Of a DNA stretch of 44,250 nucleotides, positions 1 to 44,250 are shown piece by piece. The DNA comes from a bacterium (GTDB lineage Bacteria > Electryoneota > RPQS01). Numbering within the stretch: position 1 is the first letter of the stretch; each line of letters begins with the position of its first letter. Under the pieces are notes generated by a model, which did not search any database, was not told the DNA's origin, and saw only the letters and a list, made by a program, of their open reading frames with translations. The position numbers and the translations under genes are program-made. The stretch spans positions 1-44,250 of the forward strand of contig JAHJDG010000210.1 of NCBI GenBank assembly GCA_018812265.1, written 5' to 3'.

Positions 1-162
1 TGCTTGGTCGTTACTTCCGAATCTCCCTGCCTACCCCCGGCCCGAATTCACGGCTCCCCTCGGCCTTGTGATGGGACGATAACTACCCATGAGAGCCGGC
101 CTCGAGGAGGATTATTGCCAAATCCGAGAGGTTCGTCCGGTTCGTTCCTTCATTTGGAAAGC

Positions 163-191
163 TTGACTTGTTCACCATTGTTTGCTATACT
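163..191 (+). promoter_or_regulatory. Strong sigma70-type promoter
   Basis: TTGACT at 163-168 and TATACT at 186-191 are separated by exactly 17 bases, close to the housekeeping consensus. Transcription would start near 197-199. The only downstream features before the terminator at 382-417 are a 54-codon frame and strong RNA pairings, so the promoter appears to serve a short transcript of about 220 nt. Confidence 0.7.
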
Positions 192-196
192 TGCCT

Positions 197-417
197 ATGA
201 ACGACTTTCCCAATGGATCTCGGAATAACTTTCATGACCATGATTCGGTACACGCTTCCCTTCATTCCGATGATGATTTCGCAGATTGCCTTTACGGCCC
301 TGCCGAATCCCGTGAATGCCGGACCTTCTGGCGCTGGGAGAATGCCGAGATAATCCACTGAACCTATTGGATTTATGTAGGAAAAACCCACCGCCGGAAA
401 CAGGGCGGTGGGTTTTT
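197..417 (+). ncRNA. Candidate short structured RNA, or leaderless small ORF
   Basis: This unit lies between a good promoter and a good terminator. Several long-range pairings are visible: TGGA/TCTCGG (214-223) with CCGAGA/TCCA (345-357, three bases bulged), GATTCGG (242-248) with CCGAATC (303-309), and a small hairpin at 318-332. A closing stem, open middle and side hairpin recall a 6S-like rod, but I cannot match conserved 6S bases. Alternatively an ATG at 197, practically at the predicted start of transcription, opens a 54-codon frame ending at 361 (starts MNDFPNGS, ends NAEIIH, rich in Asp and His). That would be a leaderless mRNA. I recognise neither product. The RNA reading is favoured by the nested helices. 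Confidence 0.4.
382..417 (+). terminator. Rho-independent terminator (bidirectional shape)
   Basis: A perfect 14-bp stem (382-395 with 404-417) encloses an 8-base loop. The arms end in A5 and T5, so it can act on either strand. It closes the short transcript that begins near 198 and insulates it from the MATE gene. Confidence 0.85.
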
Positions 418-491
418 CACTCGCTTGCGAGCGAGTCAAGTGTCCGCCACCGCACCTGCGCCGACTGAACCAGCCAGTTATCCACATCATT

Positions 492-1910
492 ATGTTGCGT
501 ACACGTCCTCCGCGCCGCGTCGCGGAAATCCTCCACGGGCCGCTGAATGGGGCTCCGCCACCCGGCTTCACCCGCGACATCAGGCGGGCTATCATGAAGA
601 ACGTCCTCTCCATGGGGCTGCCGTCTATGACCGGATTCATGGTTATGACGGTCTACGAACTCGTGGACATGTTCTGGCTGGCTCGCATCAGCCCCGCGCC
701 GGTGGCGGCGGTGACGATGTGCACCACCTTCGTGTGGCTGCTCTCATTCACGAATATGATCATCGGGCCCGGCAGTCTGGCCGTAATCAGCCGCCGTTTC
801 GGAGAGGGTGATTTGCGGCGTACCGAACGTTCCATCAAGAACACGTTCATCCTGAAGTTCACGTTCGGTTCACTGTTCGGGTGGCCGGTGATTCCAGCTC
901 TACCGTGGGTGCTGAACTTCCTCGGAGCGTCGCCGGAAGTCCAGCGGCTCGGCGTGACCTACGGCACGGTGCAACTGCTTATGCTGGGAGTGACGATGGC
1001 CGGCTATTCGGTCTATACCGCCCTCCGCAGTATCGGCCGGCCGGCCGCGGCTTTGTGGATTCAAGTCGTCACCACCGTGCTCAACTGCCTGCTTGATCCG
1101 CTTTTCATCTTCGGCTGGGGTCCGTTTCCCGCGATGGGAATCTTCGGGGCCGCCCTGGCCACGGCGATCTGTCACGTGCTGGTGGTCGTAATGGGATTTG
1201 CCGCGCTGGCTCATCGTTCGTCACCGGTGCGAGTCCGCTGGTTCGACCGGGCCTTGCCGGTAGCCAGCGAGATGGTGCAGATGATGCGAATCGGACTTCC
1301 GGCGGGTATCAACCAACTGGCCTACTCGTTTGCCACGCAGATGGTCATCAAGATCGTGGCCTCCTATGGGATGGCGACGGTGGCTCTCTACGGAATGAGC
1401 GTCAAGGTTCTTCACTTTGGCTGGATGGCGATTGTGGGACTCGGGCTGGGAACGGGCGCGCTCGTCGGCCAATATCTGGGCAGCAAGGAACTGCACAAGG
1501 CATGGCTGGCCTCCGTGCTTTCGATCCGGCTGGCGGTGTGGCTGACCCTCGGCTACGCGGCGGCGATTCTGCTGGGTGCGCCGCTTATCGTTCGAGGATT
1601 TTTCCCGGAACCGGAAATGGCGGAGCTGGGAATAACGATTCTCCGGATTATGGCGATCAGTGTGCCCTTCGTCGGATTGCACATCGGAGCGGAGATCGTT
1701 TTCGAGGGCGCGGGACAGAATATTCCGCCCATGCTGCTGGGCATTATCCACTCGTGGCTGGTGGTGATTCCTACGATGTACCTCCTGGGTCCGCTTCTGG
1801 GCGGTGCCGCTCATATGGTTATGCTGGGTTGGACTCTGGCGCATATCGTCGGCGGCGCGGCGGCGCTGTGGCTGTTCCGCCGGGGCACCTGGCTCCTGCA
1901 TGAGGTGTAA
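492..1910 (+). CDS. MATE-family multidrug/Na+ antiporter
   Basis: The 472-residue inner-membrane protein has about twelve hydrophobic segments in two homologous halves, as expected for MatE transporters (NorM/DinF-like, usually 440-470 aa). They export drugs or metabolites in exchange for Na+ or H+. The first helix carries the family-typical GLPSM...VDMFW pattern, and later segments have the usual Gly/Pro-rich pattern (LGLGTGALVGQYLG near residue 325). The frame is open upstream to 408, but that start lies inside the terminator at 382-417, so the ATG at 492 is preferred. It has no clear Shine-Dalgarno site. An ATG at 594 would remove a basic N-terminal tail. The substrate cannot be told. The gene appears to stand alone. 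Confidence 0.85.
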   Translation: MLRTRPPRRVAEILHGPLNGAPPPGFTRDIRRAIMKNVLSMGLPSMTGFMVMTVYELVDMFWLARISPAPVAAVTMCTTFVWLLSFTNMIIGPGSLAVISRRFGEGDLRRTERSIKNTFILKFTFGSLFGWPVIPALPWVLNFLGASPEVQRLGVTYGTVQLLMLGVTMAGYSVYTALRSIGRPAAALWIQVVTTVLNCLLDPLFIFGWGPFPAMGIFGAALATAICHVLVVVMGFAALAHRSSPVRVRWFDRALPVASEMVQMMRIGLPAGINQLAYSFATQMVIKIVASYGMATVALYGMSVKVLHFGWMAIVGLGLGTGALVGQYLGSKELHKAWLASVLSIRLAVWLTLGYAAAILLGAPLIVRGFFPEPEMAELGITILRIMAISVPFVGLHIGAEIVFEGAGQNIPPMLLGIIHSWLVVIPTMYLLGPLLGGAAHMVMLGWTLAHIVGGAAALWLFRRGTWLLHEV

Positions 1911-2017
1911 GGGTAGCGAGCGGCGTGACCCTCGGCTTACACATTTTTCTTTGGCACAATACATGCTCTCTTAAAGTTGCTTACTCCCTTTCAACAAGCG
2001 GAGAAACGCATGATTTT

Positions 2018-2074
2018 CAGAGCCTTCCAGAGGATTGCGGTGATTCCGTTCCGATGGAGGGCTCTGCATTTTTT
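2018..2074 (+). terminator. Terminator or leader attenuator before the secreted-protein operon
   Basis: A 12-bp stem (2018-2029 with 2055-2066, one G-U pair) is followed by CA and six Ts. It lies 108 bases after the MATE stop and 58 bases before the next start codon. It may simply end the MATE transcript. No good promoter is visible between it and the gene at 2132, so it could instead be a leader attenuator for the following operon. A weaker imperfect hairpin with a T-rich tail lies directly after the MATE stop (1907-1952). Confidence 0.65.
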
Positions 2075-2131
2075 GCGCGAATGCATTTCTGATGCACGAA
2101 ACAGAAGTTCCAAAGACTCTGGAGGCACAGC

Positions 2132-4264
2132 ATGCACATTATCGCAAGATGTCTGATTTGGGCGGCGGCACTTGCTTTGGCCGGTTCGGTGTTGGGGCAG
2201 AGTTGGACGTGGCAAAGCCCGCAGCCGCAAGGAAACTATCTGAACGACGTCGAAATCTTCGCCAATGGAACGGGCTGGGCGGTGGGCACATGCGGTGCCA
2301 TCCTGCACACCACCGACGGCGGACAGAACTGGTCGGCGGAGCAGATTGATTCCGGTCTGGATTTCTCGGCGGTGGATTTCGCAAATTCGAGTTGTGGCTG
2401 GGCCTGCGGCACGGAACGGCGACCGAGTGGTTCACGAGCGGGAATCATGTGTACCACGGACGGAGGGGCGAGCTGGGTCGTTCAATATGAGAGAACCTCC
2501 GCCAATATGAAAGACGTGTTCTTTGTGAACGAACAGCTCGGATTCGTGCTTGCCCAGGATTATGACATCAGCGGCAGCGTCGTTTTGCGAACCACCGACG
2601 GCGGCGCAACCTGGGTTGCGTACTTTGCCGACTCGACGGGCAGTCTGGAGTGTCTGGCCTTTGCCAGCGAGACCGTGGGCTGGGCGATTGGCTTGAAGGT
2701 GGTTCGCACGACCGACGGCGGATTGACCTGGCAGCGGACGACATATGAGTATCTCTATGGATGGGATGCGCACTTCTTTAATGAGCAGAACGGCCTGGTA
2801 ATGGGTTTTCGCCATCTCTATTCCACCGTGGACGGAGGAAGCAGTTGGAGTCAGTGGACCATTCCGCGGGAGGACAATCAATACGCTTTGAGCATGGATT
2901 TCCCTTCGTCCGAGGAAGGCTGGATCGTCGGATCGAACGGGCTGGCCCTCAACACGACGGATGGCGGAGGGACGTGGCAGCCGCGAACCATTCCGATTTC
3001 CGTTTCTTTCAGCGGGGTATCCTTCACTAACGGTCAGACCGGCTGGGCCGCCGGGCAGGGCGGAAGGATTTTTCACACGGATAACGGCGGGTTGTCGTGG
3101 ACTCTTCAGGCCGGAGTGCGAATCAGCGAACGCATTCTATATGGTGTGGATTTCGCGGATTCGGTCTCCGGTTGGATTTGCGGGAATCGAGTCATTCTTC
3201 GCACGACGGATGCGGGAGTCTCATGGATCCATTGCCGCGAGGATTCCACCCTCGGCTATGCCGATATTGAAAGCATCGCCCCGAATGAAGCGTGGGCCGC
3301 TCTGTCTCGCGACTCGCTGATTCACACCACCGACGGCGGCACGACGTGGGACGCTCGCTTTGTGGGTGTTCACACGATTGAACGCCTGCAGTTCGTGTCA
3401 CCCGATACCGGTTTCGTTCTCAGTCATTCGGGGATCGCGCGGACCGTCAACGGTGGACAGACGTGGGAGTACACGGAGGTGGAACTTCCCGGCTGGAACG
3501 CGTTCGGAATGTGCTTCGTGGACGGCAACCGTGGCTGGATCGGCGGCGGCAAACCGGGATTCATCCTCCATACAACGGACGGCGGACTCAGTTGGACGAC
3601 ACAATACTTCGACAGCACGTGGGGCGAAACCATCATCGAGGATTTGTCCTTCAGCGATTCCCAGAACGGCTGGGGAGTGGGTTGGTACAATACCGTTTTT
3701 CACACGACCGACGGCGGCCAGACCTGGATAGAGGAGGACGTCGGTTCGAGTTCTTCCCACACTCGGGTTTGTTTCACCGACGTGGATCATGGATGGGTTG
3801 TTTCCGAGAATGCCGGACGGACATTTTACACCACGGATGGTGGAGAGACGTGGAATGTGACCGCGGCGGCGGTTGATGGAGGTCTGTTTGACGCCTGTTT
3901 CCCGGATGCGCGGCATGGGTGGGCGGTCGGCCGGGAGGGCGTGATCGTTCGCTGGGAGAACACAACCACTCCGGTAAATCCGCGTCCCGAGTCGGCGCTG
4001 CCTTTGTCCTGTTCGCTCGCGGCCTATCCCAATCCTTTCAATCCGCGGACAAACGTGGTGTTCGAGATTCCTTTAACCGGCCGGATTCAACTGCGGGTGT
4101 TCGACGTAACGGGCCGCCTCGTGCAGACCATCGCCGATCACGTGATCCCGGCAGGTAGCCATACGCAGGTTTTCGACGGCTCTCATCTGCCGAGCGGAAT
4201 TTACTTCGTTCAGCTTCGCGGAACGGATTTCGGAGTGACGAAGAAGCTGGTTCTTTTGAAATGA
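2132..4264 (+). CDS. Secreted YCF48-like beta-propeller protein with T9SS sorting domain
   Basis: A signal peptide (about residues 1-22, ending VLGQ) leads into about 13 repeats of roughly 45 residues, each ending in an (H/R)TTDGGxTW-type motif. This is the BNR/YCF48-like (PSII stability factor-like) propeller repeat. The last ~85 residues are a T9SS type A sorting domain (AYPNPFNP, GRLVQT, LPSGIYFVQL, KKLVLLK), so the product should be exported and anchored at, or released from, the cell surface. GGAGG at 2121-2125 sits 6 bases before the ATG. This is the first gene of the operon running to 10470. Its second repeat has a plain loop (TERRPSGSRAG) where the next two genes carry an in-frame UGA. 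The ligand is unknown. Confidence 0.85.
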   Translation: MHIIARCLIWAAALALAGSVLGQSWTWQSPQPQGNYLNDVEIFANGTGWAVGTCGAILHTTDGGQNWSAEQIDSGLDFSAVDFANSSCGWACGTERRPSGSRAGIMCTTDGGASWVVQYERTSANMKDVFFVNEQLGFVLAQDYDISGSVVLRTTDGGATWVAYFADSTGSLECLAFASETVGWAIGLKVVRTTDGGLTWQRTTYEYLYGWDAHFFNEQNGLVMGFRHLYSTVDGGSSWSQWTIPREDNQYALSMDFPSSEEGWIVGSNGLALNTTDGGGTWQPRTIPISVSFSGVSFTNGQTGWAAGQGGRIFHTDNGGLSWTLQAGVRISERILYGVDFADSVSGWICGNRVILRTTDAGVSWIHCREDSTLGYADIESIAPNEAWAALSRDSLIHTTDGGTTWDARFVGVHTIERLQFVSPDTGFVLSHSGIARTVNGGQTWEYTEVELPGWNAFGMCFVDGNRGWIGGGKPGFILHTTDGGLSWTTQYFDSTWGETIIEDLSFSDSQNGWGVGWYNTVFHTTDGGQTWIEEDVGSSSSHTRVCFTDVDHGWVVSENAGRTFYTTDGGETWNVTAAAVDGGLFDACFPDARHGWAVGREGVIVRWENTTTPVNPRPESALPLSCSLAAYPNPFNPRTNVVFEIPLTGRIQLRVFDVTGRLVQTIADHVIPAGSHTQVFDGSHLPSGIYFVQLRGTDFGVTKKLVLLK

Positions 4265-4313
4265 ACGTTCCGACATATGTAACCGCACTTCACCAATAGC
4301 ACGAGGAACCGGT

Positions 4314-6488
4314 ATGAAGAAGCAAATCTCGTTTGTGGTGTGTCTCGGTATCTTGGTGGCGGCTCCGTTTGCGAGTGCCCAAAATTGGCAATGGCAGAAT
4401 CCGCTGCCGACCGGCAATTATCTGAGCGACGTCGTTTTTATCAACGAGAACGTCGGCTGGATCGTCGGTAGCAGTGGTACGATTCTCCATACCACGGATG
4501 GCGGCGCATCGTGGACTCATCAGGGGAGCGGCACCAATTCCGAATTGACGGCGATCGGATTCTTCGACAGTCAGCGTGGTTTCGCCGTCGGCGGAGAGTC
4601 GGGTTGAGGACCCGGCGGCTGTGAGGTTCACAGCCTAATTCTCCGCACCACCGATGGCGGTGCACTCTGGGAAACGGTGTACCGCGACACAACGCAGATT
4701 CTCACCGCAGTCGCCTTGGCTGATGATCTTCACGGCTGGGCAGTGGGCCGTTTCGGGACGGTCGCTCGCACCACCGACGGCGGCGAAAACTGGCAGGCCT
4801 TCGATCTCGGTACCAGTACGCATTTGTACGGCGTCGAGTTTACGAATCCCCAGAGCGGTTTCATCGTCGGCCTCAACGGTGTGCTTCTCCACACCACTGA
4901 TGGCGGCGATACATGGGCGTATCAGGACAGCGGAACCGAGCGGTTCCTCTTCGCCTCATCGTTTGTCCTTGACTCGGTGGGCTGGGTGGTCGGCTACGAC
5001 TTGAACGAACCTGCCGGCATTATCCTGCACACGACCAATGCGGGCCAGACCTGGTTGCCGCAGGATGCCACCACCAATCGTCGTCTCCTGGACGTGAAAT
5101 TCGTCAATGACTCGACCGGCTGGATCGTGGGAGCGTCGGGAATTATTCTCCATACCACGAATCGCGGCGAAACCTGGACGTGGCTGACGGAAGGCTATCA
5201 AGAGGATATCTCCGCCCTCTGCCCGGTCAGCCGGAACGAGGCTTGGGCTGTCGGAGGGGGTGGAACCATCCGACACACGACGGACGGCTGGTTGGGTTCG
5301 GACTATCAGAATCACGGACCGAGGTACGATCTGCGCGACGTGGTCTTTCTGGATGTCGAACAAGGCTGGGCGGTCGGCTATGACTATGATTTGTCGCTGG
5401 GCATGGTTATGCACACGACCGATGGCGGAGACACCTGGCAGGCGCGGCCGTGTTCCGTTCTCACGGCTTGTCAAGGAATTTCCATGACCGACGCCCAACG
5501 CGGCTGGTGCGTCGGGTCCCATCGTATCGCGCGCACCAACAATGGTGGAACGAGTTGGGAACTTTCGTACTCGGATTCAACGATGTGGATGCGGGATGTG
5601 CATTTCATTGATGATCAAACGGGTTGGGTGGTCGGATGGGAAAGCTGGTACTACGATGCCAGAATCCTGCATACAACGAACGGCGGCCTGAACTGGAGCG
5701 AACAGACGGTGGACAGCGACTTCGGACTCTTGGATGTGGAATTCCTGGACACTCAGAACGGCTGGGCGGCGGGAAATATCGGTTCGATTCTTCATACGTC
5801 CGACGGCGGGGAAACGTGGATCGAACAATACGGAGAAGGATACCACACGTTGTACAGCTTGGATTTCACCGATCACCTGCACGGCTGGGCGGTCGGCTAC
5901 GACGAAGAGTACGTGGAGTCGGTGATCCTGCACACCGACGACGGCGGTGACACATGGAACATGCAGTTCGCGGCTGAAGATATGGGTCTCACCGGTGTCA
6001 GCTTCGCGGATGTTCTACATGGGATTGCGGTCGGTCCGGCGGGCGTTGTCCTGCGAACCGAGAATGGCGGTCAGTCGTGGACACGGGAGAACAGCGGGTG
6101 TGGCAGTGATCTTGCGGCGGTATCCCTGCTTCCATCGGGTTATACTTGGGCGGTTGGATCCGCCGGTACCATTCTGCACTCGGAGGGTCCGGCTTCCGTT
6201 CCGCCTTCGCACCGGGACATCATCCCACGCAGCATTTCGTTGACCGCCTATCCCAATCCATTCAACTCGCAAGCGGTGATCGAGTACGACGTGCCGCTGT
6301 CCGGTTCGGTGAAGCTCGCGGTCTACAACGTCAACGGCCGTTTGGTTGAGACGCTCGTGGATCGTGTTCTTCCCGCCGGATCGTACGCGAAAACTTTTGA
6401 CGGCTCTCGTTTGCCGAGCGGAATATATTTTACGCACTTGCAAGCGGCCCGGCGCTCGACAACGTACAAGATCGTGTTGCTCAAGTAG
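4314..6488 (+). CDS. Putative selenoprotein: secreted YCF48-like propeller with T9SS domain, Sec at residue 98
   Basis: Read through the UGA at 4605-4607, this is a 724-residue protein. It has a signal peptide (residues 1-22, PFASAQ), about 13 TTDGG-type propeller repeats and a T9SS sorting domain in the last ~85 residues. The UGA falls in the second repeat, between the VGG strand and LILRTTDGG. The frame continues for 23 codons with no start codon and then over 600 more, and repeat 2 is complete only if the UGA is read. The local protein is G-U98-G-P-G-G-C103-E-V-H106-S. A perfect hairpin follows 9 bases after the UGA. Many ordinary genes here stop with UGA, so a general codon reassignment is unlikely. 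A nonsense mutation is the main alternative, but the next gene repeats the arrangement. The gene starts 49 bases after the previous stop. Cargo and redox or metal role are inferred only. Confidence 0.82.
4605..4635 (+). promoter_or_regulatory. In-frame UGA with bacterial SECIS-like hairpin (first copy)
   Basis: UGA at 4605-4607 is followed after 9 bases by GGCTGTGA (4617-4624), GGT, and TCACAGCC (4628-4635), a perfect 8-bp inverted repeat. Drawn with a 7-bp stem the loop is AGGTT and begins 16 bases after the UGA. From family knowledge, bacterial SECIS elements are stem-loops just 3' of the UGA inside the coding sequence, with a G in the first loop positions. The E. coli fdhF loop is AGGUCU at a nearly equal distance. 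Direct SelB binding is inferred. Confidence 0.8.
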
Positions 6489-6521
6489 CAGGGTATCAAC
6501 GTGACACAGGGGGTCTCGATC

Positions 6522-7802
6522 ATGGCTGTCCGAATCTGCGGCTTCATTCTCTTCGTCGGTTTTCTGGCGTGTTCGGCGATGGCCCAGGAATGGCATCGGC
6601 TCGCGCCGTCTCCCCAGAATCGTGATCTGCGTTCGATCACGTTCACCGAGAGCGGCGTCGGTTGGGCGGCGGGCGACGGCGGCACGCTGCTCTGTTCCAC
6701 CGATGACGGACTTTCGTGGGTATCGCGTCCGATCGGCACGTCGGCCATGTTGCTTTCGGTGTTCTTCCTGAATGAACAAGTGGGCTGGATCGCCGGAGGA
6801 GCCGTCTCGGGCGGCGGGTGAGGGGGCGGCGGCTGTGAGTCTCACAGCACCCTTCTTCACACGACCGACGGCGGATTATCGTGGACGGCAACCGATGCTC
6901 TTGAACTGGGTGTCCTGCGCAAAGTGGTCTTTGTCAGTGCGACGGACGGTTGGCTGCTCAGCGCGACGCATGACGGTACGAATTGGATCAGCGCCGTTCA
7001 TCGCACCACCGACGGCGGCGCGACGTGGATCGTCCAATACGAAGTGAACGGCTGCCGGCTCATGGATATGGTGGTTACCGGTCAACAAACGGTGCATGTC
7101 GTCGGCTTCGACGGTCGCTATCTGTCCACCGCTGACGGCGGCGACACGTGGGCACAGCGTACCACCGGTCTGAGCGGCCCGCTGATTGGAGTGTCCTTCA
7201 CCGACAGCCTCACGGGTTGGGTCGTGGGAGAGGGCATCTTCCATACGATGGATGGCGGAGAAAGCTGGACGCGGAAGGACGAAACGAATCATCCCCTGCT
7301 GTTCAAGAGCTGCTTCCCCAGTCCGCAGATGGGATGGGTAGTCGGAGACCGCGGCGCCATATTTTACACCACCGACGGAGGAGCGAGCTGGGCCGATCAA
7401 ACCTGCTCATCGGTTTACGGTCTGAATGCCGTCTGCTTCCGAAGCGAGACCGACGGCTGGGCGGTGGGCGGCGGGGGGCCGATGTTGCACTATTCCGATC
7501 CCGATCAGACGGACCCGGTTGCTCGCGATGTAAGCGTCCCCGGCGAATACCGCGTGACGGCGTTTCCCAATCCGTTCAATGCTCAGACCACGCTCGCGCT
7601 CGAGATTCCAGTCACCTCTTCTGTCCGCGTGTTTGTCTATGACGCGACGGGGCGAATCGTAGAGATTCTCGCCGATCGTGTTTTAACGGCGGGACGGCAC
7701 AGTGTGAGCTTCGATGCTTCGCGCCTTCCGAGCGGGATGTACTTTGCGCGATTGCAGGCGGGAGATCAATCCCGTGTACATAAACTGGTCCTTGTGAAAT
7801 GA
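6522..7802 (+). CDS. Putative selenoprotein: short YCF48-like propeller with T9SS domain, Sec at residue 100
   Basis: Read through the UGA at 6819-6821, the product has 426 residues: a signal peptide (about 1-21, ACSAMAQ), six TTDGG-type repeats and a T9SS sorting domain (AFPNPFNAQ ... LPSGMYFARL ... KLVLVK). The UGA again falls in repeat 2, in G-U100-G-G-G-G-C105-E-S-H108-S, followed by LLHTTDGGLSW. The 34 codons from the UGA to the first possible restart (GTG at 6924) contain no stop. The ATG at 6522 is chosen because a G-run (about 6509-6513) precedes it by 8 bases and the signal peptide starts cleanly there. A GTG at 6501 is possible. It follows the previous gene closely, and its stop overlaps the trmO start (ATGA). 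With half as many repeats as its neighbours it is a smaller paralogue. Confidence 0.82.
6819..6848 (+). promoter_or_regulatory. In-frame UGA with bacterial SECIS-like hairpin (second copy)
   Basis: UGA at 6819-6821 is followed by GCTGTGA (6832-6838), GTC, and TCACAGC (6842-6848), a perfect 7-bp inverted repeat. With a 6-bp stem the loop is AGTCT and begins 16 bases after the UGA, the same spacing as in the first copy at 4605. The stem sequence is the same in both copies, while the loop and the bases just after the UGA differ. That pattern is expected if the structure is selected. Confidence 0.8.
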
Positions 7803-8320
7803 CGGCTGCGGAGCAAACACAAATCTTCACCGTTCGTCCCATCGGCTTTATCCGCAGTCCCTATGCGGAGCGCAAGGACATGCCGCGGCAGCCGTCCGAT
7901 TCCGATGCGCTTCCCGCCGAATTGCAGGTCCTTCCCGAGTTCCGTGCGGGACTGGCCGATCTGCAGGAGTTCGACCGCATTTGGGTCCTGGCATGGCTGC
8001 ATCAGGCGCGGCCGTTCAGCCTGCGTGTGACGCCGCCCATTGACACCGCAGAGCACGGGGTGTTCGCTACCCGTTCGCCGGATCGCCCCAATCCCATCGC
8101 GCTGTCGTGTGTTAGGCTGCAAAGCGTGAACGAAGAAACGGGAGTGCTGCGCGTCGAACGAATGGATCTTCTCGATGGAACTCCGGTCTTGGATATCAAA
8201 CCTTACATTCCCGAATCCGACGCCTTTCCCGATGCCGCCTCCGGCTGGCACGGGCGGGCGCGGCAGAAAACGAAAAGCAATCCGTCCACTCCGGACAGAA
8301 AACAGGAGTCGTCCCCATGA
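7799..8320 (+). CDS. trmO: TsaA/TrmO-family tRNA (m6t6A37) methyltransferase
   Basis: This 173-residue cytoplasmic protein of the TsaA/UPF0066 fold starts with the family signature (RPIGFIRSPYAERKDMPRQ) and carries the RSPDRPNPIALS motif around residues 97-108, which forms part of the S-adenosylmethionine site. TrmO methylates N6 of t6A at position 37 of certain tRNAs. It is shorter than the E. coli enzyme (about 235 aa) and lacks the C-terminal extension, like many homologues. Both ends overlap neighbours by the four bases ATGA, indicating translational coupling inside an operon of exported propeller proteins. That is an unexpected setting for a tRNA-modifying enzyme. Some members of the superfamily may have other substrates. 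Confidence 0.85.
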   Translation: MTAAEQTQIFTVRPIGFIRSPYAERKDMPRQPSDSDALPAELQVLPEFRAGLADLQEFDRIWVLAWLHQARPFSLRVTPPIDTAEHGVFATRSPDRPNPIALSCVRLQSVNEETGVLRVERMDLLDGTPVLDIKPYIPESDAFPDAASGWHGRARQKTKSNPSTPDRKQESSP

Positions 8321-10470
8321 GTCGCAAGATCTGCTTTTGTGTCGGTTGGCTGCTGCTCGTCGGCCAAGTGGGTCTGGCCCAGTCGCCGTGGGAGTGGCAG
8401 AGCCCCGTACCCCAGGGCAATACCCTGCAGGATGTTCAGATGTTCCCGGACGGGAACGGCATCGCCACCGGTGGAAATGGCACCCTCATGCGAACCCTTG
8501 ATGGTGGAGTGACATGGTCGGTTCTTTACGGCTGCGATAACGGCCGGTTGATCGGTAGTTCGTTCGTAAGCCCGGTGGTCGGCTGGGCGATTTGGACGTA
8601 TTGGGACGGACAAAGAGACGCGATAGAATTCTTGCACACCGCGGACGAAGGCGCAACGTGGACCCGGCTCCCGCTGCCCGATTCGGCGCGCTTTTCGGAT
8701 GTACTTTTCTTGAACGAGCAAGTGGGCTTCGTAACCGGCAGCCGAGGATATTACAGCGAGTTCGTAGCGCGCACCACTGACGCCGGAGATACGTGGCAGG
8801 AACAACTGCTGGATTCGGTGTTTGGCACGGAAGAGATATTTTTTCTTGATGACCTGAACGGGTGGATTGCCGGCTATGGAGGAATGGTTCGAACCACCAA
8901 CGGCGGCGAGTCCTGGATGGTGTTGAGCCGCGATTTTGAGAACTCAATAAGCGAAGTGCAGTTCTTCGACGAACTGAACGGTGTAGGGATCGGAGGTCGC
9001 TACTTCTATCGAACCCGCAATGGCGGAGTGTTGTGGAGTTCGATCACGCTATCCGAGGGAACAACCGGTCCCTTTACTCTGTCCCTGCATTTCGTCAGCA
9101 GCAGCACCGGCTGGATTGTCGGCAGCGGCGGCTGGATCATCGCCACTACCGATGGCGGCACCACCTGGATTCCTCAGGCATCAGGTGTCAATGACTTCCT
9201 TTATCGCGTGGCATTCACCGATCCGAACCACGGAGTGGTCATGGGTGACTACGGCCGAATCCTGCGTACGACCGATGCCGGTTCGAGTTGGAACGTGCAA
9301 GCGGGACAGCGTATAAGCGACCTCAATTTCTATGCCGTAGATTTCGCCGACACAAACTATGGCTGGGCAGTGGGGGGCATGTATTATGGCGGGCGGCTAA
9401 TCGTTCGCACGACGAATGGCGGGAATACGTGGACGGCACTGGTGAATGATCCGGACTCCTCCGCGATCGTTGATGTGGCTGCTCTCAGTCCGCTTACCGC
9501 ATGGTTTGCCGGCGGCAGTTCCGGATTAATGCTGACTACCGACGGTGGCCAATCCTTCATCCCCCAATTTCTGCCTGAAAACCGTCGCGCCGGACAACTG
9601 CAGTTCTTCAATGCGGACAGCGGTTGGATTCGCAGTGGAAGATATCTTACCTATACAACCAACGGCGGACAGAATTGGCAGGCCATCCCGACGATGACCA
9701 TGAGCGGAACCTACGGGATGTTCTTTCTCGATATGCAAAACGGTTGGGTGTTCGGAGGCAAACCAGCCACGATTGAACATACCACCGATGGCGGCTTGAC
9801 ATGGACCCGGCAATATCAGGACAGTCTGTACGGTGAGACTGCAGTCGTCGGCTTGTCGTTCACCGATCCTAACGTCGGATGGGCGGCCGTGTGGGGGCTT
9901 TCGCTTCTCCACACCACCAACGGCTGTGCAACGTGGAACTCCGTCAACATTGGCGGCTGTGGGGATTGGACGACCATGCAGTGGACGGACCCGGATCATG
10001 GCTACGTACTCAGCGATTACGAGCCGATGTGGTACACGACCGATGCCGGCACGACCTGGCGGGAGGCTCCCAACCATATCGGCTCGCGGATGATAGACGT
10101 GGATTTCCCGAATGCGAGCCACGGCTGGGTCGTGGGCTGGAACGGCACCATCGTGAAGTGGAACGGATCGGCGCTCGCCGCCGAGCCGGTGGCGCGGGCC
10201 GCGATCCCGATTCAATGCATGCTCTCGGCCTTTCCCAATCCCTTCAATCCCATTACCACGCTGGAATTCACTATACCTGTGACCACGCGAGCAAGTTTGC
10301 AGGTCTATGACATCACGGGCCGGCTGGTACAGACTCTGACCGACCGTGTGCTGCCGGCGGGAATCTACACGCAAAGATTGGATGCCTCCCGCCTGCCCAG
10401 CGGAGTGTATTTCGCGCGGCTCTCGGCCGCGGGAACGGATGTCACTCGAAAAATTGTCCTCATCAAGTGA
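8317..10470 (+). CDS. Secreted YCF48-like beta-propeller protein with T9SS sorting domain
   Basis: The 717-residue protein has a signal peptide (about 1-21, VGLAQ), then the N-terminal WEWQSPVPQGN motif shared with the genes at 2132 and 4314, about 13 repeats ending in (T)T(D/N)GGxTW-like motifs, and a T9SS sorting domain (AFPNPFNP, GRLVQT, LPSGVYFARL, RKIVLIK). Its ATG overlaps the trmO stop. AGGAG lies upstream within trmO. It has no in-frame UGA. The corresponding loop of repeat 2 reads TYWDGQRDAIEF, so this paralogue does without the Sec/Cys insertion. It is the last gene before the terminator at 10499-10532. Function is unknown; the propeller suggests binding of a protein or polymer outside the cell. 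Confidence 0.85.
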   Translation: MSRKICFCVGWLLLVGQVGLAQSPWEWQSPVPQGNTLQDVQMFPDGNGIATGGNGTLMRTLDGGVTWSVLYGCDNGRLIGSSFVSPVVGWAIWTYWDGQRDAIEFLHTADEGATWTRLPLPDSARFSDVLFLNEQVGFVTGSRGYYSEFVARTTDAGDTWQEQLLDSVFGTEEIFFLDDLNGWIAGYGGMVRTTNGGESWMVLSRDFENSISEVQFFDELNGVGIGGRYFYRTRNGGVLWSSITLSEGTTGPFTLSLHFVSSSTGWIVGSGGWIIATTDGGTTWIPQASGVNDFLYRVAFTDPNHGVVMGDYGRILRTTDAGSSWNVQAGQRISDLNFYAVDFADTNYGWAVGGMYYGGRLIVRTTNGGNTWTALVNDPDSSAIVDVAALSPLTAWFAGGSSGLMLTTDGGQSFIPQFLPENRRAGQLQFFNADSGWIRSGRYLTYTTNGGQNWQAIPTMTMSGTYGMFFLDMQNGWVFGGKPATIEHTTDGGLTWTRQYQDSLYGETAVVGLSFTDPNVGWAAVWGLSLLHTTNGCATWNSVNIGGCGDWTTMQWTDPDHGYVLSDYEPMWYTTDAGTTWREAPNHIGSRMIDVDFPNASHGWVVGWNGTIVKWNGSALAAEPVARAAIPIQCMLSAFPNPFNPITTLEFTIPVTTRASLQVYDITGRLVQTLTDRVLPAGIYTQRLDASRLPSGVYFARLSAAGTDVTRKIVLIK

Positions 10471-10498
10471 CCGAAATCCGACAAGTTACCCGGAAAGT

Positions 10499-10532
10499 AA
10501 AGCGCGGCGGTGGAATTCCACTGTCGCGCTTT
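10499..10532 (+). terminator. Terminator of the propeller operon
   Basis: A 15-bp stem (with two G-U pairs) around the loop AATT starts 28 bases after the operon's last stop. Its outer arms are AAAGCGCG and CGCGCTTT. The T-tract is only three bases beyond the paired Ts, so termination strength is uncertain. A second small hairpin (10554-10559 with 10564-10569) lies in the leader of the next gene. Confidence 0.7.
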
Positions 10533-10592
10533 GTATATTGAAAGGAGACGGGAGCACGGCCTACCGTGCCCATTTTCTCATAGAACGTTTCC

Positions 10593-11270
10593 ATGTTTGC
10601 CATCCAAGCCGAAAATCTCTCCAAATCCTACTACCTCGGCTCGGTCGAGGTCCCCGTTCTGCACGAAGTGAGCCTGACGATTGACACCGGCCAGCAGGTG
10701 GCGGTGGTCGGGCCGTCGGGTGTGGGAAAGTCCACGCTTCTGCACGTGCTGGGCGCGCTGGATCGTCCGACCTCGGGCGAAGTCTACGTCAATGGGCGGG
10801 CGCTCTCGGAACTGGACGGCGAGCGACTGGCCATGGTGCGCAACCGGCAGGTCGGATTTGTGTTTCAATTCCACCATCTGCTGCCCGAGTTCACGGCTCT
10901 CGAAAACGTCCTCATGCCCGCCCGCTTGGCGGGTGATGGAGAGTCTCCCGAGGCGGTCGCGCGGGCCGAGATGCTGCTGAATCAGGTCGGGCTTTCGCAC
11001 CGGCTGCATCACCGCCCCGGCGAGCTTTCGGGCGGCGAATGTCAGCGCGTGGCTGTAGCGCGGGCCATGATGAATCGTCCTTCCATTCTCCTCGCCGACG
11101 AACCCACCGGCAATCTCGACGGCGAGGCCGCCGTCACCCTCCAGAACATCCTTGAGCGACTTGCCCGCGAAGAACAAACCACCCTCGTCGTGGCCACCCA
11201 CAATCCCGACTTCGCCGCTGCCATGGATCGCATTCTCCGCCTCCACGAAGGCCGTGTCGAAGAAAACTGA
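10593..11270 (+). CDS. lolD: ABC transporter ATP-binding subunit, LolD-type
   Basis: This 225-residue cytoplasmic ATPase has all ABC motifs: Walker A GPSGVGKST (K46), Q-loop FQFHHLLPEFTALENV, signature LSGGECQ, Walker B ILLADEPTGNLD and switch His (ATHNP). The Q-loop region FQFHHLLPEF is especially typical of LolD, the ATPase that with LolC/LolE releases lipoproteins from the inner membrane toward LolA. MacB- and FtsE-type ATPases are close relatives, so a related exporter cannot be excluded. No permease gene is adjacent. Two predicted lipoproteins follow downstream, which fits but does not prove the role. A terminator-like hairpin lies 29 bases after the stop. Confidence 0.8.
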   Translation: MFAIQAENLSKSYYLGSVEVPVLHEVSLTIDTGQQVAVVGPSGVGKSTLLHVLGALDRPTSGEVYVNGRALSELDGERLAMVRNRQVGFVFQFHHLLPEFTALENVLMPARLAGDGESPEAVARAEMLLNQVGLSHRLHHRPGELSGGECQRVAVARAMMNRPSILLADEPTGNLDGEAAVTLQNILERLAREEQTTLVVATHNPDFAAAMDRILRLHEGRVEEN

Positions 11271-11299
11271 TCCACAGAATGCGGGAATATCGAGGAACA

Positions 11300-11321
11300 A
11301 AGGCGGCTTTCGGGCCGCCTT
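11300..11321 (+). terminator. Hairpin after lolD, possible terminator
   Basis: AAGGCGGC (11300-11307) and GCCGCCTT (11314-11321) form a perfect 8-bp stem with loop TTTCGG. No clean T-run follows (GCCTGTTTC), so it is a weak or Rho-assisted terminator at best. The rest of the 259-base gap to the next gene is AT-rich (11390-11430) and probably holds the lipoprotein promoter, which I cannot place firmly. Confidence 0.5.
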
Positions 11322-11529
11322 GCCTGTTTCTTGATGATGTTGTCCGGGAACCTCGTGGAAGGGTGCGGTATTCAATAGAGTTGCATAGGGTTGATTCTAT
11401 TAGAATATATTACTAAGTTTGGCATATATCCTCGGGGGCATGTGACGGGCGTCCAAGCCCCCCAAGGGAATGTATAACTTGTTGAAAAACAAACACAAAC
11501 CCGAATAAAATACGAAGGAGGAGAGAACC

Positions 11530-12123
11530 ATGAAGCGCACATGGATTCTGGTCATTCTACTGGCCTTTGCCGCAGTGTATTTTATGGGCTGTGCCTCGCC
11601 ACAGCAGAAGGCCCAGCAACTGATGGCCGCCGGCAAGTATGAGGAAGTCATCACTCAGTACGGCGCCAATCCCGATCTGGCCGGTCTGGTGGCCGAAGCG
11701 AAAGAAAAGGTCGCCGAGAAGTGGCTGGCCGAGGGCAAACTGCAGGAAATTCTCGACACCTACCCCGAGACCAAGGCCGCGAAAGAAGCCAAGAACATGC
11801 TGGCCGAGAAGCTCTTCGCCGAGGGCAAGTTTCAGGAAGTGATTGACAAGTACCCCGGCACGCCCGCCGCCGAGAAAGCCAAGGCCGAGCTCGAGAAACA
11901 GAAGCAGGAAGAAGAGGTCAAGGGCAAGGAGAAAGAGACCAGCGCGAAGGACAAGGCCGCCGCCGAGAAAGAGCGCAACCTGAAGGCCGAAGCGAAGCTC
12001 AAGGAGATCATGAACATCAAGGTGAAGAATCTCCGTTCAAAGGCCCTCAAGGAGTTCACGGAGAATCCTGCCTATAAGGGTACTCCGGCCGCCCAAAAAG
12101 CCCAGGCCGAGCTGAAGAAGTAG
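11530..12123 (+). CDS. Lys/Ala/Glu-rich lipoprotein with TPR-like helical repeats
   Basis: The 197-residue product starts with a lipoprotein signal (hydrophobic residues 6-19, lipobox FMGC with Cys21). Next come three helical units of about 35 residues of the form AxxLMAAGKYEEVITQYGxxP / WLAEGKLQEILDTYPETKAAKEAK / LFAEGKFQEVIDKYPGTPAAEKAK. These resemble tetratricopeptide repeats of the BamD/YbgF type. A strongly charged coiled-coil stretch (about 125-165) and a final TPR-like segment follow. It should sit in the periplasm on the inner or outer membrane and act as a scaffold. The Shine-Dalgarno site is strong (AAGGAGG before the ATG). No specific family name is recognised. The adjacent lipoprotein starts 56 bases after this stop. 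Confidence 0.75.
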   Translation: MKRTWILVILLAFAAVYFMGCASPQQKAQQLMAAGKYEEVITQYGANPDLAGLVAEAKEKVAEKWLAEGKLQEILDTYPETKAAKEAKNMLAEKLFAEGKFQEVIDKYPGTPAAEKAKAELEKQKQEEEVKGKEKETSAKDKAAAEKERNLKAEAKLKEIMNIKVKNLRSKALKEFTENPAYKGTPAAQKAQAELKK

Positions 12124-12178
12124 CACGAACGGCCTAATGAAATCAAACACAGAGTGGAATCAACTTACAGGAGGATAC

Positions 12179-12877
12179 ATGAACCGCAAGTGGATGATTG
12201 CCGCCGCCGCGCTGGCCATGCTGGGAATGCTGTGGTTTGCCGGTTGCGCAAGCGACGATGACGAGCCAATCCCGGTATATTCCGTTACGGTGACCGCACC
12301 CAGCACGGGAGCCACGTGGACCGTAGCAACCACACAGGCTATCGCGTGGAACGATGAGAACGTGGACGCTTTCGACATCTCGCTATCGTTGAACAACGGC
12401 ACGACTTGGACGAACGTTGCCAGCAACGTGATAGCCAACAGCTATACGTGGAACGTGCCCAACTCGCCGTCCACGACGGCGAAAATTCGGGTGCAGAATC
12501 ACAGTGACACGACCGTGTTCGGAGTTAGCGGACCCTTCACCATCGCCCTGCCCGCGATCGTGGACTACTGGAACGCCACGGACGCCACGCTGCAGCCGCT
12601 CGGTGTTGATTCGATGACCTACGCGTTCAACCTCGATCTTACCTATCACTGGCTGCAGTGGTTCAATCTGCTGGATACCGAGATCCGAGAAAGCGGTACG
12701 TATGCCGTGGACGGCGATACGCTTCGCTTCCATGCCACGCTGCGTGACGGAGAGGTGGTCAATGAGAATTATGCCCGCTGGCACCAGATCACAGAGAGCA
12801 ACAGCCTGCTGACGCTTCACGTGTTCAACGACGTGGACACCCTCTTTGTCCCTGTCCAGTTCACTCGCGTGCCGTAG
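12179..12877 (+). CDS. Lipoprotein with Kre9/KNH-like Ig domain
   Basis: The 232-residue protein has a lipoprotein signal (lipobox WFAGC, Cys23) followed by an acidic linker (SDDDEP). Residues about 32-120 form one Kre9/KNH-type (Ser-Thr-rich anchored, Ig-like) domain, recognisable from TVTAPSTGATW...IAW...VDAFDISLSLNNGTTW...NSYTWNVPNSPSTTAKIRV. The C-terminal ~110 residues look like a separate beta-rich lipocalin-like or DUF-type domain (YWNATDATLQPL ... GDTLRFHATLRDG). The ATG at 12179 is preferred over 12137 because AGGAGG (12169-12174) precedes it and the signal peptide begins there. The same Ig type recurs three times in the protein at 14364. Likely cell-envelope location; function unknown. 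Confidence 0.75.
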   Translation: MNRKWMIAAAALAMLGMLWFAGCASDDDEPIPVYSVTVTAPSTGATWTVATTQAIAWNDENVDAFDISLSLNNGTTWTNVASNVIANSYTWNVPNSPSTTAKIRVQNHSDTTVFGVSGPFTIALPAIVDYWNATDATLQPLGVDSMTYAFNLDLTYHWLQWFNLLDTEIRESGTYAVDGDTLRFHATLRDGEVVNENYARWHQITESNSLLTLHVFNDVDTLFVPVQFTRVP

Positions 12878-12958
12878 CGAATGAATTCGCCGTTGTCGGT
12901 CTGAAGAGGCGAGACGCAACGGCAGGCTTGGTCCGAAGAAAAGGCAAATTGAGAATTG

Positions 12959-12991
12959 GCGGGTCAGGTTAATCACCTGACCCGCTTTTTT
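12959..12991 (+). terminator. Strong Rho-independent terminator
   Basis: GCGGGTCAGGT (12959-12969) pairs perfectly with ACCTGACCCGC (12975-12985) around loop TAATC and is followed by six Ts. It ends the lipoprotein transcription unit 81 bases after the stop. Confidence 0.95.
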
Positions 12992-13131
12992 CATGCACGG
13001 CAACTCGATGTATGCCAAGTCAACATCAAATGAACAAACAGAGACGCGCCCACGGGGATAGGGAAAATACTTGAAAGTAAACCACTTACGATGATAAATG
13101 TACAACTTATTTGTCATAATGTAAAGTTTAC

Positions 13132-13160
13132 TTGACATAGACGGAAGTTTTCCCTATATT
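13132..13160 (+). promoter_or_regulatory. Consensus sigma70 promoter with adjacent palindromes
   Basis: TTGACA (13132-13137), a 17-base spacer and TATATT (13155-13160) give a near-perfect promoter. Transcription would begin near 13167, 35 bases before the XRE gene. GTAAA-G-TTTAC (13121-13131) abuts the -35 box, and a related half-site pair, GTAAA...TTAC, lies at 13077-13089. These are natural candidate operators for the encoded repressor, giving autoregulation. That is inferred from position and symmetry only. Confidence 0.8.
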
Positions 13161-13201
13161 AGCTGCCAATCAAGCCTGAAGACAGACGCGCCTGAGAAAT
13201 C

Positions 13202-13411
13202 GTGAAAACCAGTTTGAGAAAGTGCCGGTTTATGTGTGGAGAATTGAGCCAGCAGCAATTGGCTGACATGGTCGGAGTCTCGCGCCAGACCATTGTCTCC
13301 ATCGAGCGTGGTGACTACGCGCCTTCGGTAAAGTTGGCACTTCTCTTGGCCGCGAAGCTGGACACGAAAGTTGAAGACCTCTTTGTCTTGGAGGACAAGG
13401 ATTATGTTTAA
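13202..13411 (+). CDS. XRE/Cro-CI-type small transcriptional regulator
   Basis: This 69-residue protein consists almost wholly of one helix-turn-helix: LSQQQLADMVGVSRQTIVSIERGDYAPSVKLALLLAAKL, then TKVEDLF. It is the compact YozG/HTH_3 class usually found beside small membrane proteins. GTG at 13202 is chosen because the family normally starts with a short basic helix (KTSLRKCRF). An ATG at 13232 would delete it. Its last codons overlap the next gene by 8 bases, so the two are translationally coupled. The strong promoter with palindromes just upstream suggests it represses its own operon. Confidence 0.85.
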   Translation: MKTSLRKCRFMCGELSQQQLADMVGVSRQTIVSIERGDYAPSVKLALLLAAKLDTKVEDLFVLEDKDYV

Positions 13412-14108
13412 AAAGGATCGAATTTTCTGGTGGGCTGCGGGAATTTTCGCATTGTCCATCGTGATCTTCGCCGCCACGGGAGAACAGCTTTGGCTCGCGC
13501 TGATGATAGCTTCATACCTCTTGCGGCCGACGCTGGCCTCGCTCGGAGTCGCAAGGCGTTCTGTTGATGAACGTCAGATGAGCATTCAGTACCGTTCGGG
13601 CAACATCGCATTTGTGGCTATGATCGCCGCGGCGGTGATTCTGGCGGCTGTACAAAGCGCTAAGGGAGATCCAAACTGGGACCTGTTCAATATTGTGATT
13701 ATCGTTGGACTGGCCGCGAAGGCTCTCTTTAATGTTCTGCTGGTGAAAAACTACCGCGAGGCAGCGGCCAGAATCATCATGGCTGTAGGGTTGATGGTGG
13801 CGTTGTTCGCTTCCATGTCGCACGGCCTGTCTATTGTTACTCTTGCCGAGGCTGCTCCGGGCCTCGCGATCGTGGGGATCGGCTGGCTGTCCAGGAAATT
13901 CCCGCGAACCATTGGCACGCTTCTGTTCGCGGTGACGGTGGTTCTGGTGGTCTTCATCCTCCGCAAGGGCTTCACGATTGGTCAGGTAACGACCGCTGTC
14001 TTGATATCCGTGCCGTTGATCCTCGCTGGAACCTGCCTGTTTGTGCGTGACCGGTGCGAGACCGGGATTGAGGAAGAAACAATCCTGCAATCAACAACTG
14101 TGGAATAG
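13404..14108 (+). CDS. Multi-pass membrane protein partnered with the XRE regulator
   Basis: The 234-residue protein has about seven hydrophobic segments. After the second comes a short cytoplasmic DERQ(M)xIQYRSG motif (around residues 52-63), resembling DUF2178-type membrane proteins that commonly pair with YozG-like regulators. The ATG at 13404 overlaps the regulator's stop. The C-terminus (VPLILAGTCLFVRDRCETG...) is repeated as fragments at 16726-16851 and 19739-19833, showing that this gene or its tail has been duplicated in the region. Function unknown. A 6-bp hairpin (14111-14127) follows the stop without a T-run. The ~255 bases to the next gene hold only a doubtful short frame. Confidence 0.75.
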   Translation: MFKKDRIFWWAAGIFALSIVIFAATGEQLWLALMIASYLLRPTLASLGVARRSVDERQMSIQYRSGNIAFVAMIAAAVILAAVQSAKGDPNWDLFNIVIIVGLAAKALFNVLLVKNYREAAARIIMAVGLMVALFASMSHGLSIVTLAEAAPGLAIVGIGWLSRKFPRTIGTLLFAVTVVLVVFILRKGFTIGQVTTAVLISVPLILAGTCLFVRDRCETGIEEETILQSTTVE

Positions 14109-14363
14109 CTGCGTTCAGGCGGAACGCGGCATAAACAAAGAGCTTGCCCGACTATGGCAATCCACTCTCGGGCTGCTCCCAAGGGCCACATCGAATACGG
14201 ATTGACCAGACGGCCGGAACAGAAACTAAACGTGTGATCCATCTGTATCTCTCGGATCAACTCCTCGAATCCCTAACCAAAGACTTGCTCAATATGTTGC
14301 CCGTATTTTCCTGCGAGCGAAAAAGATGAGCACCAGTCTACTAACCCGCAAAGGAGCACTACC

Positions 14364-16655
14364 ATGAAAATGGTTATAATGGCATTCTGGACGTTCATTC
14401 TGGTTGCCGTGAGCGCGGCACAACCCGAGCCGGACACCCTGTGGACTCGAACCTACGGCGGAGTAGGAACCGACGCGGGCATGTGCGTTCGTCTCACAAC
14501 GGATGGCAACTATGTGGTGGCCGGGTACACACAGTCGTCTGGTCCGGATGACATGTACCTTGTCAAGATCAACGGCTCTGGAGACACCTTGTGGACCCGT
14601 GTCATTGACCTGGGGAACATCGAGCAAGCCAACTCCGTCTGGCCAACCGATGACGGCGGTTACCTGCTGGCCGGTTCCATTCAGTACATGGACGGGGGCA
14701 ACACGGCCATGCTTCTGGTGAAGACAAACAGCGGCGGCGACACGGCGTGGACGCGCGCTTACGGATGGAGCGGATCGGACAAGGGGCACGCCGTTCAACA
14801 GACTCCTGACGGCGGATTTATCATGGTTGGCAGCACGCGCAGCGCCGCGGGGGATGATGATGCGTGCTTGGTCAAGATCAACACAGCAGGTGATACGCTG
14901 TGGACGCGCACCTATGCCGCCGCCCATGATGACGTCGCGTTGTCGGTGGAGTGCACGGCCGACGGAGGCTACGTGCTGGCGGGATACTCGACATTGCCCC
15001 CTCAAGTGACCCCGGCCTTCGTCCTGAAAACCGGCGCCACAGGCAATCTACAATGGCGACGCGAGTATGGAGGTCTGTTCAACATGGCCGTGTTTGCCGA
15101 GCAGACCAGTGACGGTGGCTATATGGTCGCTGGAACCGGCGTTTCGCCAGGGATTCCTCATCTTGCCTCTTACCTGATGAAAACGGACAGTGCCGGTAAT
15201 TCGCTCTGGACGCACCTACATTCGGTAAGCCCGCTGGACGAGTGGATTTATGCGGCTCAGCGCGCTTCGGACGGAGGCTATGTTATGGCAGGCTGGATCG
15301 GCAACCTTGACTCAGCGGCTTTCGGCATGGAGATTACCCGCATGGACTCGCTCGGCAGTGTGCTGTGGACCCGCACGTATGGTTCGGGGACCGGAGCGTC
15401 TGCCGCGTCGGTCGTGGAGAGTGCTGATCACGGTTATGTCGCCACCGGTAATGCCCAGACGAGCACTAACGGATACGATATGTATGTCGTCGGAACGGGA
15501 CCGGAGGGAATGGTGTTGGTCTATCCCAATGACGGTGAGACCCTGGCGATTGGCCGGCCCCTCGAAATCGGCTGGAACGGATCGGTCCACGGCGGCAACG
15601 TGTCCCTCCAAGTCAACCGCAGTTACCCGTCCGCAGCGTGGGAATCGGTGGTCGCTTCGGCATCGAACAGCGGTCGGTACACCTGGATCGTGAGCGGTGA
15701 TGAGAGTAACCACGTGCGCTTCCGCATACAGCACCTTACCGATCCCGCATTGAGTGACACATCGGATGCGGACATGAGTTTCCGCATCCCGCGAATCCAT
15801 TTGCTGTGGCCGAACGGTGGAGAGACTGTACTGAGTGGCGTTCGGGATACCGTGCGATTTGAGCGCGTCCTCGTGACGGACAATTTGCGGCTCCTGCTCA
15901 ATCGCGATTATCCGAATGGCGTATGGGATCCGGTCATTGATAACATGTCCGGAGACAGCACGGGCTTCTGGATCGTTCAGTTGCCCGGCGGAACGCACTG
16001 CCGGTTGCGGCTCGTATCCATGTCTGATTCGACGCTCGCTGACACCTCAGACGCCGATTTTCTGCTGCGCGCTCCCCAGATGACGTTGACTGCGCCCAAC
16101 GGAGGAGAGCAACTCCCCGTCGGCACAGCTTATGAGATCACCTGGTCCGCACCCGAACATCAGGGCAACATTCGGATCACGCTCAATCGTGACTACCCTT
16201 CCGGCACTTGGGAAATCATCGCCGCCAGCGTCGCAAACAGCGGGCAACACTCATGGACACCCGCCGCTCCGGCCAGCGATCATTGCCGCGTTCGCATCTC
16301 GACCGTATTCGATCCACAGAGTCGGGTGGAAAGTGCGGGTGATTTCGCGGTCACGGCTGCATCAGCCAATGACCACGCCGACGAACTTCCCGCAACTTTT
16401 GCGCTTGACGCTCCCTATCCCAATCCGTTTAACTCACAAACCGTGCTGTCCTTCAGCATACCTGCGCGCGGCGAGGTAACACTTATCCTTCATGATTTGA
16501 CCGGTCGGGCGGTGCGAACAATGATACATGGAGTTGTCGAGAGAGGTCACCACCAGATTCTGTTTGACGGAACGGGTCTGCCTTCGGGAATGTACTTCTA
16601 TCGGTTGCAGTGGGGTCCGCAGTCGCAGGTGAAGAAGATGGTGTTGCTGAAATAA
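14364..16655 (+). CDS. Secreted repeat protein with three Kre9/KNH-like domains and T9SS sorting domain
   Basis: The 763-residue exported protein has a signal peptide (about 1-19, VAVSAAQ). Residues ~24-375 hold about seven repeats of ~50 residues of the form DTLWTRTYGG...A.SV..T.DGGY(V/M)(L/M)AG...D..L.K....G, a propeller-like repeat common in FCB secreted proteins. Three Kre9/KNH-like Ig domains follow (about 383-473, 477-570, 574-668), each opening with P(N)GGE and containing NR(D/S)YPSG.W. The last ~85 residues are the T9SS sorting domain (PYPNPFNSQ, GRAVRTMI, LPSGMYFYRL, KKMVLLK). AAAGGAG precedes the ATG. It shares its Ig type with the lipoprotein at 12179. Role unknown, likely surface-exposed. 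Confidence 0.82.
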   Translation: MKMVIMAFWTFILVAVSAAQPEPDTLWTRTYGGVGTDAGMCVRLTTDGNYVVAGYTQSSGPDDMYLVKINGSGDTLWTRVIDLGNIEQANSVWPTDDGGYLLAGSIQYMDGGNTAMLLVKTNSGGDTAWTRAYGWSGSDKGHAVQQTPDGGFIMVGSTRSAAGDDDACLVKINTAGDTLWTRTYAAAHDDVALSVECTADGGYVLAGYSTLPPQVTPAFVLKTGATGNLQWRREYGGLFNMAVFAEQTSDGGYMVAGTGVSPGIPHLASYLMKTDSAGNSLWTHLHSVSPLDEWIYAAQRASDGGYVMAGWIGNLDSAAFGMEITRMDSLGSVLWTRTYGSGTGASAASVVESADHGYVATGNAQTSTNGYDMYVVGTGPEGMVLVYPNDGETLAIGRPLEIGWNGSVHGGNVSLQVNRSYPSAAWESVVASASNSGRYTWIVSGDESNHVRFRIQHLTDPALSDTSDADMSFRIPRIHLLWPNGGETVLSGVRDTVRFERVLVTDNLRLLLNRDYPNGVWDPVIDNMSGDSTGFWIVQLPGGTHCRLRLVSMSDSTLADTSDADFLLRAPQMTLTAPNGGEQLPVGTAYEITWSAPEHQGNIRITLNRDYPSGTWEIIAASVANSGQHSWTPAAPASDHCRVRISTVFDPQSRVESAGDFAVTAASANDHADELPATFALDAPYPNPFNSQTVLSFSIPARGEVTLILHDLTGRAVRTMIHGVVERGHHQILFDGTGLPSGMYFYRLQWGPQSQVKKMVLLK

Positions 16656-16700
16656 GTGTCAACATGGAAGTCCAAATGGGTCTCCGCTAACTGGCCTGTC

Positions 16701-16851
16701 TTTCTGCGGAAAGACGCACTACTGTCAGGTGGCGACGGCGGCTGTAGTAGGCGTGCCGCTGATTCTGGCCGGAGCCTGCCTGTTCGTGCGTGACCGAGAC
16801 GAAGGTGGTGCCGAAGGAGAAATATCCAGTCAAATCGTCGCCGGAGAATAG
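16701..16851 (+). pseudogene. Remnant of the 3' end of the membrane-protein gene at 13404
   Basis: The stretch encodes FLRKD, then after a two-base deletion relative to 13404 QVATAAVVGVPLILAGACLF..., ending at TAG 16849-16851. It matches the C-terminus of the 13404 product (ILRKG...QVTTAVLISVPLILAGTCLF). The duplication runs past the stop. Both copies are followed by a 6-bp hairpin (14111-14127 and 16854-16869), with different bases but the same pairing, and then by GCATAAA. No start codon or N-terminal part remains, so this is a degenerate fragment. It fills most of the 292-base gap before the phosphatase gene. Confidence 0.75.
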
Positions 16852-16947
16852 CGGCTTCCTGACGGAGGCAGCATAAAGGGAAGGCTATTTGATCACGTCT
16901 TTTTCGTTTGTCATCACTGGAATCATCATTGTCAAGCAAGTAGGATC

Positions 16948-19482
16948 ATGACCCGAAACAACGTCACCCGCGTAGCGATCACGGCATTCGGCACATTGTT
17001 GCTGAGCTATCTGCTGGTGTATTGGGTCATAGAGCTAAGCGAATTCCACACCTCTCTGCATCGCGGCTATCACGATAGCCAGTTATCGCAAGTATCGAGC
17101 AGTCCGAGAACTGTCATTTTTCATACTGTGGCTCGGAGCGATTTCGACGGGGAGCCGTATCCCCTTGCGGGAGACACAGTAGTCGCCATCAACGATACCG
17201 CTATCGCAAAATGGCGAGATCAGACCGTGTTCGCTTACACTTTCGTTTTTGATTGTCCGGTGGATCAGAAAGTGCCCGTGAATTTCGTGCACTGCGGCGA
17301 CACTCTGCGAAATTCTTTTGTCATGCACGCGCAGCCCTGGCTGTTACAAATGGGAGGGTTGGGTCTGTGGGAGCTACTGCGTGCACTGATAACGATTGCC
17401 GCTCTTGGAGTTGGTCTCTGGGCCTTACGCAGCCGCCAAAGCGGAAGTGGAGTGTTGCCGGTGTTTGTCCTGTACTCCTTCGCGCTGGCCGTGGGAACGA
17501 CCTTTTACCACTACTTCCCCGCGTCCTATGCTGAATTCACGGTTCCCGGTTGGAAAATTGTCAGCCGAATATTCTTTCTTTTCGAGCGTCTCGGGAGTGG
17601 ATTCTGGTTGCATCTGGTGTGTATCTATCCCAGACCGCTCGAAGCCGTTCGGCGCCATCCTGTCTTAACTCTTTCGCTTTGCTATTTGCCCAGTGTTCTG
17701 ATTATTTTTCTCTGGTTGAATTACTATATGAATGGCTTACTCATGCCATCACTGGCGGATTATTTCCTCGTGTACCCCATCAATGCGCTCGTCAGACCTT
17801 TACCTGAATTGGCGTCATTGGGCATACTGTTCTACCGCTACCGAACAAGTGCGAACCGTCTTGAATCCCGTCAGCTACGCTTGATCACGTGGGCGGTGGG
17901 TACCGGCATTTTGGTGATGAATGGCATTGGTGTTCTTAGGTGGTTCTTTCCCGTCTGGCACTTCGCGAGCCTCTATCGAGGACTGACGCTCATCACGGTG
18001 GAGTTTGTTGCTATCTTGCTGGCGCCACTCGCTTTTGCTTACGCCTTTCGCAGATACCGGTTGATGGATGTCGAAGGAAAGCTCAAGCGCGCCACACGTT
18101 ATGCAATGTTGATGGGTCTACTTGTAGCAGCTTTGATTGGAATGACCTACGGCTTCAGTGAACTTGTGCTTGTCTATATGGGAATTACATCACGCACGCC
18201 GAGTATGGTACTCGCACTTGTCCTTGCCCTGGGAGTTGTCCCCGCTCAAAGGCAACTCAGCCACGTTCTGGAACGGAGATTTTTCCCTGAGCGAGTTAAG
18301 CTTCGGCAGATGTTGAGTGGATTTCTGCAGCGGGCTTCTTCGCTGCCGGACAAACAGACTTTCTGGCGCGAGTTGGAAGAGCGACTTAAGGACGGACTGA
18401 AGGTGGAGGCCGTTTATCCCATTTTGCTCGATAAGACGTCGGAGCCGTTCACACACGACAGTCCGCTACTCCGCCGTCTTGCACTCAACGCACGACCTCT
18501 ACCAGTGGATGAAGCATTCGCGAGCGGATTTGTCGAAATCAGCGAGTCGGAAAAAACATGGATGCAGAAGCATCAGGTTGGGATGCTCGTGCCTTTGGCA
18601 AGGCGTGGCGAATTAATAGGATTGTTAGCGATCGGGGTTCGTACTGATCAAGAAGATTATAATACGGAAGAACTTCAGATTCTGGCATCTCTCTCGCCAC
18701 AAATTGCTTTGGCCAATGAGAACTTGCATCTGCTGGAAGAGAACATCGGCAAGAAGCGGCTTGAAGAAGAGCTTGCTTCCGCGCGGAAGACGCAAGAAGG
18801 GTTTCTGCCTAAGCTTATTCCGGAAACAGCAGGTTTGGAAGTTGCTGCAACGTGCCACTTTTGTTGGGAAGTAGCCGGAGACTACTACGACGTAATCCCT
18901 CTCCCTGGCCAAAAGACCGCTCTGGCGATTGCCGACGTTTCAGGCAAGGGCGCGGCGGCTGCGCTTTTGATGGCCAGCCTGCAGGCTTCGCTACGTACTG
19001 CGTTGCGCATGAGTCCTCGTCTGGATACTGTAGTAGCGGGCATCAATGATCTGATTCACCAGAACACTTCGCCCGAACAGTATATCACGTTCTTCGTTGC
19101 CGTCTTCGATCCAGCTATGCGGACGCTTTCCTATGTAAATGCAGGCCACAACGCTCCGATCCTGCTGCGCGCGGACGCTCTCGTTGAGCTGTTGGAGAAG
19201 GGCGGGCCAATCCTTGGTTGTCTGCCCGACATAGGCTACGTGCAGGAGTCCATCCAACTGAATTGCGGAGATTTGTTATTGCTTTACACGGATGGAGCAA
19301 GCGAAGCCATGGATAATAAGGACGAGGAATTCGGCGAGGAGAGAATTCTACAATGTCTCGCAAACGGAAAGACATGCCATGCTCACGAGTTACTCAAACG
19401 ACTCGAAACGGAGGTCGTAACCCATCACGGCAGCTCGGCGTTCGAGGATGACTTCACGTTGCTTCTCGCCAAGGTAGTCTAA
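16948..19482 (+). CDS. Membrane-anchored SpoIIE-type (PP2C) phosphatase with GAF-like domain
   Basis: The 844-residue protein has one N-terminal membrane segment (about 8-30). A PDZ-like periplasmic stretch (about 60-125, PLAGDTVVAINDTAI) follows, then eight or nine further membrane helices (about 130-435). A cytoplasmic GAF-like domain (about 455-600) and a coiled linker lead to a SpoIIE/RsbU-type PP2C phosphatase (about 630-844). Phosphatase motifs are intact: EVAGDYYDV (D645), IADVSGKGAAAALLMA, YVNAGHNAP, LLLYTDGASEAMD (D782) and DDFTLLLAKV. Relatives dephosphorylate anti-sigma-factor antagonists in partner-switching pathways. No RsbW/RsbV partners are adjacent. The PDZ plus polytopic sensor suggests an envelope signal. 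Lower GC than its neighbours. Confidence 0.85.
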   Translation: MTRNNVTRVAITAFGTLLLSYLLVYWVIELSEFHTSLHRGYHDSQLSQVSSSPRTVIFHTVARSDFDGEPYPLAGDTVVAINDTAIAKWRDQTVFAYTFVFDCPVDQKVPVNFVHCGDTLRNSFVMHAQPWLLQMGGLGLWELLRALITIAALGVGLWALRSRQSGSGVLPVFVLYSFALAVGTTFYHYFPASYAEFTVPGWKIVSRIFFLFERLGSGFWLHLVCIYPRPLEAVRRHPVLTLSLCYLPSVLIIFLWLNYYMNGLLMPSLADYFLVYPINALVRPLPELASLGILFYRYRTSANRLESRQLRLITWAVGTGILVMNGIGVLRWFFPVWHFASLYRGLTLITVEFVAILLAPLAFAYAFRRYRLMDVEGKLKRATRYAMLMGLLVAALIGMTYGFSELVLVYMGITSRTPSMVLALVLALGVVPAQRQLSHVLERRFFPERVKLRQMLSGFLQRASSLPDKQTFWRELEERLKDGLKVEAVYPILLDKTSEPFTHDSPLLRRLALNARPLPVDEAFASGFVEISESEKTWMQKHQVGMLVPLARRGELIGLLAIGVRTDQEDYNTEELQILASLSPQIALANENLHLLEENIGKKRLEEELASARKTQEGFLPKLIPETAGLEVAATCHFCWEVAGDYYDVIPLPGQKTALAIADVSGKGAAAALLMASLQASLRTALRMSPRLDTVVAGINDLIHQNTSPEQYITFFVAVFDPAMRTLSYVNAGHNAPILLRADALVELLEKGGPILGCLPDIGYVQESIQLNCGDLLLLYTDGASEAMDNKDEEFGEERILQCLANGKTCHAHELLKRLETEVVTHHGSSAFEDDFTLLLAKVV

Positions 19483-19593
19483 CAGAATCTGATGGCCGAA
19501 GTCTCGAGGCGACGACAAACGCAAGGTGTGCCATTTAGTCTGACGCCGTACACGTAATCATCAATGTCCAATAAGAAATCCTTCACCCCAATT

Positions 19594-19833
19594 ATGAGAA
19601 TCGCACCCAGCCGCATACGTAGAGTCGTAAGTGCGTTGTTTGCCCTCCTTATAGCAGTAAATATCTGCTTGTCCGCAGAAGACGCCGGCAGATACTTCAG
19701 AATCAAGGTTGTTGATGATCAGACCGGGCGTGGCGTTCCGCTGATACTCGCCGGAGTCTGCCTTTTCGTGGGCGACCGCGATAATCCCGAGACTGAAAAG
19801 ACAATATCCGCGCAATCCACGACTTCAGGATAA
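19594..19833 (+). pseudogene. Chimeric remnant: foreign signal-peptide N-terminus joined to the 13404-type tail
   Basis: The frame (open from ATG 19564; ATG 19594 begins a signal peptide) encodes a secretory leader ending LSAEDAG. Then comes RYFRIKVVDDQTGRGVPL, the usual opening of a large exported protein family in which GVPL is normally followed by VEL or similar. Here it runs instead into ILAGVCLFVGDRD...STTSG, the C-terminus of the membrane protein at 13404. The joint lies at the GVPL(I) codons shared by both parents, which looks like a recombination at short homology. The product would be an 80-90-residue protein with one signal peptide and one hydrophobic tail. It may be translated but is more likely debris. 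Confidence 0.6.
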
Positions 19834-19848
19834 AAGAAGGAGGTCGCT

Positions 19849-20250
19849 GTGGAGAAGCCCACATCTTCTGCTGGCAGGCGAGTTCGAATTATTCGCTGGA
19901 TTGTTCGCATTCTCAGCGGCCTGTTCATTATCTTGTGCCTGCTTTTTTTCGTCGGAGAGGCGTTGATCCCGACGATACTGTTCCCTGCGCCCGATTCCAC
20001 GCCTTTGACGGGCAACGCCATGCTCCAACTGGCATTGTTTGGGCTCTCGCTTTTGGGTTTGGCCTTGGCCTGGAAATGGGAAGCCATTGGAGGATTGATG
20101 GCGTTGGCGGCCTACGTCGCCGTCGGGATCGTCAATCCGAAAGCCTTCATGGCAGTCTTTTTCCTCCCGCTTCTCGCGTTGCTCTTTCTTGCCTGCTGGT
20201 GGATGAGTAGGCGCTGCAATGGGCGAGGGGAGGCTGAGTCACACGGTTGA
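19849..20250 (+). CDS. Small multi-pass membrane protein
   Basis: This 133-residue protein has a basic N-terminus (RRVRIIRWIVR) and four hydrophobic segments (about 18-40, 55-72, 75-95, 98-118), ending in a short charged tail. It starts at a GTG preceded by AAGGAGG. It resembles the short DUF7670-like membrane proteins that are often annotated only as hypothetical. The gene lies directly after the chimeric remnant and 56 bases before the TPR gene, probably in one transcript. No catalytic motif is visible. Confidence 0.65.
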   Translation: MEKPTSSAGRRVRIIRWIVRILSGLFIILCLLFFVGEALIPTILFPAPDSTPLTGNAMLQLALFGLSLLGLALAWKWEAIGGLMALAAYVAVGIVNPKAFMAVFFLPLLALLFLACWWMSRRCNGRGEAESHG

Positions 20251-20306
20251 CAGGAGCAAGGATTCGATTCACGGAAATCATTCACTCAAGGACAAGGAGT
20301 TCATCC

Positions 20307-21296
20307 ATGAACCGCGTTTTCTTGTATGCTGTTGTTGGCGTCGTACTCCTGCGCTCGGCGGCGTCGGCGCAGGAAGGAATCACCGCGGATACCCCGGCGG
20401 ATTCCGCGCAAATCTATCTGCTCAAAGGTCGAGAACAGGCCAATGCGAGAGAATTGGACAATGCGCTGGCATCGTTTGAACGTGCTATCGCGCTCCAACC
20501 GGATTTCGAGGAAGCGTGGCGGGGCAAAGGGGCAGTGTTGTGGATGATGGATAAGCAGGACGAGTCCCTGGCCGCCACGTCAAAGGCCATCGAACTCAAG
20601 CCAGATGATTACAAAGCTTGGCTCAATAAGGGCCGCGCCTATATGCGTAAAGGCGAAAATGAAGAAGCCCTAAAGACGTTTGAAAAGGCTTCCGAACTCC
20701 AACCGGAGAACGAAGACGCGCTCATGGGACGGTTCGCCATGCTGCGCGAACTCCATCGTGCGGACGACATGCTGAAGGTACTCAACCGCCTGATTGAACT
20801 GCAGCCGGATGATCCGATCCGTTGGTTGCGCAAGGCTCTGGAGTCGGCGGAAGTCGGGAAGTCCGACACCGCGCTGGTGGCATTTGACCACCTCGGCGAA
20901 ATGCTTCCCGACAGCGCCTGGGTATGGATCGGCAAGGGACAATGCCTGACGTCAATGGGCAAGCAAGACGACGCATTAAAGGCACTCGACAAAGCCATCA
21001 ACATGGATCCAAATTCTCTGGATGCATGGAATGTCAAAGGAACGGTTCTGGCCAAGCTGGCTCGCTATGATGATGCCCTTGCGGCATATGACAAGGTGCT
21101 CGAAATCGAGCCTTCGTTTGCAGGAGCGGTGTACAACCGCGGTTGCGCATACAGCCTGAAAGGAGACAAAACCAAGGCACTTCTGGAACTGAAGAGGGCT
21201 ATTGAATTGGACGGCACCACTAAGTTTCTGGCACCGAAGGATGAAGATTTCAAGAGCCTGTGGAATGATCCGGAATTCAAGAAACTCACGGAATAG
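20307..21296 (+). CDS. Exported tetratricopeptide-repeat protein
   Basis: The 329-residue product has a cleavable signal peptide (about 1-21, SAASAQEG) and then eight TPR units of 34 residues covering about 30-300. The consensus residues are easily read, for example AWRGKGAVLWMMDKQDESLAATSKAIELKPDD and AWNVKGTVLAKLARYDDALAAYDKVLEIEPS. The C-terminus (KDEDFKSLWNDPEFKKLT) is the typical end of stand-alone TPR proteins. It should be periplasmic and serve as a protein-interaction scaffold. The ATG at 20307 has AAGGAG upstream and starts the signal peptide. An upstream in-frame start at 20247 would bury it. It converges with the regulator gene on the other strand. Confidence 0.82.
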   Translation: MNRVFLYAVVGVVLLRSAASAQEGITADTPADSAQIYLLKGREQANARELDNALASFERAIALQPDFEEAWRGKGAVLWMMDKQDESLAATSKAIELKPDDYKAWLNKGRAYMRKGENEEALKTFEKASELQPENEDALMGRFAMLRELHRADDMLKVLNRLIELQPDDPIRWLRKALESAEVGKSDTALVAFDHLGEMLPDSAWVWIGKGQCLTSMGKQDDALKALDKAINMDPNSLDAWNVKGTVLAKLARYDDALAAYDKVLEIEPSFAGAVYNRGCAYSLKGDKTKALLELKRAIELDGTTKFLAPKDEDFKSLWNDPEFKKLTE

Positions 21297-21453
21297 GAAA
21301 GGGAACACTTCGCAACGGAGTATCCTGCCAAAGCAAAAACGGGCCGCGGGATTGACAGAAACGCAGGTTTTCACCAATCCCCTGTGACCGATTATGGGAC
21401 GGCCTCCAGCCGTCGCCCTGAAACATCCCATTCGGAGAGTGGGGACAAGCAGA

Positions 21454-21503
21454 AGGAGAAATGCAGGCGGGTGCACCGCGATGATGCGCCCGCTTCTTCT
21501 CCT
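21454..21503. terminator. Long imperfect hairpin between convergent genes
   Basis: AGGAGAA (21454-21460) pairs with TTCTCCT (21497-21503), and inside it GCGGGTGCA (21467-21475) pairs with TGCGCCCGC (21485-21493, one G-U). It lies 18 bases beyond the stop of the minus-strand regulator and about 160 bases beyond the TPR gene, a good position for a shared terminator. No long T-run is present on either strand. Confidence 0.55.
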
Positions 21504-21520
21504 CCGAACTCCCGTGCCCG

Positions 21521-22975
21521 TCACTCCCGGTCGGCGTGCATGTTGATCCCGAGGTCGCGCGCCTTTTTCCAGAGCGTGGTGCGGTCAATTTTCAAGAGTC
21601 TTGCCGCCCGCAGCACGTGTCCGCCCGCTGCCGAAAGCGCACTCTCGATGAACATCTTCTCGAAGCTGCGCATGGCGGCTTTGAGCGGCCCGGGAGTCAT
21701 AAGGTCTCCACTATCCGCCTTCGGTTGCGAATACGGTGCCGGAAAACTCGCCGGCCCGGCCACCGGAGTCCAGCCCGGCAGAATGGACTGCGGCGTGACC
21801 GCGCGCGTCAGGAAATTCAGCACTTCAGGGGCAAGGACCGTATTGCTCGTGGCGAGGATCGCGCGCTCGATGGCGTTCTCCAGCTCCCGCACGTTGCCCG
21901 GCCAGTTGTGGCCGAGCAGAATTGCCATCGCGTCGTCGGTAATCGTAAACTCACCCTTACTCAGACGGCCGCCGATCTTGTCGAGGAAGTGCGCGCACAA
22001 GAGCGGAATATCTTCGCGGCGCTCGCGCAGCGGCGGAATCGTAATCGGTACCACGTTCAAGCGATAGTAGAGATCGAGCCGGAATCGCCCCTCCTGAATC
22101 AGCCGTTCGAGGTCGCGGTTGGTGGCGGTAATGATGCGGATGTTGACGGGAATCCGCTTGTTCGAGCCCAGCCGCTCGATCTCGCGATCCTGCAGAACGT
22201 TCAGCAGCTTCACCTGCGTCGAGAACGACAGATCGCCGATCTCATCGAGGAACACCGTTCCGCCGTTGGCCAGCTCGAATTTCCCCATCCGCGAAGTCTT
22301 GGCGTCGGTGTAGGCTCCGCGTTCGTGGCCGAAAAGTTCGCTTTCGAGGAGCGTCTCGGGCAGCGCCGCGCAGTTCACCTTCACGAACTGTTTTGGGGCG
22401 CGCGGGCCTTCGAAGTGCAACGCGCGAGCCACCAGCTCCTTTCCGGTTCCGGTTTCTCCGCGAATCAGCACCGTGCTGTCCACCTCGCAGACTTCGCGGA
22501 TCACGTCGAAGACGCGATGCATCGAGGCGCTGCGTCCGACCAGTCCGCCGAGCTTGTGGTCCCCGCCGAGCCGGCGCTTGAGTTTCTCGACTTCGTTGGT
22601 CAGGTGCAGCTTTGACAGGGCCGAGTCAATCGCGGCGGCGAGCAGCCGCGGATCGCGCGGCTGGGTCAGCACGTTGGCCGCTCCCTTCCGCATGGCCATC
22701 ACCACCAATTCGGTGTCGGCTTCCTCGGTGTACAGAACGACGGGTACGTTGCCGTGACGCTCGCGGATCCTCTCCAGCAGTTCAAGGCTGGAAGATTGTT
22801 CCAGGCCGATGTCGCACAGCACCAGATCCACCGCGTCCTGCTCCATTCGCTCCAAGGCCGCGGCGGGATTCGATTCCGTGAGAACTCGGTAGGAACCCTC
22901 GGAGCGAACCCCTTCGGAGAGAGCCTCGAGCATCGGTCGTTCTTCGTCAATGATCAGCAGTGTGGGTTCGGGCAT
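21521..22975 (-). CDS. NtrC-family sigma54-dependent response regulator
   Basis: The 484-residue activator has three parts. The receiver domain (1-120) has acidic D10/E11, phospho-acceptor D55 (LVLCDIGL) and T83. The AAA+ domain (about 143-375) has Walker A GETGTGKE 173-180, loop GAYTDA 220-225, Walker B VFLDEIGD and arginine-finger region RFRLDLYYRL. A Fis-type helix-turn-helix (about 440-478, AARLLKIDRTTLWKKARDLGI) follows. Two deviations stand out: the invariant receiver lysine is Gln105 (VLTQP instead of the usual LxKP), and the sigma54-contacting loop is GAYTDA rather than GAFTGA, a variant known in the family. The ATG at 22975 is preferred, with GGAG upstream. No sensor kinase is adjacent. 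Targets unknown. Confidence 0.88.
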   Translation of the reverse strand: MPEPTLLIIDEERPMLEALSEGVRSEGSYRVLTESNPAAALERMEQDAVDLVLCDIGLEQSSSLELLERIRERHGNVPVVLYTEEADTELVVMAMRKGAANVLTQPRDPRLLAAAIDSALSKLHLTNEVEKLKRRLGGDHKLGGLVGRSASMHRVFDVIREVCEVDSTVLIRGETGTGKELVARALHFEGPRAPKQFVKVNCAALPETLLESELFGHERGAYTDAKTSRMGKFELANGGTVFLDEIGDLSFSTQVKLLNVLQDREIERLGSNKRIPVNIRIITATNRDLERLIQEGRFRLDLYYRLNVVPITIPPLRERREDIPLLCAHFLDKIGGRLSKGEFTITDDAMAILLGHNWPGNVRELENAIERAILATSNTVLAPEVLNFLTRAVTPQSILPGWTPVAGPASFPAPYSQPKADSGDLMTPGPLKAAMRSFEKMFIESALSAAGGHVLRAARLLKIDRTTLWKKARDLGINMHADRE

Positions 22976-23231
22976 ATAGTAGGTTCTCCGCATTAAATGG
23001 TGAAGGGGTGGAGACCCGGCTCGCCGCTTCTGAGGAAAGTGGAGGCGGCGGGAGGGGGGGGAGCGCTGGCTCGCAACGCTCTTCAGCTTGAGTATCGGCA
23101 GAATCGGGCCGAATCTTGAACTTCCGTTGACGAACTCAAACACCCATCTCCCGTCTGGCAATCAATAGGCAAGAGTCTGTAAATACGGCGGTAGGAACGA
23201 GAGTGCGGACGGCCATTCGGAAAGCGGCAGT

Positions 23232-23260
23232 TTGACTTTAAGGCGGCTCGTGGGTATATT
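23232..23260 (+). promoter_or_regulatory. Sigma70-type promoter for dapA-dapB
   Basis: TTGACT (23232-23237), a 17-base spacer and TATATT (23255-23260) lie in the 416-base gap between the regulator and dapA. The start of transcription would be near 23267, giving a 5' leader of about 125 bases. No known lysine riboswitch core is evident in that leader. The rest of the gap has a purine-rich tract (about 23013-23062) and a 5-bp hairpin (23061-23081). I see no gene there. Confidence 0.75.
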
Positions 23261-23391
23261 GATATGCTCTGTAATGAATCGAGATAGGGTCCCAGCGGAG
23301 CAGCCTTGACCATGCCCTTCGCCATTGCAAATCGCACCTCTTCCATCCCGACCGTTTCCCATCGGCTTCCGTTGAACATCAATTCTGTAGA

Positions 23392-24288
23392 ATGCTTATG
23401 AATCTCTATCAAGGTGTGTGGGTGGCCCTCGTCACCCCGTTCAAGAATGGTCAAGTGGACGAGGCCGCGTTTCAGTCTTTGGTCAGTGATCTGGCCACGC
23501 GCGGAATCGCCGGATTCATTCCCGTCGGTACCACCGGTGAAGCCTCCACATTGAGCGCCGAGGAGCGCCGCCGCGTGATCGAGCTCTGTGTCGAGGCGGC
23601 GGGCGACGTCTCGGTCGTTCCCGGCTGTGGCACCAACGACACCGTAGCCTCTATCCGCAACTGCCGCGAGGCGGCTGATCTCGGCGCGTCGGGGGCGATG
23701 GTGATTACGCCCTACTATAATAAGCCGACTCAGGACGGGCTGCTCGCGCACTTTACCACGGTGGCCAAGAGCACCGAACTGCCGCTTCTCCTCTATAATG
23801 TTCCCTCACGAACGGGCGTGAATCTGCTGCCCGAGACCGTCGAGAAGCTGGCCGATCTGCCCAACGTGGACGGCATCAAGGAAGCCTCCGGCAATCTGGT
23901 TCAGATTGCCGACCTCTGCGCGCGGGTTGAAGGACGGATGAATATACTCTCGGGGGATGATGCTCTTACGCTCCCCGTTCTCGCGGTGGGAGGGGAGGGC
24001 GTGGTTTCAGTGGTCGCCAATCTCGAACCCGAACCGCTGGTCGAGATGGTGGACATCTTCTGGAAGGACAATCCCTATCGTGCGCTCCAGCTTCATCGCC
24101 GGATCACTCCTTTGGCTCAGGCGCTCTTCCTCGAAACCAGTCCCTCGCCCATCAAGTGCGCGCTGTGGATGGACGGAAAGATTCAGAACGAAGTGCGGTT
24201 GCCGCTGGTCACGGTGAAAGCGGAGACTCGCGAGAGGATCGGGCAGGCGGTACGGGAGTATCGCAATGGAGTCATGGGTCATGTCTAA
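23392..24288 (+). CDS. dapA: 4-hydroxy-tetrahydrodipicolinate synthase
   Basis: This 298-residue TIM-barrel enzyme condenses pyruvate with aspartate semialdehyde, the first committed step to diaminopimelate and lysine. Diagnostic motifs are GTTGEASTL (46-54), YYNKPTQDGLLAHF, the catalytic tyrosine in LLLYNVPSRTG (Y135) and the Schiff-base lysine in GIKEASGN (K163). Length is normal. The start is either ATG 23392 or ATG 23398; neither has a clear Shine-Dalgarno site. The 3' end overlaps dapB by 8 bases, so both are made from one message. Products feed cell-wall synthesis together with alr further along. Confidence 0.95.
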   Translation: MLMNLYQGVWVALVTPFKNGQVDEAAFQSLVSDLATRGIAGFIPVGTTGEASTLSAEERRRVIELCVEAAGDVSVVPGCGTNDTVASIRNCREAADLGASGAMVITPYYNKPTQDGLLAHFTTVAKSTELPLLLYNVPSRTGVNLLPETVEKLADLPNVDGIKEASGNLVQIADLCARVEGRMNILSGDDALTLPVLAVGGEGVVSVVANLEPEPLVEMVDIFWKDNPYRALQLHRRITPLAQALFLETSPSPIKCALWMDGKIQNEVRLPLVTVKAETRERIGQAVREYRNGVMGHV

Positions 24289-24994
24289 ACCGGCGATCGC
24301 GGCTCTGTTCGGAGCGGCCGGGCGGATGGGCCGCGAGATTCTGAAACAGGCTTGGCGGCACGATGAGTTGCTCATCGCCTACGGATACGACGTGCAGAAC
24401 GTGGGCGACGTCGTTGAGACGATTACCGTCGAGAAGCCGCCCGCCAAGCTTCCCGGCGATGTGAAAATCGTGATGGACTTCTCCGCCGCCGAGGCCGTGC
24501 TGCAGAATCTCGAACGGGCCTTGGAGGCGGGCGTGCCGTATCTGTGTGGTGTGACCGGGCTGCCCGAGGCGACGGGGAACGAGCTGCGCGCGTCGGCCAA
24601 CGAAATTCCCGTGTTCCATTCGCCCAACATGTCTCCGGGAATGAATGTGATGTTCCGCCTCGCGGCTTACGCGGCCAAGCGGCTGCCTGGCTACGAGCGG
24701 CACATCTTCGAACTTCATCACACGCAGAAAAAGGACTCGCCCTCGGGCACCGCGCTGCATCTTTCGCGGGCGGTCGAGGAGGAGACGGGTGAGGAGACGA
24801 CCATCACCGCTCTGCGCATGGGAGACGTTCCCGGCGAGCACCGCTTTCTGCTCGGCGGCCCCGGCGAACGGCTGGAGATCATCCACCGCGCCGATTCCCG
24901 CGCCGTCTTCGCCATCGGCGCTCTCCGTGCAGCCGTCTGGCTTGTCAAACGCCCCCCCGGATTCTACAAGATGGGCGACGTGCTGGAAGGATAG
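24281..24994 (+). CDS. dapB: 4-hydroxy-tetrahydrodipicolinate reductase
   Basis: This 237-residue NAD(P)H-dependent reductase follows DapA in the diaminopimelate pathway. It shows the nucleotide-binding GAAGRMGREI (11-20), the GVTGLPE loop, SPNMSPGMNV and the catalytic/substrate-binding ELHHTQKKDSPSGTAL (H146, H147, K150). It is shorter than the E. coli enzyme (273 aa), mainly in the N-terminal Rossmann half, as in several thermophile and FCB homologues. ATG 24281 overlaps the dapA stop by 8 bases and begins at the usual point of the domain. ATG 24266 would add MESWV. Confidence 0.93.
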   Translation: MSKPAIAALFGAAGRMGREILKQAWRHDELLIAYGYDVQNVGDVVETITVEKPPAKLPGDVKIVMDFSAAEAVLQNLERALEAGVPYLCGVTGLPEATGNELRASANEIPVFHSPNMSPGMNVMFRLAAYAAKRLPGYERHIFELHHTQKKDSPSGTALHLSRAVEEETGEETTITALRMGDVPGEHRFLLGGPGERLEIIHRADSRAVFAIGALRAAVWLVKRPPGFYKMGDVLEG

Positions 24995-25118
24995 CAGGAA
25001 ACGATGAGCGATGAACGATGAGCGATGAAAGCGTAGCCGCGCACAGCCGTGTGTCTCATTTGATATTCAGAGAACTCCTCTTCTTGTCATTCTGAACGGT
25101 CTTTCCTTTTGTCATTCT

Positions 25119-25151
25119 GTCATCCTGAACGAAGTGAAGGATCTCAGCCCC
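25119..25151 (+). repeat. Dispersed GTCAT(T/C)CTGAACG repeat, copy A with two partial copies
   Basis: The 33-base unit reads GTCATCCTGAACGAAGTGAA and continues with GGATCTCAGC. Two truncated starts of the same unit lie just before it (25084-25099 and 25109-25119). Further full copies are at 26238-26270 and, inverted, 26601-26632. This is a short dispersed repeat seen in many environmental genomes. The rest of the 260-base gap after dapB contains a tandem GATGAGCGATGAAC-like stretch (25003-25029) and a CGCACAGCCGTG motif that recurs at 36886. Confidence 0.7.
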
Positions 25152-25255
25152 CCTGTTCTGTTCGAACCGTTATTTGTCAAATGCAAATATTACCCCATCG
25201 GGATCAGGCTCTCCTGAATATGTTAATCTATAGATGCGACATGTTAAGGTGAAAA

Positions 25256-26095
25256 ATGGACATTCGTCGGCTTCTGAAAACTGTATGGAAAGGGACCCAA
25301 GTCGCTCTAATATTAGGCGGGGCAACAGGAACGATAGTCTTGGCAATTCGAACGTGCCGTCCAGACGATGAAAGAACCTTCGTCCAGAGGGCTGCCGAGT
25401 TCCGGCCCGTGCTGGATGTGCAGTCAGTGGGGATATTGAGAGTGATCGTGCTTCCTGTTGAAACAGATTTGAACTTTGTAACGATAGACTCATCGTTCGA
25501 CGAGGTGAGCGGAACAATGAATCTGTACGGAGAATTCGCACTGCGTGTCGACTTGCAAATCATTCTGTGTAACTCAAGCCAGCAAGAAGCTAGAATTGAG
25601 TACCTACTGGCTGGATGTGGACGTTCGTATGAGCCTGGATTTCGCACACGGTTGCTTGGCGGAGCGGAGGTGAAGCCAAGTGCTGGCTTCAATAATGAAG
25701 AAGGACTATGGTCACCAACCCAAACAACGATTAAGCCAGCAGAAATTCAACACCAGGAAATTACAGTTGACTTGAGGAATGAGTGGTTCGACGGGATGTA
25801 TACTGTCCATTTGTATCTTATCTATCAGAACGTTCTGGGAGACTGGTTTGATACGTATTCGTGGGTTGACATCACGATTCGCCCTCGGCTTGATCTTCCT
25901 GCAGAGGTTCTTGAACCCGATTCGATAACACCACTTCATTTTCCGCTCAAATCACCTGAGATACCAGACACCATTCTACTTGTAAGGAGGATCGAGCAGG
26001 TTTGTACCATAAAGGGAACAGATCACAAGGTCTATTCGAAAAAGGAGGCACGGGTATTGGATAAAATACTTGATAGGTGGCGCAAGAGTAAATAA
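25256..26095 (+). CDS. Unknown protein with N-terminal membrane anchor
   Basis: The 279-residue protein has a single hydrophobic segment at about residues 14-31 (VALILGGATGTIVLAI) followed by a soluble, probably extracytoplasmic, beta-rich region with hydrophobic/polar alternation and several Tyr-Thr strands. It ends in a basic tail (KKEARVLDKILDRWRKSK). No family is recognised and no catalytic motif is evident. Its composition is clearly more AT-rich than that of the flanking dap genes, and it lies between dispersed repeats, both signs of acquired DNA. The ATG at 25256 has AAGGTG upstream. Confidence 0.6.
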   Translation: MDIRRLLKTVWKGTQVALILGGATGTIVLAIRTCRPDDERTFVQRAAEFRPVLDVQSVGILRVIVLPVETDLNFVTIDSSFDEVSGTMNLYGEFALRVDLQIILCNSSQQEARIEYLLAGCGRSYEPGFRTRLLGGAEVKPSAGFNNEEGLWSPTQTTIKPAEIQHQEITVDLRNEWFDGMYTVHLYLIYQNVLGDWFDTYSWVDITIRPRLDLPAEVLEPDSITPLHFPLKSPEIPDTILLVRRIEQVCTIKGTDHKVYSKKEARVLDKILDRWRKSK

Positions 26096-26237
26096 GTCTT
26101 GCCTGATTCGAAATTGAATCATTTACGAGCATACTGTCCTTCAGGAATACTCGATCTGTAGTCCTGATTGTCCAAAGACCTGTCGGCAAGGTTCTCGCCA
26201 ATGACATAAGACAAATCTCCTAGCGGCACTTCTTCTT

Positions 26238-26270
26238 GTCATTCTGAACGCAGTGAAGAATCTCAGCCCC
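26238..26270 (+). repeat. Dispersed repeat copy B, left flank of the GIY-YIG gene
   Basis: GTCATTCTGAACGCAGTGAA continues with GAATCTCAGCCCC. It lies 25 bases before the GIY-YIG start codon and is an inverted match to the copy at 26601-26632, differing at about two positions over 31 bases. Confidence 0.85.
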
Positions 26271-26295
26271 GTGCTCAGCCCGGACAGAGAGACTC

Positions 26296-26631
26296 ATGCG
26301 AACGTATTATGTCTACATCGTTGCCAGCCTTACTCGCAAATTGCATATCGGTTCGACAAGCGACTTGAAACGACGCCTGTACGAACACAAACATAGATTG
26401 ATCGAAGGCTTCACGGCGAAGTACAACATGAATCGGCTGGTGTATTACGAAGAGACGACCGATGCCCGTGCCGTTGTCGAGCGTGAACGGCAATTGAAGG
26501 GCTGGCGGCGCGAGAAGAAGGTCGCCCTCATTCATTCGGTTGATCCGGCATGGAAGGACCTGAGCGCCGAGTGGTTTGAAGACGTGCAAGCCCAGCGGGT
26601 GGGCGGAGATTCTTCACTTCGTTCAGAATGA
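26296..26631 (+). CDS. Single-domain GIY-YIG nuclease-like protein framed by inverted repeats
   Basis: The 111-residue protein matches the short GIY-YIG family (YhbQ/UPF0213-like): MRTYYVYIVAS at the first strand, then HIGSTSDLKRRLYEHK with the conserved arginine, and a later catalytic-type Glu in VERERQLKGWRREKKVALI. The usual YIG tyrosine is His here (KLHIGST), so activity is uncertain. The last codons (...DSSLRSE-stop) are written in the right-hand inverted repeat, and the left repeat lies just upstream. The whole unit (26238-26632) therefore looks like a compact repeat-plus-nuclease element, comparable in design to REP/RAYT units. Mobility is inferred, not shown. Confidence 0.8.
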   Translation: MRTYYVYIVASLTRKLHIGSTSDLKRRLYEHKHRLIEGFTAKYNMNRLVYYEETTDARAVVERERQLKGWRREKKVALIHSVDPAWKDLSAEWFEDVQAQRVGGDSSLRSE

Positions 26632-26632
26632 C
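26601..26632 (-). repeat. Dispersed repeat copy C, inverted, overlapping the GIY-YIG 3' end
   Basis: On the minus strand this reads GTCATTCTGAACGAAGTGAA and continues GAATCTCCGCCC. It encodes the final residues and stop of the GIY-YIG gene, so repeat and gene are physically one unit. A degenerate echo (ATGACAA...) follows around 26653-26690. Confidence 0.85.
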
Positions 26633-26714
26633 AGCGATAGGGAATGTTCAGTATGACAATCGGGGGAATTGTCGGGATGACAAGAATGAAAACTGTTGGA
26701 ATGATACATCGAAG

Positions 26715-26804
26715 CACATCATAGAACAGACGGGAGTGACCGCAAAGGTCGCCCGCCGGTGAGAGATCGAGCACGAGAACGTTCTCCAAAAGGAGGGTGG
26801 GATC
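26715..26804 (+). promoter_or_regulatory. Conserved 90-nt leader, first copy
   Basis: The 90 bases before the ATG at 26805 are repeated before the ATG at 29939 with four differences. Within it are a hairpin GTGACC-GCAAA-GGTCGC, the 12-base palindrome GAGAACGTTCTC, and a CTCC-AAAA-GGAG pairing that would cover the Shine-Dalgarno site (GGAGGG). Palindrome and SD-blocking hairpin share TTCTCC and are mutually exclusive, as in a translational switch. I cannot assign it to a known riboswitch. Confidence 0.6.
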
Positions 26805-29800
26805 ATGAAAGCGCATCAGATTCTCTTGGCGGTGTTGGCAGTCGGTGTCGTGGCACAGGCGGATCCCCGGTGGTGGGATCCGAGTGGAGTGCCGGTACTT
26901 CAGAACGGAGCGCTCGAATGGGAGCGCACGGTCGCGCAGAATAGCGAGGGATACGCGCTGGTGGTCTGGTCGGACCTGCACACCGGCAGCCGCGACGTCT
27001 ACGCGCAAATGATTAGCCCGCAGGGCGCGCCCGTGTGGGGAACCGAGGGGATGGCTGTCACACAGCATCCCGCCAAACAGAGCAGCCCGGCGGCGGTGGC
27101 GGTGGAAGACAGCTGGATCGTGGCGTGGATTGACCACCGCGATGAACCGCAGGGGGGAAACATTTGGGTGCAGAAACTCGACCGGCAGGGAAATCGGTAT
27201 TGGAGCGACGGCATCTGTGTGGACGCGAGCAGCCACGACGCCGTGCCGGGTTCGCTGCGGTTGATACCCGACTCGAACCGCGGAGCATGGATTGTGTGGA
27301 TCGCGGCCATAGGTTTCAACCGTGCGCTTCTCGTGCAGCATGTCACCCGGCTCGGAGACGTTCCGTGGTCCAGCCCCATGATCGTGACTCCTTTCGGTTT
27401 CTATGACACGGATTACAGCGTAACCTCCGACGGCGCGGGCGGGATGATTCTGGCGTGGTCGCGGCCAATCAACAACTTTCAGCGTGACATTCGGGCCACG
27501 AGAATTCAGGCGAACGGTACGCTTCCCTGGGGCGAATACGTCACGGTAGCCGGTATGCCGCCGCTGCTGCAGAGTGAGCCGGAGGTATGCAGCGATGGAA
27601 GCGGGGGTGCGTACCTCGCGTGGATCAGCTACATCGGCACCACCGGGGACGTGGATCTGTGGGCGCAGCGCCTGAACGCCAACGGCGAGACGATGTGGTC
27701 AACTCCCGGACTGCTGGTGTGCAGTCTTCCCGGCTATCGAGGCTATCTGTCACTGGCGGCCAGCCGCAGCGGAGCCTACACCGACGGCGGTCTGCTGGTG
27801 TGGATGGATCAACGGGAAAATGGCCATGATCGCTACTTTGTTCAGAAGCTGAGTCCGGCCGGAACGATCCGCTGGACGGAGAATGGAGTGATGCTTTGCG
27901 ACAGCGCCAACTCCTATCAAACGATCAGCGTCGCCACCGACGATGCTGGCGGTCTCGTCTGCACTTGGGAAGACTACGGCAATAGTGGCGGGGACTATTG
28001 GGAAGCGGATATCGTCGCCACTCGCCTGAACGCTCAAGGCCAGCACGTGTGGCTGATGGAGCATGTACCGGTTATCACCGCTCCGAGGGTTCAATCTCAG
28101 CCCGTCATTGTTCCCCAATCGGATGGCTATCTGGTCGTTGCGCGGAGCGAGTACGGCCGGGGCGAGTTCCTTGCCTATCAGAAACTGAGTCGTCAGACCG
28201 GCGGACGATTGTTCAGCGTAGACGGCGTGGATATCGTTCGCCGCTACGATCAATTCTACGGTTGGGCGCGGGCGGTGCCGATGTCCGGAGGGCGAACGGC
28301 GGTGCTGTGGAATGAGGATCATGCCTATTTTCTGATTCTCGACAGTCTCGGCGCGGTCGAGGGCGAGCCGTTGGGTCAGCCCGTTGCCCCGCGACGTTCT
28401 TTGGAATACCGCTCACATGGCATAGGTTCCGTTTGTTCCGACGGGGCCGGCGGATTCTTCGTTGCCTGCACGAAGGGGGATGACGAGTACGGATATTTGT
28501 CGTTCCTCACTCACGTTTTGTCCACCGGAGAGCTGGCTTCGGACTCCAGCGGCGAGTGGCTGTGGGGGGATGACGTGAACGAAGGACAATGGAGCGTAGC
28601 CATCGCCGCCGACGGACTGGGCGGTTGCTATGCCGCCTTTGCGGGAATCGTGAACGATCAGCAAGGTCTGTTCGTGCGGCGGTATGATTCGAGTTGTCGG
28701 CCGCTGTGGGAAGGCGTCGCGCAGGTCAGCACGCATGCACTGTGGTATCAGCAAAACCCGAAGACCATCACCCAACCGGATGGCGGCTGCCTGGTGGCTT
28801 TCGGGACCAGCACCCAGGGGCTCGCCATAGCGCGAGTGAGTCCCGACGGAATCCTCTCGTGGACGACAACCGTGTGTGATTCTACGGCCCACGGCTTCAA
28901 CTTCCGGTATGGATTTGTGCCGGATGGCCAGAATGGAGCCTACTGCGTATGGTTCGATTGTCGTTACGGTTTCGATCCGGTTGTCTTTGCTCAGCATATC
29001 ACTGCCGCCGGTTCACTGAGTTGGCAGGAGGGCGGCATTCCCATCGCCGATTCGTTGCGTTCTCAAACCTGGCCGTACCCGGACGTGGATCCCGACGGCA
29101 ATCTGCTGGTGGTTTGGAGAGATGCGGATCCCACCGAGGACCAGATCATGGCGCAAAAGTTTTCGCGGGCCGGAACGCGCCTCTGGGGTAGCATCGGGAC
29201 GCTGGTCTGTCGCGCACCGTCCGGCCAGTATTATCCCATGGCCGTCTCCGATCAATCGGGCGGCCTATACGTAGTCTGGAGTGATTATCGCCTCGCCCCC
29301 GGCCCGGTGCTCGCCGGTAGTCATGTGAATGCCGATGGCGAGATCGGACCGGATCCGTTCTGGGCACCGGAACTCGGCGGAATCCTTTCGGACAGTATAC
29401 TGGGCATCGTAAATGAGCCGTGGCTGGTAGCCGGTCCATCGGGAACGGCGGTGGTGTTCTGGGTCCACGACCGGCAACAATCCTCTAATCAATTTCTGGA
29501 TCTCTACGCGCAGCGCATCGGGGCGGTCGGACTGAGCGCAGAAGAACCCGCGTCCACGGTCCCTTCGGGTTTCGCGCTCTTTCCCTGCTACCCGAATCCG
29601 TTCAACTCGGCGACGGCCATCGTTTTCGAGTTAGCGACAGCATCCTTTGTGAAGCTGACGGTGTACGATCTGTTGGGTCGCGAAGTGGCTGTGCTGACCG
29701 ACCGCGTGTTGCCGATGGGACGACATGAATATCTCTTCAATGCGAGCGCTCTGGCATCGGGGATTTATTTCTACCGTCTGCAGGCGGGGAATTTCACACA

Positions 29801-29828
29801 GACCCGGAAAATGGTTCTGGTTCGATAG
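26805..29828 (+). CDS. Very large secreted repeat protein with T9SS sorting domain (paralogue 1)
   Basis: The 1007-residue protein has a signal peptide (about 1-20, VVAQAD). It then has a long array of units of about 50-60 residues with W.D.R.G..D(I/V)(Y/W)AQ(K/R)L...G...W at their cores (for example WSDLHTGSRDVYAQMISPQGAPVW and VWFDCRYGFDPVVFAQHITAAGSLSW). This pattern is typical of FCB beta-propeller-type surface proteins. The last ~85 residues form the T9SS sorting domain (CYPNPFNSA, GREVAVLTD, LASGIYFYRL, RKMVLVR). It shares its leader and first dozen residues with the gene at 29939, but the bodies have diverged well. Strong AAAAGGAGGG before the ATG. Ligand unknown. Confidence 0.82.
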   Translation: MKAHQILLAVLAVGVVAQADPRWWDPSGVPVLQNGALEWERTVAQNSEGYALVVWSDLHTGSRDVYAQMISPQGAPVWGTEGMAVTQHPAKQSSPAAVAVEDSWIVAWIDHRDEPQGGNIWVQKLDRQGNRYWSDGICVDASSHDAVPGSLRLIPDSNRGAWIVWIAAIGFNRALLVQHVTRLGDVPWSSPMIVTPFGFYDTDYSVTSDGAGGMILAWSRPINNFQRDIRATRIQANGTLPWGEYVTVAGMPPLLQSEPEVCSDGSGGAYLAWISYIGTTGDVDLWAQRLNANGETMWSTPGLLVCSLPGYRGYLSLAASRSGAYTDGGLLVWMDQRENGHDRYFVQKLSPAGTIRWTENGVMLCDSANSYQTISVATDDAGGLVCTWEDYGNSGGDYWEADIVATRLNAQGQHVWLMEHVPVITAPRVQSQPVIVPQSDGYLVVARSEYGRGEFLAYQKLSRQTGGRLFSVDGVDIVRRYDQFYGWARAVPMSGGRTAVLWNEDHAYFLILDSLGAVEGEPLGQPVAPRRSLEYRSHGIGSVCSDGAGGFFVACTKGDDEYGYLSFLTHVLSTGELASDSSGEWLWGDDVNEGQWSVAIAADGLGGCYAAFAGIVNDQQGLFVRRYDSSCRPLWEGVAQVSTHALWYQQNPKTITQPDGGCLVAFGTSTQGLAIARVSPDGILSWTTTVCDSTAHGFNFRYGFVPDGQNGAYCVWFDCRYGFDPVVFAQHITAAGSLSWQEGGIPIADSLRSQTWPYPDVDPDGNLLVVWRDADPTEDQIMAQKFSRAGTRLWGSIGTLVCRAPSGQYYPMAVSDQSGGLYVVWSDYRLAPGPVLAGSHVNADGEIGPDPFWAPELGGILSDSILGIVNEPWLVAGPSGTAVVFWVHDRQQSSNQFLDLYAQRIGAVGLSAEEPASTVPSGFALFPCYPNPFNSATAIVFELATASFVKLTVYDLLGREVAVLTDRVLPMGRHEYLFNASALASGIYFYRLQAGNFTQTRKMVLVR

Positions 29829-29848
29829 AATCAACAAGGGATAAACGG

Positions 29849-29938
29849 CACATCATGGAATAAACGGGAGTGACCGCAAAGGTCGCCCGCCGGTGAGAGA
29901 TCGGGCACGAGAACGTTCTCCAAAAGGAGGGTGGGATC
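29849..29938 (+). promoter_or_regulatory. Conserved 90-nt leader, second copy
   Basis: It is identical to 26715-26804 at 86 of 90 positions and ends at the ATG of the second giant gene. The differences fall in the first 18 bases and in one base between the two hairpins, so all paired elements are preserved. Only 20 bases separate it from the stop of the first gene. It could carry its own promoter or act on a read-through transcript. Confidence 0.6.
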
Positions 29939-32900
29939 ATGAAAGCGCATCAGATTCTCTTGGCGGTGTTGGTGATGGGTGTTACGGCGAATGCCGATCT
30001 CCGGCTATGGCCGGAGGACGGTCTGCCGGTTCGGCAGGGCCACCATACTGAGTGGGTGGGAGCCGGTGGCCAAGATGGTGCAGGCAACACTCTGATTGCC
30101 TGGTCCGATGCCCGAACCGGTGACTTCGACATCTACGTCCAGCTTTTTTCCCCGGCGGGCGTGCAGCTTTTCGATTCGGGGGGACTCCGTCTGGGGGTGT
30201 GTCCGGCTGCGCAGGAAGATCCGGCCGTAGCTGCCGTTGACGGAGGATGGATCATTGCTTGGGCTGATTTTCGCGTTTCAAGGATGGGACCCAGTTTCTG
30301 GGAACCGTCCAGCGTGTGGGCACTGAAGATTGATCCACAGGGGAATCTCTTCCCCGGCTGGGACATGGCTGGAATAGTGGTGGATTCTTTCCGCCAAGCG
30401 TTTCTTCACGAACATTCGATTCATGTCGTTCACGACGGTGCAGGAGGCGCTATCGTTGCGTGGGTAGACTCGCGAAGAGATGGAGCGGATGTCTATGCTC
30501 AGCACCTTCTTGCCGACGGGCAACGGGCTTGGCCGAATCCTCTGGCTGTGACCGATACCATCAGCGGTCAGTATGCCCTTACCGCCGCTTCCGATGGCAA
30601 TGGCGGTATGCTGGTCGCTTGGGAGGATGCACGTAATGCAGTGAACCGAAACATCTACGCGGTGCAAATCACGCCCGACGGTCAGCTTCCGTGGGGAGGT
30701 GTGAACGGAACTCTGGTATGCGGTGCGGCAGGTCGCCAGCAATCCCCGCACCTCTGTCCCGACGGTGCAGGAGGCTGTTATCTGGCCTGGCTGGACTATC
30801 GCGGGGGTACGACATCGGATCTGTATATACAACGCTTGGACGCGAGCGGTCAAGCACTGTGGACCGCCAACGGCATTGCCTTGAGCAACGCGCCTAATGA
30901 TCAGAGTGGAGTCCGTCTGGCCGTCAGTCTGAGCGGACGAACTCAGGATGGCTGCATTGCCGTCTGGCAAGACCGCCGGGTCAACAACGAGATCAGTGAG
31001 GTCTATGTCCAAAAGATTTCCCCGGAAGGTAACGCGCTTTGGATGGCGGGTGGATTCCGCGTTTGCGGGGATGCTCAACCACCCTGGCATGGAACAACTC
31101 GTGAAGGCGCGCGTATCACATCGGACCTCGCCGGCGGGCTGGTGTGTGCGTGGGAAGACATGCGCGAGACGGGGAACTGGGATGACGCTGATCTTTATGC
31201 CGCGCGAGTTCTAGCTAACGGGTCCTTTGCCTGGGGCAGTGACTGCGGCATCGAGGTGGCGAGCGCTCAGAACCGACAATGCGAACCAGTACTTTGTGCA
31301 GATGATGGAGACGGCGTATTCGTCTTCTATGACGATACGCGCTCCGGTTCGCAAAGCCTCCGTGTCCAGAACCTTGCTCTGGCAACAGGTCAACCGACGC
31401 TGGACCTGGAGGGGATAATCATTCTCGAGAGCCTGGATGGGGATGCCGGTAATCCACGGGCCATCAGCATGTCCGGCAGTCGCGTGGGGATCGTCTGGGA
31501 AGATTCTCGCTTCGGTCAGAGAGGATTTGGCCTTTTCTATCAGATCTTCGACATGCAGGGCAATCCCCTCTTGCCCGCCAACGGAGCGCAACTTGTACCG
31601 GACAATGAGGGCTACGACCATTTCAACCAAATGAATGCTGCGCTGTGTCCGGATGGAAACGGGGGATTCTTCTGTGCATTCGAGGATTTACGGGCAACAG
31701 ATAAAAGAATCCGTCTGACCCGCGTGGATGCGACCGGCCAGATCGTCGGGGATTCGGCGGCGACCATAGTGTGGGAAGATGACTTCACGACGGATCAGGT
31801 ATGGTGCCATTGCGCTCCCGACGGAATGGGCGGCTGCTATGTCGCCTGGTCCAACTATGACCTCTACTATTATATTGATGCCTACGTCATGCGTATGGAC
31901 ACCGACTGCCAGCCAGTTTGGGCGGCACCGGTTCGGCTGACCGACACGCCACAAGAGGATGACTTAGTTTTCGGCGCTGTGGCCGGTGATGACGGCTGCT
32001 GTATCGTCGTCTGGCGGTGGGGCGGGTTCGATCAATTCGACATCTCGAGCGCGCGAGTGTGTGGAAATGGGACTGTGGCTTGGAACCTCGCCATCTGTGA
32101 TGCTCCCAACATTCAGGATTGCCCGGTGATTGTTGCGGACGGGGAAGGCGGTGCATACTTCGCCTGGCAGGATAAACGACTTCCCGCTTGGAACTATGAC
32201 ATCTATGCTCAGCATGTCAGCGCCGAAGGCACGGAGCTTTGGCTGCACAATGGATTGCTGGTGATTAGTGATACACTATATCAGTTTAATCCACGGATCG
32301 CGCTGGCTCCCGATGGCATTTATTTAGTATGGAAGGATTTCCGATCTGGCTCCCAAACCAATCTGTATGGTCAATACGTGGCGGGAAATGGCACCCGGCT
32401 TTGGCCCGAGCAAGGTTTACCCATGAGCCTTGCGGCAATCGGCTTGCCCGATGTTGAAATTGAGACGGATGCAGCCGGGAACCTGTTCGCAGCGTGGGCC
32501 AACTACGAGGGAGAATATCTGGTCATCGGCGGGACTTGCCTCGGGCCGGATGGGCTGCCTATCAATGAGTGGTGGGTGCCACAAATGGGCGGCCCTATCT
32601 ACGATGTACCCAATATCGCACCCCGCTGCCCGGTAGTCGCTCCCGTTGGTAGCTATGCGTTCGCCGTGGTATGGGAGCATGACGCCCGTACGGTCTATCC
32701 GCTCTATAACTTGCGGGCACAACTGGTTCAATCCTATCTGAGCACGGAAGGCGAAACGGAAACAGCCGTCCCCACTCGGTTCGCGCTCTCGCAGAACTAT
32801 CCGAATCCGTTCAATCCGCAGACCCGGATCGAGTTTGCCCTGCCGCGCGCGACTCACGCGAAGCTGGTGGTGTATGACCTGCTCGGCCGCGTCGTAACGG

Positions 32901-33037
32901 TGCTGGCGGATGAACAACTCAGCGCGGGAGTTCATTCGGTCTCGTTCGATGCGCGGAGTCTTCCTTCCGGCCTGTATTTCTATCGCCTGCAGGCCGGAGA
33001 CTTCCTGCAAACGAGAAAGATGGTGCTGCTGCGCTAA
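29939..33037 (+). CDS. Very large secreted repeat protein with T9SS sorting domain (paralogue 2)
   Basis: The 1032-residue protein has the same plan as its upstream neighbour: the same signal peptide start (MKAHQILLAVL), many units containing W.D.R....DIYAQ.(L/I)...G...W (for example AWSDARTGDFDIYVQLFSPAGVQLF and AWQDKRLPAWNYDIYAQHVSAEGTELW) and a C-terminal T9SS sorting domain (NYPNPFNPQ, GRVVTVLAD, LPSGLYFYRL, RKMVLLR). Clusters of DGxGG before strands (DGAGGAIVAW, DGNGGMLVAW) are typical of the family. It is followed after only three bases by the aspartokinase gene, so a housekeeping enzyme may be co-transcribed with a surface protein. Confidence 0.82.
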   Translation: MKAHQILLAVLVMGVTANADLRLWPEDGLPVRQGHHTEWVGAGGQDGAGNTLIAWSDARTGDFDIYVQLFSPAGVQLFDSGGLRLGVCPAAQEDPAVAAVDGGWIIAWADFRVSRMGPSFWEPSSVWALKIDPQGNLFPGWDMAGIVVDSFRQAFLHEHSIHVVHDGAGGAIVAWVDSRRDGADVYAQHLLADGQRAWPNPLAVTDTISGQYALTAASDGNGGMLVAWEDARNAVNRNIYAVQITPDGQLPWGGVNGTLVCGAAGRQQSPHLCPDGAGGCYLAWLDYRGGTTSDLYIQRLDASGQALWTANGIALSNAPNDQSGVRLAVSLSGRTQDGCIAVWQDRRVNNEISEVYVQKISPEGNALWMAGGFRVCGDAQPPWHGTTREGARITSDLAGGLVCAWEDMRETGNWDDADLYAARVLANGSFAWGSDCGIEVASAQNRQCEPVLCADDGDGVFVFYDDTRSGSQSLRVQNLALATGQPTLDLEGIIILESLDGDAGNPRAISMSGSRVGIVWEDSRFGQRGFGLFYQIFDMQGNPLLPANGAQLVPDNEGYDHFNQMNAALCPDGNGGFFCAFEDLRATDKRIRLTRVDATGQIVGDSAATIVWEDDFTTDQVWCHCAPDGMGGCYVAWSNYDLYYYIDAYVMRMDTDCQPVWAAPVRLTDTPQEDDLVFGAVAGDDGCCIVVWRWGGFDQFDISSARVCGNGTVAWNLAICDAPNIQDCPVIVADGEGGAYFAWQDKRLPAWNYDIYAQHVSAEGTELWLHNGLLVISDTLYQFNPRIALAPDGIYLVWKDFRSGSQTNLYGQYVAGNGTRLWPEQGLPMSLAAIGLPDVEIETDAAGNLFAAWANYEGEYLVIGGTCLGPDGLPINEWWVPQMGGPIYDVPNIAPRCPVVAPVGSYAFAVVWEHDARTVYPLYNLRAQLVQSYLSTEGETETAVPTRFALSQNYPNPFNPQTRIEFALPRATHAKLVVYDLLGRVVTVLADEQLSAGVHSVSFDARSLPSGLYFYRLQAGDFLQTRKMVLLR

Positions 33038-33040
33038 GCG

Positions 33041-34228
33041 ATGTCTCTCATCATTCAAAAATACGGCGGCAAGGCCCTCGCCACCGCAGACGATATCAGA
33101 CAAGTCGCGCGGCTGATCCACGAGCGGCGGCGGGACGGCACGCGGCTGGTGATCGTGGTCTCGGCGATGGGCGAAACCACCGATCGCTATCTTGATATGG
33201 CCCGCAGCGTGAATCCGCATCCTTCCGGACGTGAGCTCGACGTGCTGCTCTCGGTCGGCGAGCGCATCTCGATTGCCATGCTCGCCCTCGCGTTGAATGC
33301 TCTCGAAAGGGACGTGGCCGTGTCGCTGACCGGCGCGCAGGCCGGAATCATCACCGATACTGTTCACACCGCCGCGAAAATCGTCGAGATCCGCCCGCTC
33401 CGCGTGTGGGAAATCCTCGAACAAAATCGCATTCCCATCATCGCCGGCTATCAGGGAATCACCACCGACAAAAATATCTCCACCCTCGGTCGCGGCGGCA
33501 CCGACGCCACCGCCGTCTGTTTGGCGGTGGCGCTGAATGCCGAGCGCGTCGAGTTCATGAAAGACGTTGAAGGCATTCACACCGCCGATCCCAAGCTGAT
33601 TCCCGCCGCCCGCGTCATTCCCGAAGCGAGCTACGAAGAAGTTCTGCAAATGATGGGCTGCGGTGCGAAGATTCTGCAGGTGGCGGCGGTGGAAATGGCC
33701 GCCCAGCACAAAGTGCAACTGGCCATCGGCAACTCGAAGACGGGAATCGCGGGAACGATTCTCACCGAACGTCCGCTCGGCCGTCGCACGTTGACCGCCG
33801 TGATCGTCATGCCCGGCGTGCGTTGTCTGCTCTTCGATTCGACGGCTCATCTGGCCGAGGCAGTGGAGCGGCTTCGGATAGCCGGAAGCGCACCGCTGAT
33901 TGCCAGTCAATCAGGTGGCAAAGGACTTCTGGTCCTGCGGCCGGAAGACAAGTTGACTCTCGAATCCTTCCACGAACCGGAAATCCCCCGCGAACCTCTG
34001 TCGCTGGTCACTCTGGTTGGCCCCGGCGTGGGCAGCGCCAGCGAACTGGCCGAGGCCGTGCAGCGGAAGCTGAAATTCTACCACGAACAGGTGGCCGCGC
34101 TGCAGATCACCGAGAGCCGTCTGAGCGTGCTTCTGCCCGGCGATGCCGCCCGCCGATTTGCCGAGTCCGTGCACGAACTCTGTGTGACGGAGCCCGCCCT
34201 TCGTCCTGTGGGAGAAGCGCGTGCGTAG
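33041..34228 (+). CDS. Aspartate kinase
   Basis: The 395-residue enzyme phosphorylates aspartate, the entry step to lysine, threonine, methionine and diaminopimelate. Visible motifs are the N-terminal substrate loop QKYGGKALA, VVSAMGETTDRYL, SVGERISIAMLALAL, TGAQAGIITD, the catalytic region GRGGTDATAVCLAVALNAERVEFMKDVEGIHTADP, and a C-terminal half with two ACT-type regulatory subdomains. The usual KFGGTS is KYGGKA here, an uncommon change of the Thr. The enzyme fits dapA, dapB and alr elsewhere in the window as supply of cell-wall precursors. It starts 3 bases after the preceding gene and overlaps the next by 8 bases. Confidence 0.9.
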   Translation: MSLIIQKYGGKALATADDIRQVARLIHERRRDGTRLVIVVSAMGETTDRYLDMARSVNPHPSGRELDVLLSVGERISIAMLALALNALERDVAVSLTGAQAGIITDTVHTAAKIVEIRPLRVWEILEQNRIPIIAGYQGITTDKNISTLGRGGTDATAVCLAVALNAERVEFMKDVEGIHTADPKLIPAARVIPEASYEEVLQMMGCGAKILQVAAVEMAAQHKVQLAIGNSKTGIAGTILTERPLGRRTLTAVIVMPGVRCLLFDSTAHLAEAVERLRIAGSAPLIASQSGGKGLLVLRPEDKLTLESFHEPEIPREPLSLVTLVGPGVGSASELAEAVQRKLKFYHEQVAALQITESRLSVLLPGDAARRFAESVHELCVTEPALRPVGEARA

Positions 34229-35933
34229 ACGGGCCGGGCCGCCAAGCCGCGGCCACTCTCCTCCGGCGTGGATTCTGGCCGGAATGATTACGGGCATATT
34301 GTTTGCCCTCGCAAATCCAGTTGGATCACAATCGCCTCCGTTGACGGATGGCAACACCTTCACTATGTCGCTGCCGGATACCGACCCCCTCACCATTCGC
34401 GTTGGACTTCTCGAAGACTACGAGAAGCTGACCTTCTCGTTCGTCGGCCAGTATTGCATCGAAACGCTGGTCGGCGAGACCGTCCGCAATGCTTCGCCGT
34501 CCGAGGAAAAATGGCGGGCTCGTGTCGAGGAATCAACGCCCACCCAGTTCCTGTTCAGCGTTCTTGCGAATTCCTTTGCAAAAAACAACGATGCGATGAC
34601 GCTGGCCGAGCAATTCGAAAAAGACGGCACTCCCGCCGTCGTCCGACAGATCGGTGGAGCCATCGAAGTGGATGGTCGCGTGGTGGGGGACAACACTCTC
34701 TATCGAGTGCAGGTCGGCAACTTCCGTTCCGAAGTGGAAGCGGTTAAATTCGCTGAAACCCTCTACGACGACTATGCCCCTCGGATCGTGCGCGAAGTGT
34801 TGCGCGTCGCCAGAGGCAACATCGAGCTTTTCGACGCTGAACTCGTCGAATCCTTCACCGTCAAGAACGGTTTCCGGCTCGTGCCGGCTTCCAGTGACGC
34901 CGCGGTAACCATCTACGGCGTACGCACCGGCAGCGGATTCGGGTACGAACCCGTCGAAGACCGCACTTATGGCGGGATCATCGAAGTCTTCTTCGATCAT
35001 TCCGGCCAACTGGCGGCGGTCAACAAGATTCCGATTGATACCTATCTGAAGGGAGTCGTTCCCTCCGAGATGCCGGCCGGATTCCCCGAACAAGCGCTGT
35101 GCACGCAGGCCATCATCGCCCGTTCGGTGGTGCTGGCCGAAAAGGCGATCAAGCATCTGAACGACCGCTACGACGTCTGCGCGCACGTGCATTGTCAGGC
35201 GTACAGCGGTTTGACGCAGGAGGATCGGCGAACCAACGGCGCGGTCGAGGCCACGCGCGGAATGGTGCTCGTGAACGGCGAACGGCTGGTGGTGGCGCAT
35301 TACAGCGCGGTGTGCGGCGGTCATACTGAGGATGCCGAAGCGACGTGGGCGATGGCCACCAGCGGCGCTCTGCGCGGACATCCCTGTTCGTGCAAACAAG
35401 ACATGGACATGCCCGACCTCTCCACCGAAACGGGAGTTCGGCAGTGGGTGAATTCATCGCCCGACGTATGCTGCAATCTGTCGGGACACGATCTGCCGGT
35501 GTCTTCCGATTATGCGCGTCGGCGATTCCGCTGGGAGGTTGCGTATTCGAGGAGTGAACTCGAAGAGACCATCAAGGAAAAAACCGGCGTGGACGTGGGC
35601 ACGCTCTACGACATTCTGCCCGTGAAGCGCGGCGTGTCGGGGCGACTCATCGAGGTGGAAGTTCTCGGGTCGCGCCGCAATTTGCGCGTGCAGCGCGAGC
35701 TCCGCATCCGCCGCGCCTTGCACAAGAGCGCGCTGCCCAGTTCCTGTTTCGTGGTGGACGTGGTGAACGATGCCGAAGGCATGCCGGTGGAGATCGTGTT
35801 CACCGGCGCGGGTTGGGGACACGGCGTAGGTCTCTGCCAGTGCGGTGCCGCCCGCCAGGCCGCCGAAGGCCGCTCCTACGAAGACATCCTCAAGTTCTAT
35901 TTCCCCGGCACGAAAGTCGTGAAATTGTATTGA
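34221..35933 (+). CDS. SpoIID/LytB-domain protein with SPOR domain
   Basis: The 570-residue exported protein has a basic N-terminus and hydrophobic signal segment (about 16-36). A SPOR-like peptidoglycan-binding region (about 130-195, TLYRVQVGNFRSEVEAVKFAETLYDDYAPRIV) comes next. The SpoIID core follows from about 255, with YRGxxEV-like TYGGIIEVFFD, VNKIPIDTYLKGVVPSEMPAGFPEQALCTQAIIARS, CAHVHCQAYSG, AHYSAVCGGHTEDAEATW and GAGWGHGVGLCQCGA near the end. SpoIID enzymes are lytic transglycosylases acting on peptide-free glycan strands; LytB relatives enhance amidases. GTG 34221 overlaps the aspartokinase gene, so the two are coupled. Role: cell-wall remodelling. Confidence 0.88.
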   Translation: MRRRAGPPSRGHSPPAWILAGMITGILFALANPVGSQSPPLTDGNTFTMSLPDTDPLTIRVGLLEDYEKLTFSFVGQYCIETLVGETVRNASPSEEKWRARVEESTPTQFLFSVLANSFAKNNDAMTLAEQFEKDGTPAVVRQIGGAIEVDGRVVGDNTLYRVQVGNFRSEVEAVKFAETLYDDYAPRIVREVLRVARGNIELFDAELVESFTVKNGFRLVPASSDAAVTIYGVRTGSGFGYEPVEDRTYGGIIEVFFDHSGQLAAVNKIPIDTYLKGVVPSEMPAGFPEQALCTQAIIARSVVLAEKAIKHLNDRYDVCAHVHCQAYSGLTQEDRRTNGAVEATRGMVLVNGERLVVAHYSAVCGGHTEDAEATWAMATSGALRGHPCSCKQDMDMPDLSTETGVRQWVNSSPDVCCNLSGHDLPVSSDYARRRFRWEVAYSRSELEETIKEKTGVDVGTLYDILPVKRGVSGRLIEVEVLGSRRNLRVQRELRIRRALHKSALPSSCFVVDVVNDAEGMPVEIVFTGAGWGHGVGLCQCGAARQAAEGRSYEDILKFYFPGTKVVKLY

Positions 35934-35943
35934 GGTATCACGA

Positions 35944-36264
35944 ATGAATCCGGCTCCTCGAATCCCTCTTGACTACGAGAAGATCAAGGCCTTCTGCGAG
36001 AAGTGGAAGATCACCGAGTTCTCGCTGTTCGGTTCGGTGCTCACCGATGATTTCCGTCCCGACAGCGACGTGGACGTGTTGGTGGAGTTCGCGGAGGATG
36101 CCCGCTGGGGCTTGTTTGACATGGTACACATGGAGGATGAATTGAAGGAGGTGTTTGGACGCGATGTGGATTTGCTGACTCGCCGCAGTGTTGAGGCCAA
36201 TGAGAACTACATCGTGCGCAAGAATATTCTGCGTTCCACAAGGAGAGTCTATGCCGCGAGATGA
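35944..36264 (+). CDS. mntA: MntA-type minimal nucleotidyltransferase antitoxin
   Basis: The 106-residue protein has the minimal nucleotidyltransferase signature FGSVLTDDFRPDSDVDVLVEF (GS at 30-31, acidic metal ligands D42 and D44). In the well-studied MntA-HepT systems this enzyme transfers AMP to a tyrosine of the HEPN toxin and so inactivates it. The next gene is that HEPN partner and overlaps by 14 bases. A close duplicate lies at 36970-37287. It follows the SpoIID gene by 10 bases. Confidence 0.88.
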   Translation: MNPAPRIPLDYEKIKAFCEKWKITEFSLFGSVLTDDFRPDSDVDVLVEFAEDARWGLFDMVHMEDELKEVFGRDVDLLTRRSVEANENYIVRKNILRSTRRVYAAR

Positions 36265-36595
36265 ATCCTTTTTGCTCTATATGCTGATTGCGGCTCGCCG
36301 AATCGTTGCTTCCACTTCTGATGTCACGCTGGAGGAATTTTCTGCGAACCGCGAAAAGCAGGATTCGGTGATTCTGCAGATCGGCAATATCGGAGAGGCG
36401 GCCAAGAAAATTTCCGCTGATTTCGCCGAACTGCATCCCGAAATTCAATGGCGCGACATCAGCGGCATGCGAAACCGTCTGATTCACGGGTATCACAAGA
36501 TAGACATCCGAGAGGTTTGGAAGGCGGCGCGGACTTCCGTTCCCGAGCTGATTCGACTTATTGAGCCGCTTGTCCCACCCGAGGAAGAAGTGTAG
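36251..36595 (+). CDS. hepT: HepT-type HEPN toxin (putative RNase)
   Basis: The 114-residue, mainly helical protein carries the HEPN active-site motif RX4HXY as RNRLIHGY (R74, H79, Y81) and the family context VILQIGNIGEAAKKIS and WRDISGMRN. HepT toxins cleave RNA and are silenced by AMP addition to the motif tyrosine. ATG 36251 is chosen because the domain begins there and the overlap with mntA matches the usual operon form. An upstream frame extension to 36188 only reads through mntA. Confidence 0.88.
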   Translation: MPRDESFLLYMLIAARRIVASTSDVTLEEFSANREKQDSVILQIGNIGEAAKKISADFAELHPEIQWRDISGMRNRLIHGYHKIDIREVWKAARTSVPELIRLIEPLVPPEEEV

Positions 36596-36613
36596 GGATG
36601 AACGGCATCGTCC

Positions 36614-36859
36614 ATGAGTTCGTGGGATCGAACCGTCTATTCGGGAGGTAAATTGTCTGACAACTGCGATCATTCTTCCAACAAGTGCAACAACGCGACG
36701 GGCGCCATCGGGGCCGTGTACGGCTTTGCGGTGCTCGGCGCGGCGGTGTATTTCATCCAGCAGTCCACCTCCTTCTGGGGAGGAGTGTGGGGCCTCCTCA
36801 AGGCCATCGCCTGGCCGGCAATCCTGATGTACAAGCTGCTCGAAATCCTGAAAATGTAA
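36614..36859 (+). CDS. Small conserved-type membrane protein
   Basis: The 81-residue protein has a polar Cys/Asn/Lys-rich N-terminus (DNCDHSSNKCNN) and two hydrophobic segments (about 30-50 and 58-78) reading IGAVYGFAVLGAAVYFIQ and GLLKAIAWPAILMYKLLEILKM. The pattern (Y.IQ..TSFW.GV.G.LKA..WP....Y..L) is one I recall from many short uncharacterised membrane proteins. The function is not known. It begins 18 bases after hepT and may be co-transcribed. Confidence 0.65.
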   Translation: MSSWDRTVYSGGKLSDNCDHSSNKCNNATGAIGAVYGFAVLGAAVYFIQQSTSFWGGVWGLLKAIAWPAILMYKLLEILKM

Positions 36860-36875
36860 GAACGACTACAAGGAA

Positions 36876-36940
36876 CACGTGGCGCCGCACAGCCGTGCGC
36901 GATACTCTGAATCCACGTAGCGCCGCATGGACATGCGCGA
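36876..36940 (+). repeat. Two direct copies of a 27-base element
   Basis: CACGTGGCGCCGCACAGCCG (from 36876) and CACGTAGCGCCGCATGGACA (from 36914), each continuing TGCGCGA, lie 38 bases apart between the small membrane gene and the second MNT gene. The core CGCACAGCCGTG also occurs near 25039 after dapB, so it is a dispersed motif. Confidence 0.6.
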
Positions 36941-36969
36941 CTTATGGTGGAAATATTGAGGATTCTTCG

Positions 36970-37287
36970 ATGGACACCTCCCCCCGCATCCCCATAGACC
37001 AAGAGAAGATCAAGGCCTTCTGCGAGAAGTGGAAGATCACGGAGTTTTCGCTGTTCGGCTCGGTGCTCTCCGATGATTTCCGGCCCGATAGCGACGTGGA
37101 CGTACTGGTGACGTTCGAGAAGAATGCACCGTGGAGTCTCTTCGACATTGTGGACATGGAGGCGGAACTCGGAGGGATTCTCGGCAGGAAAATAGATCTG
37201 TCGGAACGCTCAGCCGTCGAAAGCAGCCGAAATCGCTATCGCCGGTCTTCGATTCTGGCCACCGCGAGGCGGGTGTATGGATCGTGA
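36970..37287 (+). CDS. Second minimal nucleotidyltransferase (MNT), paralogue of mntA
   Basis: The 105-residue protein is nearly identical to mntA over residues 10-47, including FGSVLSDDFRPDSDVDVLV (GS 30-31, D42, D44), then diverges (TFEKNAPWSLFDIVDMEAELGGILGRKIDLSERSAV). No classical HepT gene overlaps its 3' end. The next gene on the strand (37457) has a HEPN-type RX4HXY motif, so it may be the partner. Otherwise this is an orphan antitoxin left by tandem duplication. Confidence 0.83.
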   Translation: MDTSPRIPIDQEKIKAFCEKWKITEFSLFGSVLSDDFRPDSDVDVLVTFEKNAPWSLFDIVDMEAELGGILGRKIDLSERSAVESSRNRYRRSSILATARRVYGS

Positions 37288-37399
37288 TCGTGGTGACTGC
37301 AAATTGTTATTCTGGACACGCGCCGGAATCACCTGACGATTAAGCGAGGCGTTGCTGTCGGCGCGGCGTCCAGAATCTCGTGAACGAAATATCGCTTCG

Positions 37400-37419
37400 G
37401 GCGAATCTGGAGATTCGCC
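37400..37419 (+). repeat. Palindromic dispersed element GGCGAATC...GATTCGCC, copy 1
   Basis: A perfect 8-bp stem (37400-37407, 37412-37419) with loop TGGA. The same arms occur at 42796-42815 with loop TCCC (complement-like), so this is a REP-like short palindrome scattered between genes. Confidence 0.65.
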
Positions 37420-37456
37420 GCGGCGGGCGGCAAGGACTTCACAGAGGACACCTGTC

Positions 37457-38179
37457 ATGCGAGCAACTGAGTTTGTTCAAATACCGTTTGTATTTGAGAA
37501 GCTTGAGATGGTGAGAGCGACACATTCGGGCCGTGTATCCAGCAAGGACATATTGGACTATTACAGTGGTATAGACGAATCCTACAACCGTTCTTCTGTT
37601 GAAGCGCGATACAATGATCTTGTACACGTGGATGGTTCCATCTTTGCACTTCCGAAGCACGACAGATTTCTTGCGACTTTTGCAATCCCATTGAAGTTTG
37701 CGAAAGTCAATTATTTGCTTGGCAACTATCAAGGGACAATTGCCCTTTGTGGATTCATTGGCGAGATGTGCACTGTTTTTATCTATGATTTTGCACACTG
37801 GTGTTCGAAACGTAAGAATGGGCGAAAGTACGATATTCCAATTCAGTCTTTTGAGCGTAAAGGGCAGAAGTCTCGCGTCGAGAAACTGACTTCGTTCGGT
37901 TTGATTAATGAAGCCTACGCCAAGTCATTCACAAGGCTTAACGACATTCGCAATGAACATGTTCACGGTTATCGCATCTTTTCTAAAGAATTGCAGCACG
38001 ATGCCAAGGAGGCCTATGGCCTGGCGGTGCGTATTCTTCTTGTAGCCATAGGACAGCAAATAACGAAGTCACCTGCAGACGAGTGGGGAAAGGGCGCATA
38101 TGTGTCGGTCGAACATTGTCATCCACTTATTATAGAATTTCTCGAAGCAAAGTGGAAATCGCGCCCAGTTTCTCAGTAA
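37457..38179 (+). CDS. HEPN-motif protein of unknown family
   Basis: The 240-residue, apparently soluble protein is mostly predicted helical in its second half. Near residues 163-173 it contains NDIRNEHVHGYRIF, an exact RX4HXY (R165, H170, Y172) as in HEPN ribonucleases. The helix before it (LTSFGLINEAYAKSFTRLNDIRNEH) also fits a HEPN four-helix bundle. The gene is clearly AT-richer than its surroundings, suggesting transfer, and lies downstream of the MNT gene at 36970. It could be an RNA-cleaving toxin or defence effector. No named family is recognised. ATG 37457 is used; upstream in-frame ATG 37352 would add a low-complexity region containing the palindromic repeat. Confidence 0.6.
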   Translation: MRATEFVQIPFVFEKLEMVRATHSGRVSSKDILDYYSGIDESYNRSSVEARYNDLVHVDGSIFALPKHDRFLATFAIPLKFAKVNYLLGNYQGTIALCGFIGEMCTVFIYDFAHWCSKRKNGRKYDIPIQSFERKGQKSRVEKLTSFGLINEAYAKSFTRLNDIRNEHVHGYRIFSKELQHDAKEAYGLAVRILLVAIGQQITKSPADEWGKGAYVSVEHCHPLIIEFLEAKWKSRPVSQ

Positions 38180-38258
38180 TCCATTGGAGTGTTGTCTTGA
38201 TGTCCCTATTGGGTGTGCAATAACACGAGAGATGAGATATTGCGACTAAGGATACACC

Positions 38259-39402
38259 ATGAAACCTGAAGACTTGAAGTTTGAAATTGCGGAGCTGAAA
38301 TCCAAGCTCGATGATCTGCGGAGGTCTCTTTGACCTCGCGCGGCGCGAAAAGGAAATAACCAAACTCGACGAGCTGTCGGCGGGCGGAGCCTTCTGGGAC
38401 GATCAACAACAGGCCCAGAAAGTCCTCAAGCAGCTCTCCGATCACCGCTCGTGGGTCGAGGCCTACCGCAAAGTCGAGAAGGGACTTCAAGACCTCGAAG
38501 CGCTCTGCGAACTCGCACTCGAAGACGAGACCAGCTTCACCGAGGAAGAACTCGACAAGGAGCACGCCCGCTGTCTCGAGCTTTTCGATGACCTCGAAAT
38601 GCGAGCCATGCTGACGGGCCGCGACGACGCGCGAAATGCCATCGTCCACATCCACCCGGGAGCGGGTGGCACCGAATCGGCCGACTGGGCGCTCATGCTC
38701 TTCCGAATGTACCTCCGCTGGTTCGAAGAGCGCGGCTGGAAAACCGACGTTCTGGATTTCGAGCCGGCGGACGAAGCGGGCATCCGCGCCGCCACCATTG
38801 AAGTCACCGGCGATTACGCCTACGGTTTCTGCAAAGCGGAGACCGGCGTGCATCGCCTCGTGCGCATCTCTCCCTTCGACGCCAACGCGCGGCGGCATAC
38901 CTCGTTCGTCAGCGTGTTCGTCTATCCTGAAGTGGATGATGTTCCCGAGATCGAGATCAAACCCGACGATCCGAAAATTGACACCTATCGCGCGTCGGGG
39001 GCGGGCGGCCAGCACGTCAACCGCACCGACTCAGCCGTCCGCATCACGCACCTACCCACCAATACCGTCGTCACCTGCCAGAGCGAGCGCAGCCAGCACC
39101 GCAACCGCGACAGCGCGATGAAAGTCCTCATCGCGCGACTCTACCAGCGCTGGCTCGACGAGCAGAAGGCCAAGAACGAAGCTATCGAAGACAGCAAGAG
39201 CGACATCGCCTGGGGTCACCAGATCCGTTCGTATGTTTTCCAGCCTTATCAGATGGTCAAGGATCATCGCACGAACGTCGAGACCTCCAACATTCAACGG
39301 GTGATGGACGGCGATCTCGATGAATTCGTGCGCGCGTTTCTGCTGCTCGGCGCGCAGGGCAAGTTCGCCCGCTCGCGCGGTCTGGCGAAGAAGGAAGAAT
39401 AG
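38259..39402 (+). CDS. prfB: Peptide chain release factor 2, with programmed +1 frameshift
   Basis: The protein (380 residues after the shift) recognises UGA and UAA stop codons and triggers peptide release. The first 24 codons (MKPEDLKFEIAEL...RRSL) end at an in-frame UGA (38331-38333). The main frame continues one base later with DLARREKE. Both release-factor signatures are present: the SPF tripeptide (204-206, RISPFDANARRHTSF) for stop-codon reading and GGQ (249-251, GAGGQHVNRTDSA) for hydrolysis. Length and positions match E. coli RF2 closely. As in other bacteria, low RF2 should favour the shift and so restore its level. Confidence 0.95.
38320..38334 (+). promoter_or_regulatory. prfB autoregulatory frameshift site
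   Basis: An internal Shine-Dalgarno sequence GGAGG (38320-38324), three bases, then the slippery CTT TGA C (38328-38334). This is the canonical prfB arrangement. The ribosome slips from CUU to UUU/GAC when RF2 is scarce. Confidence 0.95.
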
Positions 39403-39488
39403 CACAAACAAGAGGAGATTTTCGCGCTCTGAAGATAGATTCGATACCGAAGGCAACGGGGGGGGCAAACCAACATCAGGAGTGAATC

Positions 39489-40598
39489 ATGAAGACACAT
39501 TGCACTGCTCGCTTGGTACTGGTCATACTCACCCTGATTTCCGTGCATCAGGCGAAAGCGCAGTACTACAACAATCCGGAAAGCGCGGCCTTCGATGAGC
39601 TGCGCAACTGCTGGTACGTCTCCAACTATGGAGACGGCAAGATCATCCGCGTGGACACCTCCGGCGCTCAGACGGTGTTCAGCGATACCTTAGGCCGCGT
39701 GGCGGGATTGCTCATCGTGGACGACGTTCTCTACGCCGCGTCCAACGACACGCCGTTCATCGGCACCATGGGATTCGATCTCGACACTCGTCAACTGGTT
39801 CGCAACATCCAAATCCCGGTGGACGGGATGGTTAACGACATCACCACCGACGGCTATGGTTTTCTGTACGTCACCGACTTCTATGACAACAAAATCTACC
39901 GGGTGAATCTGGCCACCGATGAGGTGTGGATTTTCGTCAGCAGCGGCTTGCCGATGCCCAACGGAATTGTCTACGATCCCGCGCTCGACCGCTTGTTCGT
40001 GAGTTGTCAGAATGCATCGGGTCGTCCCATCAAGATCGTTGACTTGGCCGATTCCTCGGTCAGTATCGGAGTGTACACCAACCTCGGCGGCGTAGACGGT
40101 CTCGCCTTGGACAACGAAAATCGTCTGTATTTCTCGGCCTGGCAAACGGACGCCATCTATCGCTACGGTCTGGGATTGAGCGGATCGGCGGAGCTGGTTT
40201 CGTCGGGCCATCTCGATCCGGCCGACATCGCGATCAATCTGCGCGACAATGTTCTGGCCGTTCCGAACTACACGCGCAACACGGTGGACTTCGTGTCGCT
40301 CGCGCCGGATGCCGTGGATGAAACGCCGATTCCCACTCTGACGGGTCTTTCGCAATGCTATCCCAATCCGTTTAACTCGCGAGCGGTGATTGAATACTCG
40401 CTGAACACCCCGGGTGAAGTGCGGATAGACGTTTTTGATGCTCTGGGCCGATTGCACGAAACTCTGATTCGGGAAACACAAACACCAGGAAGACATCGCT
40501 TAATTTGGAGCGCCGCGAGTCATCCTTCGGGTACGTATTTCTACCGGATCATGACCGGAGATCGAGTGGAGACACGTAAAATAGTTCTTTTGAAATAA
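39489..40598 (+). CDS. Secreted NHL/SMP-30-like beta-propeller protein with T9SS sorting domain
   Basis: The 369-residue protein has a signal peptide (about 1-24, HQAKAQ), then about six propeller repeats of the NHL/SMP-30 type (for example NNPESAAFDELRNCWYVSNYGDGKIIRVDTSG, NDITTDGYGFLYVTDFYDNKIYRVNLATDEV, DGLALDNENRLYFSAWQTDAIYRY). It ends with a T9SS sorting domain (CYPNPFNSR, GRLHETLIRE, HPSGTYFYRI, RKIVLLK). Such propellers bind ligands or hydrolyse lactones, but no catalytic metal site is certain here. CAGGAG lies upstream of the ATG. Confidence 0.83.
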   Translation: MKTHCTARLVLVILTLISVHQAKAQYYNNPESAAFDELRNCWYVSNYGDGKIIRVDTSGAQTVFSDTLGRVAGLLIVDDVLYAASNDTPFIGTMGFDLDTRQLVRNIQIPVDGMVNDITTDGYGFLYVTDFYDNKIYRVNLATDEVWIFVSSGLPMPNGIVYDPALDRLFVSCQNASGRPIKIVDLADSSVSIGVYTNLGGVDGLALDNENRLYFSAWQTDAIYRYGLGLSGSAELVSSGHLDPADIAINLRDNVLAVPNYTRNTVDFVSLAPDAVDETPIPTLTGLSQCYPNPFNSRAVIEYSLNTPGEVRIDVFDALGRLHETLIRETQTPGRHRLIWSAASHPSGTYFYRIMTGDRVETRKIVLLK

Positions 40599-40632
40599 CG
40601 CTCTTCGCGGGGGGGATCAAATAACGATGTGT

Positions 40633-40660
40633 CCAAGTTCAAGGCGAAGCTTGAATTTGG
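40633..40660 (+). other. Hairpin in the leader of the subtilase gene
   Basis: CCAAGTTCAAG (40633-40643) pairs with CTTGAATTTGG (40650-40660), an 11-bp stem with one G-U and loop GCGAAG. No T-run follows, so it is more likely a leader structure than a terminator. It lies 33 bases before the start codon at 40694. Confidence 0.5.
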
Positions 40661-40693
40661 AGCTTGACACCAACCACAACACCGGGAAAGAAC

Positions 40694-42748
40694 ATGCAGA
40701 GAATCACCATTCTGATCCTCGTCGCACTCCTGTGCGTCGGCGCGGCGGCGGCCAAGGACCGGCCGCTCCTAAAATCCGGAGAACCGTACTATGAGTACGT
40801 GGCCGGAGAGGTTCTGGTCAAGTTTGAAGACGGTCTTAAAGGAGCGGAGATCACCGTTGCCGTAAGTCGCATCGGAGCGAATATCGCCGCTCGCAGCGAT
40901 CTGCTCGGCTACTATCGTGTCGAACTGCCCGTGGCGATGACCGCGGCGGAGGCGATCACCTATTTTCGCTCGCTGCCATCCGTCGAGTGGGCGAACTTCA
41001 ATTACATCGCACATGCCTGCTGGACCCCCAACGATACCTACTACTCGTATCAGTGGCACTACACCCGAATCAATATGCCGCAGGCCTGGGACATCACGCG
41101 GGGTACGGCCAGCGTGGTGGTGGCGGTGTGCGATCAAGGATTCTATTTCAATCACGAAGACTGGACCGGCGTGCAAACCACGAACCCGCGCGATTTCATT
41201 GACAACGACAACAATCCCGCCGTCACGCACTATGACTCACACGGTCAGCACGTCGCCGGAACCATTTTCGCCACGACCAACAACAATTTGGGCGTGGCCG
41301 GGATCGCTCACCTATGCACGCTCATGCCCGTGCGAGTCTTGAATGACAGCGGTAGCGGCTCGATTGACCAGATCTCGAACGGCATTCAGTGGGCCGCCAC
41401 GAATGGCGCCGAAGTGCTCAACCTCTCGCTCGGATTTGGTGTCACCGGACCCCCGGTGGATCCCGGTCCGCCGCTTTCCACCGCCATCAATAATGCGGCA
41501 GCAGCGGGGATCGTCATTTGCGCCGCCACCGGCAACGACGGTATGCCGTATGTCGCCTATCCGGCCGCCTATCCGGCCTGTATCGCCGTGGGTTCAACTG
41601 CCCTCGATGATGCAATCGCTCCCTATTCGAATCAAGGTACGGCGATTGACGTGACCGCTCCCGGAGGCAACACCGATCAGGATCTGAATCAGGACGGCTA
41701 CATTGACGGTGTGCTGTCCACGTTGCGCGCGGCCAGTGGCGACTACTACGGATTCTGGCAGGGAACTTCGATGGCCACGCCGCACGTTGCGGGCGTAGCG
41801 GCTCTTCTTCTCAGCAATGGGCTGCCGGCCGCGCAAGTCCGTGACGCACTGCAGCAAACGGCGGTGGATCTGGGTCCCGGTGGCTGGGATGTCACCTTCG
41901 GTCACGGCCGGATCAATGCCTATGCCGCATTGCAGTGGCAGGGCGGAAGCGGGAGCGAAGTGGTATTGCTTGAAGAGGGATTCGAGGGCACCTTCCCGCC
42001 GGCAAGCTGGACGATTATGGCCTATGGAACTCCGAATCCCGATAACTGGCAGGCCCTGGCGGGAAATCAGGATGCCGATGGTGGAACGACACCCCACGGC
42101 GGTTCTAACGCGGCCTTCCACGATGACGACGACACCGGCGGAATGCAGCGCGACTGGCTGATCACGGAGGGAATGCTTATTCCCGCCAACGCCACCGCGA
42201 TCACCCTGCGTTTCTTTGAGCGCAACTACTATATGGAAGGGTACTACGAGTATCATGGCGTATGGATGTCAACCGATGGATCGCAATTTAGCGAGATTGC
42301 CGAGATGGACGCCGATCATGAAGACTGGACGGAGATCACGATCAATATCACCGATTTCACCGGTCAGGCGGTGTGGTTTCTCTTCTACTATCAAGGCGAT
42401 TACGCGACCGAGTGGTTCATTGACGACGTTCGTGTGACCGCCACGGTGCCCGCCGGCGTGGAAGAGGAGACTCCCACTGTACCGCGTTCAACTGCGCTCG
42501 GCGAACCCTACCCGAATCCGTTCAACAGCGTGGCCACGATTCCGTTTGAGATCGCCGCGCCCGGCGCGGTGGAACTTTCCGTCTATAACATGCTCGGCCA
42601 GCGAGTCTCAACGCTCATTTCAGCTCCGCTTACTTCCGGCGCGCATCGCGTTCTCTGGGATGCGAAAGACGTGAGCAGCGGCGTGTATTTCGTCAAGCTG
42701 CAGAGCGGTGAATTTGTCCAGAGCAGAAAGTTGTTGCTGTTGAAATAG
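40694..42748 (+). CDS. Secreted subtilisin-like (S8) serine protease with T9SS sorting domain
   Basis: The 684-residue exported protease has a signal peptide (about 1-20, GAAAAK) and an inhibitory propeptide of the fervidolysin type (YVAGEVLVKFEDGL...). The S8 catalytic domain (about 115-415) has the triad intact: D147 in VVVAVCDQGF, H183 in DSHGQHVAGT and S359 in GTSMATPHVAG. It also has the oxyanion Asn in ATGND. A jelly-roll/cleaved-adhesin-type domain (about 425-595, EEGFEGTFPPASWTI ... WFIDDVRVTA) and the T9SS sorting domain (PYPNPFNS, GQRVSTLIS, VSSGVYFVKL, RKLLLLK) follow. ATG 40694 starts the signal peptide. It probably digests protein outside the cell. Confidence 0.92.
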   Translation: MQRITILILVALLCVGAAAAKDRPLLKSGEPYYEYVAGEVLVKFEDGLKGAEITVAVSRIGANIAARSDLLGYYRVELPVAMTAAEAITYFRSLPSVEWANFNYIAHACWTPNDTYYSYQWHYTRINMPQAWDITRGTASVVVAVCDQGFYFNHEDWTGVQTTNPRDFIDNDNNPAVTHYDSHGQHVAGTIFATTNNNLGVAGIAHLCTLMPVRVLNDSGSGSIDQISNGIQWAATNGAEVLNLSLGFGVTGPPVDPGPPLSTAINNAAAAGIVICAATGNDGMPYVAYPAAYPACIAVGSTALDDAIAPYSNQGTAIDVTAPGGNTDQDLNQDGYIDGVLSTLRAASGDYYGFWQGTSMATPHVAGVAALLLSNGLPAAQVRDALQQTAVDLGPGGWDVTFGHGRINAYAALQWQGGSGSEVVLLEEGFEGTFPPASWTIMAYGTPNPDNWQALAGNQDADGGTTPHGGSNAAFHDDDDTGGMQRDWLITEGMLIPANATAITLRFFERNYYMEGYYEYHGVWMSTDGSQFSEIAEMDADHEDWTEITINITDFTGQAVWFLFYYQGDYATEWFIDDVRVTATVPAGVEEETPTVPRSTALGEPYPNPFNSVATIPFEIAAPGAVELSVYNMLGQRVSTLISAPLTSGAHRVLWDAKDVSSGVYFVKLQSGEFVQSRKLLLLK

Positions 42749-42756
42749 TTGATGTA

Positions 42757-42815
42757 AGTGTGGGCACGGTCTGCCGTGCCCGCACTGCAGGCGGCGGCGA
42801 ATCTCCCGATTCGCC
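42757..42815 (+). repeat. Two palindromic intergenic elements after the subtilase gene
   Basis: The first is a 13-bp hairpin (42757-42786) with core GGGCACGG-TCTG-CCGTGCCC. A shorter relative (GCACGG...CCGTGC) is at 10554-10569. The second, GGCGAATC-TCCC-GATTCGCC at 42796-42815, repeats the element at 37400-37419. They look like scattered REP-type palindromes and could also weaken read-through. Confidence 0.65.
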
Positions 42816-42842
42816 CCGACACGTGAATCGTTATTGCACTTG

Positions 42843-42886
42843 GGCGGAAGGATGATCGAGTTTTCATCCTTCATCCTTCCGCCTTT
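42843..42886 (+). terminator. Hairpin terminator before alr
   Basis: GGCGGAAGGATGA (42843-42855) pairs perfectly over 13 bp with TCATCCTTCCGCC (42871-42883) and is followed by TTTG. The short T-run makes the strength uncertain. It lies between the subtilase gene and alr. Confidence 0.6.
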
Positions 42887-42939
42887 GTCCTTTCTTCACC
42901 GTCATCGCCCGTAAATCCTATCCCATCACGCTGGCCGAA

Positions 42940-44070
42940 GTGACCACGGCCGATTCGCACGAGCCTCACCGCCCGACGTTTGCGCGTGTGGATTCCAGCG
43001 CGCTCGCGGGAAATTTCCGTACTTTCCGTGAACACGCGAAGGACGCGCGTATCATGGCGGTGGTCAAGGCCGATGCCTACGGGCACGGACTTCTGAAATG
43101 CGCCCAGATGTTCGGCGATCTCGGCGCGGATTATCTTGGCGTGGGTTTCGTGGAGGAGGGCATCGCCCTCCGACGCGCGGGGATCACCCAGCCGGTTCTG
43201 GTTCTGGGCGGCATCGCCGGCTCGCAGATTGACCTCTTCATCGAGAACAATCTCGAAATCACCGCCAGTTCCGTTTTCAAGATCGAAGCGACCGACTCCG
43301 AAGCGAAGGGTCTCGGCAAACGCGCCCGCGTCCATCTGAAGATTGACACGGGCATGAATCGCATCGGCCAGAACTGGCGGACGTCGGAACGGCTTTTCGA
43401 GGCTGCCCGTCGCTGTGAGCATGTGGAAGTCGTCGGCATCTATTCCCATCTCGCCACCGCCGAAGAAGAGAACACGGGCTTCGCCGAAGAGCAGATCGCG
43501 CGTTTCCGCGAAGTGCTCATGCAGGCCGAAGCCGCGGGTCTCCATCCCGAGCACAAGCATCTCTGCAATTCCGCCGGAGCCATTCGTTTCCCGCACGCGC
43601 ATTTCACGATGATCCGCCCCGGTCTCGGCCTCTATGGCCAGCACGCCTCGCCCGAGTTGCAGAAAAAATTCCCGCTTCGCAGCGCCATGTCGCTGGTCAG
43701 CGAAATCGTGTACATGAAACGCATTCGCAAGGGCGAGAGCGTGAGCTATGGCCGCGTGTGGACGGCTCCCGAGGACGTGTGGATCGCCACCGTTCCGGTC
43801 GGCTACGGCGATGGTTATCCGCGTCTGCTCTCGGGCCGCGCGCACGTTTTGATCGGCGGCAAGCGCTATCCTATCGTCGGCACGGTCTGCATGGATCAAT
43901 TCATGGTCTGTCTCGGTCAGGATCGCTACCGCGTGGGCGAGCCGGTCGCTCTGTGGGGCCGTCAAGGCGATCAGGAAATCTCCCTCTGGGATATCTGCCG
44001 TCCCTCCGGCTTTATCCCTTACGAGCTGCCGATCTTTCTGACCGGCCGCGTGCCCAGAGTCTTTGTATGA
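42940..44070 (+). CDS. alr: Alanine racemase
   Basis: This 376-residue PLP enzyme interconverts L- and D-alanine for peptidoglycan. The PLP lysine is K43 in VVKADAYGHG and the second catalytic base Y270 in ESVSYGRVW. MNRIGQNW, PGLGLYG, PVGYGDGYPR and VGTVCMDQFMV complete the family pattern. Length is typical. The start is a GTG at 42940 with no clear Shine-Dalgarno site; no in-frame ATG is near. Together with dapA, dapB and the aspartokinase it points to standard diaminopimelate-type wall synthesis. Confidence 0.93.
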   Translation: MTTADSHEPHRPTFARVDSSALAGNFRTFREHAKDARIMAVVKADAYGHGLLKCAQMFGDLGADYLGVGFVEEGIALRRAGITQPVLVLGGIAGSQIDLFIENNLEITASSVFKIEATDSEAKGLGKRARVHLKIDTGMNRIGQNWRTSERLFEAARRCEHVEVVGIYSHLATAEEENTGFAEEQIARFREVLMQAEAAGLHPEHKHLCNSAGAIRFPHAHFTMIRPGLGLYGQHASPELQKKFPLRSAMSLVSEIVYMKRIRKGESVSYGRVWTAPEDVWIATVPVGYGDGYPRLLSGRAHVLIGGKRYPIVGTVCMDQFMVCLGQDRYRVGEPVALWGRQGDQEISLWDICRPSGFIPYELPIFLTGRVPRVFV

Positions 44071-44089
44071 CTCATGTGGCCTTGAATCT

Positions 44090-44107
44090 CCCCCCGTTTA
44101 CGGGGGG
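44090..44107. terminator. Symmetric hairpin between alr and the transposase
   Basis: CCCCCCG (44090-44096), loop TTTA, CGGGGGG (44101-44107). It lies 20 bases after the alr stop and 10 bases beyond the transposase stop on the other strand. It may be a bidirectional terminator or part of the insertion-sequence end. No T-run follows. Confidence 0.45.
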
Positions 44108-44116
44108 ACAAAGGAC

Positions 44117-44250
44117 CTATCTCGAAATAATACGATTCCAGATAAGGGATGCGGCGGCGAAACACAGCAGGGCGAAGTGTGCACGTAACGTTTTCTCGAA
44201 GCGCACGAGCAGTTTGCGATAGCGATTGAACCAGCTATGGCAGGCTTCAA
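44117..44250 (-). mobile_element. IS5-like transposase, C-terminal fragment cut by the window edge
   Basis: Read on the minus strand from the window edge, the last 43 codons give EACHSWFNRYRKLLVRFEKT, continuing LRAHFALLCFAAASLIWNRIISR to a TAG at 44117-44119. The pattern (E)xxxSWxNRxRxLLVRxE...L.AxxAL.xFAAAxxxxxR is the conserved end of IS5-family DDE transposases, in which the leading Glu is the third catalytic acid. The rest of the gene and the other IS end lie outside the window, so its intactness is unknown. Confidence 0.8.

Follow-up and report, generated by a model that had tools for sequence, protein, structure and literature searches.

Does a UGA in the frame of a predicted exported propeller protein terminate translation or is it decoded as selenocysteine (Sec)? 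This question is raised by a locus in a window of 44,250 nucleotides (the whole stretch of DNA analysed) from the genome G000, a draft metagenome-assembled genome (MAG) of 3.5 Mb that is about 97.5% complete. The frame, gene 1, starts with ATG 4314, encounters TGA 4605-4607 as codon 98 and subsequently stays open until TAG 6486-6488 (Table 1), while mechanical open reading frame calling splits the locus into 4314-4607 and 4677-6488. The initial annotation had noted that the frame stays open beyond the UGA up to 6488, as is borne out by the translation, and had proposed residue 98 to be selenocysteine. With the genomic and comparative evidence considered below, UGA 4605-4607 very probably encodes selenocysteine.

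The interrupted frame and the selenocysteine machinery

Translated with TGA as U, the product of gene 1 matches PSII_BNR with 201 bits and Por_Secre_tail (Pfam), whereby the sorting domain of the type IX secretion system (T9SS) also scores above the NCBIfam cut-off (TIGR04183, 40.6 versus 23 bits). The peptide around the putative Sec98 reads GFAVGGESG-U-GPGGCEVHSLILR. In comparison with the orthologue in the related genome G001, dN/dS is ~0.15 upstream and ~0.22 downstream of the UGA (dN 0.19 and 0.27, respectively, with a near-saturated dS of ~1.2-1.3). The low dN against near-saturated dS beyond the UGA indicates that the downstream part is translated.

Table 1. Features of the locus with their coordinates in the window; assignments involving Sec are predicted
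Feature	Position	Strand	Remarks
YCF48-type T9SS cargo paralogue, no Sec	2132..4264	+	Without UGA/Cys loop
Putative selenoprotein gene 1	4314..6488	+	724 aa with UGA = Sec; signal peptide, YCF48/BNR-repeat propellers, T9SS sorting tail
Probable signal peptide of gene 1, aa 1-22	4314..4379	+	MKKQISFVVCLGILVAAPFASA; from sequence, homologues with analogous N-termini
In-frame UGA (putative Sec98) of gene 1	4605..4607	+	Same codon column in five genes
SECIS-like hairpin, gene 1	4617..4635	+	8 bp, loop GGU, loop start 17 nt past UGA (16 counting AGGUU as loop)
Cys103 codon (U-x4-C) of gene 1	4620..4622	+	Within hairpin 5' arm; Cys in 5/5 members
T9SS type A sorting domain (Por_Secre_tail) of gene 1, aa 646-721	6249..6476	+	Pfam, TIGR04183
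Putative selenoprotein gene 2 (paralogue)	6522..7802	+	426 aa with UGA = Sec; signal peptide, propeller, T9SS tail; stop TGA 7800-7802
In-frame UGA (putative Sec) of gene 2	6819..6821	+	
SECIS-like hairpin, gene 2	6832..6848	+	7 bp, loop GUC, loop start 17 nt past UGA
YCF48-type T9SS cargo paralogue, no Sec	8317..10470	+	Without UGA/Cys loop

The genome encodes the complete machinery for selenocysteine incorporation, as all four genes that the initial annotation had named as a check of its proposal are present. A tRNA-Sec with the anticodon UCA (58.5 bits; selC), selB (333 bits) and selA (540 bits) are located within ~17 kb on one contig (C101) and selD (308 bits) on another (locus L029, contig C109). 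The selD gene itself contains an in-frame UGA (...LVRCAG-UGA-ASKM...), with the RCAG-U-ASK motif at the usual selenocysteine site of SelD. It is followed by a SECIS element whose stem has 8 bp and whose GGA loop, closed by a C-G pair, lies 20 nt past the UGA; this C-GGA-G loop recurs in the hairpin of the propeller gene of another relative, G004. Thus, selD as a known selenoprotein gene with a hairpin of the same build provides an internal control within G000. Both G001 and G004 possess a tRNA-Sec (UCA) and selB, while in two relatives that have no UGA forms, G003 (56% complete) and G006, neither a tRNA-Sec above cut-off nor a full-length selB match was found. As selB above cut-off is widespread in the phylum (33/39 genomes), co-occurrence of the machinery with the UGA-containing genes is necessary, not discriminating.

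The hairpin and its conservation among homologues

The hairpin of gene 1 consists of the stem arms GGCTGTGA (4617-4624) and TCACAGCC (4628-4635) around the loop GGT (4625-4627), whereby both the 8-bp stem 9 nt past the UGA and the AGGTT at 16 nt had been described correctly by the initial annotation. The published model for bacterial SECIS elements comprises a loop of 3-9 nt, a stem of 4-16 bp, a G within loop positions 1-2, a spacing of 16-37 nt and an MFE of at most -7.5 (PMC13188914). The gene 1 hairpin, for which the initial annotation had suggested a SECIS prediction, lies within every one of these constraints, as do those of all five family members. Taken alone, the hairpin is nonetheless unexceptional. 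Of all the TGAs in DNA of this genome, ~3% are followed by some stem of 8 bp or longer that is compatible with a SECIS, synonymous recoding of the five peptides reaches the observed stem in 3-8% of cases, and the fold-energy z-score of -1.1 to -2.0 was dropped as proof of a SECIS because it is too weak. Other evidence has to carry the case.

What is beyond chance is the exact arrangement of the hairpin, which five homologues in three genomes retain. In all five, the loop is G[G/U]N, starts exactly 17 nt past the UGA and has 7-9 pairs beneath it. Strictly defined (3-nt loop G[G/U]N, loop start 17 nt past the UGA, stem of 7 bp or more), the arrangement occurs just twice among the 3,243 TGAs in 104 kb of DNA from this genome, namely at the homologous UGAs 4605 and 6819. 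Four more open frames with UGA and hairpin from a generic scan of the same 104 kb were taken as chance. Of 10 matches in a pattern scan of the genome contigs, eight look like chance and those on two known contigs alone continue as YCF48 proteins.

The strongest evidence, missed by the initial annotation, is the four homologous genes that besides gene 1 carry a UGA at the same codon with a hairpin at the same spacing. At least five related putative Sec genes are thus found in three uncultured bacteria, three in G000 (UGAs at window positions 4605 and 6819 and at C200:13411), one in G001 of the same genus (MAG STB_160, contig JAQTRJ010000076) and one in G004 from another genus of the family (MAG Modern_marine.mb.187, contig JAHIZR010000211); the genomes of all members are draft MAGs. 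Around the putative Sec, the five proteins read GESG-U-GPGGCEVHS, SGGG-U-GGGGCESHS, PGYG-U-GRDRCEAHS, GESG-U-GAGGCEVHG and, in G004, ESGG-U-GPSGCAEYS, and the codon is always UGA, never UAA or UAG. A sense codon without hairpin in sister genomes, which according to the initial annotation would speak against selenocysteine, is seen in neither G001 nor G004; together with selABCD and the SECIS model, these same-site UGAs support the proposed Sec98. On the other hand, a Cys homologue exactly at the Sec site, to which the initial annotation had also looked, did not turn up in roughly 400 genomes, including those of two further phyla. To our knowledge, nearly all selenoproteins have an orthologue with Cys at the Sec position.

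With respect to the nucleotide level, all 35 pairwise comparisons (which are not independent) of codons for the same residue within the hairpin show identity, as opposed to 29-49% elsewhere in the genes. In G004, Glu-Val-His under the loop is replaced by Ala-Glu-Tyr, while pairing in the stem is preserved by a double change from A-U to C-G together with a G-U wobble. With five sequences and one double change, this covariation is not significant versus shuffles (98/500).

The third Sec paralogue of G000 (L110 561-2546, contig C200) has no T9SS tail, which is present in gene 1, gene 2 and the members from G001 and G004, and is a probable lipoprotein as judged from its lipobox-like LFVLGC; it adjoins a PorV/PorQ-family gene. 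A non-Sec paralogue on contig C2 lacks the Sec/Cys loop, as do the two in the window. Downstream of gene 2, the ATG of a gene for a TrmO-family tRNA methyltransferase (7799-8320) overlaps the terminal TGA (ATGA), so that the two genes may be translationally coupled. At least ~100 matches in G000 to the last ~100 residues of gene 1 (YPNPFN-type sorting tail) indicate a large set of T9SS cargo.

Selenocysteine versus other readings of the UGA

That the UGA is a real stop, leaving either a pseudogene or a 97-aa fragment followed by a separately started 603-aa protein (GTG 4677), would agree with the normal function of UGA as a terminator in G000 and with the two mechanically called frames. It is, however, highly improbable, as purifying selection acts on both sides of the UGA with synonymous sites near saturation, five genes in three genomes share UGA to the exclusion of the other two stop codons and with a downstream start the protein would lack the signal peptide that T9SS export requires. 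The open and homologous frame past the UGA would equally be expected if the codon were read as another amino acid, by a code with UGA as Trp or Gly, or by selenium-independent leaky readthrough. This reading is less probable still, since a tRNA-Sec (UCA) and full selA, selB and selD are present and UGA functions as a stop elsewhere, ending 4 of the 13 large open reading frames of the window as well as gene 2, sp3 and the G001 and G004 genes. Furthermore, when the full protein was compared with all six frames of G000, only three of the matches listed contain a stop, in each case UGA at the homologous codon. An assembly or sequencing error, conceivable in a draft MAG, is the least probable, as the same UGA occurs in the independently assembled MAGs STB_160 and Modern_marine.mb.187 and, within G000, in three paralogues spread over two contigs.

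If the UGA is decoded as selenocysteine, the hairpin directly 3' of it would act as a bacterial SECIS, so that SelB would bring Sec-tRNA-Sec (UCA) to the ribosome at UGA 4605-4607. The product would be a YCF48-like protein of tandem beta-propellers that leaves the cell as cargo of the type IX secretion system, with Sec98 and Cys103 at the tip of a long hairpin loop belonging to an N-terminal blade.

A probable selenocysteine-containing propeller loop

An AlphaFold2 model (mean pLDDT 81), based on eight sequences from G000 and related genomes, predicts beta-propellers, in which a long beta hairpin spans residues 89-112 and has a low-confidence tip (97-103, Sec98 to Cys103). Foldseek places the model beside GH74 tandem propellers, the T9SS protein PorZ and YCF48. 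The GH74 xyloglucanases and PorZ, although among the best Foldseek matches, share fold similarity only, with an identity of just 12-16%. The YCF48/HCF136 photosystem II assembly factors (PDB 2xbg, 5oj3, 8am5) belong to the same repeat family and fold, whereas gene 1 encodes a longer protein with a T9SS tail and the Sec-bearing loop and remains below the NCBIfam cut-off for the Ycf48 equivalog (NF010237; 225.7 versus 326 bits).

In the loop, Sec, the subsequent Gly and the Cys at +5 are invariant among the five members, and a selenylsulfide or redox role is therefore the preferred guess. That Sec98 and Cys103 form a redox-active selenylsulfide or a metal-reactive pair outside the cytoplasm is about evenly balanced between right and wrong. 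Metal binding by a U/C/E/H set was down-weighted, as CAEYS in G004 shows that Glu and His vary. As the Cys103 codon lies within the hairpin, conservation of Cys103 cannot be counted as independent support for a function of the protein; the role of their codons in forming the SECIS may partly account for the conservation of this and adjacent residues. A T9SS propeller of G003 (L067, C303:6833-7039) has CDEC (CxxC) in an equivalent kind of loop, a possible thiol counterpart of the Sec/Cys loop that lends some support to the guess of a redox role.

Gene 1 shares the in-frame UGA, a consensus SECIS and SelABCD with bacterial selenoproteins such as SelD, FdhA and the FCYXU-type TonB-dependent receptor. 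The decoding mechanism is thus standard, while the protein class is new to selenocysteine decoding. None of the 119 prokaryotic selenoprotein families in a 2026 inventory (PMC13188914) and none of the deep-Sep families (PMC12013277) is a propeller, YCF48 or T9SS-cargo protein, unlike gene 1, and none of the five members matches a selenoprotein model in NCBIfam (June 2026). Literature text searches retrieved nothing relevant for selenoprotein with YCF48 and a lone mention of selenocysteine for selenocysteine with type IX secretion.

As at least five related genes in three bacteria share UGA as the putative Sec codon, they apparently constitute an undescribed family of exported selenium proteins. 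Somewhat more doubtful than the pairing of Sec98 with Cys103 is the broader proposal of a cell-surface, T9SS-exported selenoprotein family whose propeller loop was converted into a Sec-x4-Cys device for redox chemistry or metal scavenging, with several copies arising in a single genome. The majority of the selenoproteins characterised possess a thioredoxin-like fold (PMC13188914); the selenocysteine predicted here resides in a beta-propeller repeat protein with a type IX export tail, with several paralogues in an uncultured lineage. If true, the selenoproteome would gain a new class of proteins, and one may ask why a cell places selenium in a surface-exposed loop. As standard annotation truncates genes interrupted by UGA, more such members may hide among the very numerous YCF48-like repeat proteins.
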